From: Syntrophobacteraceae bacterium
GTDB lineage: Bacteria; Desulfobacterota; Syntrophobacteria; Syntrophobacterales; Syntrophobacteraceae
Direction: 5' to 3'
DNA: 58,210 bases
NCBI GenBank assembly: GCA_013314815.1
Contig: JABUEY010000007.1
Span: forward strand, 1-58,210
The notes under the pieces were generated by a model, which did no database searches, had not been told where the DNA came from, and saw only the letters and a program-made list of their open reading frames with translations. Below are positions 1 to 58,210 of the stretch, piece by piece. Each line of letters starts with the position of its first letter. Within the stretch, counting starts at the first letter, position 1. The position numbers and the translations under genes are program-made.

Positions 1-130
1 AGCCATAGCCCTTTTCCTCCTGCTCTCAGGGCTACACTATACCACATAACCTTCCGATTTGCCTATTTTTTATTCCTATTAAACCATAAAAATCCACTCC
101 CAGGCCCTACAATTACGACACAGTCTCCTC

Positions 131-303
131 CGCGGGAATGACGTTGTGGAGGCAAGTACGTTGTGGAGGCAATGACACTGCTGTGAGACTGACGATGTTG
201 AGTAGACGATGTTGTCGCGGGAACGATGCTGTTGCGGATCTCTTCCTCCTTTGTGCGACAACTGTCCGGTTTAGCGACAACTGTCCGAGTACGCGTTTGC
301 CGG
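131..303. repeat. Dispersed intergenic repeat, copy 1 (one recognisable end)
   Basis: This non-coding stretch carries the GGAATGACG/CGTTGTCGCGGG core of the repeat family seen again near 9.45, 10.5, 40.6 and 56.7 kb. It ends with the conserved terminus TTTGTGCGACAACTGTCCG ... GTACGCGTTTGCCGG. Within this terminus the GCGACAACTGTCCG block is duplicated. The opposite terminus is not recognisable, so the copy is partial or decayed. The rest of the 1-570 stretch shows no convincing gene. Confidence 0.6.
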
Positions 304-572
304 GTAAACCTTTCTTTTCCCATTATTGTTCATGTGTTCAATGAAAATACATTGATCCGGAGAGGGAGAAAACCTGGGCGTCTCCCTCTGCTTCCCGCAG
401 GCCGGGATTCCGGGTGTGTCCCATGATTCGGACGTATCACACCGCTTCCCGCTCCTTTTTCGCGCCGAGGCGGGATGTCCAATTCCCCGCGGGATGTGTT
501 ATGATCTACTACCTTTTCGGTAATGTCCGTCGAAAGGATAAAAAAACCCTCTGAGCCCTTCCAACAATCGCC

Positions 573-601
573 TTGACAAGGTTTGGGCGGGTCGATAAAA
601 G
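573..601 (+). promoter_or_regulatory. Candidate sigma-70 promoter of fabD
   Basis: A perfect -35 hexamer TTGACA (573-578) is followed after 16-17 bases by a weak -10 (ATAAAA/TAAAAG, 595-601). It lies about 60 bases upstream of the fabD start. Only the -35 is strong. Confidence 0.35.
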
Positions 602-661
602 CGAGCAAGCGGTAAATTCAGAATGTGCGCTGCTGTTTCACGTGCAGAAAGGAGCACAGGA

Positions 662-1579
662 ATGAAGGATTGGGTTTTTCTTTTTCCTGGCCAGGGATCA
701 CAATATGTCGGAATGGGCCGAGAGTTCTACGAAAGCTACGCCGAGGTGCGGGAGCTGTTCACGTATGCCGGCGATATTCTGAAGATGGACATAGCCGGAC
801 TTTGCTTCGAAGGTCCGGAAAACGTGCTGGTTCAAACGGAGAATGTTCAGCCTGCCGTTACAGTCGTCAACATCGCGTGCTTTACGGTGCTGCAGCTTCA
901 CGAGATCTACCCCATGGCCGCGGCCGGACATAGTCTCGGGGAGTACAGTGCGCTTTACGTGGCGGGAGTGCTTGACTTCAAGGATGTTCTCAACCTGGTC
1001 CGGTGGAGAGGAAAATTCATGCAGGAGGCTGCCGACCAGGAACCGGGAGCCATGGCCGCCATCATGGACCTGGATGAGGAGAAGATCGAGCACATCTGCA
1101 AGCTTTGCGGCGTCGAGGTGGCCAATGTGAATTCTCCTGACCAGGTCATCATCACGGGGCCTGTCGAACCTGTCCAGCAGGCCATGGCTCTCGGCGAAGA
1201 AGCCGGCGCCAAGAAATGCATGAAGCTCAACGTGAGCGGACCGTGGCACAGCCGCTGTATGAATCTGGCCAGGGAAAAGTTCGAACCTTACGTGAGGCAG
1301 AGTACGTTCCATGATCCGCAGATCCCCGTGATCAACAACGTGGATGCGGCGCCCCTTCACAGTGCCTACGAGGCGCCACAGAAACTCATTGACCAGATCT
1401 GCAGTCCCGTGCTCTGGCGCCAGTCCATGGAAAGGCTTATCGACGCCGGACATGACCACTTTGTCGAGGTGGGTCCCAAGAAGGTTCTGCGCGGGCTCCT
1501 GCGCAGAATCAACCGCAGCGTCAAGGTGCTGAATGTCGAGGACCCGGCAAGCCTGGCCACCTTTCTGCAAGCCAACTGA
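662..1579 (+). CDS. fabD: Malonyl-CoA:ACP S-malonyltransferase
   Basis: The 305-residue protein transfers malonyl groups from CoA to acyl carrier protein, the entry step of fatty-acid elongation in the cytoplasm. The N-terminus has the family signature FPGQGSQYVGMG. The nucleophile elbow GHSLGEYSAL is present near residue 95, and the oxyanion/arginine region with QEPGAMAA follows. Length fits FabD (about 310). The ATG at 662 was chosen because AGGAGC lies about 8 bases upstream and the signature then starts at residue 7; an upstream in-frame ATG at 623 would add 13 unlikely residues. The gene stands alone: no other fatty-acid synthesis gene is in the window, and the next gene converges on it. 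Confidence 0.93.
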   Translation: MKDWVFLFPGQGSQYVGMGREFYESYAEVRELFTYAGDILKMDIAGLCFEGPENVLVQTENVQPAVTVVNIACFTVLQLHEIYPMAAAGHSLGEYSALYVAGVLDFKDVLNLVRWRGKFMQEAADQEPGAMAAIMDLDEEKIEHICKLCGVEVANVNSPDQVIITGPVEPVQQAMALGEEAGAKKCMKLNVSGPWHSRCMNLAREKFEPYVRQSTFHDPQIPVINNVDAAPLHSAYEAPQKLIDQICSPVLWRQSMERLIDAGHDHFVEVGPKKVLRGLLRRINRSVKVLNVEDPASLATFLQAN

Positions 1580-1819
1580 TCGCCGTCCGGACATCAGGCG
1601 GGATGGCGGGCGCGTATCTTTGTTCTTGCCGGCGGAGGCTTCGCGATGGATCGCCCGTCGCCAACCAATGGGACCGAAGGGGATGCTGTTCTCCACATAG
1701 CATTCCAGGTCGCCTCCTAACCTCGGAACGCCGTCGTTGTTCTTTAAATGGACCTTCCGGGTCCCCTCTTGCTTACCCAACGTTAAACCGCATAAGTTCG
1801 GCGGAAAAAAGCCGGCCCT

Positions 1820-2851
1820 TCAACAGCTCTTTCCGAACGGGCATGCCGGGAAACGGCATGTACCGCAATGCAGGCACAGACCTCCATGCCCCAGCACCGC
1901 GAGGTCCCTCCTGGTGAGATGCTCTCCGGCGAGAACGCGGGGCAGGACGAGATCAAGAATCGTTGCATCATGATATATCCCGCAGGCGGGGATGCCCATT
2001 ACGGGTATGCGTCCGATGCGGGCGATCATGAACATGGATCCCGGGAGAACCGGAGCTCCATGAATGAAATCACAGGCGCCTGCGAGTTTGACTCCCTTGC
2101 AGGTCACATCGTCGGGATCCACGGACATTCCCCCCGTGATAAGAACCAGGTCGACACCCATGGCAATGGTCATGCGGAGGTTCCTCGCGATGAGCAGGAC
2201 ATCGTCGGGGGCAAAGGCCACACGAGTCACGATGGATCCGATCTGTTGAATCTTTCGGCGCAGGACCGGCTCGAACTGGTCTTGTACCAGGCCCGTAAAG
2301 ACCTCGTTTCCGGTGATCACCAATCCCACCCTGGCCTTCATCAGGGGGGCGATAGAGAAAAGTCCTCCTCTCGACTTCGATATCCGAACCGCTTCATCCA
2401 CAACCGCTGAACGGATAATAAGTGGAATGGACCGGACCGCCGCAAGGGTTTCCCCCTTTTGGACGAGAGTGCCGGTATGTCTTGAGGCACATGCGATTTC
2501 ACCCGACAGGTTCACGTCGAAAAGAGCTTCGACATCCACCTTGAAAAGCCCGGCCATGCCCGCATAAAGCCTGATCCTGCCTTCCCCGGGTTCGTCGTCC
2601 CGGATCACGCCGAGGCCGCAGAAGGCTTCCGCCAGGGTCACAGCCGCATCGTCTTCGTGCAGATACCCTTCCTCCACCTCGAGCACGTAGAGCCTGCTCT
2701 TGCCCAGTCTCTGCAAATGACAGATATCGGCTTCCCTGACCCTGTGTCCCTTCCTGAACGCCGCCCCCTTGAATTCGCCACGCCGTATTTCGGTAATGTC
2801 GTGAGCAAGCACCATACCCACTGCATTCTCGAGATTCACCTCTTTCAACAT
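1820..2851 (-). CDS. MoeA/MogA-like molybdopterin-binding protein with Cys-rich tail
   Basis: This 343-residue protein has a molybdopterin-binding (MoCF-biosynthesis) fold in its C-terminal half: VGLVITGNEVFTG, then ITGGMSVDPDD, the typical GG(M)S and Asp-rich cofactor loop. It is shorter than E. coli MoeA (411) and lacks its full domain set. It ends in a cysteine cluster, roughly C-x2-C-x2-C-x4-CPFGKSC, that could bind a metal or Fe-S cluster. It is the last gene of the molybdoenzyme operon, 41 bases after the FmdE-family gene. A role in handling or inserting molybdopterin for the neighbouring catalytic subunit is inferred from family and position; the exact reaction is unknown. Confidence 0.75.
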   Translation of the reverse strand: MLKEVNLENAVGMVLAHDITEIRRGEFKGAAFRKGHRVREADICHLQRLGKSRLYVLEVEEGYLHEDDAAVTLAEAFCGLGVIRDDEPGEGRIRLYAGMAGLFKVDVEALFDVNLSGEIACASRHTGTLVQKGETLAAVRSIPLIIRSAVVDEAVRISKSRGGLFSIAPLMKARVGLVITGNEVFTGLVQDQFEPVLRRKIQQIGSIVTRVAFAPDDVLLIARNLRMTIAMGVDLVLITGGMSVDPDDVTCKGVKLAGACDFIHGAPVLPGSMFMIARIGRIPVMGIPACGIYHDATILDLVLPRVLAGEHLTRRDLAVLGHGGLCLHCGTCRFPACPFGKSC

Positions 2852-2892
2852 GGATCAACCTCTGAATGGAAAACACCTTTACGCTCGGGAAT

Positions 2893-3474
2893 TCAGTTCA
2901 GCCTGTCGTAGTAGCCCCGCCCCCCACATGCCTGGCACTGGCTGCCTTGGTTGACGGGATATGCCTCCCTGCATTTCGGGCACACGGATATCCGCCCCTT
3001 CTGCTTCTTGCCGTAATACTGAGTGACGCGAACGGGTGCATGGGAAAGGATGTCTCTGCCCGCCGCCAGGATACTGTCGAGTAGAACATCGAGGGGGAGC
3101 GCCTTCTTGGGGACCCTTCTCATGTACCAGTCGAAGATGTGAGGAAACAGACACGTTTTTTCAAGGTCCAGCCAGACCCTCGCCCCCAGCAGCGTCTTCT
3201 TCTCGTAAAGGCTCAGCGCGTATTTGTCCCAATCGAGAACTTTCATCCATCCGTTTCCGAATGTACAGGGAGTGAGGAGTTGGACGGCATCGGGAAGGCA
3301 GTGAAAGGTCTCGACCACCACGTCGGATTCCAAATGAGGGCCGACGAGTTCCCGGGCAAGGTCAACCATGAACCCGCCGATGACCACTCCGGGAGCCTTC
3401 CAGCCATGAAAGCCTTCGATGATCTCGAGAAAATCCTCGATGGATCTGCCGCAGATACCTGATTTGTTCTTCAT
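2893..3474 (-). CDS. FmdE-family protein with C-terminal zinc ribbon
   Basis: The 193-residue protein matches the FmdE (formylmethanofuran dehydrogenase subunit E) family. It has an N-terminal core with GFHGWKAPGVVIGG, a cysteine/histidine stretch (ETFHCLPDAVQLLTPCTFGN), and a C-terminal zinc ribbon CPKC...C-x2-CGGRGYYD. Many bacteria without methanofuran carry such proteins next to molybdenum or tungsten enzymes, where their role is not settled. Here it sits 18 bases after the large molybdopterin subunit and before a molybdopterin-binding protein, so a cofactor or metal-handling role is likely but inferred. A purine-rich site (GGGGGG) precedes the ATG. Confidence 0.78.
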   Translation of the reverse strand: MKNKSGICGRSIEDFLEIIEGFHGWKAPGVVIGGFMVDLARELVGPHLESDVVVETFHCLPDAVQLLTPCTFGNGWMKVLDWDKYALSLYEKKTLLGARVWLDLEKTCLFPHIFDWYMRRVPKKALPLDVLLDSILAAGRDILSHAPVRVTQYYGKKQKGRISVCPKCREAYPVNQGSQCQACGGRGYYDRLN

Positions 3475-3492
3475 CCCGTTACCCCCCGGTTT

Positions 3493-6400
3493 CTACAACT
3501 GGACCTTGACGAGTCTCACCTGGCTCTGGTAAAAGACCGCGCTGCCTCCAACGGGGTCGACAAGGCCGGTATTTTTCAAGACCGGATCGACCCGCATGGC
3601 GGCGTTGGCATGCACACCGGTGGCCCTGCGTGAATCCGCACTCACCTTCGTCCCGTCTATGATCAGCTCCTGTGCCCCGTAAGCCCAGTGTCCATGGCCG
3701 AGCGAAAATGCCACGACTCCCGGTCTGATGCCCTGCAGAACATGAACCCGTCCCACCATGGGTTTAACCCTACCGTTGCCCAAATGCCAGGCTCCCTCCT
3801 CGTTGGACGCCGATATCACCCGGACCCGGTCTCCTTCATCCAGGCCGAGCCGCCCGGCATCCTCAACCGAGATTTCCACGCGGTTCTCAGGATACAGCGC
3901 CTGCAGCCAGTAGTTGCCCACAGTCCTGGATTTGGTCTGGGAGATGGTTTTGTAGGTGATGAGTGTCAGGTCGTAGCCTTGGGCACCGTCGTCAATCAGG
4001 CGTCCCATGCAGTCGCGGGGGCCTTCAACGTATTCAGCGTGCCCCGTATAGGTTTGCCCCGTCATGGAATTCCTGGTGGTGACGAACTTATCGAAGTAGA
4101 TTCCGACCAGCTTGCCGTACTTGTTCACCAGTCGACCGTCCTTGTAGGCCTGGTGGTAATCCTGGAACCGGCCGCCCCGGTTGAGCACATAGACCGCGTG
4201 CGGCCACAGTTCGGGTCCCGTGACGTTTTTCCAGCGGTCGGCATCGAAAACCGTGGGAGGCAGATGACGGCGTGCCTGTTCGAAGATCCTGATTTCGTCC
4301 AGGCTTGCCGCCGGGACCTTTTCAGATCCGTCCGGTTTATCTCCGAAAGCGATGTTGGCCACCATCCTCAGGTAGAGATCTTCGTCCCGCTTGAGGTGCA
4401 GTCCAGGTCCGAAGGCATTTTCCCCGAAGCCGGCAAGGTTGAGCTTTTCAGCGAGGCCCAGAACGAGAGACTCCAGTGAAAGAGGCATTTTTTCGCCGTA
4501 CACGGTTACCGTGTCGGTAAGAGGCGGTGAAGCCGGCTGCCGAAACGGGGCGACCTTGGGAGTCACGGACGGGTGGGAGCCGGAGAATTCCCAGCGCTCG
4601 AGAAAGGTCAGGTCCGGGAAGATATAGTCGGCATACATACTGGTCTCGCCGACGACGATATCCGAAGCGAAAATCAGGGGAATTTTCGCGGGGTCGGCAA
4701 GAATCTCGACCAGTTTGTGTCCAGCGGGGAGTGAATAGACGGGGGAACCCATGTAAAGGAAGAGAGCCTTGATCCGGTAGGGGTAAGCGTCACCCATGCT
4801 GGGGATGACTTCCTGGTAAATGTCACTCGAAAACGGGTACCAGACCCTCCTGGACGGATATCCCTCGAAAAGGGTCGTCCTGTCGTAGACCGTCTCATGG
4901 CGAATGATGGAAATGCCCCATCCCTTCACCTTTCCGCTGTGCTTGCTGAGTGCGAAGGGCTTGCCCTCCCGGTCGCCGCTGATATCGAAGGTCGTGGCCT
5001 TGGCGAGTCCTCCCATGTAGTCGTGGTTGCCTATGAGTACATTCACCATCATCCAGGCCAGAACATTGTAAAAGCCCGAGGTGTGCTGGGAAACCCCCCG
5101 GTGCAGATCGGCCACCGCCTTCTTCCCGTGGCTTGTAAATTCTCGGGACAGCTCGGCAATATCCGATTCCTTCACTCCCGCCGCCTCCGCCCACTCCTCT
5201 ATGGTGCGAACCGAAACCGTCTCCCTGTAAACCTGGAGAACGCTCTTCACCCGGATGCCGTTGACCTCACCACCGAAGAAAAGCTCCCCTTCCACCTCCA
5301 TATTCTCGCTGTTGGGGTCGAAGGTTTTGAACGCCCCGGCGGAATAGACCACAAAGGGATCGAAATCCCATTCCACGCCATCTTTGCCGGTCCGTTTTTC
5401 CGGAGGCAGACCCAGGTCCGAGCCTCTCAAAAAGGTGCGCGGTTTCCCATCCTCTCCGATCCTGACCAGCCAGGCGGCCTGGGTCCATGTGGGTTCACCG
5501 TCGGCCGCGGCCGCAGCTCTGCTGGCGTTCGCCAGGTATCGCGAGTCGTAACGCTTGTTATCGATAATCCACCGGATCATTCCCATCGCCAGAGCTGCCA
5601 CTCCATTAGGCCTGACAGGCAGCCATTTCCATGCGCGAGCCGCTGTTTTGGAGCATCGGGGGTCCACCACGGCGATCTTCAATCTTCCGTCCACCATGCC
5701 TTCCGTCACCTTTTGAACGCGCAGCGGCGGCCCGTAGTTGGCTTCGTAAGGGTTGGCGCCCACAAAGACGATGAACTCCGCATTTCCCGTGTCGGCCTGC
5801 CAGTAAAACTTGCTTCCCCCCGTCCATTTCCCCTCGATGAACTGGTCGCTCATCGCCTTGCAGGTAAAATAAAGGGAGCCCTGGCATACGGTGGTGTGGC
5901 CGTGAGCGTTGATCGAGCCAAGAGCATTCTGGACGAAGCGCTTGAGCAGATCGCTGCGGCCGGCCTTGAGTCTTCCCCAGTTGAGGCAGAACTGGTTATT
6001 TTTCGGACCGAGGTCGGGATGATCCGGGTCAATGAGGTAGTGAAGCGAGGCCGAGTGCTTTTCCTTAAATGCTTCAAGGGTCATCTTTTTCACCGCTACC
6101 TGAGCGGCATCCGCGGCGAGGGCGGATGCAGTCCCGGGGTCTCTGAGCACGCAGATATCCTTCAATCCATCCACGTGACCTTCCCCGAAAAGGTCGCCTC
6201 CCCTCACAATTTCATTCAGTGCCTGATCGAAGGGAATCGTCTCCCACCGGTTATCCCCTCTTTTCCCCGCGCGCTTGAGAACCTTCACGATTCGATAGGG
6301 GTCATGCAGGGTCTGGATGCCAGCCTGACCCTTGGGGCAGAGCGATCCCTCGATCTTTGCCGCCTCTGTAATGGGAGTCTCATAGGGGATCTGGGGAGTA

Positions 6401-6729
6401 AGCGTCCAGGGACTGTAGGGGTTCCCATCTATCTTGGCGACTCTGCCGTCCTCCAGTTTGACTTTGATTCCACAGTTGGTGTTGCACTGCTGGCACACGG
6501 AGTAGATCTGGTTTTCGGGCAGATGCTGCACGTAGTGGTTTTCCGTCAGGAAAGAGGCGTGAGTGTCGGCCCAGGCAGGTCGATCGTTCATACTTTCCAG
6601 GGAACGCAAAATGCCGACCGATGCGGCCAGGGAACCTCCGAGAAGTGCTGAGCACTTCAGAAAATCGCGCCTTTCCATCTCTGTTCTGAAAGGACTCTTA
6701 TCGCTCTTATCCGGTCTTCGATCAACCAT
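3493..6729 (-). CDS. TAT-exported molybdopterin oxidoreductase, tetrathionate-reductase (TtrA) type
   Basis: The 1078-residue catalytic subunit belongs to the DMSO-reductase superfamily. A twin-arginine signal (RRDFLK, residues 20-25, then a hydrophobic stretch) marks periplasmic export with folded cofactor. A [4Fe-4S] site is formed by Cys79, Cys82, Cys86 and Cys131. Cys282 in [10 protein letters not shown] is the likely molybdenum ligand. The sequence around [12 protein letters not shown] and [15 protein letters not shown] and the length (TtrA is about 1020) favour the tetrathionate-reductase clade. Selenate, arsenate or polysulfide cannot be excluded as substrate. The start is well supported by AAGGAGG 8 bases upstream and overlaps the NrfD stop by 8 bases, so the genes are translationally coupled. 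Confidence 0.82.
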
Positions 6730-7951
6730 GATCCGGACCTCCTTTTCCCGAAGAGACCACCGGGAGCCAGCGGGTGCCTGCCAGGAAAACGATCATTCCC
6801 AGGGATACAATCCAGATGCTTACCAGCCATTCATTCAGGTTCGGCACGTACGATGTGTCGAGTCGTTTATGCACGAAGGCCTGTTCAAGTCCCTCGATCT
6901 TGTACACCGCCAGGTCCGGGATGACGAAATTGTAGCGGACGGCGATAAATGTGGCGACGATCAGGAAGCAGGCCCAGGAAATTGCCGTGGAGTTGTGCCG
7001 CCTGGCAGTGAGCAAGTAGAGGGGGATCAGGCTGCCGACGACAAGATGAACGATCCAGAAGGTCCACCAGTGTGGACCCAGGACGACCAGGTCCAGGCTG
7101 GTCACCACCGCCGTTACCGCCGACTGGTAACCCACGAAAAACTGAAAGCCTTCCAGGAGTAGAAAGACGACGAGAAGGAAGAGGATGGTTTTGCCGAGTA
7201 TCCGTTCGAGTTCCTCGTCGCGCATGTAACTGTGGATAAGAAAGGTGATGAGAGCTCCTCCCGACAGCAGGGCGGCGACGATAAAGAGCAGAGGCGTCAG
7301 GGCGCTGTTCCAGATGGGCCGATTCATGAGAATGGCGAAGAAGGCCCCGTTTGTCCCGTAAAAAAGAAGGCCCACGGGCAGGCTGATAATGGAGAGAATG
7401 TGCACGCGTTTCTCGTCCGCAAGGCGGTCAGAAGTGGAGTACGAAACACGCCCGAGTGCAAGGATCCGGTAGATCCCCGATCCTCTGCGCTTCCTGTCCG
7501 CCGCCGCCTGCACGAGGTCTTCTCGGAGCAGGAAGAAGGTTTTGAGGAAATAAAGGATCAGCATGGCGTTGAACAGCACGAACATCCAGGTCATGAGAGA
7601 ACTGAAGCTGGGGGTGAGTAGAAACTGGTAGATACGGGCCATGCGTCCCAGGTCGATAGTGATGAACAGGACTTCACAAAGCAGGGCGATCAGCACGGTG
7701 AATGCCGAAAGGCGACCGATCTTTTCAAACCGCTTCATCTGAAAGAGGTAAGTCATAATGGTCACGAGAAAGGCGCCCGCCGACAGGCCAAGAAACAAAA
7801 GATAGCAGGCCACCCATAGGCCCCAGGGCACGTACGAACCGAAGGCCACCGGGTTCAGGCCGTAGAGCAGCCGTTCGACCATCCCCCAGGAACCCGCGGC
7901 AAGGCCCAGGACGGCTGCAGTCATCAAGAAGTTGAACCATTTCGTGTTCAT
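6722..7951 (-). CDS. NrfD/PsrC/TtrC-type membrane subunit
   Basis: This 409-residue, highly hydrophobic protein has about ten membrane segments of the NrfD (polysulfide-reductase membrane subunit) type. It begins with WFNFLMTAAVLGLAAGSWGM and has the family-typical YVPWGLWVACYLLFLGLSAG. In such complexes it takes electrons from the menaquinone pool and passes them to the Fe-S subunit. It is the middle gene of the operon, 14 bases after the Fe-S gene and overlapping the catalytic subunit. GAGGAGG sits 8 bases ahead of the ATG. TtrC proteins are about 340 residues, so this one is longer. Confidence 0.85.
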   Translation of the reverse strand: MNTKWFNFLMTAAVLGLAAGSWGMVERLLYGLNPVAFGSYVPWGLWVACYLLFLGLSAGAFLVTIMTYLFQMKRFEKIGRLSAFTVLIALLCEVLFITIDLGRMARIYQFLLTPSFSSLMTWMFVLFNAMLILYFLKTFFLLREDLVQAAADRKRRGSGIYRILALGRVSYSTSDRLADEKRVHILSIISLPVGLLFYGTNGAFFAILMNRPIWNSALTPLLFIVAALLSGGALITFLIHSYMRDEELERILGKTILFLLVVFLLLEGFQFFVGYQSAVTAVVTSLDLVVLGPHWWTFWIVHLVVGSLIPLYLLTARRHNSTAISWACFLIVATFIAVRYNFVIPDLAVYKIEGLEQAFVHKRLDTSYVPNLNEWLVSIWIVSLGMIVFLAGTRWLPVVSSGKGGPDHG

Positions 7952-7965
7952 GGTGCCGACCTCCT

Positions 7966-8718
7966 CTAGCTCAGATAATACACCGCCGGTTTGGTACCCA
8001 GTTCTTCCTTGAGGCGAAAGATCCTGGGGGAGCCCAACAGCGAAAAAATCAGGCTTTCAGGGTCCATCTTGTCTCCAAAAAAGGTCGCTCTGCCTATGCA
8101 TGTAGTGACGCATGCCGGGAGCATTCCGACGGCCAGCCGGTGCAGGCAGAAGTGACACTTGCGGGCATTGCCGATGGGAGAACCTGATCGCCGCACCGGC
8201 CAACGCCTGCCGTACTCGGTGGCGGGATGAGCTTCGTAACCCTCCGCCGCGGCCATTCTTCCATAGATCTTTCCGACCACGTCGGGAGTCCCGCGTGTGT
8301 ACCATTCACCAAAGTCGGACGTGCGCGCAGCGTACGGACATGCCACCAGGCAGTAACGGCAGCCGATGCAGCGGTTGTAGTCGACTACCACAACTCCCTG
8401 GCGATCCCTGTACGTCGCGGTGACCGGGCAGACCTTGACACAGGGCGGATTCTGGCATTGAACGCAGGGGCGTGGCAGAAACCGCCTTCTCACATGTGGG
8501 TAACGGCCGATTTCCATTTCCATTACCGGCCGGTACACCACGCCCGGAGGGAGTCTGTTTTCGGCCACGCAACCGAGGGTGCAGGCGTGGCAGCCGATGC
8601 ACTTGGATACATCGATCACCATGGACCAGCGGATCTCGGACGGGTCTTTCATCAAGGCCCGCTTCAAATCCTCCTGCATTCGAATCAGGTGGTCCTGGTC
8701 GGGCAGGTTCCTGCTCAT
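7966..8718 (-). CDS. Four-cluster ferredoxin subunit (TtrB/PsrB type)
   Basis: The 250-residue electron-transfer subunit has four cysteine groups, each suited to a [4Fe-4S] cluster: CIGCHACTLGC, CVQCQNPPCVKVC, CIGCRYCLVAC and the C-terminal CHFC...CVTTC. It links the quinone-reacting membrane subunit to the molybdenum subunit. No signal peptide is visible, so it would be exported piggyback with the TAT substrate if the complex faces the periplasm. It is the first gene of the operon. A GGGAG ribosome site lies just before the ATG. Confidence 0.87.
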   Translation of the reverse strand: MSRNLPDQDHLIRMQEDLKRALMKDPSEIRWSMVIDVSKCIGCHACTLGCVAENRLPPGVVYRPVMEMEIGRYPHVRRRFLPRPCVQCQNPPCVKVCPVTATYRDRQGVVVVDYNRCIGCRYCLVACPYAARTSDFGEWYTRGTPDVVGKIYGRMAAAEGYEAHPATEYGRRWPVRRSGSPIGNARKCHFCLHRLAVGMLPACVTTCIGRATFFGDKMDPESLIFSLLGSPRIFRLKEELGTKPAVYYLS

Positions 8719-8892
8719 GAGGATCTCCCTTCCTTGTAGATTTGATGCATGGAATCGTGGAACAGACGGTGTCTGCCGTCAGGCGCGCGGAGGCGATGAG
8801 GCCTTTTCATGGGAACACGGCATGATCGTCGGAAAGGCAGGTAGAGCGGCACCGCGTTGGCAGGAGAGGATCGGCACGCATGAATAGATATC

Positions 8893-8921
8893 AAGATAAT
8901 GTGAAAAGAACGATTCGTCAA
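8893..8921 (-). promoter_or_regulatory. Candidate sigma-70 promoter of the TtrBCA-like operon
   Basis: Read on the minus strand, TTGACG (8921-8916) and TATCTT (8898-8893) are separated by exactly 17 bases. This leaves a leader of about 165 bases before the Fe-S gene. Confidence 0.5.
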
Positions 8922-8956
8922 ATCGAAGTCGTGACAGGGCCTTTCCAACAGGAATC

Positions 8957-9460
8957 TTACTCCATGCAGTGAAACAACCCCGCGAACCAGAGGCGGTCGC
9001 CGCAGGGTTCATGATTCACGTAGCAGTCCTGCTCAAAATCGTCGGCACGGATGTAATCGCATGGGCCGAGGTTGCAGTTGGAGCAGGAGGGATCATCACG
9101 GCTCGAGACGTTCTTTCGAAACGCCCGGTAGAGAGGGTCGTTCCAGGTGTCGATCATGGAATTCCGGGACAGGTCTCCGGACACTCGGGGACGCAAGTTT
9201 TTTCGCCACCCCGATACATAGCAGCCGTACCGGTGCCACAGGAAGCTGCAGCGGTGGCCTTTCCCGTCCCACGAGATGAAGGCCCCCCAGTTTTCAACAA
9301 AGCCGCAATGCCGATCCAGCTCGACGAAGGCATCAGGCCTGCCGCGATCTGGATGAAGCGGTCGAGTTCGGGGTGGAACAGGGGCTCGCCGATTCCACTG
9401 AGCACCAGCGCATCGAAGCGTACCGTCTTCCTGGATTCCCGCCTTCGGTAATGACGTTGT
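8957..9460 (-). pseudogene. Remnant of a radical SAM/SPASM-type gene
   Basis: Two frames hold pieces of one protein. The upstream piece (about 9432 downward) reads RFDALVLSGIGEPLFHPELD, the typical GxGEP region of radical SAM enzymes. After roughly ten codons the similarity continues in another frame with WGAFISWDGKGHRCSFLWHR and a cysteine-rich tail containing CSNCNLGPCDYIR, like a SPASM/Twitch auxiliary-cluster domain. The N-terminal CxxxCxxC cluster motif and most of the barrel are missing. The fragment begins where the dispersed repeat ends, so element insertion or a deletion beside it probably destroyed the gene. Members with such tails mature peptide or metal-cofactor enzymes; the original substrate is unknown. 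Confidence 0.65.
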
Positions 9461-9531
9461 TGTTGCCGAATGACGTTGTCGCGGGTGTATTCCACCTTTG
9501 TGCGACAACTATCCGGGTAGGCGTTTGCCGG
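9432..9531. repeat. Dispersed intergenic repeat, copy 2
   Basis: It contains two ATGACGTTGT core units and ends with the conserved terminus CACCTTTGTGCGACAACT ... GGCGTTTGCCGG. Its left side abuts the broken radical SAM gene. Confidence 0.65.
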
Positions 9532-9609
9532 AAGGAAGCCCCCCGGTTCTTTGCTATCCGGGGGTTCCCGGGGGCAGGTAATCTCTTCTCCCCGGAATGC
9601 TGATCCCTG

Positions 9610-10320
9610 TTACGATATCCCCAGGAAGGGTCGAATCACAAAATAGATGCCCAGCACCCCGATGCAGACTCCCGCGATTTTTCTGAACCACAGGCCGCCT
9701 TCATAAAACGAACTGCTCTCGAGCAGCCGCTTCACGGTGGCCGTCGAACTGCCGGCAACGGCTATGGGGATGCAGTGGCCTACGCCGAAGAGCACGATGA
9801 AGAGAATTCCGGTCACGATCTTCTGCTGAATGGTGATGATGGCAAGAATCGGCGCAATGAAACCGAAGGTGCAGGATCCGGAGAGGATTCCGTACGCCAG
9901 GCCGAGCAGAAAAGCACCGGTGAGCCCCTTGATCTTCATGCGGCTCAGAAGGCCGGTGGACATGGAACATCGGGAGATGCCCAGCATATCGAGAGCCACC
10001 CAGATGAGGATGGCTCCCACGAGTATCGTCCAGTAGGGGCCGATTTCTCCCAACATTCGACCAAGCAGCGAACACACGATGCCTACCAGGGCAATGGTGA
10101 TAAACAGGCCCGTGGTGAACACAACGGCATAGACGGCGGCATGCCTGGCCTGGATCGCCCGATCCTGCCCTGCCACGTAGCTCACGATAAGGGGTATGGA
10201 AGCCATGTGGCAGGGGCTGAAAACCACGCTGATCATTCCCCACAAAAAGCAGCCCAGGGCTGCGACGGCTGTTCCGGTCATCATCCAGGAATGCACCGTA
10301 AGAAAGAGCTGTTCCGGCAT
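9610..10320 (-). CDS. CcdA/DsbD-like thiol transporter (paralogue 1)
   Basis: The 236-residue inner-membrane protein has six predicted membrane helices of the CcdA type. These carry reducing equivalents from cytoplasmic thioredoxin to periplasmic thiol proteins. The two redox cysteines are Cys37 in FSPCHMASIPLIVSY and Cys150 in SGSCTFGFIAPIL. The start at 10320 was chosen over upstream in-frame codons because a GAGGG site precedes it and the mature-like N-terminus matches the second copy at 18.6 kb. A thioredoxin-fold gene lies upstream on the same strand, separated by a repeat element; it is the likely partner. Confidence 0.85.
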   Translation of the reverse strand: MPEQLFLTVHSWMMTGTAVAALGCFLWGMISVVFSPCHMASIPLIVSYVAGQDRAIQARHAAVYAVVFTTGLFITIALVGIVCSLLGRMLGEIGPYWTILVGAILIWVALDMLGISRCSMSTGLLSRMKIKGLTGAFLLGLAYGILSGSCTFGFIAPILAIITIQQKIVTGILFIVLFGVGHCIPIAVAGSSTATVKRLLESSSFYEGGLWFRKIAGVCIGVLGIYFVIRPFLGIS

Positions 10321-10445
10321 TTTGCCCTCTTCGTATTCTGTTTCGGAAATCCGGCAAGAATGCAGCACCCTGCCGGTGATGCGCCGGACGGGAGGCATCC
10401 CGGGCGGAGCGACCAAGGAAAGCTATGGGCTGTTTCAGGTTTATC

Positions 10446-10816
10446 CCGCAAACGAGTACCTCCGGTGCTTTTCACACAACCGATGCTTTTTACCCAGAGG
10501 ATCGATAGCATCACAATGTCGGCATCACAACGTCCCTCCCGCGAAAATCACAACGCCACTTAGCATCAAAACGTCACTTGGCATGAAAACGTCATTCCCG
10601 CGAAAATCTCAACGTCATTCCCGCGAAGGGGAATCCAGTCCAAGCGCAGATCGCGCCATAAAGATCTCTCCACCCTGGTCTGTCTTGCCTATCCAACTTA
10701 TCTTCCCGGCTCTTTCCCGTTTCTTGAGCTGCTCTTAATGACGTTGTCGCGGGAATGACCTTGTTGTGGGTGTATGCCAACTGTGTGCGACCACTGTCCT
10801 CCGGGTACGCGTTTTG
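10446..10816. repeat. Dispersed intergenic repeat, copy 3 (both ends visible)
   Basis: The left end GCAAACGAGTACCTCCGGTG continues with CTTTTCACACAA. The right end is TGTGCGACCACTGTCC ... GGGTACGCGTTTTG. The ends are imperfect inverted repeats of each other. Between them lie irregular repeats of AACGTCATTCCCGCGAAAATC, and then the reverse-oriented ATGACGTTGTCGCGGGAATG. No gene is present. This element fills most of the 10321-10837 gap. Confidence 0.7.
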
Positions 10817-10837
10817 AGAGAAAATGCCGGAAGAACT

Positions 10838-11218
10838 TTATTTCACACCGAGCTGTTCGAGCATGGCGACGATGCTCTTCTTGTCCATGAACCCCACGTG
10901 GCGCGAGACCTCGTTCCCGTCCCTGTCATAAAAGATCTGAGTCGGAATGGCTCGGATCTTGAACCTCGGCGCCTGGTCCTGGTTTTTCCACACATCGATG
11001 AACACGATGGCCGCTTTGCCCTTGTATTCCTCTTTCAACTCATCGAGTATGGGTGCCATCATCTTGCAGGGAATGCACTTGTCGGCTCCCACGTCCACCA
11101 TGGTGACCATGCCCTTGACGGGGACTTCGGGTACGGCATCCGTTTGCACATCGCAAAAAGCGACCCCTGTTCCCGCGATCAGGACAAGCAGAAATGTCAG
11201 CAAGAAAACGCGTTTCAC
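10838..11218 (-). CDS. Exported thioredoxin-fold protein
   Basis: The 126-residue protein has an N-terminal signal peptide (KRVFLLTFLLVLIAGTGVAF) and a thioredoxin fold with the active site CIPC at Cys48 and Cys51. The cis-proline loop IRAIPTQIFYDRDG follows. It should reduce disulfides in the periplasm, receiving electrons from a CcdA-type transporter such as the one encoded just downstream. The same pair (with a damaged thioredoxin) recurs at 18.6-19.9 kb. It ends about 120 bases from the rhodanese gene on the same strand. Confidence 0.85.
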   Translation of the reverse strand: MKRVFLLTFLLVLIAGTGVAFCDVQTDAVPEVPVKGMVTMVDVGADKCIPCKMMAPILDELKEEYKGKAAIVFIDVWKNQDQAPRFKIRAIPTQIFYDRDGNEVSRHVGFMDKKSIVAMLEQLGVK

Positions 11219-11337
11219 TCAGTCCTCCTCTCTGATTGAAACCTGGTCCCTCTATGCCGGGAAAAGTGCAGAATTCCGCACCAATTTCCCGGGCCCAGGA
11301 GTCTTCTCCGGCAGCCGGCTGTCATGGTTCTTCTTGT

Positions 11338-11862
11338 TTATCGAAGGGATGCGCCTTCCAGGGATGTGCTTACAGGCAGCTGATGGTCCTGCCATAAGGT
11401 CCACCCGTTGACGAGGACCTTCACATTGGTGTACCCCTTCTCCATCAGGACCAGGGCGACATCCTTGCTCAGGTTGCATTCTTCCCCGTCGCAGTAGGTG
11501 ATGATCGTCATGCCGGAGGGAATTCCGGCCATGACCTGATCGAAATACTGGTCAAATTCCTCCCACGGCAGATTGCGGGCGCCTTCAATATGACCCAGGG
11601 CATAGAATTCCGGGTCGCGGGCATCCAGGAAGACAGCCGCCCGGGAATGATAGAAAGCCTCTGCCTCCTGCAGGGGGATGGCTATGGTTTCCCCCGATTC
11701 GAGGGTCAACCGTGCCTCGGGGGACCAGTCACCGACAAGGCGAAGTCCTTGGGGGCGGAGTTGATTGAAGGTAACAGCGAACATGCAGGCGATCAGAAGA
11801 ATCAACCCGCATTCCGCTATCGTTCTTAGCCGGATGTCACTGGTCTTCTTGATGACGTTCAT
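11338..11862 (-). CDS. Membrane-anchored rhodanese-domain protein
   Basis: The 174-residue protein has one N-terminal membrane helix (residues about 14-32). A rhodanese domain follows with the typical FLDARDPEFYALGHIEGARN motif and an active-site loop beginning at Cys124 in ITYCDGEECNLS. The loop departs from the usual CxxGxR form, so the sulfur acceptor or substrate may be unusual. The domain probably faces the periplasm. It sits in the thiol-redox gene row between thioredoxin and UspA genes. Function is inferred from the domain only. Confidence 0.8.
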   Translation of the reverse strand: MNVIKKTSDIRLRTIAECGLILLIACMFAVTFNQLRPQGLRLVGDWSPEARLTLESGETIAIPLQEAEAFYHSRAAVFLDARDPEFYALGHIEGARNLPWEEFDQYFDQVMAGIPSGMTIITYCDGEECNLSKDVALVLMEKGYTNVKVLVNGWTLWQDHQLPVSTSLEGASLR

Positions 11863-11937
11863 CCTGTACAGGTATCCTCGTCGAAAGCTGCCTCTGAAAT
11901 CTCGAAAGGCGAACCAGGCCGCCCCTCAGTCCTCCGC

Positions 11938-12036
11938 TCACCCGCCGATGCTGCAAACGCCGCAGGTTGTGGTGTCGCGGCCTGCATTTCCCGCCAGCCC
12001 GTCGAACAGGGCAACAGAAGGCGCCGCCGGGGACAT
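11938..12036 (-). CDS. Possible 32-residue peptide with CGVC motif
   Basis: A short frame starts at ATG 12036 behind an AGAGG site and ends in TTTCGVCSIGG. It fills the gap between the tandem UspA gene and the rhodanese gene. The CxxC near the C-terminus fits the redox neighbourhood, but nothing else supports it. It may be chance. Confidence 0.2.
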   Translation of the reverse strand: MSPAAPSVALFDGLAGNAGRDTTTCGVCSIGG

Positions 12037-12129
12037 ATAGTACGCCTCTTCAGGACTCCGCGCAAGAGTCCTCCCGGCCCCCGCATCAGCACGCCGCGCG
12101 CCTGAGTGCCTGGATCCGAAAAGCAAGGT

Positions 12130-12999
12130 CTACGAACCGGCCCCGGGAATCAACAGGACCGTTCGATCGGCCATTCGCGCCACATTGTAGGCCACGCTGC
12201 CGAGAAGCACCTCCGCGGTGTAGCCCTTTCCGTGGGATCCCAGGAGAATCATGGATACATCTTGCTTTTCCAGGAATCCAAGAATGACGCTGATGGGGTT
12301 CCCTCTGCTCATGTACGTGCTCACTTCCGTCACCCCCGCGACCCTGAGTCGCTTCTCCAGGGCTTCGAAACAGGCCGTGGCCGTCGCCTCCTCTCCTTTT
12401 ACGAAGGAGACGGGCAGGTGTTCGGCCGCCTCCAATGCATGAAGAATGGTCACCTTCTCGATTCCCTTTCCAGCCAGTTCGACGAGGCAGTCCGATGCAC
12501 GATTCGCCGCACTGGAAAAATCGGTGGGGAAGAGGACATGCCTGAGGATGTCGGCGATCTTCAGCTTGCACGTGGCCGTCCCTTCCTCCGCCAGCAGTTC
12601 GACGTTCAGGACAAGAACAGGCACGCGGGAATGATGGAGGACCGCGTTGGATACAGAACCCAGCAAAGCCTGCCGCCACAGCGATCTGCCATGAGAACCG
12701 ACCACGACGAGCGAGGCGCCGTAACCTTGTGCGACATCGTTCAGCGCGAACGCCGGGGCTCCAACGGGCATCTCCACGTGCACTTCGTAACCCATCGACT
12801 CCAGCAGCTTCGACTGAAAGTCGATCTTCTCCCGGGCATCCTCCCTGAGGATGGCTTCCGTCCCACTGAAGAACCTGGCCATAATCACGTGGGTCAGGAT
12901 GATGCGGGAACAACCCAGGTCCCGGAACTCCTCCCCGCAGGCGATGATGTCGTCCCATGCCGGTGACAGGTCCGTTGCCATGACGATCGTCTGAAACAT
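12130..12999 (-). CDS. Tandem universal stress protein (UspA x2)
   Basis: The 289-residue protein holds two UspA domains. The first begins MFQTIVMATDLSPAW and has the ATP-binding loop GSHGRSLWRQALLGS (G-x2-G-x9-G-S). The second has GSHGKGYTAEVLLGS. Both loops are intact, so nucleotide binding is likely. The start at 12999 has AAGGAGG at ideal spacing; upstream in-frame codons are not needed. It lies about 185 bases downstream of acr3 on the same strand, so it may belong to the arsenic-responsive unit. Its precise role is unknown. Confidence 0.88.
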   Translation of the reverse strand: MFQTIVMATDLSPAWDDIIACGEEFRDLGCSRIILTHVIMARFFSGTEAILREDAREKIDFQSKLLESMGYEVHVEMPVGAPAFALNDVAQGYGASLVVVGSHGRSLWRQALLGSVSNAVLHHSRVPVLVLNVELLAEEGTATCKLKIADILRHVLFPTDFSSAANRASDCLVELAGKGIEKVTILHALEAAEHLPVSFVKGEEATATACFEALEKRLRVAGVTEVSTYMSRGNPISVILGFLEKQDVSMILLGSHGKGYTAEVLLGSVAYNVARMADRTVLLIPGAGS

Positions 13000-13184
13000 A
13001 CCCGGCCTCCTTCCGGTCGAATGGCGGTCCTGCCGGACCCTCCCTCTGTTATGGCCCACTGTGCGTGAAATTTCCCCGTATCCTACCGGTACCTGTTTCC
13101 CGCCAGAGATGCAAGCCTTCATCGGGCTCCTCGGTCCGCACCTGCGCGGGGGACGGAACCGCGGGAAAAGTCCACGGCAGTCGG

Positions 13185-14276
13185 CTAGGGCTTACAGGTC
13201 ACATGACAAACGCCCGCGGGAGTCTCCATCACGTGGGGAAAATACCTTCTTTTCAACCACAGAGCCACGTTCACCAGGCTGATGAGCACGGGCACTTCCA
13301 CAAGGGGACCGATCACCGCCGCAAAAGCTTCGCCGGAATGGATTCCGAAAACAGCCACCGCCACCGCAATGGCCAGTTCGAAGTTGTTGGACGCGGCGGT
13401 AAAGCTCAACGTGGTGGTCTGCTCATAAGTCGCTCCCACCTTCATGGAAAGAAAGAACGACACGAAAAACATCACGAAAAAGTAGATGCACAGAGGAATG
13501 GCGATCCGCACCACATCCAGGGGAAGCTGGACGATGTATTCGCCTTTGAGGGAAAACATGACCACGATGGTGAAAAGCAGGGCGATGAGTGTAATGGGAC
13601 TGATCCTGGGGATGAACTTCTCTTCGTACCACTGGCGGCCTTTTATCCTGAGTCCCAGCACACGCGAGAAAATGCCGGCGATGAAGGGAATTCCCAGGTA
13701 GATGAAGACACTCTCCGCGATCTGCCCCATGGATATGTCGACCACTTCACCCGCCATGCCGAACCAGCGTGGAAGTATGGTGATGAAAAAGTAGGCGTAG
13801 ACGGAAAAGAAAAGGACCTGGAAGATGCTGTTGAACGCGACCAGGCCGGCGCAGTATTCGCAGTCTCCCTCCGCCAGGTCGTTCCATACGATGACCATGG
13901 CGATGCATCTGGCCAGGCCGATGAGGATGAGGCCCACCATGTATTCGTGGAATCCGTAGAGGAAGGTCACGGCGAGCGCGAACATCAGGATAGGTCCGAT
14001 GATCCAGTTCTGGACCAGAGACAGGATCAGGACTCTCACGTTTCGGAACACCTGGCCGAGCTGCTCGTATTTCACCTTGGCCAGGGGAGGATACATCATG
14101 AGAATCAGCCCGATGGCGATGGGTATGTTCGTGGTGCCCCATTGGAATACGTGGATCACCTCCCGCAGGCCCGGGTGGAAATAACCCCATCCGACTCCGA
14201 CAGCCATGGCGAGAAAGATCCACAGTGTCAGGAAGCGATCGAGGAAAGAAAGCCTTTTGACAACAGGTTGCATCAT
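13185..14276 (-). CDS. acr3: Arsenite exporter, Acr3 family
   Basis: The 363-residue inner-membrane protein with about ten helices extrudes arsenite. It has the conserved cysteine of helix 4 ([18 protein letters not shown]) and the helix-9 glutamate motif [16 protein letters not shown], both diagnostic of Acr3. The start at 14276 has GGAGGACAGGG directly upstream and overlaps the end of arsC, so the two are coupled. In-frame codons further up lie inside arsC and are unlikely to be used. Together with arsC it forms the core of arsenic detoxification here. Confidence 0.93.
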
Positions 14277-14296
14277 CCCTGTCCTCCAGCCTCGAC

Positions 14297-14746
14297 TCAA
14301 TGCTCTTCATCGAGCACTTCGGGCATCTTTTCCACGAAAGCGCGGATTTCGTCCCTCACCCTGCGATAGTGAACCAGGGCTTCCTCGTCCGTCTTCGCGC
14401 CGGCGGCAAGGCGCGGAGGATCGTCGAAGCCGACATGGAGCAGCCTGGTGCCGGCGGGGAAAACGGGGCAGGATTTCTGGGCGTTGTCACAGAGTGTGAT
14501 AACATAATCGAAGTGCATGTCCTCGAGAGTGTCCAGGTGAGTGGATGCCTGACCGGAGATGTCGACACCCGCTTCGGCCATCACTTGCACTGCCCTCGGG
14601 TCGACTCCGCGGGGTGAAACGCCTGCCGACCAGGGTTCGACAAGATCTCCCTTCAAATGCCTGGCCCAGCCTTCCGCCATCTGGCTGCGGCATGCGTTCC
14701 CGGTGCACAGAAAAAGAACCTTGAGTCTGCCTGTTTTCATCTCCAT
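14297..14746 (-). CDS. arsC: Arsenate reductase, thioredoxin-coupled low-molecular-weight phosphatase type
   Basis: The 149-residue enzyme reduces arsenate to arsenite. The nucleophile loop is CTGNACRSQ at Cys14. Cys86 and Cys93 in [16 protein letters not shown] complete the triple-cysteine relay, and their spacing (72 and 7 residues) equals that of the Staphylococcus aureus enzyme, which is recycled by thioredoxin. The general-acid loop DDPPR is present. A second ATG two codons later is an alternative start. It overlaps acr3, and the arsenite product would pass to that exporter. Confidence 0.93.
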
Positions 14747-14881
14747 GCTCTTTCATTACAGGTCGGCTCCACGGCGGCCGGGTTGGAAATCCGGCCGACA
14801 TTCGAACCCCCGGAACAGCTGAGAATTCTGATGATGCTTTCAGAAACGCAACAATCCCCCGTCATGATTTCCACCCTCTGA

Positions 14882-15121
14882 CTATGACGCACTGCGGATC
14901 CAGGACACCACTTCTTCCTTTTTCGGGATCTTGCCCACTGACTTCACTTCACCGTTTACCACGACTGCCGGAGTTCCAAAAACTCCGTAGCCGGCAATGT
15001 CCAGGATGTTGGTCACCTTTTCGACCTTTGCATCGACTCCGCTTTCCTCTACGGCTTCCCTGACCACCTTCTCCGTTTCATGGCATTTGGGGCAACCCGG
15101 ACCGAGCACCTTGACTTCCAT
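14882..15121 (-). CDS. Small redox-active disulfide protein (thioredoxin-like)
   Basis: The 79-residue protein starts MEVKVLGPGCPKC, with the dithiol at Cys10 and Cys13. The cis-proline region is FGTPAVVVNGEV. It is a minimal thioredoxin/glutaredoxin-like fold of the type often encoded beside UPF0718 permeases. AAGGAG lies 8 bases ahead of the ATG. It sits between the permease and arsC. It may deliver electrons to ArsC or handle thiol-bound metalloids, which is inference. Confidence 0.85.
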   Translation of the reverse strand: MEVKVLGPGCPKCHETEKVVREAVEESGVDAKVEKVTNILDIAGYGVFGTPAVVVNGEVKSVGKIPKKEEVVSWIRSAS

Positions 15122-15231
15122 CGCTTTCTCCTTCCGTTCCTCCATCGGCGTAGTTCCAACCGTGGAGTCTCAAAATCATGCGCACGGAAACATTGCGCAA
15201 TGGCGGCAGGCTTCCGGCTGCATGTATAATC

Positions 15232-16404
15232 TTAGCCCATAAGCGTCCCATAAACCATGCCCGCCAGTGTCGACAGGGCGACGATAATGACCACAAACAC
15301 GGCAGTCTTCTTTGCCCCCATGATCCCGGCGATGACCAGCATGTTGGGCAAAGACAGCGCCGGACCGGCAAGAAGCAGCGAAAGCGCGGGGCCCTTGCCC
15401 ATTCCGGCGCCTATCAGCCCCTGGAGGATGGGGACTTCGGTAAGGGTGGCGAAATACATGACCGCCCCCGACACAGCGGCGAAAAGATTGGCCCACAGCG
15501 AGTTGCCGCCCACAAGAGTCTGGATGTATCTTTCGGGTATCAGGGCTTCGTGCCCGGGGCGTCCCAGAAGGAAACCGGCGACCAGGACTCCCCCCGCAAG
15601 AAGGGGAAGGATCTGCTTCATGAAGACCCAGGTGGATCCGACCCAGTTGGTCAGTTCGTCGCGGGTGAACCATGCCTTGAGCATCACGCCCAGCAGCACC
15701 AGCAGCATCGCCGTGATGTACCATTTAGCTCCAAAAAGGACGCTCCATATTCCATGGTCGTCGGCCGACGGCCTGGCGAAGGCGGCAAAAACGAGAACGA
15801 GCACCATGGTCAGCATGTAAAGGCCGTCCTGCAGAAGAGAACGCCCCCTGTCGTCCTCGTCAGGAACATAGATCTGCCCGGCGGTCCGGTTCAGATCGTC
15901 ATGGCGAAAAACCAGGGCCATCAGCAGGCCGGTGACGACGGCGAAAACGACGGCCCCGATCGCACGTGCCAGGCCGAGTTCCCAGCCGAGGATCCTGGCG
16001 GTGAGGACAATGGCCAGGACATTGATGGCCGGGCCCGAATAAAGGAATGCCGTTGCCGGCCCGATTCCCGCTCCCCGGGTGAATATGCCTGCGAAGAGCG
16101 GCAGTACCGTACACGAGCAGACGGCCAGGACCGTTCCGGAAACGGAGGCCACCGAATACGAAAGAAACTTGTTGGCAGTAGCACCGAAGTACTTCAGGAC
16201 GGAGGCCTGGGAAACGAAGACGGATATCGCCCCGGCGATGAAGAATGCGGGTATCAGGCAGGTGAGAACATGTTCCCGGGCATATTCCTGGAGCATCATG
16301 AAGGCTTCGAGACCGGACCTTCGAATGACGGCACTTTCCCAGGGCACAAAATAGCAGGCCAGGTAGACCAGGATGAAGAGCAGCATCTTGCTGAGTTCTC
16401 TCAT
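15232..16404 (-). CDS. UPF0718 (DUF318, ArsP-like) permease
   Basis: The 390-residue membrane protein has two halves of about four helices, each with a conserved motif. The first has AVCSCTVLPLFAGIFTRGAG with a paired cysteine; the second has MYFATLTEVPILQGLIGAGMGKG. This matches the UPF0718/ArsP permease family, some members of which export trivalent organoarsenicals. The ATG at 16404 overlaps the preceding stop as ATGA, so it is translationally coupled to the dithiol protein. An arsenic or organoarsenic role is supported by the Acr3/ArsC context, not by direct evidence. Confidence 0.85.
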   Translation of the reverse strand: MRELSKMLLFILVYLACYFVPWESAVIRRSGLEAFMMLQEYAREHVLTCLIPAFFIAGAISVFVSQASVLKYFGATANKFLSYSVASVSGTVLAVCSCTVLPLFAGIFTRGAGIGPATAFLYSGPAINVLAIVLTARILGWELGLARAIGAVVFAVVTGLLMALVFRHDDLNRTAGQIYVPDEDDRGRSLLQDGLYMLTMVLVLVFAAFARPSADDHGIWSVLFGAKWYITAMLLVLLGVMLKAWFTRDELTNWVGSTWVFMKQILPLLAGGVLVAGFLLGRPGHEALIPERYIQTLVGGNSLWANLFAAVSGAVMYFATLTEVPILQGLIGAGMGKGPALSLLLAGPALSLPNMLVIAGIMGAKKTAVFVVIIVALSTLAGMVYGTLMG

Positions 16405-16931
16405 GAAGCCGCACCTTCCCCGCCTGCAGCTGCTTTTGCGGCGGCTTCGGTCAGCCACCGCCTGATCTTGTCCCTCGACGGAATATTCCCGACTGCCATC
16501 ACCTTGCCGTTGATCAGCAGGGCAGGTGTCCCCATCACTCCAAACCGGGCAATCTCCTTGATGTCCCTTACGTGGTCGACGCTGGCAGCTATCCGGGTCT
16601 CCGTCAGCACCTCCATGATCGTCTGTTCAAACCTGTCACATTGAGCACAACCCGGCCCCAGCACCTTGATGTCGATCCCGCCGCCCTGCTCCTCCTCGAA
16701 AGGCTGCCCCAGGAAGCGGCGGAATTCCTTAACGAAGGCTCTGCCGTATTCTTCCCTTGCGGTTCGGGGTATGTAATTGTCTTTGCCCAAACGGTCCAGC
16801 AGGATGCCTTGAACAGTTTCATCCGCTTCGCTGCCGTGAGTTGCCGCAATCTCCTCCATGGCTTGCTTCAACCCGATGATGCCGATGGAGTGCTTCCCAA
16901 CTTTGATCATGGTTGTATCTTTGTCGGTCAC
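16401..16931 (-). CDS. Dithiol (thioredoxin-like) protein with extra N-terminal domain
   Basis: The 176-residue protein combines an N-terminal helical region of about 80 residues with a C-terminal small thioredoxin-like domain, IDIKVLGPGCAQC (Cys95, Cys98), and the cis-proline loop MGTPALLINGKV. The N-terminal part occurs in related permease-linked proteins but has no assigned function. It is the first gene of the arsenic unit. GTG at 16931 is preferred because GGAGGAGGGG lies upstream, while the ATG at 16910 lacks a ribosome site. The coupling to the permease gene suggests that the two proteins act together. Confidence 0.8.
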   Translation of the reverse strand: MTDKDTTMIKVGKHSIGIIGLKQAMEEIAATHGSEADETVQGILLDRLGKDNYIPRTAREEYGRAFVKEFRRFLGQPFEEEQGGGIDIKVLGPGCAQCDRFEQTIMEVLTETRIAASVDHVRDIKEIARFGVMGTPALLINGKVMAVGNIPSRDKIRRWLTEAAAKAAAGGEGAAS

Positions 16932-17010
16932 TTGCGGCTTCTCCCCTCCTCCTGCCCCGCTTTCAAAATTCTGCCCTCACGAGCCATTCTGCTCAACAGA
17001 CAATGCGAAT

Positions 17011-17044
17011 GTGCAATTATATTTCTAAATCGGAATATAATTGC
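17011..17044. promoter_or_regulatory. Perfect palindrome, probable ArsR/SmtB-type operator
   Basis: TGCAATTATATT and AATATAATTGCA form 12-base perfect arms around a 10-base AT-rich spacer. The palindrome covers the -10 hexamer and the likely start point of the promoter below. Its AT-rich half-sites in a GC-rich genome resemble sites of ArsR-family repressors. No regulator gene lies in the window. Confidence 0.7.
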
Positions 17045-17061
17045 ATGAAATCGAAAGGTCA
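17033..17061 (-). promoter_or_regulatory. Strong sigma-70-type promoter of the arsenic unit
   Basis: On the minus strand TTGACC (17061-17056) and TATATT (17038-17033) are 17 bases apart. Transcription would begin about 17026 inside the palindrome and run into the dithiol protein gene at 16931. The rest of 16932-17352 shows nothing else. Confidence 0.7.
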
Positions 17062-17352
17062 AGCCCTTTGTTCTGTCTCGTATCAGGTCAAGATGGAGAC
17101 CGGTCGGATCGCATGTCATTTCAGGAGATTTATCGGGAGATTTTCCGACCTTGGCGAAGGGACTCCCGGCGAAGCGGCGGTCATGAAGAATGGTATTTCT
17201 TAATGGGAATATTATGAGCTGTCCTGCTTTGAAGAATCGGCTGCCGGATGAAGGTGGAAGAGCGCGAACCCTGTGAGGGGAAGCCTGCGGTGCCGCCGAC
17301 ACAACAAAGCTGAGACTGTTCTGGATCTGAGTCATCCTGTCTGCTCCTGGTT

Positions 17353-18402
17353 TCATTTTGCAGGGTTGTTCATGATATACACCTGCACTTCCTGCATTTC
17401 TTCGCCTGGGACATCTGTCTCCACGCCCAAGACGGTCTGCTGTCTTGCACCCGTTTGAATCGCTTCCATCCTGGGTGTGATATCCAGTGAAAGGCCGTCT
17501 TCATTGGGCAGGGCTTCCTGGTTAACGGCAATCAGTGTATCATCGTAGGAAAGCTTTCTGATCTTGAATGGCTTGTCGCTGTTGCTCGTAATGATCACTT
17601 TGCCGGATCGGACGGGCTGTTGTTCCGCTACCTTTCCGATGAGCACCGACATGGGACGCACGGAGATCAGGGACTCGATGTGAGCGCTTACCCGCAGAGC
17701 GATCTGCGGTTTCTTCTCCATGTCCGTGTGGAGTGTGAGGATGCCGCTGTAGGTTCCCTGTCTCACTCTATTGGCAACTCGAAGCCGGTAATGATATCCG
17801 TCTTTGACCGTATCCAGCCGCATCTGCACCTTTTCTTCCAGGTTGCTTTCGATCTTTGAGATATGGAACGGCCGATCGGCGGCTTTGAGCTCGACTATGC
17901 TCTCTGCAACCGTTTCCGCTGCTCCCCTGAAGGAAATGCTGTTTCCGGGACGGATATGCAGCAGGGGGTCAACGATCCCGTTCAGCGAAATGACCACCCT
18001 GCTGTTCTCCGGATCATTGCTGAGGACCGTTGCTGTTTTCGAAACTTTTCCCTGATAGTCAGTAAGATCGACCCTAAGAGTGATTTTCCCCTCGCCTCCG
18101 GGAGGGATGGCCCGATCAAAATGAGCCACCGCGCACCCTCAGCCGGGCCGCACTTGGTGAATGATCAGCGGTGCGGTTCCCTTGTTGAGGACCGCGAACT
18201 CATGCGACACCTTACTCCCCTCGTCCGCATGTCCAAAGTCGACTTTGCTCCGAGGGATTTGCAAGGAGGGTGCCTGCTTATCCGTAACAGCCGAATAGGA
18301 TGTATGGGATGGGTCTTCCGAAGCATGGCCAGGGTGGCCGGGAAAAAGCCATACGAACTGCCACAGGACCAGTACCAATATTGACCCAAAAAGTGGATTC
18401 AT
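17353..18402 (-). CDS. Exported DUF1573-like protein, candidate selenoprotein (in-frame TGA)
   Basis: One continuous frame of 350 codons is broken only by TGA at 18141-18139 (codon 88). Before it lie an AAGGAG-supported ATG at 18402, a signal peptide (residues about 3-25), and a DUF1573-type start (KVDFGHADEGSKVSHEFAVLNKG). After it come GCAVAHFD, IPPGGEGKI and VLSNDPENSRVVISLNG, all typical of the family. The family usually has a Cys-Gly-Cys motif here, so TGA replaces the first cysteine, giving Sec-Gly-Cys. A 39-base hairpin can form immediately after the TGA. The C-terminal half looks like further immunoglobulin-like strands. The neighbours CcdA and thioredoxin could reduce it in the periplasm. 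The alternative is a nonsense mutation, with a GTG restart at 18129. Confidence 0.65.
18102..18140 (-). promoter_or_regulatory. Candidate bacterial SECIS hairpin
   Basis: In the mRNA directly after the UGA, GGUGGCUC (18130-18123) pairs with GGGCCAUC (18113-18106) over 8 pairs, including G-U wobbles. GAGG (18140-18137) pairs with CCUC (18105-18102). The apical loop is AUUUUGAUC, about 18 bases from the UGA. Distance and size fit bacterial SECIS elements, but the loop does not begin with the preferred G. Confidence 0.4.
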
Positions 18403-18559
18403 CAATTCTCCTTGTCTCAGCGTACTGTTGTCATTCAATCAACGGGGCGATGAATCGGATCCGGATGGCGGACTTCCAACGCCCGGTTTTGTTTGCTGCA
18501 TCCGGCGCCGTGGCGCAGCTTCCCGTCCTCGGGTCATGATCTGGCGGATGAAGGCGAAA

Positions 18560-19270
18560 TTATGAACTCCCGAGAAAGGGCCGAACAACGAAATAAAGCC
18601 CCAGTGCTCCTATGCCAGCTCCCGCGAGCTTGCGGAACCAGAGTCCTCCCTCGTGGAAGGAACTACTCGACAGAAGCCTCCTTACCGTTGCGGTGGAACT
18701 TCCCGCCAGCGCAATGGGGACACAGTGCCCTATGCCGAAAAGGACGATGAACGCAATACCCGTCATGATTTTTTGTTGAATCGTTATGATGGCGAGGATG
18801 GGAGCGATAAAGCCGAAGGTGCAGGAACCGGAGAGCACTCCATAAGCCAGGCCCAGGATGAAGGCGCCCGGAAGTCCCTTGATGCGGATACGGTTCAGCA
18901 GGCCACCGGGCATGGAACACTTGGCCACGCCGAGCATGTCCATGGACACCCAGATCAGAATCGCGCCCACGACGATCGTCCAGTAGGGACCGACTTCACC
19001 AAGCATGCGACCAAGAGCCGCACAGACGATGCCGACGAGGGCAATGGTTATGAACAGGCCGACGGTGAAAGCCACGGCGTAATGGGCGGCGATTTTTGCC
19101 TTGAGAGCCCTGTCCTGGCCTGCAACATAGCTCACAATAAGGGGGATGGCCGCCAGGTGGCACGGGCTGAAAGCGACGCTGATCATGCCCCACAGGAAGC
19201 ATCCGAGAGCTGCAATGGCCGTCCCGCCCATCATCCAAGAATTCACCGTAATGAAGAGCTCCTCCAACAC
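18560..19270 (-). CDS. CcdA/DsbD-like thiol transporter (paralogue 2)
   Basis: This 236-residue membrane protein is a close paralogue of the one at 9.6-10.3 kb, with the same length and the same ending RPFLG. The redox cysteines lie in FSPCHLAAIPLIVSY and SGSCTFGFIAPIL. It moves electrons from the cytoplasm to periplasmic thiols. The GTG at 19270 was chosen because GGAGG stands 9 bases upstream and the N-terminus then aligns with the first copy. It lies between a damaged thioredoxin gene and the candidate selenoprotein gene, its probable client, all on one strand. Confidence 0.83.
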   Translation of the reverse strand: MLEELFITVNSWMMGGTAIAALGCFLWGMISVAFSPCHLAAIPLIVSYVAGQDRALKAKIAAHYAVAFTVGLFITIALVGIVCAALGRMLGEVGPYWTIVVGAILIWVSMDMLGVAKCSMPGGLLNRIRIKGLPGAFILGLAYGVLSGSCTFGFIAPILAIITIQQKIMTGIAFIVLFGIGHCVPIALAGSSTATVRRLLSSSSFHEGGLWFRKLAGAGIGALGLYFVVRPFLGSS

Positions 19271-19505
19271 TATTCTTCCCTCCTCAGCAAGTTCATTCCA
19301 GGCATCCTTGGCTGTCGGTACCCGATTTCCGACAAAACACTTCCACTTACAACCGCTCAAGCACCATGGATCATCGGCGGAGAACCGGTGTCAGTTGCAG
19401 GGACTTCTTTCGTGGAATACCGTCCCTGACGTCTGCATTCTGAAACGCGTTCGTACGAAGATCGAAGTGAAGCCCCGCTCGAAAAGATTTCCTGCCGAAC
19501 TTTTT

Positions 19506-19882
19506 TTAACCGGTTCCTAGCCGTGTCAGCACATCGATGATGGTTTGCCTGTCCATGTAACCTTCATGGCGCAAGACCTCCTTTCCCTCCTTGTCATAGA
19601 AAACCTGTGTCGGGATGGCGCGTATTCCTTTGCTGCGCGCCAGTTCACGCTCTTTCCGGACATCGATAAAACGATTGCGGCCCTGCCTTTGTATTTCTGC
19701 CCCAGTTTCTTCAGAACAGGCGCCATCATTTTGCACGGAATGCAGCTTTCTGCTCCAAAGTCGACCATGGTCACCATCCCTTTCACTGGAATGTTCGATG
19801 GACTTTCGGAAGTTTTCTGAACCCCGCAGGCTGTAATAAGTAATATCACGGAGGCCGCCAGAGCATGGGTCCGGAGCTTCAA
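19506..19882 (-). pseudogene. Exported thioredoxin-fold lipoprotein, frameshifted
   Basis: The 5' part encodes a lipoprotein signal (VILLITAC, lipobox cysteine near residue 19) and a thioredoxin domain with CIPC. After GRAAIV the reading frame is lost at a run of four A/T bases (19668-19671). The next frame continues the homology with FIDVRKERELA, IRAIPTQVFYDKEG and GYMDRQTIID to a stop at 19506. Restoring one T to the run would join the halves into a protein like the intact paralogue at 10.8 kb. It is either a recent one-base deletion or a sequencing error. A natural truncated product would lack the cis-proline and be inactive. Confidence 0.75.
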
Positions 19883-19928
19883 GTGTATTCCCTCCTTTCG
19901 CTTCTAATCGTCCAGTACAGGATGGCCA

Positions 19929-22900
19929 CTATCTAGGGGGAAGGGCAGGTTTTCCTATGTTGGCTTTCGTAAAAATGACATAGAGGCACGGCATCAGAAA
20001 CAGGGCTACCAGTGCTCCAACTGCGAGTCCGCCGATCGCTCCGGCCGCCATGGGCTGCAGCATGTCCCCGCCTTCCTCGATGTTCAGTGCCAGAGGAATG
20101 AATCCCACGGTGATGCAGAAGGATATCATCACCCGGGGACGGAAGCGGATTTTCGCAGCCTCGATCACTGCGACGTAAGCCTGCATGAGTCGCCGGGTCC
20201 GAAGTTCCTCGGCAAAGGTCAGCAGGAGCACCCCCTCGTTAACCGTCGCGGCGATAACCACCAGGAGCCCAATGAGGACCGTGGCTCCCAAGGGAAGAGA
20301 CGTGACGTACAAGATGTAGACCATGCCAGCGGCACAGAAGGGAACACATCCCAGGATGAGAGCCGGCAGCTTGAGGGAGTTGAACTGGACGGCCAGGACG
20401 ACGAAGGAGAAGAAAACCGCGAAGGCAAGAATCGACAAAGCTGTCTGCTTCATCTGGGCCATCATCTGTGCCTGACCTCCGAACGAGATTTCGTACCCGA
20501 CGGGTACCTGCAGCTCTCTCGAAGCATTCGTCAGGGTGGACATGGCCTGGCCGACGCTGACCCCGGCGACGTCTCCGCGCACGATGACCTCCTTGATCTG
20601 GTCCTCACGAATGATTTCCAAGGGTCCAACCGTCTGCCGAACTTCCGCCACGTCACGAAGCCTCAGGTATCCCCCCCGTGAGGAATGAAGGACCAGGTTC
20701 TCTACGTCCTGCCGGGAAGTGATCCGGTCTTCCCGGATCATCACCCGAAGGTTGTAGAAATCGTCACCTTCCCTATACCGCGTAGCCACCGCCCCGCCCA
20801 CCAGCGAACGCACGGTGGCAGCCACGTCGCCCATGGATACTCCCAGTTCGGCGGCCCGCGTCCTGTCCACCTGAATCCGGTACTCGGGTTTGGTCATATC
20901 CATCGATACATAGACGTTCGTAAACTGCTTCAGTCGATTCATCGTTTCGCTGGTCTGGCGTGCCAGTTCGAAAAGCTTTTCCAGTTCCTGGCCCTTGATT
21001 TTGACCTCGATATCCGCCTCGCCGAGTCGACGCAGTCCCTTGACCTTTGCCTGCATGACCATGGCCTTGCCTCCAGGAACGGGGACTTTGGAGACAATGG
21101 AACGCAGGTGCCTGATGTATTCTGCGGTGCTGATCCTTCGGGAGTGGCGGGGGATAAGCTGGATGTTGCTTTCCCCTTCATTGGCGATCTCATAGGTGTA
21201 CAACCCCCAGACCTTGCCGCCGGCCAGGGTAAAGTAGCTTTCAATGAGCGGATCATCGGCGATGATCCTTTCGATTTGCGAGAGCACCTTTTCCGTTGCT
21301 TCAACGGATGCGCCTGTTGGCAGTTTCACCTTGACCAGGATACGGCCGTCGTCGACCTGTGGAAGAAATTCGGTTCCCAGATGTGGGACCAGTACCAAGG
21401 CTCCCGCAAGAACAAGGAGAAAAGCTGCCGCCACGAACCACCGGCGCCGGAGAAGCGCTTCGAGCAGCCAGCCGTAGGAACGGATCACTCTCTCGAAGAG
21501 TCGCTCGAAAAGAGTGCTCTTCTGTTCTTCTGCCGTGCGTCTCATTAAAAGCGTGGCAAGCATCGGAGTAAGCGTAATGGCTACTGCAAGGCTGATGCTA
21601 ACGATGCCGGCGATGACCAGGATGAGTTCTCTGAAAAGCAGCGAGGTCAGGCCGGGCACGAACAGAAATGGAATGAACAGTGCCAGAAAAGAAAGGGTGG
21701 CGGCCAGGATGGCCGGTCCGACTTCAGACGTGGCCCGTATGGCGGTTTCTTCCGGAGAGTCGTTCTTTTTCAAATGACTCAGGCGGGTGATGTTTTCCAA
21801 GACCACGATCGAGTTGTCCAGCACGACGGCTATGGCGACTACAAGACCTCCGAGGGAAAAGATATTGAGAGAGAAGCCGGCTGTTTTCATCAGGGCGAAA
21901 TTAAGAAGCAGCGTCGTCGGGAAAACTAGGATCATGACAAGCACCTGCCGCAGACTGCCCAGGAAGAGATAGATCACAACGAGAACGAGGATGGTGGCTT
22001 CGAAGGCTGCATTTCTCACTCCTTTCAGGGCCGGGATGACATAGTCGGCCTGGTTTTCGACTATTCCAAGCCGGACGCCGTCGGGAAGGACGGCTTCGAG
22101 CCTTTCCATTCTTTCCTTCACAGCCCGGGCGACTTCCACCGTGTTGGCATTTGCCTGCTTGAGCACGCTCAGCTTGACACAGGGTTCTCCTCCCAGTCGG
22201 GTGATGATTCTGGCCTCCTCGTGAGAATCTTCCACCGAGGCGATGTCGCGCAGGTAGACCTTGGATTTTTCTTCCTGAGCCAGAACAACGGAACGAATGT
22301 CGTCCAGCGAGCGGAATTCGCCCGTAGTTCTGGCGATGAACTCACGCTGCCCTGACGTCACTCTTCCCCCAAACTGCTCGATGTTTTCATCCTGGAGGCG
22401 CTTGATCACGGAGGGCAGGGAGAGCATGTACTTTTCCATTGCATGGGGATCAAGGTGGACTCTTATTTCACGCTTGAGCCCGCCCACAATCTCCGTCCCC
22501 GCCACGCCGGGAACAGCCTGGATCTGGTCCTGCAGCCAGTTGTCCACCCATGTACGCAGTTCGACAAGATCCCAGCGGTCGGAACCGACCGTGATTTGAG
22601 CAACGGGGAGCTGCGACGGATCCGCCTTGATGATGATCGGGGGGTCGATGTCCTTGGGCAATTGCCTCGCCACTCGTGCCATGGCGGCGAGTGCGTCCTG
22701 GTAGGCGACGTCGACGTCGACATTGTATTCAAAATTGAGAACCAGCGTATACATGCCCTCGATGGACGAGGATTCCATGTAGTCCAGCCCGTCTACCGTG
22801 GCCATCTGGCGCTCGACGGGGTCCGCAAGGTTCGTATTGATTTCCTCGGGTGTCGCTCCGCGCCACCAGATGTGGATCCTGATCATGGGGTAGGTCATGT

Positions 22901-23015
22901 CGGGTAGAAAGTTTACGGGAAGATGGAGAAGTCCGTAAACACCGAGTACGGTCAGGGCGATGGCGATGACACCGGTGGCTATCTTCTTCTTCACGGCCAG
23001 GGCTGTAATCTTCAT
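19929..23015 (-). CDS. RND-family efflux transporter (AcrB/CusA type)
   Basis: The 1028-residue inner-membrane pump is full length for the family. It begins with a first helix after MKITALAVKKK and has two periplasmic porter regions. The helix-4 region reads GGLVVAIAVVLDNSIVVLEN, with a single central aspartate rather than the DD pair of many drug pumps or the exact metal-pump motif, so substrate class is uncertain. It forms the inner part of a tripartite efflux system with the two upstream genes. Its ATG overlaps the adaptor stop by four bases. Link to a ZraP/CpxP-like protein and a ZraSR-type regulator suggests metal or envelope-stress induction. Confidence 0.88.
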   Translation of the reverse strand: MKITALAVKKKIATGVIAIALTVLGVYGLLHLPVNFLPDMTYPMIRIHIWWRGATPEEINTNLADPVERQMATVDGLDYMESSSIEGMYTLVLNFEYNVDVDVAYQDALAAMARVARQLPKDIDPPIIIKADPSQLPVAQITVGSDRWDLVELRTWVDNWLQDQIQAVPGVAGTEIVGGLKREIRVHLDPHAMEKYMLSLPSVIKRLQDENIEQFGGRVTSGQREFIARTTGEFRSLDDIRSVVLAQEEKSKVYLRDIASVEDSHEEARIITRLGGEPCVKLSVLKQANANTVEVARAVKERMERLEAVLPDGVRLGIVENQADYVIPALKGVRNAAFEATILVLVVIYLFLGSLRQVLVMILVFPTTLLLNFALMKTAGFSLNIFSLGGLVVAIAVVLDNSIVVLENITRLSHLKKNDSPEETAIRATSEVGPAILAATLSFLALFIPFLFVPGLTSLLFRELILVIAGIVSISLAVAITLTPMLATLLMRRTAEEQKSTLFERLFERVIRSYGWLLEALLRRRWFVAAAFLLVLAGALVLVPHLGTEFLPQVDDGRILVKVKLPTGASVEATEKVLSQIERIIADDPLIESYFTLAGGKVWGLYTYEIANEGESNIQLIPRHSRRISTAEYIRHLRSIVSKVPVPGGKAMVMQAKVKGLRRLGEADIEVKIKGQELEKLFELARQTSETMNRLKQFTNVYVSMDMTKPEYRIQVDRTRAAELGVSMGDVAATVRSLVGGAVATRYREGDDFYNLRVMIREDRITSRQDVENLVLHSSRGGYLRLRDVAEVRQTVGPLEIIREDQIKEVIVRGDVAGVSVGQAMSTLTNASRELQVPVGYEISFGGQAQMMAQMKQTALSILAFAVFFSFVVLAVQFNSLKLPALILGCVPFCAAGMVYILYVTSLPLGATVLIGLLVVIAATVNEGVLLLTFAEELRTRRLMQAYVAVIEAAKIRFRPRVMISFCITVGFIPLALNIEEGGDMLQPMAAGAIGGLAVGALVALFLMPCLYVIFTKANIGKPALPPR

Positions 23016-24124
23016 TGACCGTTTCCTCTGTCGACCTGGATGTCCATGCCGTCCTTCAGCTTTTCGTGCCCGGCCACGATTATCCGCTCGCCCGCCAAGA
23101 CTCCCTTTAAGATCTGGATACGGCCTCTTTCCTCGATTCCGGTCTCCACCTTTCGCCGTTGGGCTTTCCCGTCCACCACCGAAAAAACGATCTGCTCACC
23201 CTTTTGCGTCACAAGCACGGCTCCAGACGGAACGACCAAAGCATCAGGCACGGCGGCCAGAATGACCTCGATGCGCGCGAACATGCCTGGAATGAGGTCC
23301 ACCTTCTCCACGGGAACCGCCTCCACCATGCGTGTGCGCATCCTGGTGTCCAGTTCGGGGAATGCCCTGCCGACCCGGGCCTGGTACGCACGACCCGGAT
23401 AGGCATCCAGTTGGACGTTGACCTGCATATCTTTGCGAATCTCGGTGGCATTGACTTCCGGAACGGTAAACCGGACGACAAGGCTGCGTGGATCGAAGAT
23501 CTCGACGAGAGGAGTCCTTGGAGCCACGTAGTCCCCATCTTTTACCAGGACTCTTGAAACGATCCCGTCCCAGGGCGCCTTTACGGAATAGTCTTCACTG
23601 CTTTCCCTGGCCTTCTCGAACTGCGCCCGTGCATTCTGAAATTTTGCCCGTGCCGTGTCCATCTGAGCTCCTGGAATCGCGCCGCTCTTTACCAGCTGTT
23701 CCACGCGCTTCAGTTCTTCTTCCTGTTCTTTCAGGGATTCCCTGGCTGCGAGAAACTGTGCGTCGGCGGCCCTGTTTCTGCCGATCCGGAGCAGTGTCTC
23801 TCCCAGCCTGACCATGTCCCCCTCCCGCACCCTGCAGTTTTCCACAGGTCCTTCGCCCGGGGATGCCATTCGTGCTGTTGTTGCGGGCACGACGGAACCT
23901 GTCAGTTCCAGTTTCCTGGACATGGGAGCGACCTCCACGGGGGCAGTGACGACAGTGGGCAGGGACTTCGGTTCTCCCGCCGTCTTGGCCGGTTCTGATG
24001 ACGATCCGGCTGGAGGTGTTCCTTTCTCATCCGATGCCGGGACCATGCCGCCGGATCGCAAAAAAAGAAACACAACGATGGCGAAAAGGACCGGGAAAAA
24101 AAGAACCGGTAGTCGTCTCCTCAT
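23012..24124 (-). CDS. RND periplasmic adaptor (membrane-fusion) protein
   Basis: The 370-residue adaptor has an N-terminal membrane anchor (LPVLFFPVLFAIVVFLFL). A lipoyl/barrel-sandwich domain with a coiled-coil hairpin follows (residues about 130-175). Beta-barrel and membrane-proximal domains follow, with AGERIIVAGHEKLKDGM near the C-terminus. It bridges the inner-membrane pump and the TolC channel. It overlaps both neighbours by four bases (ATGA), a tightly coupled operon. A serine/proline-rich linker follows the anchor. Confidence 0.88.
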   Translation of the reverse strand: MRRRLPVLFFPVLFAIVVFLFLRSGGMVPASDEKGTPPAGSSSEPAKTAGEPKSLPTVVTAPVEVAPMSRKLELTGSVVPATTARMASPGEGPVENCRVREGDMVRLGETLLRIGRNRAADAQFLAARESLKEQEEELKRVEQLVKSGAIPGAQMDTARAKFQNARAQFEKARESSEDYSVKAPWDGIVSRVLVKDGDYVAPRTPLVEIFDPRSLVVRFTVPEVNATEIRKDMQVNVQLDAYPGRAYQARVGRAFPELDTRMRTRMVEAVPVEKVDLIPGMFARIEVILAAVPDALVVPSGAVLVTQKGEQIVFSVVDGKAQRRKVETGIEERGRIQILKGVLAGERIIVAGHEKLKDGMDIQVDRGNGQ

Positions 24125-25518
24125 GATGCGTGCCCTCCCGTGACCAGGCCGATGCGGGCAACCGACGTCCTGAAATCAGCCAATGCCCGGTAATAGTTGG
24201 TTTCCGACTGAAGAAGAGCGGACTGAGCATCGAGGACGTCGGTGATGGAACCCAGGCCCAGTTCATATTTCTGCCTTTCTATACGGAGGCTTTCCCGCCC
24301 CTGGTCGATAGCCTGTTGAGTCGCCTTCACCCGCTCGCTGCTTGAGCGGACATCAAGGACCGCTGTTTCCACCTCCTGGCGAATCTGCAGTTCCAGCTTG
24401 CGAAGCCTCTCCCTGGCGGCGGCCAGGGTTGATCTTTCTTCACTCTCCCGCGCAAGAATTCGTCCGCCTTCGAAAAGCGGGACCGTCAGGCCAAGCCCTA
24501 CCGATCCGACGTCCTCATCGTCTCCAAGAGAATTGGCCCGGATACCGTAGCTTCCCAGGATCGAGACATTGGGGTAATGTGCAGCCCTCGCAATGTCGAC
24601 ACGCCTTGCCTGGGCCTCCAGGCGGGCTCGAGTGGCCAGGAAATCGGGCCTGGCCCTCAGTGCCTCCGTCGTGAGAAGGTCCGCATCGCAGGTGATTTCC
24701 TCGAATGAGAGCTTTCCCTCGATGTCAATTCTGTCGGAGTCGTAATCCAATCCCATGAAGTTTGCCAAAAGGCGTTTCTGGATGGCGAGCAGGTTCTGTT
24801 CTCTGACAAGGTTCTGTTTTAGGTCCGCCAAGCGTACCTGTGTCCGGAGAAGATCCACCCTGGCAGCCTTCTGAACTGCAAGCAGGTCGGAAATCTTCTT
24901 GAGCTGCTCTTCCATCGCCTGAATCGAGAACTCAAGTGAATAGATGACTTTTCGCTGAGCCAGGATGCCGTAGTAAGTGCTCGAAACATTGAAAATCAGT
25001 TCGTCTCGAGTTCTGGAAAGCCGGTTCTCCTCCGCCTTGCGCAGAATTTGCGAGGCGCTGATCTCGTTGATGATGCGTCCTCCCGTGAACAATGGGATCT
25101 TGAGAATAATGTCTCCCCGGAAGATATCCGTATCGAAAAACCCGGGTTCACCATTGTAACGGGCCTGGATCAGACGTTGGTTGTCAAGATGGTGAAAATA
25201 GCCGGAATCGGCACTCAATGAAGGCCACCGGGCCGCCCGGGCCTGATCGATGCGAAAGCCTGCAGCCGATACCTCCCAGGTCGTCGCAGCGATTTCTGGA
25301 TTGTTTCGCAGTGCGATGTCCACACAACGGTCGAGATCCATTGGTCCTTTCAGGTCGGAATGCCCGACTTGGGGAGGAAAACCCGGCAGGGGCACCGGGG
25401 AACCCGGGGTTGGGGATACGAGGGCAGGAGCATAGGGATCGGTGGGATGCAGGATGGCGCATCCCCACAACACGAATAAGGCTAAGGCCGCCAGGTGGAT
25501 TTTCATGAAAGTACGCAT
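24121..25518 (-). CDS. TolC-family outer-membrane efflux lipoprotein
   Basis: The 465-residue protein is the outer-membrane channel of the tripartite system. A lipoprotein signal ends at LWGC (Cys20 from the chosen start). The two repeated coiled-coil/beta units of the OEP family are visible, the first starting LDRCVDIALRNNPEI and the second LTTEALRARPDFLATRARL. The ATG at 25518 has GGGGAG upstream; a longer in-frame start would disrupt the signal. It follows the ZraP-like gene after 229 bases and overlaps the adaptor start. Confidence 0.87.
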   Translation of the reverse strand: MRTFMKIHLAALALFVLWGCAILHPTDPYAPALVSPTPGSPVPLPGFPPQVGHSDLKGPMDLDRCVDIALRNNPEIAATTWEVSAAGFRIDQARAARWPSLSADSGYFHHLDNQRLIQARYNGEPGFFDTDIFRGDIILKIPLFTGGRIINEISASQILRKAEENRLSRTRDELIFNVSSTYYGILAQRKVIYSLEFSIQAMEEQLKKISDLLAVQKAARVDLLRTQVRLADLKQNLVREQNLLAIQKRLLANFMGLDYDSDRIDIEGKLSFEEITCDADLLTTEALRARPDFLATRARLEAQARRVDIARAAHYPNVSILGSYGIRANSLGDDEDVGSVGLGLTVPLFEGGRILARESEERSTLAAARERLRKLELQIRQEVETAVLDVRSSSERVKATQQAIDQGRESLRIERQKYELGLGSITDVLDAQSALLQSETNYYRALADFRTSVARIGLVTGGHAS

Positions 25519-25747
25519 CGGTTCAACTCCCCGCCCCCTGTTCGGTCTCGCTAAAAAATCCAACGGCTCCATCTTGCAGTCTCAAAGCTCCGTCTCCTTA
25601 TTCTCCCCGCAAAGGTTGTGCAGATTTCGGTCCTGTCCTGTTGCCCCTGCTCGATATCCGTTCCCTCCCCAACAGGCTTTTGGTTATCCCTCAACGGCTT
25701 ACAACCCATGGACAACCCCCCGGCATCCTCTCCAGCCCGGAAGCGAT

Positions 25748-26152
25748 CTATCGGCCACCCTGAAAGTCGGTGTGGGTGACGAGTGCCTTCCCTTGATTCT
25801 GGTTTAGTATTTTGCGGCACCTCAACTGGTGCTTCGTTCTGATTTCGTGGATCCGTGCCATGACCTCGCTGATTTCCGTCTGCTTCGCCAGGATTCGTGC
25901 TTCGTCGGGATGTGCATCCGCCCACATGCGCTGAAGTTCGGTTCTTTTGACCATGAGTGAACCTTGCAGCGGATTGACCTCTGCCAGGAAGGATTCATAG
26001 ACTGCCCTGACCTGCACCTGCTGTTCTTCGGAAAGATCGACGTTCTCTAGTGATTGCCGACATACAGGATCCATTTCCCGTGGGCCTGCCAAACAAAATC
26101 CCGCGTATCCCATGGTGAGCAGCACCGCCAAAGCCATCACGATCTTTTTCAT
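25748..26152 (-). CDS. Periplasmic Spy/CpxP/ZraP-like stress protein
   Basis: The 134-residue protein has a cleavable signal (KKIVMALAVLLTMGYAGFCLA) and then a helical domain with LSEEQQVQVRAVYESFLAEV and a long helix with HPDEARILAKQTEISEVMARI. This is the pattern of CpxP/Spy/ZraP (heavy-metal resistance) proteins, which act as periplasmic chaperones or metal sensors. Two cysteines (DPVC, LRC) may bind metal or form a disulfide. It is the first gene behind a sigma-54 promoter and divergent to a ZraSR-like pair, the same arrangement as zraP and zraSR in enterobacteria. Confidence 0.8.
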   Translation of the reverse strand: MKKIVMALAVLLTMGYAGFCLAGPREMDPVCRQSLENVDLSEEQQVQVRAVYESFLAEVNPLQGSLMVKRTELQRMWADAHPDEARILAKQTEISEVMARIHEIRTKHQLRCRKILNQNQGKALVTHTDFQGGR

Positions 26153-26202
26153 TGTTCGTCTCTTCTCTAAAAAACGCTGATACAAACGGTTGCACTCACA
26201 GC

Positions 26203-26218
26203 AGCAATCAGCATGCCA
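26203..26218 (-). promoter_or_regulatory. Sigma-54 promoter of the stress/efflux operon
   Basis: On the minus strand the sequence is TGGCATGCTGATTGCT. It matches the -24/-12 consensus TGGCAYR-N4-TTGCW at every defined position. Transcription would start near 26192, about 40 bases before the ZraP-like ATG. An NtrC-type activator is encoded divergently at 28760. Confidence 0.85.
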
Positions 26219-26553
26219 TCATGAAACCCGGCGCCAGGCTGATCCAATGTCAACAAATTTCCATTACTTGAATCTTTTCGCAGATGATGTTCTTCGAGGG
26301 ACAGGCAATGAGTATTGAGGAAAGATCTGTCGAGGGTGGCGGACACAATAGGGATAATCTTACGAAGGTTCAGCAGGTTGATGGGTGGAAGGAGATTGTG
26401 TGCCAGTTCGACAAAAATGTCGGTAGAAGGAATGAGCGATCGTTCGGTGCTGACCTTTCCGGGTGGGTCGAAGGATTTCTATTGGCGACGAATTTCTTGT
26501 CAATCCCTTGGATAGCCGTTAATCTAAACGGGATTTAAGAAGGGGATTGCAGG
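26219..26553. other. Regulatory intergenic region without a clear gene
   Basis: This stretch separates the sigma-54-driven operon from the regulator genes. Activator sites are expected here, but no convincing inverted repeat was found by eye. A short + strand frame (26284-26538) has no recognisable domain or good start. Confidence 0.4.
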
Positions 26554-26823
26554 ATGATGAAATTTCTGACCGAGGGGGCGATCGGAACAAAGGGGGTCCG
26601 CGGTTTTGTATATGCTGATGGGAAAGAGGTTAGCGGCGTCCGTATTCTGAGCGCAATGAAATGGAGAACCTCGACTTCTCGGAAGATCAGGCAGGAAGGT
26701 TCAGGCGGATATTCGGTCGAATACCGATTCGGGGTCGGGTTCATCCTCGATTGGGAAGAGCTGAATACAGGATGTGCAGGCAACGAATCCTGCCCGATTG
26801 ATGCGTGGAGAGTGCAGCCATGA
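26554..26823 (+). CDS. Hypothetical protein preceding the sensor kinase
   Basis: An 89-residue frame with ATG-ATG start and a purine-rich stretch upstream ends in TGA that overlaps the kinase ATG as ATGA. This suggests a coupled small gene. It is basic in its middle (MKWRTSTSRKIRQ), has a single CAGNESC pair of cysteines and no known domain or membrane segment. The overlap is the only support; it may equally be leader sequence. Confidence 0.35.
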   Translation: MMKFLTEGAIGTKGVRGFVYADGKEVSGVRILSAMKWRTSTSRKIRQEGSGGYSVEYRFGVGFILDWEELNTGCAGNESCPIDAWRVQP

Positions 26824-28610
26824 GATACCGACTTGCGGGTACCTCGATGCGTTCTCCTGAAAGCAAGAGTCCCGCCTTTGTGCAACCTTTCGGCATTGTA
26901 GCTGCGACCGTTCTGCTGGGCCTTCTCTTCTTTGCCATGGCCATGATGGATTTGCGGCGCCTCGAAGGCATCCTTGCAAATGCATTGAGAGAGCGGGCTC
27001 GCCAGGTTGTGGAGCAAATCGAGCGTTCAGCGCAGGAGAAATACAACCGTTTGACTCGCCGTGGAGAGGACTTCCGGGGACTATTGGCGGGTCTTTATTA
27101 TGATGACGAGGCTTTCCAAATCCAGGAATCCTTGGCAGGAGCAATTGTAGGATTTGCAAGAGATATGGATCGGCAGATGCAAAGCGCTCTTGCCGCTGGT
27201 GAGGACACGCAGGATTTCATCCATGCCAGAGCGGCCTCGGAGAAACTCGAGTCACTTGTATTCCTGGATGTGCACGGGCGGGCGGTTTTTCAGAGCAGTG
27301 TGTTGTCGGCACATGTATTGCCTCACGTTCGAAGGGTTTGGGAAGGTCACGAAGAGCTGGTCATCCACCTGTTCGATGGTGCGGGAGGAGAAGGAGTAGG
27401 AGGTTTTGTCGGCGTTCGCAGGCAGGACGGGAACGGGGCCGTCCTTGTTGTTCTGAGTCCTGACGGTCTGCGATACTGGGGACGAAAGACATGCATCGAG
27501 GAAGCCGTTGCGAAGTCTTATCGGGGCAGGGAGGTGCTCCACCTGACTGTGGAAAGCCACACGGGGGATCTGCTGGCTCGGGCGGGGAGTGTTCCCGGTG
27601 AAGACTTTGAGGAATGTGTGCTTACGTCGAGTGTACCGTTTGTTGATGCCATTAGCTCCGGAGGCCGATGTGTGAAGTCGGGGGAAGTGAAATCCCTTGA
27701 ATTGTTCTTTCCGTTCACACTGGACGGCACGGCTGTGGGCATTGCGAGGGTGGGTCTGGAAACACAGGAAACCAATCGGACCCTGGTGGAGAACCGCCGT
27801 CATGTTCTCATTTGGACCGGGATCATAGTGGCTGTCGGCCTTTCGGCCATGGGACTGCTTTATCGGACACAAAACCTGCATGCCGGCCGGGTTCAGGCCA
27901 TGAGAGAGCGTCTGTACCGTGCGGAGACTCTTTCATCGCTTGGAAAGCTGGGAGCAAGCGTTGCACACGAGATCCGCAATCCACTCAACGCGATCAGCAT
28001 GGCCACTCAACGCCTACAACAGGACTACAGTCCTGATGAGCCTCCCAGGAGGGAGGAGTTTATCCGAATCACACAAGTTGTGAGAAGTGAGATCAGGCGG
28101 CTCAACGGTATCGTCGAGGAGTTCCTTAGCCTGTCCCGCACCGATCGCCTTGAACTTCGGGAACAGTCCATTCTGGATATCCTGAAGTCGGCAGTCTATC
28201 TCATTCAAGAGGAAGCAGCCGGCAAGAACGTTGATGTACAGACATCCTGGCCGGACAATACTCCCCTTGTTCTGCTCGACGCCAATAAATTCCTTCAGGC
28301 GGTGCTCAACATCTTACGGAACGCTCTGGATGCGGTAGACCCAGGTGGCCAGATCCGCATAACGCTTGCAGCACAAGAGAAAAGCCATTTGTCCATAACA
28401 GTGCGGGATGATGGTGCGGGCATCGGCTTGAGAGAGCAGCATAAGGTTTTCGAAGATTTCTATACGACAAAACAGAACGGCACGGGACTCGGTCTCTCCA
28501 TCGCGCGCGAGATCGTTAAGGCCCACGGCGGTGACATCCGATTGGAGAGTGAGCCGGTCGGCGGCACGTCCCTGGAACTTCGCCTGCCCTGGAATGGAAG
28601 GAAAGCGTGA
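26820..28610 (+). CDS. Membrane sensor histidine kinase (ZraS/HydH type)
   Basis: The 596-residue kinase has two membrane helices (near residues 23-43 and 330-350) enclosing a large periplasmic sensor domain. Next come a HisKA domain with phospho-acceptor His383 in SVAHEIRNPLNA and a HATPase domain with NILRNALDA, DDGAGIG and GTGLGLSIA. It should sense periplasmic metal or stress and phosphorylate the regulator encoded 149 bases downstream. The ATG at 26820 overlaps the preceding small frame; 26805 is an alternative start. The periplasmic domain resembles no family I can name. Confidence 0.88.
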   Translation: MRYRLAGTSMRSPESKSPAFVQPFGIVAATVLLGLLFFAMAMMDLRRLEGILANALRERARQVVEQIERSAQEKYNRLTRRGEDFRGLLAGLYYDDEAFQIQESLAGAIVGFARDMDRQMQSALAAGEDTQDFIHARAASEKLESLVFLDVHGRAVFQSSVLSAHVLPHVRRVWEGHEELVIHLFDGAGGEGVGGFVGVRRQDGNGAVLVVLSPDGLRYWGRKTCIEEAVAKSYRGREVLHLTVESHTGDLLARAGSVPGEDFEECVLTSSVPFVDAISSGGRCVKSGEVKSLELFFPFTLDGTAVGIARVGLETQETNRTLVENRRHVLIWTGIIVAVGLSAMGLLYRTQNLHAGRVQAMRERLYRAETLSSLGKLGASVAHEIRNPLNAISMATQRLQQDYSPDEPPRREEFIRITQVVRSEIRRLNGIVEEFLSLSRTDRLELREQSILDILKSAVYLIQEEAAGKNVDVQTSWPDNTPLVLLDANKFLQAVLNILRNALDAVDPGGQIRITLAAQEKSHLSITVRDDGAGIGLREQHKVFEDFYTTKQNGTGLGLSIAREIVKAHGGDIRLESEPVGGTSLELRLPWNGRKA

Positions 28611-28759
28611 TTACTTGGGAAAGAATCCCGTATCGGATGATTTTCTGGATCTTCCAGGGCAGATTGTCCGATTCGGAAGCAGCCTGATTAAAGGTGGGTT
28701 GCCGCGGCTGAAATTCACACAGCAATGGCCGGGTGCGGGTTCGGCAACCCGGTGACGGG

Positions 28760-30133
28760 ATGGATATAGATTTGAAAGAATTGGATGTTCTCATTGTGGA
28801 GGATGAACCTTTCCAGAGGGGGATGCTCAGGGATTTCCTCGTGGGGAAAGGGCACGTTGTCATGGAAGCGGAAAGTGGGGAGCAGGCGCTGCGTCTTTTC
28901 GAAAACGGGGCATTTGATCTTCTCCTGCTTGATCTGAGGATGGCGGACATGAATGGCCTGGAAGTCCTGAGAAGAGTAAAGGAGTTGAATCCCGAGACTG
29001 ACGCACTGGTCATTACGGCCTATGGCACCATTGAGACGGCGGTGGAGGCCATGAAGGCCGGTGCCAGGGACTACATTACCAAACCTGTAGATCTGGAAGA
29101 GCTTGCGCTCGTTATCGAACAGATATCCCAGAGCCGCAGGCTCCTGAAAGAGAATGCCATTCTGAGAGAGGAACTTCGGGCTAAAAGTGGAGGGACGGAC
29201 AGGTTCCTTTACAAAAGCCGAAAGATGACCGAGATGGTCAATCTCGCTGGCAGAGTCGCTCCAAGCCACGCATCGGTCCTGATCCAGGGGGAGACGGGAA
29301 CCGGCAAGGAACTCCTGGCGAAACTCGTCCACAACCTGAGCCCTAGGAACGAACGTGCTTTCGTTGTTGTCAACTGTGCCGCAATTCCCGAGAATCTCCT
29401 GGAAAGCGAACTTTTCGGCCATGAAAAAGGTGCATTTACAGGGGCCGTTCATCGCAGAATCGGCAGGTTTGAGCTGGCCGACGGGGGCACCTTGTTCCTG
29501 GATGAAATCGGCGAACTTCCTTTGCTTCTGCAGGCCAAGCTGCTTAGATTCATACAGAACCGCGAGTTCCAGAGAGTGGGCAGCAACCGAACACTGCACG
29601 CGGATGTTCGGATTGTGAGTGCAACTCATCAGGATCTCGAAGCAAGGGTGAGGGAGGGTACTTTCCGGGAGGATCTCTTCTATCGCATCAACGTGGTTTC
29701 GATAAGGATACCGCCTCTCAGAGAAAGGCGCGAAGATATCCCGATGCTGATCGAATATTTCACAAGACGCTTTTCAGAGCAAAACAATAGGAAGGTGAGT
29801 GAACTGACGCGCGAAGCAAGGGATACGCTTCTCAGATATGACTATCCGGGGAATGTGCGGGAGCTCGAAAATATACTCGAAAGAGCCGTCGTCATTGCAC
29901 GCGATTCCCTGATTACCGTGGACGAGTTGCCGTTCAACAGATTCAAACCGATTATCCATGATGCCGACGCTGAAAAAAAGGAGAAGCTGCGCAGTGCTCT
30001 CGATGCCCTGGAGCGTAGACTTATTGAAGACGCATTGAGTGAAGCCCGGTACAATCAGACCCAGGCTGCGCGAGTCCTTGGATTGAGCGAAAGAATGCTG
30101 AGATATAAGCTCAAAAAGCACGGCATCAGGTGA
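28760..30133 (+). CDS. NtrC-family sigma-54-dependent response regulator (ZraR/HydG type)
   Basis: The 457-residue activator has three domains. The receiver has Asp58 in LLLLDLRMADMNG. The AAA+ domain has Walker A GETGTGKE and the sigma-54 contact loop GAFTGAV, followed by FLDEIGELP. The C-terminal Fis-type helix-turn-helix is NQTQAARVLGLSERMLRYKLKK. It would drive sigma-54 promoters, most obviously the perfect one at 26203-26218 in front of the divergent ZraP-like/RND operon. The ATG at 28760 puts the receiver close to the N-terminus; its ribosome site is weak. Confidence 0.9.
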   Translation: MDIDLKELDVLIVEDEPFQRGMLRDFLVGKGHVVMEAESGEQALRLFENGAFDLLLLDLRMADMNGLEVLRRVKELNPETDALVITAYGTIETAVEAMKAGARDYITKPVDLEELALVIEQISQSRRLLKENAILREELRAKSGGTDRFLYKSRKMTEMVNLAGRVAPSHASVLIQGETGTGKELLAKLVHNLSPRNERAFVVVNCAAIPENLLESELFGHEKGAFTGAVHRRIGRFELADGGTLFLDEIGELPLLLQAKLLRFIQNREFQRVGSNRTLHADVRIVSATHQDLEARVREGTFREDLFYRINVVSIRIPPLRERREDIPMLIEYFTRRFSEQNNRKVSELTREARDTLLRYDYPGNVRELENILERAVVIARDSLITVDELPFNRFKPIIHDADAEKKEKLRSALDALERRLIEDALSEARYNQTQAARVLGLSERMLRYKLKKHGIR

Positions 30134-30502
30134 CGGCTGGCCTGCTATGCTGCGTACATCATCCAGGTCTTTTTCATCCTTTTGATTTTCTCTCGTCTTT
30201 CCATAACCGACGTACCTTCTGAAATCATATCTTGTTCGAGCCTTGGACAGCGTGATGACCTTTGAAGAGCCTTATCGTGCTCACCGGGAATGGAGTGTTT
30301 TCAGCCGCCCGGGTCTGCAAGGGCGCGACGGGGCATTCGGACAATGGCTTTTCCCCGGCGTGATCGAGGATTTTCCTGAATATTTCCATAACGATATCGA
30401 TGTTCGGTGTCTCAAGAACCGCCCGAGATCGAGGGCCAGGGTGCCGGGAAGCGCGAGCCGGATACTTCCGCTTCTTTCGAAGACTCCGCATGCCGGTTTC
30501 CG
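30134..30502. other. Convergent intergenic region
   Basis: The region lies between the regulator gene and pstB, whose transcripts converge. phoU, often found after pstB, is not present. No gene or clear terminator was recognised. Confidence 0.4.
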
Positions 30503-31321
30503 CTATCCGAAGCGTCCGGTCACGTAGTCTTCGGTTTTCGCAGACCGGGGAGTGGTGAAGATGCGGGTGGTTTCGCCGTATTCAATGAGCCTTCCCAGGT
30601 ACATGAACGCGGTGTTGTCCGATACGCGCGCCGCCTGCTGCATGTTGTGTGTCACAATGATGATGGTGTAGCGGCCGCGCAGTTCGTTGATGAGTTCTTC
30701 GATCCTGGCCGTGGCGATAGGGTCGAGGGCCGAACAGGGTTCGTCCATCAGCAGAACATCGGGGTCGGCGGCGATGGCCCGGGCGATGCACAATCGCTGT
30801 TGCTGTCCGCCGGAGAGGCCGAGAGCGTTGTCTTTGAGGCGGTCTTTGACCTCCTCCCAGAGGGCGGCTCCCTGGAGTGCCCTTTCCACCGTCTCCGCCA
30901 GGACGGTCTTGTCATGGATACCGTCCACCTTCAGGGGATAGGTCACGTTTTCCGATATGGACATGGGAAAGGGATTCGGCTTCTGGAAGACCATTCCCAT
31001 CCGCTTTCTCAGGCCGATGACATCGGTGTCCCGGTCATAGATGTCATGACCGTCGAAGCGGACGGCTCCGCGGGTTCTGAGGCCGTCGATGAGGTCGTTC
31101 ATCCGGTTGAGGGACCTCAGCAGAGTGGATTTGCCGCATCCCGACGGTCCGATGAGTGCGGTGACGAGTCCGAGTTCGATGTCCATGGAGACGTCGAAGA
31201 GCGCCTGGCTCGATCCATACCACAGGCAAAAGTGTTCTGTCTCGATGAGGGGGCCTCTGCCGGTGGTTTTGATGTGGTAGACGGTGTGGTCGTTTTCGTC
31301 GATCTTTCTTGCTGCTTCCAT
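30503..31321 (-). CDS. pstB: Phosphate ABC transporter ATP-binding protein
   Basis: The 272-residue ATPase powers high-affinity phosphate import. It has Walker [10 protein letters not shown], the Q-loop in [10 protein letters not shown], the signature LSGGQQQRL, and Walker [12 protein letters not shown], followed by the switch histidine in [25 protein letters not shown] and LIEYGET are typical of PstB. An N-terminal extension of about 20 residues precedes the domain. It is the last gene of pstSCAB and starts 33 bases after pstA. Confidence 0.95.
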
Positions 31322-31354
31322 GTGCTCAGTCGATTCCGTTTTGAAGGAATGGGA

Positions 31355-33115
31355 TCAGAAATGGCCGATGAGAAACCTGCGTTTGAGACGGTTGCGAATC
31401 ACGATGGCGGTGGCGTTGAGAAAGGCCACCAGGCTGATGAGCAGCAGGGTGGTCACGAACACCATCGGCTTGCCTGCTTCGGAATTCCTCGACTGGAATC
31501 CCACGTCGAAGATATGAAACCCGAGGTGCATAAAACTCCTTTCGAGGTGGATATACGGGAAAAAGCCATCCAGGGGCAGTTCGGGAGCCAGTTTCACCAC
31601 ACCAACGAGCATGAGGGGGGCTACTTCGCCAGCGCCGCGGGCCATGGCCAGGATGAGGCCGGTCATGATGCCCGGCAGGGCTCGAGGCAGAACGATGTAT
31701 TTGATGGTCTGCCACCTGGATGCTCCGCATGCAAGGGAGCCCTCGCGCATGGACTGGGGCACGGCGGCAAGAGCTTCTTCGGTGGCCACGATCACCACGG
31801 GGACGGTGAGCAGGGCAAGGGTGAGCGAGGCCCACAGCAGGCCGCCTGTTCCAAAGACGGGGTTCGGCAGCCGCTCGGGAAAGAACAGCCGGTCTATCGT
31901 GCCTCCACAGATATAGGCAAAGAACCCCAGCCCGAAGACTCCGTACACGATGGACGGCACACCTGCCAGGTTGTTCACGCATATGCGCACTACGGAAACG
32001 AGTTTCCCCTGTTTGGCGTATTCCCTCAGATAGAGGGCGGCCATGACTCCAAAGGGAGCAACCGCCAGGGCCATGAGAACCGTCATCACGAATGTTCCGA
32101 ACAGCGCGGGCATGACCCCGCCTTCGGCGTTGGCCTCCCGAGGTTCGTCCGTCAGGAATTCGAGCCACCTCGAAAGATAGAGCCGAATTTTTTCGAAAAA
32201 GGACATATCGTTGGGCAGGGTGAAGCGTACGACCTGGGAGAGCGGGATGGTTTTCCCCCGGCCTCCGATTTCTGCAAGGGTGACCGTGTACTGGGCGTCT
32301 TCAGCCTTCACCGCCTGGGCATCCCTGGCCAGGTCGTGGTATCGGCCCTGGAGGGTTTCCTGCAGGGCCAGCGATTCAGCTGCGGCCTGCCGGTAGGTGT
32401 CGCTGTTTTCTCCCTGCTTCAGGGCAATGCGTTTGAGCTTCAGCCGCTCGGAATTGAGCCGGTGATTGACGGCTCCGATCTCTTCGCGTTCGATCTCCCG
32501 GATGAGTTCGCGGCGCTGCACCGCCCGCCGGTGTGCTTCCTCGAGGATTTGGCGTGTGAGAGCAGCCCCGGAGACGGTTTCGCCTTTCAGGTTGAGCGAT
32601 CGGATGAAACCCACGAAGGGTCCCCATTCGATGCGTTCGATGAAATAAACATCTGCTGGTTCGGCCACGGATACGATGCTGAAATCGGAAGCCCAGCGGA
32701 AATCCTCATTGTAGAGGTCGAAATTGCCGGTGCGGAAGAGAGTGCGCCGGGCGTACCCGTGTTCGGCGGCTATGGCCTGCCGGGCAGGTTCATCCAGGTG
32801 CTCCAGCACCTGCGGGCCGGGTTTGTAGACCTCCGACCTCGAGGGTTCCCCCGCCAGCAGGGTCCCGTCCGAAAGCGTGACCACTTGCACGGGCTTTGGG
32901 TAGAAGGTGACCAGGCCGTTCCAGACGATCAGGGCAAGGAATCCGAAGATCATCAGCATGCCGAATGCGAGTGCCCCTCCCAGGCCCCACAGGAAGGGTT
33001 CGCCTCTGGCCGACAGGTCGGATCTTCCTTTTCGGCGGATATACTTCACGGCCTCGGCGGTCTGATCGGCGGCCGTGGCAGTTCGAGTCAGCGCAAAGGT
33101 GATGCTTTTATACAT
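31355..33115 (-). CDS. pstA: Phosphate ABC transporter permease PstA (long form)
   Basis: The C-terminal 300 residues form the six-helix permease with the cytoplasmic ATPase-contact loop ALAAVPQSMREGSLACGAS. Ahead of it is an N-terminal helix and a periplasmic region of about 250 residues with a helical, glutamate/arginine-rich stretch. This makes the protein about 586 residues, twice E. coli PstA. Long PstA of this kind occurs in other proteobacteria with long PstC. ATG 33115 has GGGGAC upstream; ATG 33142 directly after the pstC stop is possible. Confidence 0.9.
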   Translation of the reverse strand: MYKSITFALTRTATAADQTAEAVKYIRRKGRSDLSARGEPFLWGLGGALAFGMLMIFGFLALIVWNGLVTFYPKPVQVVTLSDGTLLAGEPSRSEVYKPGPQVLEHLDEPARQAIAAEHGYARRTLFRTGNFDLYNEDFRWASDFSIVSVAEPADVYFIERIEWGPFVGFIRSLNLKGETVSGAALTRQILEEAHRRAVQRRELIREIEREEIGAVNHRLNSERLKLKRIALKQGENSDTYRQAAAESLALQETLQGRYHDLARDAQAVKAEDAQYTVTLAEIGGRGKTIPLSQVVRFTLPNDMSFFEKIRLYLSRWLEFLTDEPREANAEGGVMPALFGTFVMTVLMALAVAPFGVMAALYLREYAKQGKLVSVVRICVNNLAGVPSIVYGVFGLGFFAYICGGTIDRLFFPERLPNPVFGTGGLLWASLTLALLTVPVVIVATEEALAAVPQSMREGSLACGASRWQTIKYIVLPRALPGIMTGLILAMARGAGEVAPLMLVGVVKLAPELPLDGFFPYIHLERSFMHLGFHIFDVGFQSRNSEAGKPMVFVTTLLLISLVAFLNATAIVIRNRLKRRFLIGHF

Positions 33116-33145
33116 GAAAAGTCCCCGGTCTTTCCAATACATGTT

Positions 33146-35773
33146 CTAGAGCTGCATTGCACGCCTGCGAAAGCGCTGCCGTATGATTTCGGCCAGAGTA
33201 TTGATGCAGAACGTCATGGCGAAGAGAACGAGCCCGGCGAGGAAAAGGACCCGGTACAGGGTGCCGTCTTTCACGGATTCAGGCAGTTCCACCGCGATGT
33301 TTGCCGACAGGGCTCGAAGCCCGTTGAAGACGTTCCAGTCCATAATGGGAGTATTCCCCGTAGCCATGACCACGATCATGGTTTCCCCCACGGCACGCCC
33401 CATGCCGATCATGATGGCTGAAAAGACGCCGCTCAACGCGGTGGGAAGCACAATCCAAAGGCCCGTCTGCCAGGGTGTGGCTCCACAGCCGAAACTCGCC
33501 GCCCGAAGGTGTTCGGGCACGGAACTCAGGGCATCTTCGGCCAGGGTGTAGATAATCGGGATGACGGCGAATCCCATGGCGAAGCCCACGACCAGGGTGT
33601 TGCGCTGGACGTAGGTGTCGACGAAGGAGCCCCGGGCGTCCAGTCCGAGCCGGTCGCAAAGAAGAGCAAGGATTCCGGAAACGAGAATCGAGACCGTGAC
33701 GACGCCCAGCTGGTTGAGTGCGGACAGGCCTGCGGCCTGAAACGAACCTGTTCCGCGCATGAAGAGTTTGAGTCTCCTTCCGTACATCCTCGACGCGGCT
33801 GCTGAAACGGCCAGAAACGAAACGGGCAGAAAGACCAGAAACAGGAAAGGTGCCGCGCCGCCGTGCGATCGGTTGACCCATAGAACGAAACTGCCCTGGA
33901 AGAAGACGTCTTCGAAAAGCGGTCCTGATCTCCAGGCCAGGAAGAGCCCGAAGACAGCAGTGCAAAGGATCAGGACGGATTTGGGCCAGTGCTGAAGACG
34001 CAGGGACAGTCGTTCGGGCAGGAACTGCCACAGGTACGAGGCTCCGACCAGGCAGGCAGGCAGCACCAGGAAGGCGAGAATAACGGCTGCGATCCAGGTT
34101 TCGACAACGGGTGCCAGCACCAGGGCTGCAACGAAGCCAAGAACGACTGAAGGGAGGGAAGCCATCATCTCCATTACCGGCTTGACGGTCCCTCGAATGC
34201 GGCGGTCCAGGAATTCCGAGGTGTATATGGCTCCCAGCAGGGCAATGGGAATGGCGAAGATCAGGGAGTAGAAGGTTGCCTTGACCGTTCCGAAAATGAG
34301 GGGAACGAGTGACAGCTTGGGTTCGAATTCGTCCGTCGCGGCCGAAGACTGCCAGGTGTAGCCGGGTTCCGGATAGCCTTCGTACCAGACCTTTCCGAAG
34401 AGGGTGCGAAAGCTTGTTTCCGGGTGGGGCACGGCGATATTCCACAGGGTGGCATGACCGTCTCCGGCCAGGGCCAGCACGCCGTCCAGGCGGGGAGCGA
34501 TCACGAGAGCCCGTGTTTTTTCAAAACCGCCGTTCATGCGAAGCAGGGTGGCTTCGCTTGTCCCGTGCCGGAGCAGTATCCGGCCCGACTGGTCGGCTGT
34601 GAGAAAGGTCTTTCCGCGCAGCGCGGGTTCAAGGGAGGAGACCGGCGCCTCGTGGGGTTCGAACTCCCTTGTCCGGACGAGAGTGAACCCGTCCGCTGTA
34701 GTGGCATCGCGTCGATCGAGCCTGAAGTAGATGCCCACCGACCCGTCGGATCCTCCCGCAACGAGCGACTGCTCCCCGAGAAGGAAACCCATCGAGTTCA
34801 GTTGTACTCCGGACGGCAGCAGTCGCCTGGTTTCAGCCAGGAAGGGCGTTTCGAACCGCTGGATATTGTACCGGTAGACCGTCCCGGACCGGTCCGCCAG
34901 GTAGACGTGGTCGGCCTTGGAGGGGAGCAGCACGTGCCGGATTTCCGTTCCCCGGGGAATCGGGGGCAAAACCGTTGTGTCCGTTTTCGTAACGGCCTTC
35001 CTGGTGAGAAGGTTGAGCCTGGATTCGGTAACGCTCAGGTGCACCTCTCCCGCGGAATTCACGGTCACCAGGGCACGGGTCGGCCGTTCGGCCATGCCTC
35101 CCGCACTGCAGTCGACGGCGACGATGGGGATTCCCGGCGTCGAAACCCGCAGTTCCTCTTCCAGTCCCAGCTCCACGGATACCTTGCGGAACTGGTTTCC
35201 CGGAACGGCGGAATACACGGCGGCTCCATCGGTGAGGTCACGGTCATCGAGAACGTCGAGGCCGGGAGGGAGGCGGTCCGGTGTGAGGATTTCGGTTTTC
35301 AGGACCATCCCTGCAAAACGGACGGTGCCGTCTTCGAATCCGAAGGCAAGAACTTCGCGGTCGAACGTGTGCCCCATCGCCGAGAGCTTCTTTCCCTGGA
35401 AGTCGAAGGCTGGAGCGTGGAGTCTGCGGCCGGTGCGGGCATGAAAAGTTTCCAGGGTCCCGTCGGGGGAAAGTGCCACCACAATGGACTGGTATTCGTC
35501 GATATTCAGAACCGGCGGCGATTCGAAGGTGATCCCCGTATCGTATTCGGACACCCCTGTGATGGCTCCTCCCTTGAACAGGGGCAGGATTTCCTCGATC
35601 AAGAAGATGAGAATGCCGAAGACGGCGATGATGACGAATACGCCGCCGACGGTGATGGCCCGGTCGGCGATCCGGTCTGCAAGCACTACGGACCGGCGCG
35701 CCTTCCCGGGTCTTTCAGCGGCGCGGCGTCTTGCTCCGGAGGGAGCCGGAAAGCTCCTGTCGGGTTCCTCCAT
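33146..35773 (-). CDS. pstC: Phosphate ABC transporter permease PstC (long form)
   Basis: The protein is about 875 residues, nearly three times E. coli PstC. After an N-terminal helix (TVGGVFVIIAVFGILIFLI) comes a periplasmic insertion of about 400 residues with repeated blade-like stretches such as LSPDGTLETFHARTGRRLHA and HVYLADRSGTVYRYN, suggesting a beta-propeller. The C-terminal permease carries LGFVAALVLAPVVE and the ATPase-contact loop ALSSVPEHLRAASFGCGAT. ATG 35773 is taken; a TTG at 35791 overlapping the pstS stop is the alternative. The propeller may dock PstS or sense phosphate, which is inference. Confidence 0.9.
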   Translation of the reverse strand: MEEPDRSFPAPSGARRRAAERPGKARRSVVLADRIADRAITVGGVFVIIAVFGILIFLIEEILPLFKGGAITGVSEYDTGITFESPPVLNIDEYQSIVVALSPDGTLETFHARTGRRLHAPAFDFQGKKLSAMGHTFDREVLAFGFEDGTVRFAGMVLKTEILTPDRLPPGLDVLDDRDLTDGAAVYSAVPGNQFRKVSVELGLEEELRVSTPGIPIVAVDCSAGGMAERPTRALVTVNSAGEVHLSVTESRLNLLTRKAVTKTDTTVLPPIPRGTEIRHVLLPSKADHVYLADRSGTVYRYNIQRFETPFLAETRRLLPSGVQLNSMGFLLGEQSLVAGGSDGSVGIYFRLDRRDATTADGFTLVRTREFEPHEAPVSSLEPALRGKTFLTADQSGRILLRHGTSEATLLRMNGGFEKTRALVIAPRLDGVLALAGDGHATLWNIAVPHPETSFRTLFGKVWYEGYPEPGYTWQSSAATDEFEPKLSLVPLIFGTVKATFYSLIFAIPIALLGAIYTSEFLDRRIRGTVKPVMEMMASLPSVVLGFVAALVLAPVVETWIAAVILAFLVLPACLVGASYLWQFLPERLSLRLQHWPKSVLILCTAVFGLFLAWRSGPLFEDVFFQGSFVLWVNRSHGGAAPFLFLVFLPVSFLAVSAAASRMYGRRLKLFMRGTGSFQAAGLSALNQLGVVTVSILVSGILALLCDRLGLDARGSFVDTYVQRNTLVVGFAMGFAVIPIIYTLAEDALSSVPEHLRAASFGCGATPWQTGLWIVLPTALSGVFSAIMIGMGRAVGETMIVVMATGNTPIMDWNVFNGLRALSANIAVELPESVKDGTLYRVLFLAGLVLFAMTFCINTLAEIIRQRFRRRAMQL

Positions 35774-35787
35774 GTGAGTATCCGGTT

Positions 35788-36774
35788 TCAACGAACAGCC
35801 AGGGCCTTGAGGTCTTCGTCGGCCAGCGCCCTGGAAACGGGATAAAATCCGTCCTTGATCACCACCTGCTGGCCCTGCCTGGAAAATATGTACTTGATGA
35901 ACTCGGACCGGACAGGGTCGATTTTCTCGTTGGGATTCCTGTTCAGATAGACGTAGAGAAAGCGGGCCAGGGGGTAGTCCCCGGTGTAGGCATTCTCCGC
36001 CGTGGCGTCGAAGCAGGCTCCTTCCTTCACTGCAAGAGGCACCGTACGAACGTCGGCGGTCTTGTAGCCCACTCCGGAATAGCCGATGGCGTACTTATCG
36101 GAGGCTATGCCCTGGACCACCGCCGAGGATCCCGGCTGTTCCTTCACCGTGTCCTTGTAGTCGCCGCCGTAAAGAGCGACTTCCTTGAAGTAGCCGTAGG
36201 TGCCGGATGCCGAATTCCGGCCGTAGAGAGAGATGGGTTTGGCGGCCCATTCGCCGGTGAGGCCGAGGTCTCCCCAGGTCAGGATCTCCTTCTCATAACC
36301 TCCTTTGCGGGTCTTGGAGAATATGGCGTCCACCTGTTTGAGGGTGAGGCACCTGATGGGGTTGTCCTTGTGGACGAATACCGCAAGAGAATCCACCGCA
36401 ACCCGGATGCTCGAAGGCTTGTATCCGTACTTCTGCTCGAATGCTTCGATTTCCTTGGATTTCATTTCCCGGGACATGGGACCGAACTGGGCCGTGCCCT
36501 CGATGAGCGCCGGGGGCGCAGTGGAGGATCCCTTACCTTCTATCTCGACTTTCACGCTGGGATAATGGGACCGGAAGCCTTCGGACCAGAGGGTCATCAG
36601 GTTGTTGAGGGTGTCGGAGCCTATGGACTTGAGATTTCCCGAGACTCCGCTCACCGCCATGTAATCCTGCAACCCCGGATCCAGTTCAACCGCCTGCGGC
36701 GCGGACACCAGCGACATGCTGAGCAGCAGGGCCAGCGCAAACGCCTTGGTATAACCGTAAGATTTCCTCGACAT
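35788..36774 (-). CDS. pstS: Phosphate-binding periplasmic protein
   Basis: The 328-residue binding protein has a signal peptide (residues about 8-28). The phosphate-site segments GSDTLNNL, GKGSSTAPPALIEGTAQFGPMSREM and GRNSASGTYGYFKEVAL are typical of PstS. ATG 36774 is chosen for its GAGGAG site and for a proper signal peptide; a longer frame upstream is spurious. It heads pstSCAB. Induction by phosphate limitation is expected from the family, but no convincing PhoB box was seen. Confidence 0.94.
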   Translation of the reverse strand: MSRKSYGYTKAFALALLLSMSLVSAPQAVELDPGLQDYMAVSGVSGNLKSIGSDTLNNLMTLWSEGFRSHYPSVKVEIEGKGSSTAPPALIEGTAQFGPMSREMKSKEIEAFEQKYGYKPSSIRVAVDSLAVFVHKDNPIRCLTLKQVDAIFSKTRKGGYEKEILTWGDLGLTGEWAAKPISLYGRNSASGTYGYFKEVALYGGDYKDTVKEQPGSSAVVQGIASDKYAIGYSGVGYKTADVRTVPLAVKEGACFDATAENAYTGDYPLARFLYVYLNRNPNEKIDPVRSEFIKYIFSRQGQQVVIKDGFYPVSRALADEDLKALAVR

Positions 36775-37364
36775 CAATGTTCTCCTCTTGTTTTTCGTCG
36801 ATGATGCAGACAGCCGCCGACATGCACTTCCTCGAACATCTTCGACCGCGGCAGACGCCGCGGCAAATCGGACCCTGTTCAACTCCCGGCCGGCTTTTCG
36901 GGAACCGGGGTCCGAATGAACGTCATTGGAAAGGATGAACGTTACGAATTGATGTCGAAAAAATGGCAATACGGAGGAAAACCCGATGAACGTGATGAGG
37001 CGGGGATGGAACTGTGGCCAACGGTGTTTTCTTTCCGCGCTGATTCGGGAGACAGTTGGAACCGACGGCATAATTGGCGGTCTTGGCGTGAGATGTGAAG
37101 GATAAGGAAGGGGGACACCGGGCGGGCGGAACAGACTGCCCGCTATCCCCTTGAGGCGCCCTGGTTTCAGAACTGGATGGATGGAAATGGTGCCAGGGAA
37201 ATCATATTAGTCTCGGCGAAGTGAATCTCACGCGGACCAGTGAGATCCGATATGCGTGCCGGCGTGCGGACATCCTCCGCCGCAGGGTATCGGCCCTGTG
37301 TCGTATGCTCTCCAAACGCGTGGATCCCATCGCAGCACGTGTAGGCCGGAGGACACCGCGGCTC
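36775..37364. other. Intergenic region upstream of pstS
   Basis: About 590 bases separate pstS from the Fe-S subunit gene, both on the minus strand. It should hold the pst promoter. It includes a perfect inverted repeat (ATCTCAC/GTGAGAT, 37225-37246) that may end the Fe-S transcript. No gene is recognisable. Confidence 0.4.
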
Positions 37365-37889
37365 TCAGCCCGCGGGAGAAGGATCCAGTACCTCGATAGC
37401 CACTTTTCGAGCGTATCGCTCCCTCCTGCCCGCTTCCGGTTCGCACGTCCTTCCGAACTGCAGGCAGTGCGTGACGCACTTGGTCACACAGGCAGGTTTT
37501 AAACCCTTGTCCACACGTTCCATGCAGTAATCGCATTTCACGACCCTGCGGGTTACGGGGTTCCACTGCGGTGCACCCCAGGGGCAGGCGTGGATGCATC
37601 TCTTGCACCCGATGCAAAGCGAGGATTCCACGTACACAATGCCGTCTTTTGCGCGCTTGCGCATGGCACCCGTCGGGCACACGGGGACACACCAGGGCTC
37701 CTCACAGTGGAAACAAGGCATGAAAACGAACGACATGCGCGGGACATTTCCCACCAACTTCGGCCCGACGGCGACGATCTTCGTAAGGCGCGGGCCGGGT
37801 GGCAGTTCATGGTAGGTCTTGCAGTGGACTTCGCAACTGAGGCACCCTATACACTTCTTCTGGTCTTGGGCAAGATAATAGTCACTCAT
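37365..37889 (-). CDS. Four-cluster ferredoxin subunit of a molybdopterin oxidoreductase
   Basis: The 174-residue protein has four cysteine groups for [4Fe-4S] clusters: CIGCLSCEVHC, CFHCEEPWCVPVC, CIGCKRCIHAC and CDYC...CVTKC. It belongs to the DmsB/PhsB/PsrB electron-transfer family. It follows the catalytic subunit gene by about 50 bases. No membrane NrfD-type partner is encoded next to it, so the pair is either soluble or uses an anchor from elsewhere. Confidence 0.87.
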   Translation of the reverse strand: MSDYYLAQDQKKCIGCLSCEVHCKTYHELPPGPRLTKIVAVGPKLVGNVPRMSFVFMPCFHCEEPWCVPVCPTGAMRKRAKDGIVYVESSLCIGCKRCIHACPWGAPQWNPVTRRVVKCDYCMERVDKGLKPACVTKCVTHCLQFGRTCEPEAGRRERYARKVAIEVLDPSPAG

Positions 37890-37938
37890 ATCTATATCCT
37901 CCGGGTAGGCTGAAATATCTGCAGGATGACGGGGAAGG

Positions 37939-40026
37939 TCAGTCCACGGCCTTGACCGTTACCAAGGTTTCGTCCAGAGCCGGGCTCCCGCCAACCCGGT
38001 CGGAAATGTTTTCCTGCAGGATCGCATCGCTGGTGCCCTTCATGAATGCCCGGGTCAGGACGGGCACGGTCTTACCGAAACCGTGAAGCATGAAGACGGC
38101 CTCGGGGTGGATGAATTCCGTGACCTTTGCCCTGATCTTCGATGTGCCGCAGGATGACGAGACTTCGACATATCCGCCGTCTTCTATCCCGAGGGAAGCG
38201 GCGGCGGAGGTATGGATCCATAGTTCATTTTCGGGCACGAGTTCATTCAGGTACAGATTGTTCTGGGTTGAAACATGAGTGTGAGCAGCACACCTGCCCA
38301 CAAGCAGCCTGAAGAAGCCCGCTTCAGGGGCCGGCACACTCTTGTAGGGCGGAAAAGATGGAAAACCCGCGTCCTCGAGCAGCGAGCTGACGAGTTCGAA
38401 CTTCCCTGAGGGAGTCTTGAGCTTGATCCCGTCTTTTCTGTTCCAGAAAATAGGCTGATCCGACAGAGATACGAAGCCCTTCGCCGCAAAATCCTCGATC
38501 TTGAGGCCGGTGTTTTTGAGTTGGTAACTCCAGATATCCTCGATGGTTTTATAAGGAAAATAGTGGCCCACACCCAGGCGGTCGGCGAGTTGTTTCAAAA
38601 TGAGCCATCCCGGACGTGTGTCGTGCCGCGGCAGAACCGCCTGGCGACGCATGACAATCTGAGGTTTGAGTCCGGAGGCCGCCTGAAGGGAATCGCTGCG
38701 TTCGAGGTAGATGGATTCGGGAAGGACCACGTCCGAGTACCATGCAAATTCGTTGAAGTGTATATCTATGGAGACCAGCAGGTCCAGCTTGTCGAGGGCT
38801 TTCCTGGTGGCGGACGAGTCGGGGATGGACTGGAGCGGTTCGAAGCGGTTGGCGATGAGTGCCTTGATGGGATAGGGGTCTTCGTTCAGTATGGCATGAG
38901 CGAGCATCTGGGGGTTGCCATGGTAAGTATCCGCGATGGGGAAGAGAGCTGTTCCTGAACCGTCGAATCGCGGTTCCGTGATCTTGGGGAACTCCTGGTC
39001 CACATACTTCTGAAGATCAGCGCGGCCCGTGGCCGGGATTCCTTTCTTGAAAAAGAGTCCCCCTTTTGCCTCGATACTGCCCATGAGGACATTGAGGATG
39101 ATAATCGAGCGACGGAAAGCGATTTCGTTTGTGTGATGGGCGCCCCTGTAGCCATAGTGGAAAACAACCGCGGGTTTCGCCTCGGCGGTTTCCCGAGCCA
39201 GTGCCACGATTTCGGATGCTGCGATCCCCGTTTCCTCCTGTGCCCACTCAGGAGAATACGGCTGAACAAACGCCTGCAGCGCATCAAGACCGAGCACCCA
39301 CCGTGCTGCGTATTCCTCGTCGTAGAGTCGTTCTTTCAGAATGGTATGGATCAGGGCGTAATTCAGGGCAAGGTCCGTTCCGGGCCGGACCATCCAGTAC
39401 CGGTCGGCCTTGGTCGCTGTAATGGATACCCGCGGGTCGATGTAGGTCAGTTTCGCCCCCCTGTCCATCGCATCGAGCAGACTGTTGACGGCCTTGATTT
39501 CCAGGGCCTCGAAAATGTTCCGCCCGTACATAACGATATGCCGGGTGTTGGCGTAATCTACACCGACCTGGGTATCGTTGTATCCCGTGAGGGAACGGAA
39601 AGCCGTATTGACGGAACCTTTGCAGAGGGCGTCGTGCGTGAAATGGTTCGGGGAACCGATCGCCTTCATGAAGGTCTTGCTGATGTGCGTATTCAGATTG
39701 GTTCTTTCACCGAAAACAATACTGCGGGAACCGTGCTTGCCCATCACTTCCCGCAGGCGGTCAGCCACATAGTCAAGCGCTTCATCCCAGCCCGCGCGTC
39801 GCCATTGTCCCGATCCCCTGGGGCCGGTCCGTATCATGGGATATTGCAGACGTTCATTGTCCTGCAGCAGGGCGAGTCCGGCAGACCCCTTGGCGCACAG
39901 GGCGCCTTCGATGCCCGGTACGTAAGGATTCCCTTCAATCCATTTGACCTCGTCTCTGTCAACGGTCACCTTGATGGGACACCGCACCGTGCACATAAAA
40001 CATATACTGTAGACTCCCCTTGCCAT
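37939..40026 (-). CDS. Molybdopterin oxidoreductase, PhsA/PsrA-like, without export signal
   Basis: The 695-residue catalytic subunit has a [4Fe-4S] site (Cys9, Cys12, Cys16, Cys44) at its very N-terminus, and Cys135 in HDALCKGSVNTAF as probable molybdenum ligand. Length and layout fit the thiosulfate/polysulfide-reductase branch of the DMSO-reductase superfamily. The start at 40026 has AAAGGA upstream; the extra residues of a longer frame do not form a twin-arginine signal. The enzyme is therefore predicted to be cytoplasmic, unlike the TtrA-type enzyme at 3.5 kb. Its substrate cannot be named from sequence. A response regulator gene lies 77 bases upstream on the same strand. Confidence 0.8.
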   Translation of the reverse strand: MARGVYSICFMCTVRCPIKVTVDRDEVKWIEGNPYVPGIEGALCAKGSAGLALLQDNERLQYPMIRTGPRGSGQWRRAGWDEALDYVADRLREVMGKHGSRSIVFGERTNLNTHISKTFMKAIGSPNHFTHDALCKGSVNTAFRSLTGYNDTQVGVDYANTRHIVMYGRNIFEALEIKAVNSLLDAMDRGAKLTYIDPRVSITATKADRYWMVRPGTDLALNYALIHTILKERLYDEEYAARWVLGLDALQAFVQPYSPEWAQEETGIAASEIVALARETAEAKPAVVFHYGYRGAHHTNEIAFRRSIIILNVLMGSIEAKGGLFFKKGIPATGRADLQKYVDQEFPKITEPRFDGSGTALFPIADTYHGNPQMLAHAILNEDPYPIKALIANRFEPLQSIPDSSATRKALDKLDLLVSIDIHFNEFAWYSDVVLPESIYLERSDSLQAASGLKPQIVMRRQAVLPRHDTRPGWLILKQLADRLGVGHYFPYKTIEDIWSYQLKNTGLKIEDFAAKGFVSLSDQPIFWNRKDGIKLKTPSGKFELVSSLLEDAGFPSFPPYKSVPAPEAGFFRLLVGRCAAHTHVSTQNNLYLNELVPENELWIHTSAAASLGIEDGGYVEVSSSCGTSKIRAKVTEFIHPEAVFMLHGFGKTVPVLTRAFMKGTSDAILQENISDRVGGSPALDETLVTVKAVD

Positions 40027-40103
40027 GTTCAATGTCCTTTCCCGCAGGTGATGTGTTGCAAGTGATTCATTGCACACCTTTATCGCTAATTCGGCTGTCA
40101 AAA

Positions 40104-40460
40104 TCAACCCAGCGCCCGGTTGATTCGCTCCTCCAGTTCATCGATTTCCACGGGCTTGACCAGGTAATCCACGACTCCCAGTTCGGTGGCCTGCCCCGCT
40201 GTTTCAGCGGAAGGGTTCCCGGTGATCATCATTGTCTTTGTGCGGGGCTGAGAACGTCGAAGGATCTTCAGTAAACCGATGCCGTCGGTTTCCCTGAGGT
40301 TGATGTCGAGCAGAGCCAGGTCAGGGAGGTTATCTTCGAGCCATTCTACCGCCTTCCCGCCTTCCGTGAAAGCCTGCACCGAGTGCCCGAAAGACGAAAG
40401 AATGCGTTGCAGCATGCGGCATGCATCCGGTTCATCACCAACAATCAGAATGAGTGCCAT
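40104..40460 (-). CDS. Single-domain (CheY-like) response regulator
   Basis: The 118-residue receiver has the phospho-acceptor Asp in LALLDINLRETDG, the switch Thr in MMITGNPS and the Lys in DYLVKPVEI. The acidic pocket reads VGDEPD where VDDE is usual, so one acidic residue is replaced by Gly and magnesium binding may be altered. No output domain is present. ATG 40460 has GGAG nine bases upstream. It precedes the molybdopterin oxidoreductase pair on the same strand; a partner kinase is not adjacent. Confidence 0.82.
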   Translation of the reverse strand: MALILIVGDEPDACRMLQRILSSFGHSVQAFTEGGKAVEWLEDNLPDLALLDINLRETDGIGLLKILRRSQPRTKTMMITGNPSAETAGQATELGVVDYLVKPVEIDELEERINRALG

Positions 40461-40583
40461 ATCGATCATCTCCAGCCGAATTTCCCATGAATGGATAAGC
40501 AAATTGCGTACCATGGGACGACCATCGGGAAGCAAAAAAGCTTTCAGTATGCGGAATCCGGTAATCCAGGAAAATGGTTCCTG

Positions 40584-40768
40584 CGGCAAACGCGTACCCA
40601 AACACTTGTCGCACAAAGGTGGATGACACTTGTTGTAACGTCATTTCCACAACAACGCCATGTCTACAACAACGTCATTCCCGCGGGAATGAAACTGCGA
40701 TTGGAATGCCGAATGGCGTTGTGATCATCGCTCCTTGCCGTGAAAAGCACCGGAGTATTCGTTTGCCG
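40584..40768. repeat. Dispersed intergenic repeat, copy 4 (complete, both terminal inverted repeats)
   Basis: The element is 185 bases. Its left end CGGCAAACGCGTACCC is mirrored by GGAGTATTCGTTTGCCG at the right, with nine perfect terminal bases (CGGCAAACG/CGTTTGCCG). GTCGCACAAAGG lies inside the left end and CCGTGAAAAGCACCGG inside the right. The core has ACAACGTCATTCCCGCGGGAATG. It carries no gene. Confidence 0.72.
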
Positions 40769-41136
40769 GATGAACCGGAAAAAAACCGCTCGGTGACATA
40801 CACACTCTCCCGGCCCCTCTATTCTTCCCTTGATGGCCCGCAGATCAGCAATAAAGCGGCGCCCGGGTCTTCCCGGCACAAAGAAAAGAGGTGCAAAAAA
40901 ATAATTGCACTGCAATAAAATCTTTTCATGTTATTAACAGATTGTAAATATTATAAAAATAGATTTTCGTTGCGGGTGTGTGCAGCAGATAAGGCGGCAG
41001 GTGTTTTCGGATTCTCGGTTTATCTCTACCTGTCCGGCGGAGAATATCGCCGGCAGGGGGAGCTCTCATCCTTATAGGCCCTCGATATCCAGGGAAAACA
41101 TCGGAAGAAGAGCGGCATTTCCACATGGAAAACTGA
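40769..41136. other. AT-rich intergenic region
   Basis: This stretch between the repeat and the UspA/TauE genes includes a very AT-rich block (about 40895-40975). It probably contains promoter elements but no recognisable gene. Confidence 0.35.
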
Positions 41137-41152
41137 TGGCATGTTTCTTGTT
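41137..41152 (+). promoter_or_regulatory. Possible sigma-54 promoter of the UspA-TauE genes
   Basis: TGGCATGTTTCTTGTT matches the -24/-12 consensus except that the -12 GC is GT. It lies about 70 bases upstream of the UspA start. Confidence 0.35.
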
Positions 41153-41222
41153 AAAAAGGGGGCAGGACGGAAGCCGTTAGGTATGGAGGCAGAAGAATAA
41201 TAAGGAAAGAAGGGAGTCATCG

Positions 41223-41639
41223 ATGGAAAAGATACTGGTGGCCCATGACGGGTCCGACGTTTCCAACAGGGCGCTGCTTGAGGGGGCCAAACTTGCCCAG
41301 AGATTTGCGGCGAGTCTCACCGTCGTTTCCGCGATTCCCAACCTGTGTTTCCTTGGCGTGCCCGTGGACTGTTCGACGATCGAGCAGGTTTACAGGGCGG
41401 AGACGGAAGGGATCCTGGAAGGGGTGAAAGCGAAGCTCAGGGAGCAGGGGATAGTAGGTGAGATGGTGGTCCTGGAAGGCAGTCCCGCGGATGTCATCGT
41501 AGACTATGCCAGGGAAAAGGGCATGGACGTGATCGTGGTGGGTTCGACCGGAAAGCATGCGACCAGGCGTACCATTCTTGGGAGCGTATCTTCAAAGATT
41601 ATTGCCCATGCACCCTGCCAGGTGCTTGTGGTCCGATGA
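41223..41639 (+). CDS. Universal stress protein UspA family
   Basis: The 138-residue single-domain protein starts MEKILVAHDGSDVSN and has the ATP-binding loop GSTGKHATRRTILGS (G-x2-G-x9-G-S). A GGGAG site lies 5-6 bases before ATG. It overlaps or abuts the exporter gene that follows, suggesting co-expression and perhaps regulation of transport. Its role is otherwise unknown. Confidence 0.9.
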   Translation: MEKILVAHDGSDVSNRALLEGAKLAQRFAASLTVVSAIPNLCFLGVPVDCSTIEQVYRAETEGILEGVKAKLREQGIVGEMVVLEGSPADVIVDYAREKGMDVIVVGSTGKHATRRTILGSVSSKIIAHAPCQVLVVR

Positions 41640-41656
41640 TGGAGGGAGGGTATTCG

Positions 41657-42988
41657 ATGAAACGTTATTGGATGTCGTTAACGATTGCACTGGCCGCGAC
41701 GCTCTTCATGCTCTACCAGAACGGGTCCTTCGCGCAGCAGTCTCAGGAGGGGAAACCCGCAGCAGCGACGGAGGCGGCACCGGCGGTACAGGGGCAGGCG
41801 GAGACGCCTCAGCAGAAGGGGGTCCCTGCGGGAGAAGCCAAGCCTGAAGCCAAAGAAGCGCAGGTTCCCCTGGCTTTCCAGGTGGACCGGACCGCACTCA
41901 ACAACGGAGGCATTGTCACAATCACAGGTACGGCGCCTCCGGGAACCCCCGTCTATATCGAGGTATGGGCCGACCAGCATGTTCGTGCTTCGAGGTTTGA
42001 TTCCGAGGTGGACAAGGAGACGGGCAAAAGGCCGTACGTCCTCTATATGACTTATGATATGCCCGCCTTCTACAAGATTTTGACCCCTGTGGAACAGAAG
42101 GAAAACCTGGAAAAGATCAAGAAGGAAGGATCCAAGTGGAGCTACTCGCAGGCTCTCAAAGACCTGGGTGCCGATGCTGCCTATTCCGTTCCCGGAAAGA
42201 TCAAGATCGAAAGGTACCAGGCCACGCTGATGGGCAGTATCGTCGGATCTCGGGGCGAGCTCCTGCCCGCGATGGACGAAAAGGAGAACAAGCGGAGGTC
42301 CATGCAGCTGGTCAAGGCCAGGTTCAGAAACCCCGACAAGGTCTTCGCCCCGGTTGTCGAATCGCAGCCTGACGGAACATTTGTCGCCAAACTGAACATC
42401 GGTTCCGGATCGGCCCCCGGGACGTACAACATACGGGTGGTGGCGGGCAAGACCCCCGTCGGCCAGGTAGCCGGCGTGGAAAACAATATCTCCTTTCCCA
42501 ACCTTTACTTCAGCAATGCCGGAACGAGCATCAACCTTTTCGGTCCGTTCTTTCTGACTCTGGCCATCGCCATCTTCGGTGTCCTCATGGGTGCGGGCGG
42601 CGGGTTTATCCTCAATCCCCTGCTCGTGTCCATCTGGCCGCTGCCTCACACTGTCGTGGCGGGTACCGTGATGCCTACCGTCATGTTTTCCCAGGCAAGC
42701 GGTATCGTCAACTATTCGAAAATCAAGTTCATCAGCTGGAAGCTGGGTGTTACCATCGGCCTGGCAATGGTCCTGGGCGGCTTTATCGGCCCTAAGCTGA
42801 CGGAAATGATCACCCTGGCACAATACAAGTTCGTGTTCGGCTGGATCCTGGTTATCCTGGCGTGCCTCATGCTCTGGCAGACGACTCAGGGATACCTGGC
42901 CAAGCACAAGAAAGAACAGGCCATTCTGAAGGAATTCAAGAAGCGGGCTGAAGAGGCCGCACTGGCAAAAGCTTCCAGGGCAGCTTAA
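41657..42988 (+). CDS. TauE/SafE-family exporter, first half, with large periplasmic domain
   Basis: The 443-residue protein has a signal or anchor helix, then an alanine/proline/glutamate-rich linker. A periplasmic immunoglobulin-like region of about 230 residues follows (ALNNGGIVTITGTAPPGTPV). It ends with about four membrane helices containing GVLMGAGGGFILNPLL, the first-half signature of the TauE/SafE family. Normal members have eight helices in one chain with two such halves. Here the second half is the next gene. ATG 41657 has GGAGGG upstream. Substrates in the family are sulfite, sulfoacetate and other organosulfur anions; the actual substrate is unknown. Confidence 0.82.
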   Translation: MKRYWMSLTIALAATLFMLYQNGSFAQQSQEGKPAAATEAAPAVQGQAETPQQKGVPAGEAKPEAKEAQVPLAFQVDRTALNNGGIVTITGTAPPGTPVYIEVWADQHVRASRFDSEVDKETGKRPYVLYMTYDMPAFYKILTPVEQKENLEKIKKEGSKWSYSQALKDLGADAAYSVPGKIKIERYQATLMGSIVGSRGELLPAMDEKENKRRSMQLVKARFRNPDKVFAPVVESQPDGTFVAKLNIGSGSAPGTYNIRVVAGKTPVGQVAGVENNISFPNLYFSNAGTSINLFGPFFLTLAIAIFGVLMGAGGGFILNPLLVSIWPLPHTVVAGTVMPTVMFSQASGIVNYSKIKFISWKLGVTIGLAMVLGGFIGPKLTEMITLAQYKFVFGWILVILACLMLWQTTQGYLAKHKKEQAILKEFKKRAEEAALAKASRAA

Positions 42989-43006
42989 GGGAAAGGAGTA
43001 TCCGTC

Positions 43007-43396
43007 ATGGTAGTTGAATTCTGGGGACAGGAATTTAAGGTCAATGTGCTCCTCGGCTGCGTGGGAGGATTCCTCATCGCCGTAATTTCATCGATGTTCG
43101 GTTTCGGTGGAGGTCCTTTCATGGTTCCGCTGATGACCGTCGGGTTGAGGCTGCCGATGTTCGTGGTGGTGGGCAGCTCTCTGCTCGCCATATTCTTCAA
43201 TACGGTAATGGGAACAATGCGCCACTATCAGTTCGGTAACTTCGACCTCGTATTCTTCCTGGTCATGTTCCCGGCGGCCATCCTGGGAGGCTACATCGCA
43301 CCTCAGATCGCCAGGCGCGTAAGCCCCCTCGTGGTGAAAAGGATCGCCGCAGCGGGGCTTCTTATCCTTGCAATGAATCTTTTCGGTCTGTATTGA
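43007..43396 (+). CDS. TauE/SafE-family exporter, second half
   Basis: The 129-residue protein has about four membrane helices and the half-signature AVISSMFGFGGGPFMVPLMT. It is exactly the kind of C-terminal half missing from the preceding gene, 18 bases upstream. AAGGAG precedes its ATG, so it is translated on its own and not a frameshift product. The two proteins presumably assemble into one eight-helix exporter. Confidence 0.85.
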   Translation: MVVEFWGQEFKVNVLLGCVGGFLIAVISSMFGFGGGPFMVPLMTVGLRLPMFVVVGSSLLAIFFNTVMGTMRHYQFGNFDLVFFLVMFPAAILGGYIAPQIARRVSPLVVKRIAAAGLLILAMNLFGLY

Positions 43397-43410
43397 TCCT
43401 CGCAACTCCT

Positions 43411-43435
43411 CCTTCCCCCGGTTTCCGGGGGAAGG
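43411..43435. terminator. Hairpin terminator between convergent genes
   Basis: CCTTCCCCCGG and CCGGGGGAAGG form 11 perfect base pairs around a three-base loop, 15 bases after the exporter stop. A T-tract is lacking. It could serve both convergent transcripts. Confidence 0.65.
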
Positions 43436-43502
43436 AACGCCCGGTTTGGCGGAAGAACCACAGCGGATATCAGGGGTGCGGCAGCCAAGCAAAGCGGCTT
43501 CG

Positions 43503-45179
43503 TTATAATACAGAACCGTGACTCTCCTTTCCGCTTGCGTCGATGTCTTTGAAAATGACAGCTGCCAAGGTTTCCTTCCTTCCTCCGAACAAGGATCGAC
43601 TCACCTTTCGGACCTCCCTGGCTTCCTCCACGAAGTAGGCAAGAACATTCAGGTCCTCTTCGCACACTCCGGTGGTGTGACGGTCGGCTTCCATCTTCGC
43701 AAGCATGGACAGCAAGCCGAACATGTAGAGGCTGAGGTGCGTGATCCTTCTGAGCAGGAACTCCTTTCCCGCCATGTCTTTCCTGTAGAACAGCAGGCCG
43801 AGCAGAAGCATCCTCCTGATGGACTTCGCGTTGGCGAGGGCGAGTCTTGACGCCTCCCTCATCCCTTTTTCCTCGAAACGGAGAGGCCAGTCTATTCTGC
43901 CGAAGAAGAGCCTGAGAGCACGGGCCACACGGGAAGTAAGAGTCGTGCCGGAGCCGGACAGTTCTTCGCTGATTTTCTTTGCGGCTGTGAGCGCCGGGTA
44001 GATGGAATGGATTTCGGTGGTGCCTTCGAAGACCGTGGTAACCCGGAAGTCCCTCATCCGTTTTTCGTAGGGCTGGGTGGTCAGGTATCCCGACCCGCCT
44101 GCCACCTGGAGGGCGTCATAGACGGCTTCCCAGGCTCGAGTCGTTCCAAAGAGCTTGCAATGGGATGTCTCGATGGCTGCGGGGACAAAGGGATTGTCCA
44201 TGAGCAGTCCGGCGGTCAACTCGTTCATGGCTGCGCCGATATGGGAGTACACTCGGGCTTTGACCATTTTTTCCTGGACAAGAGGGAATTCCTTAATGGG
44301 GACCTGGAACTGGATTCTGCTGGACGACCTCTTCAGCATGTCTTCGAGGGAACGCTTCATCATGCCGACGGAAGCGGCTCCGAGAGCCAGCCGCCCGTAG
44401 TTCAGGACCGTCATGGCGATGCGGAAGCCGGCTCCCGGAGGTCCCAGGAGATGGGTGACGGGCACGCGGACATTCTTGAACTGAACGGATGCGGTGGAGC
44501 TTGCCTTGAGCCCCATCTTGGGCATATCCCTGCCTGTCCGCACGCCGTCCCAGCCTGTTTCCACGATGAAGGCGCCCATGTACCCCGGCCGCACGGGGTC
44601 CATTTGAGCAAACACGGTGAGTCCTCCCGCGTAGTTTGCGTTGGTGATGAACGATTTGTGCCCGTTGAGGATGTAGGCGCTTCCGTCTTCGGAAAGATCC
44701 GCCCTGGTCTCGATGTGCCGTGCGTCGGAGCCGATCCTGGGTTCCGTCAGGGCATACGAAAAGATCATCTTTCCCGCGGCTGCCGCAGGTAGATACCGTC
44801 GCTTCTGATCTTCGCTGCCGAACAGCAGGATAGCCATGACTCCGATGGCGCAGTGGGCAATGGAGGTGAGGGCAAGGGAAATATCCAGTTTCGTCATTTC
44901 TTCGACAAGCTTCATCTGCTCCCGGACGTCCAGACCGATTCCGCCGTAGGTCGTGGGGATCGAAACGCCGAAAAGGCCGATCGATTTCATCTGATCGAGC
45001 ATCTCCGGAGGTATCCTCTCTTCCCGTTCGATGGAATCCACCTGGAACCTGCCGAGCATAGCCGCATACCTGTCGACCAGATTGTTTACTCTGTCATCGC
45101 GGCGCCTCTTTTCCATGAAGCGGAGCGCTCCTTTGTCCAGGGATCCCAGATAGATCTTCTCGATAAACGACTCTGCCAT
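43503..45179 (-). CDS. Acyl-CoA dehydrogenase
   Basis: The 558-residue flavoenzyme oxidises acyl-CoA to enoyl-CoA. It has the FAD/substrate motif FSYALTEPRIGSD, the middle beta domain (YILNGHKSFITNANYAGG), a helical domain with LQVAGGSGYLTTQPYEKRMRD, and the catalytic Glu region VFEGTTEIHSIYPAL. A C-terminal extension of about 150 residues makes it longer than short- or medium-chain enzymes (about 380) and like the very-long-chain type. No electron-transfer flavoprotein or other beta-oxidation gene is adjacent. It transcribes alone on the minus strand. Confidence 0.9.
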   Translation of the reverse strand: MAESFIEKIYLGSLDKGALRFMEKRRRDDRVNNLVDRYAAMLGRFQVDSIEREERIPPEMLDQMKSIGLFGVSIPTTYGGIGLDVREQMKLVEEMTKLDISLALTSIAHCAIGVMAILLFGSEDQKRRYLPAAAAGKMIFSYALTEPRIGSDARHIETRADLSEDGSAYILNGHKSFITNANYAGGLTVFAQMDPVRPGYMGAFIVETGWDGVRTGRDMPKMGLKASSTASVQFKNVRVPVTHLLGPPGAGFRIAMTVLNYGRLALGAASVGMMKRSLEDMLKRSSSRIQFQVPIKEFPLVQEKMVKARVYSHIGAAMNELTAGLLMDNPFVPAAIETSHCKLFGTTRAWEAVYDALQVAGGSGYLTTQPYEKRMRDFRVTTVFEGTTEIHSIYPALTAAKKISEELSGSGTTLTSRVARALRLFFGRIDWPLRFEEKGMREASRLALANAKSIRRMLLLGLLFYRKDMAGKEFLLRRITHLSLYMFGLLSMLAKMEADRHTTGVCEEDLNVLAYFVEEAREVRKVSRSLFGGRKETLAAVIFKDIDASGKESHGSVL

Positions 45180-45713
45180 AAGGAACTCCTCCGGTTTCCA
45201 AAAAAATCCATCGTATCAACAGCGCATTCAAGTTCGGAGCTGTCTCTTTCGATTATGAAGATCAAAGGAAAGAGGATTCATGCAGCTGACAGGAACCCGG
45301 CGCGCAGGGGTCGCAGCGGCATCCAGACAGCCTGTAATCAAACATAGCGCGCAACGCACCCTGTGTAAATGCAGTGACCTGTAAGGAAGAATCGGCCGTC
45401 CATGAACCGGTCGAAGGAAAGAACGGGTTCCCGGGATCGCGGAGAAGCGGCCTGTTGTCACCATTCGGCCAATTCATTTCTACTAAAGGAACCGGAAAGG
45501 GAGTATAAGGGATCACGGAACCTTTGCTGAATATCCGGTCGGGGTGTGGAGCAGGCCGTCCCGCCATTCCGGCAGTACTGGACTCCCCGTCTTCCCTCCG
45601 GGTTGCCTGCGGTGTTCATTGTTTCCACTGCCGGGACCCGGCATCTCGCCGTACCGCAAGATAATGCGATTTCCAAAATCTTTCCCACTTTTTCGGCATG
45701 CTGATTCGAGTAG
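45180..45713. other. Divergent intergenic region
   Basis: About 530 bases between the acyl-CoA dehydrogenase and the soluble kinase, transcribed in opposite directions. Promoters for both are expected; no gene or strong regulatory pattern was found. Confidence 0.35.
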
Positions 45714-46664
45714 ATGAAAAGCGCATTTGCCAAGTATTATCACACGATGAAAAAGTCAAGGCGTCCCAGGAGACTGGAAAAGGCGAACTGCAAAATGACC
45801 GCAGCCCGTTGGCCGGACGATATGCAGGAACGGGCGGATCCCGAAAACGATGAACAGATTCGGGACCGGCTGGAGCAGTGTTTACAGATTCTGGTCGACA
45901 GGGAGCGCTTCGGCTACCTCGGAAGTTTCGTCAGAGGATTTATTCATAACATCAATGGTCCTCTGCACAATATCTCCATGCTCACTGAAATGCTGCTCAA
46001 GGGATTGAATGTTCAGGAGCAAAAGACCAGGACTCAATGCGCCGAACGGAGCGAGGATTGGGAGGAGTTTTTCAGAAATCAGCGGGTGCGCTTCAAGATG
46101 GTGAACCAACAGATCTCGAACCTTGTGGATTTGTTGAGGGATTTCATGGTCCTCAACGAAATGGATCGCTGCAGCGAAACCATGGATGTCAATCTTGTAA
46201 TTATGAGGCTTCTGAATGTCTTCAAGTGCGACCTCTTTTTCAAGCACGAGGTGACACTCAATGTTCAATTGACGAAAAATCTGCCCATGATCCCCATTCC
46301 GGGGCATGACCTTATTCCGGCCCTCGTACACGTGATCCGAAATGCGCTCACCGCCATGAAGGGATCCGAGCAAAAATCCCTCCTTGTTGAGTCGTACCTG
46401 GAAGGTGACAGGGTTTGTATTGTTGTGACGGATTCCGGCTGCGGAATCGACGGGGAGGACGACGTAGAGGGTGTTCCCTGCCCCTTCAGGTCCAGGTGGA
46501 GGTCCCGTGAGGATGCGGGAATGGAAGGAAGTGAGAGACATCTCGGGATCGGACTGTTCGCAGCGCGGAGACTCCTGGGCCTACACCGCGCAAGTCTGCG
46601 TCTGGAGCGCCTGCCTCACGGAACTCGAGCTCGAGTCGAGATTCCTCTGTCGGCGAAACGGTGA
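45714..46664 (+). CDS. Soluble histidine-kinase-like protein with altered H-box
   Basis: The 316-residue protein lacks membrane helices and a recognised sensor domain. A dimerisation/phospho-acceptor region reads VRGFIHNINGPLHNISM, where the usual His-Glu is His-Asn. The ATPase domain has IRNALTAM, DSGCGID and HLGIGLFAARR. It could be a kinase, a phosphatase or a kinase for a separate receiver. The start is uncertain (45714, 45747 or later). No cognate regulator is adjacent; single-domain receivers such as the one at 40.1 kb are candidates. Confidence 0.72.
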   Translation: MKSAFAKYYHTMKKSRRPRRLEKANCKMTAARWPDDMQERADPENDEQIRDRLEQCLQILVDRERFGYLGSFVRGFIHNINGPLHNISMLTEMLLKGLNVQEQKTRTQCAERSEDWEEFFRNQRVRFKMVNQQISNLVDLLRDFMVLNEMDRCSETMDVNLVIMRLLNVFKCDLFFKHEVTLNVQLTKNLPMIPIPGHDLIPALVHVIRNALTAMKGSEQKSLLVESYLEGDRVCIVVTDSGCGIDGEDDVEGVPCPFRSRWRSREDAGMEGSERHLGIGLFAARRLLGLHRASLRLERLPHGTRARVEIPLSAKR

Positions 46665-46926
46665 GGCCGATGTTTGATCTGGATGCTGTATCCCGTTGAA
46701 TCCGACTAAAGTAATCCGCTGGACGAACCGATAGAAAAATAAAGGAGAATTCAATGATAATAAGGTATTATCTCCGCGGATTGCCGGGAAGGCCGATTCA
46801 ATACCGTGCTTTTCAGACGGAAACGGTCGGGCGTTCTTCTGACTCCCTGCGCAGAAAATATCGAAGAGGGACGGGATCTTGATTCATGTCGGGCAAAGGT
46901 CTGACGAGGGTCTGAAAGGGATTCTG

Positions 46927-47226
46927 ATGGTGGTGAAGAAGGTTTTCTACCATGCAACACCCGGCTTACAGGAATACGAAGGCGGCAGGAGGCCGTCGAC
47001 GTCCGAAGACAACCCCCGTCCCGCCAAGATCGCCTTGACATGTCAGGCCAGGATCGAGGCTTTGAAGCGAGGCTGTGGAAAAGGCCGGTCCAAAGGGGAG
47101 GTCCTGCAGGTGGCGGGAGACATCCGTGTGGAAGAGGTGCATCGTCTGCGGGATTCGATTGAACGGGGCGAATACGATCTCGATCCGGAAAAGATCGCCG
47201 GCAAGATGATCGAAGAGCTCTGGTGA
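46927..47226 (+). CDS. FlgM-like anti-sigma factor
   Basis: The 99-residue protein resembles FlgM, the inhibitor of flagellar sigma factor FliA. Its N-terminal half is polar and probably disordered. The C-terminal half, VEEVHRLRDSIERGEYDLDP followed by EKIAGKMIEEL, has the typical helix-GxYxxDxxxIAxK pattern that binds sigma-28. ATG 46927 gives the usual length of about 95-100. No flagellar genes are in the window, so its target could be another sigma factor. Confidence 0.65.
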   Translation: MVVKKVFYHATPGLQEYEGGRRPSTSEDNPRPAKIALTCQARIEALKRGCGKGRSKGEVLQVAGDIRVEEVHRLRDSIERGEYDLDPEKIAGKMIEELW

Positions 47227-47252
47227 GGTGTCCACGCCCGGACTTTCCATGG

Positions 47253-47271
47253 AAATGACTCGGTCATTTTT
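47253..47271 (+). terminator. Intrinsic terminator after the FlgM-like gene
   Basis: AAATGAC and GTCATTT pair perfectly around TCG and run into a T-tract, 26 bases after the stop codon. It may also serve the converging minus-strand gene. Confidence 0.65.
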
Positions 47272-47307
47272 GGCCTTCCATGTCGGATTCCTCCTGTCTT
47301 CCTTCCT

Positions 47308-47931
47308 TCACGTTTTCAAAGTCCATTTCTCCTTGAGTCTCAACAGGCCGGGACTCTTATGAAAATACATGTGTGGTGAATCCGCTCCCAGGCGGATAAA
47401 CAAACTCTCGACCGAATCAAAGAGGACCGGTCTTACGGGATGGGTATATTCCTTCTCTTCCTCCCGGAACTGATTCCATGTTTGAGCGGCTTCGGGTCGA
47501 GGTTCGAGTATTTCCTTCCTGATTCCGTCACACAGGAACATGGCACAGGAAACAGGAGGGACCTTCCACAGGCAGCCGTTTTCTCCCAGGTAGACGCAGT
47601 TGCGGGTTTCGTTGGGCCGGCTGAGGACTCGAAAAACGGATTCCATGTCGGCGGGGGAGGACTCGATCATGGTGATGACCTGGTCCGCAAAGAAGGTGAA
47701 AATGCTTTCGAAGCCGCAGCAGGCGCTGAGGGCGGTGTCATAGCAGGTCGCCCTGCAATGGGGTACGAACGTGAGGGCCTGGAATTCGGCCAGCCGGGTG
47801 CGGAAGTGAAGATAAGGCTGGATCGCACGTGACAGGTTCTCCCGGTCTGAATCCGGCATTCTGCGACAGGTTCTTTCGATGATTCGAAAACTCTGCAGTT
47901 GGTCTCGATTGTATTCACTGTTCCATCGCAT
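47308..47931 (-). CDS. YkgJ-like cysteine-cluster protein
   Basis: The 207-residue protein has a cysteine pattern typical of the YkgJ/UPF0153 zinc- or iron-binding family: HCRATC...CC in the first half, then CVYLGENGCLW and PPVSCAMFLCD. Such proteins probably bind a metal ion or Fe-S cluster; their reaction is unknown. ATG 47931 has GGGAG upstream. It lies downstream of a disrupted coding stretch on the same strand. Confidence 0.65.
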   Translation of the reverse strand: MRWNSEYNRDQLQSFRIIERTCRRMPDSDRENLSRAIQPYLHFRTRLAEFQALTFVPHCRATCYDTALSACCGFESIFTFFADQVITMIESSPADMESVFRVLSRPNETRNCVYLGENGCLWKVPPVSCAMFLCDGIRKEILEPRPEAAQTWNQFREEEKEYTHPVRPVLFDSVESLFIRLGADSPHMYFHKSPGLLRLKEKWTLKT

Positions 47932-47960
47932 TGCGTCACTCCCGGTTCGCCATAACCGGT

Positions 47961-48493
47961 TCATACAGAAAAAAGCAGAAATGGACAGGATCCGCAACGG
48001 CATAGATGCGCTTTGCCACGGTGCGCATGATGGACAAGGGCATCTCTCATTTTGCTCACTGCGATGTGGACCGCAAAAGATTCAGCGAAGATCCTCTCGG
48101 TTTCATGAAGCTGCAGTTCAACCTGAAGGTGTCTCCGTCGAACGGCAGTGACCGGTCCGTACTTATTTTCCTGCATTCTGCGACGAAGTTCCTCGTCTTC
48201 CTTGCGCACCCGGGAAACCTGCTCGATCAGTCGTCCTTTTTCCTCCTGCTCCCTGTGCGGGCGCTGTTCGATTCTTGATCATATCTGGATCTCGGGCTTT
48301 GCCGGATTATCAGGGGCCTGCTTTCCCCTGGAGACGATGTGTCCGTCGGCGGGTCGAGAGAAAAAGAAAAGGCCTCAGACTGCTTCTTCATCTCAAAATA
48401 ATCTTTCGCCAAATCCTGCAGAAGATCGAATGCGGGGATCAGGAGGTCGAAATCATATTTCTTTGCCTCCCGTTCCCAGAAATCCTCATGGAT
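47961..48493 (-). pseudogene. Coding-like stretch broken by a stop and a frameshift
   Basis: Directly after the TGA of the next upstream ORF, the same frame stays open for about 90 codons (FWEREAKKYDFDLLIPAFDL ... FEMKKQ) without an ATG start near its beginning. Near 48280 a coiled-coil-like sequence continues in another frame (LIEQVSRVRKEDEELRRRMQ) to a stop at 47961. Together with the upstream 139-residue ORF these could be parts of one gene with two lesions, or a separate small gene with a rare start. I recognise no family. Confidence 0.3.
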
Positions 48494-48913
48494 TCATTTT
48501 CTCATCTCGTCTTCATCGAGATGACCCAATCCGAAGCAACCGGCAAAAAGGCGTTCCGGTCCCAGGTAGTTCCTGACACCCATCCAGTTGTCGAGCAGAA
48601 AGCTGCGGCCCAGCATTTCCAGTAAAGCCATGACGGCGGGTTGTTCCCGGCTCCACACGTTCAGGATTCTTTTCAGAAGACGGAAGTCAGAGCGGATGAG
48701 GTTCATCAGGTGGGCCTGCAGGGCGGGCTGAGCGAGACGGCGAACAAGTCTGTCCTTTCGCCCTGAAAAACCTTTCAACAGGGAGCTTCTTAAAGTAAGG
48801 TTCCTGGAAAGGATATTGTGCCAGCTCTGCGGAGAAATATCCCTGACTACCCGTTCATAGAACGCGCAGGGGATATCCGAGTGTAGATCTTTGAGACAAT
48901 GCCGGTGTTTCAT
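48494..48913 (-). CDS. Hypothetical protein
   Basis: The 139-residue protein is rich in leucine and arginine and mostly helical (SLLKGFSGRKDRLVRRLAQ, VMALLEMLGRSFLLDNWMG). It has no known domain, signal or membrane helix. It is divergent from cutA with only 37 bases between the starts. The frame continues open past its TGA (see the following stretch), so its true length is uncertain. The ribosome site before ATG 48913 is weak. Confidence 0.4.
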   Translation of the reverse strand: MKHRHCLKDLHSDIPCAFYERVVRDISPQSWHNILSRNLTLRSSLLKGFSGRKDRLVRRLAQPALQAHLMNLIRSDFRLLKRILNVWSREQPAVMALLEMLGRSFLLDNWMGVRNYLGPERLFAGCFGLGHLDEDEMRK

Positions 48914-48950
48914 AATGGATTGCCCCGTATTGAGAGGAGGTTCGAGAGCC

Positions 48951-49268
48951 ATGACGGATGTTCTCATTGTCCTGGTCACGGCGGGCAAGGAGGAAGAATC
49001 CCTGGCCATCGCCCGGGCGGTGGTGGAGGAAAAACTCGCCGCATGCGTGAATATTATACCGAGAATCCGTTCCATCTACCGGTGGAAAGGGGAAGTATGC
49101 GACGATCACGAGTTTTTCCTGGTGATGAAAACGCGTTCGGATCTTTTCCCTTCCCTGCAGTCGCGGGTTCGGGAACTGCACAGCTATGAAGTCCCCGAAA
49201 TCGTCGCTTTTCCCGTGGAACAGGGCTTGTCCGAGTACCTTTCCTGGGTGTCGGAAAGCACATCGTAG
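48951..49268 (+). CDS. cutA: Divalent-cation tolerance protein CutA
   Basis: The 105-residue protein has the CutA1 core: VLVTAGKEEESLAIARAVVE, the signature KLAACVNIIPRIRSIYRWKG, and YEVPEIVAFPV. It forms a PII-like trimer in the cytoplasm, associated with copper and other divalent-cation tolerance, though the mechanism is unclear. ATG 48951 has GAGAGGAGG upstream. Length is typical. Confidence 0.92.
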   Translation: MTDVLIVLVTAGKEEESLAIARAVVEEKLAACVNIIPRIRSIYRWKGEVCDDHEFFLVMKTRSDLFPSLQSRVRELHSYEVPEIVAFPVEQGLSEYLSWVSESTS

Positions 49269-49318
49269 GGGGTGGAGCACCTCAGGTCGAAATTCCCGGA
49301 GTTTCTCTTGCCGTTGTG

Positions 49319-50629
49319 TCAACGGGGCCCGGCCAGCCGGATCCGCACCGATGCGGCGTGGGCTTCCAGGCCCTCGAGTTCGGCGAGCCGGATGATGGCC
49401 TCGCCGTCGCGGTCGAGAGCCTCCCGGGAATAGCAGATAACGCTCGTCCTCTTGATGAAATTCTCGACTCCCAGGGCAGACGCGAAGCGGGCGGTCCCCG
49501 CGGTGGGAAGCACGTGGTTGGGACCGGCATAGTAATCCCCCACGGCCTCGGGAGTGCAGTCCCCCAGGAATACGGCTCCCGCATGTTCGATCTTTCCAAG
49601 GAGCGTCCAGGGGTCTTCCACCAGGAGCTCGAGGTGCTCGGGGGCAATCGTGTTCGCCAGCTCCACGGCTTCATCGAGGCCGTTGACCAGGAAGAACGCG
49701 CCATAGCGAGTGAGTGCTTCCCTGGCGATCTCATGCCGGGGCAATCGTTCGAGCTGTTTTTCGAGGCTTGCACCCGCCTTCTGCGAAAGATCGCGGTCCG
49801 TGGTGATCAGGATGGCACTCGCCATCGCATCGTGTTCCGCCTGGCTCAGCAGGTCGGCGGCGATGTAGTCCGCGTCCGCCCTGCTGTCCGCAATGACCAG
49901 GATTTCACTCGGGCCGGCCAACAGATCGATGCCCACTTCTCCGGCTACGTACTTCTTTGCCAGCGACACGAAGATATTCCCCGGACCAACGATCACATCG
50001 ACTTTTCTTATTCGATCCGTTCCATAGGCAAGAGCGGCGATGCCCCAGGCGCTGCCCGCCTTGTGCACGCGGCTTACCCCCGCCTCGCGCGCAGCAACCA
50101 TCAGGTATGGATTGATGGTTCCGTCCCGGGTGGGAGGAGTGATGAGTGCAACGTCCTTTACTCCGGCCAGGCGGGCGGGTATCGCGTTCATGAGGACCGA
50201 CGAGATGAGGGGGGTCCTCCCTCCTTTTCCTCCCGGAATGTACAGCCCTGCGGATGCCACGGGCCTGACCATCTGCCCGAGGAAGGAGCCGTCCGGCCTG
50301 GTGCTGAAATGGGAAGGATGCAATTGATGACGATGAAACGATTCGATATTCCTGACGGCATTCCGGAGAATCTCGAGAAAATCGGGTTCGACCGCGGAAT
50401 AGGAAGACTCGATTTCCTCCTCTGTGGCCGTGATCCTGTGTTCATCGAAGGCTGGAGCATCGTACTGCCGGGTGAAGCGCACAACCGCCGCGTCCCCCTC
50501 ATCTCTTACCGCGCGGACAAACTCGATCACCTGCGCTTCCAGGGCGGGGTCCGCCCCCATCTTTCGTTCCCGGATGTTCTTCAGCTTTCGCTCCGCTTCC
50601 ACGGACGGGTAAGGAACCACCTCGAGCAT
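49319..50629 (-). CDS. hisD: Histidinol dehydrogenase
   Basis: The 436-residue zinc enzyme performs the last two oxidations of histidine synthesis, from histidinol to histidine. Recognisable segments are ASAGLYIPGGKGG, KVDVIVGPGNIFVSLAKK, LLAGPSEILVIAD, the zinc/catalytic LLSQAEHD, and IAPEHLELL. ATG 50629 starts two bases after the rlpA stop with the AGGGAAG site inside the end of rlpA; upstream in-frame codons lie within rlpA and are unlikely. It is the last gene of the hisS-aspS-HMGL-rlpA-hisD row; no other his biosynthesis genes are nearby. Confidence 0.95.
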   Translation of the reverse strand: MLEVVPYPSVEAERKLKNIRERKMGADPALEAQVIEFVRAVRDEGDAAVVRFTRQYDAPAFDEHRITATEEEIESSYSAVEPDFLEILRNAVRNIESFHRHQLHPSHFSTRPDGSFLGQMVRPVASAGLYIPGGKGGRTPLISSVLMNAIPARLAGVKDVALITPPTRDGTINPYLMVAAREAGVSRVHKAGSAWGIAALAYGTDRIRKVDVIVGPGNIFVSLAKKYVAGEVGIDLLAGPSEILVIADSRADADYIAADLLSQAEHDAMASAILITTDRDLSQKAGASLEKQLERLPRHEIAREALTRYGAFFLVNGLDEAVELANTIAPEHLELLVEDPWTLLGKIEHAGAVFLGDCTPEAVGDYYAGPNHVLPTAGTARFASALGVENFIKRTSVICYSREALDRDGEAIIRLAELEGLEAHAASVRIRLAGPR

Positions 50630-50630
50630 T

Positions 50631-51410
50631 TTACTTCCCTTCCGTTGCAACGACAAAGGCGTCTCCGAACCCACCGTTGCGCAGTGTATCCAGGTCCTTT
50701 CGGGCAAGGAGGATATCCTGGTAATATCCCACCTGAACTCGATAAATACTGCCTGCCCCGTCGGTGCCCGGGAGCACCTGGGCATTCCGGTAACCCGTGG
50801 CCATCCTGTCCTTGAGCCTGTACGCGTTCGCCTGTTCACGGAACGCTCCGATTTGAATCGCGAACTGGCCGTAGCGGAACGAGGGCACCGGGTCGACCTT
50901 CCAATAGGTGTTGCTGCCTATGTGCTGTACTGATGCGTGCTGGACGGCTTCCACGCGCACCATGGCCACTCCCTTCTGGAATGTTCCCAGTTCCCGGGCC
51001 GCAGCGGCCGACAGGTCGATGATCCTGCCCGCTACGAAAGGACCCCGGTCGTTTACCCTCAAAATGACCGTTCGCCCGGTCTGAAGATGGGTCACCTTTA
51101 CGTAGGTTCCCATGGGGAGGGTCTTGTGAGCGCAGGTCATGGCGTTCATGTCGTAGGGTTCTCCGCAGGAGGTGGGCTTGCCGTGAAAATCAGGCCCGTA
51201 CCAGCTTGCAATGCCTTCTTCCAGGTAGCCTTGAGCCGTGGGCAGCGGATAATACCAGATTCCGTTGATCTGGTAGGGCTTTTGAGTCCGAAGACCCGGA
51301 ACCGGCGGAGGTGCCGGAGAGGGAGGCGGAGGTGGGGGTTTCGCACAACCGGCCGCAAGTATCACCGCTACGAGGCACAACGCAATCCGCCTCATCAGAA
51401 GTGCATTCAC
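50631..51410 (-). CDS. rlpA: RlpA septal/peptidoglycan lytic lipoprotein with SPOR domain
   Basis: The 259-residue lipoprotein has a signal ending at LAAGC and a proline-rich linker. The RlpA double-psi barrel contains GIASWYGPDFHGKPTSCGE and ILRVNDRGPFVAGRIIDLS with the catalytic Asp. A C-terminal SPOR domain follows (QFAIQIGAFREQANAYRLKD) that binds denuded peptidoglycan at the septum. RlpA cleaves naked glycan strands. GTG 51410 is preferred since AAGGAG lies five bases upstream; ATG 51395 is possible. Confidence 0.92.
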   Translation of the reverse strand: MNALLMRRIALCLVAVILAAGCAKPPPPPPSPAPPPVPGLRTQKPYQINGIWYYPLPTAQGYLEEGIASWYGPDFHGKPTSCGEPYDMNAMTCAHKTLPMGTYVKVTHLQTGRTVILRVNDRGPFVAGRIIDLSAAAARELGTFQKGVAMVRVEAVQHASVQHIGSNTYWKVDPVPSFRYGQFAIQIGAFREQANAYRLKDRMATGYRNAQVLPGTDGAGSIYRVQVGYYQDILLARKDLDTLRNGGFGDAFVVATEGK

Positions 51411-51441
51411 CGTCACTCCTTGTCAGACATTGGGAATCGTT

Positions 51442-53271
51442 CTACGTATCCGCGTTTTCCTCCATCTTTGCCAGATCTTCGAAGCGAATGTCAATGCCAA
51501 GAATCCCGACGATTTCTTCGAATTCGTTGCGAATGGGCGCCGAAACCGTGATACACAGGGCGCCGGTGTAGCGGGAGGTGTAAAAATCCGTAACATGGAC
51601 CTTGCCGTCCTTCATGGGTTCGATGAACCATGGGCGGTCGGAGAGGTCTTCGCCGATCTTGGCGCTTTCATACCTCGACTTGTCCACAATGTGCGTGATG
51701 TTTCGTGTGACCTTCTGCCCTTCCCTGTCCGTGACGTAGATGTACTGAATGAAGGGGTTGAGGTCGAGCAAGGCTTGCAAAGCGGGTTCCTGCCTGGCCG
51801 GATCCATGCTCTTGATCACGTCGCTTTCCACCACCTCTTCCACCATGTGGGCGGCCAGGGTGTAGGCCTTCTGCTTGAGGCGGTCGAATTCGCTGACGAA
51901 GTATTCGGGCAGGTATCTTCTTGCCCAGCGTTCGAGTTCCTCGTTGGATATGGACGTGTTACGGCCCTGCTCATATTCGTGCATCACCCTCTTGTATATC
52001 CGAAGGATGCCTGGATGCCGCTTGTCCAGGCGCCGGTCCGCATCGAGTTTCAGCCGGGTGTTCACCCAGTAGGCGATGCTGGCGACTCCGGACTTGTCCG
52101 TGATGATGATGCTGATCGGTCTTCTGAGGATGCGCTGCGTATCGAAGATATTGTAGATCTCCTCGTGCTTGACCAGTCCGTCCGCATGAATACCGGCTCT
52201 CGTTGCATTGAATTCCTCTCCCACAAACGGGTAATTCGGAGGAATCCTGTAGCCGAGTTCGCTCTGAAAGTATTCGGCTATGTCCGTAACGGCCGTTGTG
52301 TCGATCCCGTCCCTGGATCCCTTCAAGCCGATGTATTCAAAGATCAGACCCTCGATGGGAGCGTTTCCCGTTCTCTCGCCGAAGCCCAGCAGGGTCCCGT
52401 TGGCGCCGCTGCAGCCATAGAGCCATGCAGTGGAGGCATTGACCAGGACCTTGTGGAAGTCGTTGTGTCCATGCCATTCCAGGAGATGCCCCGGCACGCC
52501 CGCTTCATCGATAAAGGCTCTCACCAGCTTCGGCACGCTCCGCGGGAGGGCGGCTCCGGGGAACGTGACGCCGAAGCCGAGAGTGTCGCACAGGCGGATC
52601 TTGATATCGATCCCGCTCTCCTGCCTCAGGCGCATGAGTTCCATCGCGAAGGGGATGCAGAAGCCATAGATGTCCGCGCGGGTGATGTCCTCGAAATGGC
52701 ACCGTGGTGTGATCCCCCGGTCGAGAGCGGCTTGCACGATGTGGAGATACTTCTTCAGGGCGCCTTTGCGGTCCGTTTTGAGCTTGAGGAAGATATGATA
52801 ATCGGAAATGGAGGTGAGTATCCCCGTTTCCTGGAGCCCGCATTCCGAAACCAGCTTCAGATCCTCCTCGACGGCACGGATCCAGCCGGTGATCTGAGGA
52901 TATTCGTAGCCCTTGGACATGCAGATATCGAGAGCCTGCCGGTCTTTCTGAGTATAAAGAAAGAATTCCGACTGCCGGATGACCCCTTCCGGGCCCGACA
53001 GGCGGTGCAGCAGGTCGAAGATGGTTTCGATCTGTTTTACCGAGTAGGGAGGACGAGCCTGCTGACCGTCGCGGAAGGTGGTGTCCGTTATAAACATGTC
53101 TTCGGCGGGATCGATGGGCAGGATCATGTGATCGAAGTCGATCCGCGGCACTTCTTCGTAAGGGAAAATCTCCCTCATCAGGTTGGGTTCCTGAACATCG
53201 ACCAGTTCATGACGCCAGAAACTGGAATGTTCATGGTCCAGGACCCGTTTCTTGGTGTTCCATCGAGCCAT
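51442..53271 (-). CDS. HMGL-family condensing enzyme (Re-citrate/isopropylmalate-synthase-like) with C-terminal Cache domain
   Basis: The 609-residue protein has an N-terminal alpha-isopropylmalate/homocitrate synthase barrel. It contains the metal/acyl-CoA motif DTTFRDGQQ (residues 63-71), the HxH metal motif WHGHNDFHKV, and GFGERTGNAPIEG. The pattern (FRDGQQARPPYSVKQI, HFEDITRADIYGFC) resembles Re-citrate synthases of anaerobes; citramalate or isopropylmalate formation is possible. The last 120 residues form a Cache-type sensor domain (DRPWFIEPM, SRYTGALCITVSAPI, GILGIDI), normally found outside the membrane in receptors. Here no signal or membrane helix exists, so it would act as a cytoplasmic effector site in place of the usual LeuA domain. 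Confidence 0.8.
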   Translation of the reverse strand: MARWNTKKRVLDHEHSSFWRHELVDVQEPNLMREIFPYEEVPRIDFDHMILPIDPAEDMFITDTTFRDGQQARPPYSVKQIETIFDLLHRLSGPEGVIRQSEFFLYTQKDRQALDICMSKGYEYPQITGWIRAVEEDLKLVSECGLQETGILTSISDYHIFLKLKTDRKGALKKYLHIVQAALDRGITPRCHFEDITRADIYGFCIPFAMELMRLRQESGIDIKIRLCDTLGFGVTFPGAALPRSVPKLVRAFIDEAGVPGHLLEWHGHNDFHKVLVNASTAWLYGCSGANGTLLGFGERTGNAPIEGLIFEYIGLKGSRDGIDTTAVTDIAEYFQSELGYRIPPNYPFVGEEFNATRAGIHADGLVKHEEIYNIFDTQRILRRPISIIITDKSGVASIAYWVNTRLKLDADRRLDKRHPGILRIYKRVMHEYEQGRNTSISNEELERWARRYLPEYFVSEFDRLKQKAYTLAAHMVEEVVESDVIKSMDPARQEPALQALLDLNPFIQYIYVTDREGQKVTRNITHIVDKSRYESAKIGEDLSDRPWFIEPMKDGKVHVTDFYTSRYTGALCITVSAPIRNEFEEIVGILGIDIRFEDLAKMEENADT

Positions 53272-53275
53272 GGAG

Positions 53276-55126
53276 TCAACTCCTCCGTTCAGCTTCCACC
53301 TTCACGCACAACTCCAGCAGCTGCCGGAGTTCCGGTTCCGAGGGCGCTCCGCTCATGAGGCACGTCGCTTTCTGAGTTTTCGGAAACGCGATCACGTCCC
53401 GAATGGAAGCAGATCCGCTGAGAAGCATAACCAGGCGGTCCAGGCCGAAGGCAATGCCTCCATGAGGCGGCGCCCCGTGCTGCAACGCATCCAGCAGAAA
53501 ACCGAACTTCTCCCGGGCTTCCCCGGGCGAAATCCCCAGTGCCTTGAACACGCGTTCCTGGACATCCTGCCTGTGGATGCGGATGCTTCCACCGCCGATT
53601 TCCGTTCCGTTCAGTACCAGGTCGTAGGCACGGCTCCTCACCCTCTCCGGATGTTCATCGAGCAGGGCCAGGTCTTCTTCCGTGGGAGCGGTAAAAGGAT
53701 GATGAACCGAGACGAAACGTTTCTCTTCGTGATCCCATTCCAGGAGCGGAAAATGAGTGATCCAGACAAAACGATGGCTCCCCTGATCGATCAACCCCAT
53801 TTGCTGGCCCAGGCGGACTCGCAGGTTCGCCAGTGAATCATGGACGACCTTGCCCTGGTCGGCGACGAAAAGCACGACATCCCCCGTTTCCACAGCGAGA
53901 CGATCGGCCAGTTCCGTACGAACGCCTTCCTGCAGGAACTTGGTGATGGGCGACTGCCATCCGTCGGGCTGGATCTTTATCCACGCCATCCCCTGCGCGC
54001 CGAAGACCTTTACGAATTCGATATGGTCGTCAAGATCTTTCCGGGAGAGGCTGCTTCCCCCCGGGACACGGAGCGCCTTGACGATGCCGCCTCGTTCGAC
54101 GGCCTGCTTGAAAACCCTGAACTCCGAATGCGCCACCACATCCGTAACGTCGGTTAAGCATAACCCGAAACGGGTGTCGGGTCGATCCGTTCCGTACTTT
54201 TCCGTGGCTTCGGCGTAGGGCATTCGGGGAAACGGCACGGCCAGTTCGATGTCGAAAAGTTCCCGGTACAGGTGGGATATCCAGCCCTCGATCAACTGGT
54301 AGATGTTCTCTTCCCGGATGAATGACATTTCGATGTCAAGCTGGGTGAACTCGGGCTGCCGATCCGCCCGCAGGTCTTCATCCCTGAAGCATTTCACGAT
54401 CTGGTAATAGCGATCAAATCCGGCCACCATGAGCAGCTGCTTGAAGATTTGAGGAGACTGGGGAAGCGCATAGAACTTGCCGGGATTGACCCGGCTGGGC
54501 ACGAGATAATCCCGGGCACCCTCGGGAGTGCTTTTCGTCAGCACCGGGGTTTCTACCTCCAAAAACCCCATTTTATTGAGATAGCTTCGACTAATCTGTG
54601 CCGTGCGATGCCGGAGAAGCAGGTTTCGAAACATCTTCGGCCGCCGAAGATCCAGGTAGCGATACCGCAACCGTATGCTCTCACTCACGTCGACATCGTC
54701 TTCAATCTGGAAGGGGGGAGTCTTCGACGTGTTGAGAATTCTCAGCTCATCCACGATGACTTCGATTTCGCCGGTGACCAGCTTGGGGTTGGTCATGCCT
54801 TCCGGCCTCAGGCGCACCTTTCCCGATACGGCGATCACATACTCGCTTCGCAGAGCATGGGCGCGGTCATGGGCCGAAGCGCTGTGCTGTGGATCGAAAA
54901 CCACCTGGGTGATCCCTTCCCGGTCACGCAGATCCGCGAATATGAGCCCGCCATGGTCTCTGCGGCGCTGCACCCATCCCATGAGCCTCACCTGTGCATC
55001 CACCTGGCTGCGGCCCAGACTGTTACAGTCGTGCGATTTTTCCCAGTCTCCGAGAGACTGGAGTTCAACCGGGGCCGTTTCCGTGCCGCCGTCATGTTCT
55101 TCCTGCTGTTCATCCAACTGACTCAC
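53276..55126 (-). CDS. aspS: Aspartyl-tRNA synthetase
   Basis: The 616-residue class II enzyme charges tRNA with aspartate. It has the N-terminal OB-fold ([20 protein letters not shown]), motif 1 around [20 protein letters not shown], the loop [11 protein letters not shown], motif 2 [20 protein letters not shown], the bacterial GAD insertion and motif 3 [17 protein letters not shown] 55126 is chosen because GAGGAGG lies eight bases upstream. Length is close to bacterial AspRS. Whether it also charges tRNA-Asn cannot be told from sequence. It starts about 100 bases after hisS. Confidence 0.95.
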
Positions 55127-55223
55127 TCGGGTTACCTCCTCTGATGCAAAGGGCCGGACAGACCGTAATCCTGATGCCTGGCCGGGCGAAAGCCACCTGT
55201 CCTCAGCCTGTCGCACCAACCGC

Positions 55224-56510
55224 TTACGGGAAGAAATCCTGCCTGATGGTCTTCAAGTAAGATTCTTTCAACATCTCTATTGCCTTCTCGACGGGAACCA
55301 GGAACTGCTCCTTGCTGTTCATATCCCTTAACTGTATCCGGCCTGCGGCGAGTTCGTCCTCTCCCATGATCAGCACATGCCCAACATTCAACCTGTCCGC
55401 CCGGCGCATCTGGCTTTTCAGGCTGCGCCCCTCGTAGTCCATCTCCGTTTCTATGCCAAGTGTGCGAAGCTCCTGGGTCAGGAAGAATCCTTTGTGCCTG
55501 GCCGAATCTCCGAGGGCTGCCAGAAAGACCTTCGGCATGCGCCTCTGGGCTTCCTGCCCCTGCTGCAGAAGCAGAATGAGACGTTCCATTCCGACGGCAA
55601 AACCGATGCCGGGCAGGTCGGGCCCACCCAGGTCGCGCACGAGACCGTTGTAGCGGCCTCCTCCTCCCACGGCGTTCTGGGCGCCGAGTTGATCGGTCAC
55701 GACTTCGAAGGCGGTGCGGGTGTAATAGTCCAGCCCTCTGACCATCCGGGGATTGATCACGTGGGATGTCTGCAGTCCGTCCAGGTAGATCTTTACCTTG
55801 TCGAAGTGGGCGGCACAGTCGCTGCAAATGGAATCGAGCAGCATCGGAGCCGCCTCGAGGAGCGACTGGCATCGTTCGACCTTGCAGTCGAAGACACGGA
55901 GTGGATTCAGATCACGCCTGCGCAGGCAGTCGGGGCAGAATGCGTCCGCTTGTTTGAGCAGGTACTCCCTGAGGACGTTTCTGTAGGTTTTCCGGCATTC
56001 CGGGCAACCCAGTGAATTGATGTGAAGTACGACTCCCGTGAGACCCAGCCGCTCGAGGAGGATGCGCAGCATGTACATGATTTCCGCATCGAGCATAGGG
56101 TCGTCGCTGCCGAAAGCCTCGGCGTCGATCTGGTGGAACTGGCGATAACGGCCCTTCTGAGGGCGTTCATGCCGGAACATGGGCCCGAGGCAGAAGAACT
56201 TCTGCGTTATGGGATCCGCCTGAAGATTGTGCTGGATATAAGCCCGGACAACGGACGCCGTCGCTTCGGGACGCAGGGCGAGCCGTTCGCCTTTGCGGTC
56301 GGCAAACGCGTACATCTCCTTTTCGACGATGTCTGTGCTTTCTCCGATTCCCCGGGAGAACAGTTCGAGTTTTTCCACAACCGGGGTCCTGATTTCACGA
56401 TAGCCGAAGTTCTCGAGAACCTCGCGAGCTAAACGCTCGACCTTCTGCCACCATTCGATCTGGCCGGGGAGAATGTCGTTCATCCCTCTGACGGCCTGGA
56501 TGCTTTCCAT
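55224..56510 (-). CDS. hisS: Histidyl-tRNA synthetase
   Basis: The 428-residue class II enzyme charges tRNA-His. It begins [14 protein letters not shown], has motif 2 [19 protein letters not shown], the histidine-specific segments [14 protein letters not shown] and [10 protein letters not shown], and motif 3 [15 protein letters not shown], followed by an anticodon-binding domain. A cysteine-rich insertion (CPEC, CPDC, CSDC) suggests a zinc-bound module, present in a subset of bacterial HisRS. It heads the hisS-aspS row. Confidence 0.95.
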
Positions 56511-56684
56511 CTGGATTCCTTATCCTGATCAGGGCTTACTGACAAAACCGTAAACAAAACTTTCTAGAAAAAAGTCCGGAAAAAGTCAAGAAAACATCCA
56601 GTATTCGATCCTCCGGCCCAAGAAGTCCCGTCCGCATGGTATCCTCCCTGATCTGGGACGCGGGGTTCGATGGATGATTCAACA

Positions 56685-56826
56685 ACGTCATTCCTGCAAC
56701 AAGGTCGTTCCTGCAAAAACCACAACGTCATTCCCGCCTTTTTTGCGGGAACGACGGTGTGATGCGGGAATGACATTGTGAAGCTATTGATCCTTTGCGT
56801 GAAAAGCACCGGAGGTACTCTTTCAT
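56685..56826. repeat. Dispersed intergenic repeat, copy 5
   Basis: It contains CACAACGTCATTCCCGC facing GCGGGAACGACGGTG across a T-run, a palindromic core. It ends with CCTTTGCGTGAAAAGCACCGG, the second terminus type of the family, also seen at 10.45 and 40.75 kb. The opposite end is decayed. It lies between hisS and the PAS kinase. The rest of 56511-56960 shows no gene. Confidence 0.65.
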
Positions 56827-56960
56827 GAATGCTCAATCACGGCGATGGGTGGATAGTCGGTTTCGGGTACCGGCTGCCCGTGGACCTGGAAGGATAGAGT
56901 CGGAGCGGGCCGGTATCCTATGTCGGGGATCCGGAGGGCTGTCTGCAGGCATGTGTGAAA

Positions 56961-58210
56961 TCAGAGGTTTTTTGAGATGTACAGATAGAAGGTCGCCCCG
57001 TTTTTCAGGCCGGGTTCCGCCCAGACCTTTCCCTGGTGCTTCTCGGCGATTTCTTTTACAATAGCAAGTCCGAGGCCTGTTCCTTCCACTCCTCGCGATG
57101 TCTGATTCCTCTGGAACAGCCCGAAGATCTTCTCGCAATCGCCATCCTTGATCCCCACTCCATTGTCGGAGACCGACAGGATGTGGAATTCATCGTTCTG
57201 AGCATAGCCGATCCGGATCTCTGAGAGCTGTTCGCCTCCGTACTTCAGGGCGTTGTCCACCAGGTTTCTGAATACCCGGAGGATGGACATGCGGTCTGCC
57301 TTGATTTTCGGGATTCGGTCGGGTTCCACCCAGTTGATCTGGCGAATGCTGAGCAGCGCCCCGAACTCCTCGCGCACCATTCCGATGATCTCCTTGGGCT
57401 TGATCATCTCGAAATCGAGGGGAATCTCCCTGGTCCTGATATATACGTTTATTTCTTCAATGAGGGCCACGACAAGTTCGGAGGCTTTCAGGATCTGGTC
57501 GCAGTACTTCCTGCCCTTTTCATCAAGAGAAGGATAGCACTGCCTGTGAAGAAGCCTTGTAAGGCCGTTGATTCCGATGATGGGGCTCTTGAGATCGTGG
57601 GAAACCGAATAAGCGAAAAGCTTTATTTTTTCAGCATTGATCCTCAGATCCTCGCTCATTTTCTTCTTTTCGGTGATATCGGCGCCTATCTTGATGATCT
57701 CGACCACTTCGCCTTTCGAATCACACCGGTTGATGGTATTCCATGAAACGACACGTTTTTCCCCCGTTCTGGTGGTGAGCGTCATTTCGTAGTTGACCAC
57801 GGGACCTTTCCGGAAATCCTCGAAAAGTTGGACAACCTGGGCGTATTCTTCGCCGGGGTAGAGGAGTTCCCACCAGTTCCTGCCGATGATCTGGTCAAGA
57901 GGGTAGCCGGTGACGTTGGCCACCATCTGGTTGGCCGAGATGGTGGTGCCGTCGGGGGCTATCCCGCAGATGAGGTTGGGAGCGGTGGACACGATGAATC
58001 CGACGTATTCCTTTTCCTTTTGAAGCGCCTCCTCGGCTTTCTTTCTGTCGGTGATGTCGCGTATGGACTCGATGGCGCCGATGAGCCTGCCGTTCCTGTC
58101 GTAAAGCGGTGAAGCGATGATCCAGAGGTATGCACCCTTGCCGCGGTAGGACATGGGAACGTAGGCCTCCGCGTAAAGCGTACTTCCCTTCTTTTCGATG
58201 AAGTCGTAAT
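56961..58210 (-). CDS. PAS-domain histidine kinase (5' end outside the window)
   Basis: At least 416 residues are visible, and the frame stays open to the window edge, so the N-terminus is missing. The visible part has the end of one PAS/PAC unit (LIGAIESIRDITDRKKAEEAL), then a second PAS domain (APNLICGIAPDGTTISANQM) with its PAC tail. HisKA follows with SVSHDLKSPIIGI, and HATPase with NLVDNALKYG, DNGVGI and GTGLGLAIVKEI. It is a phytochrome-like/hybrid-less kinase of the kind that works with single-domain receivers. No regulator is adjacent in the window. Confidence 0.88.
   Translation of the reverse strand, partial: YDFIEKKGSTLYAEAYVPMSYRGKGAYLWIIASPLYDRNGRLIGAIESIRDITDRKKAEEALQKEKEYVGFIVSTAPNLICGIAPDGTTISANQMVANVTGYPLDQIIGRNWWELLYPGEEYAQVVQLFEDFRKGPVVNYEMTLTTRTGEKRVVSWNTINRCDSKGEVVEIIKIGADITEKKKMSEDLRINAEKIKLFAYSVSHDLKSPIIGINGLTRLLHRQCYPSLDEKGRKYCDQILKASELVVALIEEINVYIRTREIPLDFEMIKPKEIIGMVREEFGALLSIRQINWVEPDRIPKIKADRMSILRVFRNLVDNALKYGGEQLSEIRIGYAQNDEFHILSVSDNGVGIKDGDCEKIFGLFQRNQTSRGVEGTGLGLAIVKEIAEKHQGKVWAEPGLKNGATFYLYISKNL

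Follow-up and report, generated by a model that had tools for sequence, protein, structure and literature searches.

An in-frame UGA in a DUF1573-family gene of a Syntrophobacteraceae bacterium is very probably decoded as selenocysteine

The gene at 17353..18402 (minus strand) of the window, a stretch of 58,210 nucleotides of contig JABUEY010000007.1 from a Syntrophobacteraceae bacterium, is interrupted by a TGA at 18139..18141. This raises the question of whether the codon is a lesion or is translated, and, if it is translated, what the resulting protein might do. The frame runs from an ATG at 18402-18400 to a terminal TGA at 17355-17353 and encodes 349 residues plus the stop, with TGA 18141-18139 (codon 88) as its sole interruption. 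The original prediction had described such a frame, leaving its strand unstated, and had credited it with a good start site and a signal peptide. Both are seen here, as AAGGAGA lies directly 5' of the ATG and the N-terminus is of the signal type, with a hydrophobic segment modelled as a helix at residues 4-19. The only Cys or Sec residues in the product would be U88 and C90, in the motif Sec-Gly-Cys (U88-G89-C90).

The predicted DUF1573 assignment also holds. The Pfam match (PF07610) spans the TGA, covering residues 49-143 (E 4e-22, 78.5 bits against a gathering cut-off of 26.1), and the NCBIfam model NF041425, "OS_HP2 family (seleno)protein", matches with 106.6 bits against a curated cut-off of 100. 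One homologue, itself with exactly one TGA, can be aligned across residues 1-346 at 50% identity. Because the domain match crosses the TGA and this alignment extends far beyond it, the sequence 3' of the TGA can be read as genuine family protein, consistent with the family-typical sequence predicted on both sides. A scan of the window for other TGA read-through frames returned many frames.

Homologues were sought in 98 genomes, comprising the genome itself and its relatives, and were present in 62. Among 110 aligned homologues the codon at this site is TGA in 88, TGC in 17, TGT in two, and ACA, TCA and TGG in one each, so that 107 of the 110 would carry Sec or Cys. The original prediction had placed the TGA at the first Cys of a family Cys-Gly-Cys motif and had named an alignment of homologues as the check, and the 19 Cys codons alongside the 88 TGA codons agree with it. 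Given this distribution, the in-frame TGA is not a chance occurrence. Most long homologues have exactly one in-frame TGA, and a public-genome scan by protein yielded a single relative, L047, in which the codon is TGC. The same counts bear on the proposal that the TGA arose by nonsense mutation or sequencing error in a Cys-type gene. The assembly is fragmented (245 contigs) and the adjoining thioredoxin gene is frameshifted, which would favour an artefact, but past the TGA the reading frame is conserved, and a covarying hairpin lies there (see below). Since the TGA recurs in 88 homologues, in many independent assemblies and in five genes of this genome, a pseudogene or error is refuted, and its probability is close to nil.

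The putative SECIS hairpin lies at 18106..18130 (minus strand) and has an 8-bp stem (GGUGGCUC/GGGCCAUC), a 9-nt loop (AUUUUGAUC), 16 nt from the UGA to the loop, and an energy of -11.5 kcal/mol. These values fall within the size and energy ranges of the bSECIS model, which specifies a loop of 3-9 nt, an upper stem of 4-16 bp, a spacing of 16-37 nt and an energy of -7.5 kcal/mol or lower (PMC13188914). The model further asks for a G within the first two loop positions, although some bSECIS elements fail it (PMC13188914). That G is present in 46 of 76 UGA homologues and absent from the first two positions of the window loop, and the hairpin is for this reason graded as SECIS-like and not as a canonical bSECIS element. 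Scanning the window against Rfam, with gathering thresholds, gave no match. Folded singly, the sequence 3' of the UGA was uninformative (z 0.16, which does not beat shuffles, and z -0.82); the significance of the hairpin comes only from comparison across homologues.

For this comparison, pairing in a 7-bp core was counted in 76 distinct TGA rows and set against 2000 shuffles of synonymous codons within columns. Pairing was found in 448 of 532 cells, against 417.6 +/- 4.1 in the shuffles, and 0/2000 shuffles reached 448, a figure whose exact significance is overstated since codon shuffling ignores relatedness. The third base pair is G-C in 22 rows, C-G in 17 and U-A in 14. Pairing falls to 31-46% when the stem is slid along the alignment, and is 50% in the non-TGA rows. 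Judged from the alignment, compensatory changes in the hairpin exceed those expected from synonymous shuffling, and the hairpin is weak in the Cys forms. A hairpin of suitable size had been predicted to follow the TGA, and the element found here also covaries across homologues.

The genome is equipped to decode the codon. It has a tRNA-Sec with anticodon UCA and matches to SelB (382 bits), SelA (511 bits) and SelD (400 bits). The selA gene is split over two contig ends, and the two pieces probably represent one gene. There are two selD genes, one of which (contig C33:38009-38932, L051) has a single in-frame TGA, and SelD may itself be a selenoprotein in this organism. The original prediction had called for a search for selA, selB, selC and selD and had regarded a lack of selB or selC, or of homologues with Cys at the site, as telling against it; all four genes are present, and homologues with Cys exist. 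SelB is found in nearly all of the relatives, and its presence therefore cannot test the split between Sec and Cys forms. A SelB match at E <= 1e-40 was not found in three genomes with UGA copies (G022, G064 and G067), possibly due to assembly gaps, since EF-Tu matches seen elsewhere are missing from these genomes too.

A SelC-like tRNA-Cys lies near a second selB-like gene on contig C208 (L002, 1020-1108, and L010, 1483-3450), an arrangement like that of the published selC*/selB* system, some members of which have a UCA anticodon (PMC7609411). This pair would be a candidate if UGA were translated as cysteine or another amino acid. The anticodon of the C208 tRNA is GCA, however, and the only UCA tRNA found, among tRNAs from 44 tRNA-family matches and the SelC matches, is tRNA-Sec. 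Decoding by selC* is rejected here on account of the GCA anticodon, and translation as an amino acid other than Sec is very improbable. The conserved UGA, its replacement by Cys, the covarying hairpin and the complete machinery together support Sec decoding of codon 88 in an exported OS_HP2/DUF1573 protein, to which we give a probability of about 95%. The standard SelA/SelB/SelC/SelD system would be directed to the codon by the hairpin, with its 16-nt spacing from UGA to loop.

The expectation of novelty for a selenothiol in this family was not upheld. A "DUF1573 domain-containing protein" (PF07610, motif UGC) is a listed selenoprotein, in reviews that trace the family to Zhang and Gladyshev 2007 (PMC9312934, PMC13188914), OS_HP2 (pfam07610, UxC) is listed for ocean samples (PMC2398784), and NF041425 is named for the family. 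The gene is thus a well-supported additional member of a selenoprotein family listed since 2007, with which it shares both the domain and the Sec-Gly-Cys motif. No function for the OS_HP2/DUF1573 family was described in the literature searched. NF041425 models a 98-residue first domain only, whereas the window protein adds about 200 residues forming two further Ig-like domains in the structure model, and its gene is linked to genes for a thioredoxin and a CcdA-type protein. In a narrow literature search, neither this long three-domain form nor the two operon settings described below were met.

The full-length model (pLDDT 91.4) has three tandem beta domains. The first, an Ig-like (ASH/PapD-like) domain at 17962..18273 (minus strand; residues 44-147), contains the DUF1573 match and bears the UGC site, which lies between strands 79-86 and 90-95. 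The C-terminal region (17356..17961, minus strand; residues 148-349) has no Pfam match, and the model folds it into a further two Ig-like domains. Modelled alone, domain 1 (pLDDT 95.1) keeps the ASH/PapD-like Ig fold. Its best structure matches include 2qsv (Z 13.6), VesC 6bqm (Z 12.1), VesB 4lk4 (Z 11.9) and HYDIN 2ys4 (Z 10.8), and the nearest of these, 2qsv from Porphyromonas gingivalis, superposes at 1.6 A over 99 residues with 19% identity. A PDB sequence search gave no match. The structure matches, obtained from a model, inform on fold and not on function. CsgC and the N-terminal domain of DsbD (nDsbD) are periplasmic Ig-like domains in which two redox-active cysteines lie close together, as CxC in the case of CsgC (PMC3173608). 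The window protein resembles them in having a close pair on an Ig-like domain, with Sec where they have the first Cys, but no sequence match links them and neither is among the structure matches listed.

The pair is kept throughout the long form, as all 51 long TGA homologues have Sec-Gly-Cys. Only 9 of the 37 short TGA homologues have it, and most of the others read Sec-Gly-Ser or Sec-Gly-Thr. Among these short, one-domain paralogues (L056, L057 and others) the Cys two residues past the Sec is thus mostly absent, and the Sec-Cys pair is therefore not essential to the whole family. The UGS and UGT sequences suggest a lone-Sec chemistry in the short paralogues.

Two genomic settings are seen. 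In about 25 of 42 loci the genes directly 5' of the DUF1573 gene encode an S41 protease of the CtpA type and a divergent polysaccharide deacetylase, and the pair is often preceded by an M23 peptidase gene. In the relatives the DUF1573 gene is usually the last of this M23/CtpA/deacetylase operon. The copy on contig C36 of the same genome is of this type. The window copy is part of a different gene set. A DsbD_TM/CcdA-type membrane protein (18560..19360, minus strand; PF02683, E 5.4e-16) is encoded directly 5' of the selenoprotein gene and recurs in three relatives, and a lipoprotein-type thioredoxin with a CIPC motif (19526..19882, minus strand) is the first gene of the set. The frame of this thioredoxin shifts mid-gene in the assembly, and the relatives' copy is intact. 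The thioredoxin-CcdA-DUF1573 order is found in the window and in the genomes G010, G006 (in which DUF1573 has the Cys form) and G016. The thioredoxins of these sets have lipobox-like N-termini, and the CcdA-type proteins have conserved cysteines.

The commonest setting raises the possibility that the protein, although a selenoprotein, serves chiefly as an Ig scaffold of the envelope, structural or chaperone-like, that works with the CtpA-type protease and the deacetylase, its Sec or Cys only tuning or protecting it. Some of the nearest solved folds, which are ASH/PapD-like and MSP domains, are periplasmic chaperones. Orthologues have also been kept in genus g4 (L037 and L044) despite Thr (ACA) or Ser (TCA) in place of Sec; both lie in the CtpA/deacetylase operon, in genomes that retain SelB, and L044 has lost the second Cys as well. 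Nonetheless, 107 of the 110 homologues have Sec or Cys, which suggests chemistry over scaffolding in nearly all of them, and a mainly structural role is unlikely.

A second alternative accepts Sec decoding and assigns the Sec-Gly-Cys site to the binding of metals or metalloids (Hg, Cu or As), with no thiol exchange, the protein then being a periplasmic factor for metal binding or resistance. Chemically, a selenol paired with a thiol is well suited to soft metals. An RND efflux set lies 5' in the same orientation, an RND pump gene being found 5' of the thioredoxin-CcdA-DUF1573 set both in the window and in G010, and the region has acr3 (460 bits), a candidate arsC of the LMW-phosphatase type and an ArsP-type permease. 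These arsenic-type genes cluster at 9610-16931 of the window with ArsE-like thioredoxins, and the same interval encodes a second CcdA-type and thioredoxin pair and a rhodanese. The roughly 25 CtpA/deacetylase loci, however, include no metal genes among their identified members, and the thioredoxin-CcdA linkage is shared by three further genomes, in one of which DUF1573 has the Cys form. Metal binding as the main function is about as doubtful as the scaffold role.

The explanation we prefer is that the protein is a selenium-dependent partner in periplasmic thiol exchange. The Sec-Cys pair, carried on the first of the three Ig-like domains, would cycle between selenol/thiol and selenenylsulfide and would exchange with disulfides of periplasmic client proteins. 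At the window locus its reduced state would be restored by way of the neighboring lipoprotein thioredoxin and the DsbD_TM/CcdA-type protein, which is the likely electron donor pathway. The likeness to the DsbD pathway lies in a DsbD_TM protein, a periplasmic-type thioredoxin and an Ig-like domain with a close Cys/Sec pair that are encoded side by side; the differences are that the window has three separate genes and that the Ig-like part is of the DUF1573/ASH type. A split DsbD-like pathway is inferred because a Sec-Cys site has thioredoxin and CcdA-type neighbors, the exchange and electron supply being predicted from gene order and motif. The operon around the gene in most relatives is a cell-envelope one with neither thioredoxin nor CcdA, and the electron route would therefore be specific, at best, to the window-type paralogue set. 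Taken as a whole, from Sec decoding through thiol exchange to re-reduction, this proposal seems slightly better than an even bet.

Starting points for studying a periplasmic selenothiol role of the family are provided by the covarying hairpin and the two conserved contexts, together with a long form that keeps UGC and a short form that mostly lacks the second Cys. More tentatively, the lipoprotein thioredoxin, the CcdA-type protein and the Sec-Cys Ig protein might form a split, selenium-using DsbD that carries electrons across the membrane to periplasmic clients, and its sister protein in the CtpA/deacetylase operon might let selenium chemistry feed into cell-wall remodelling.
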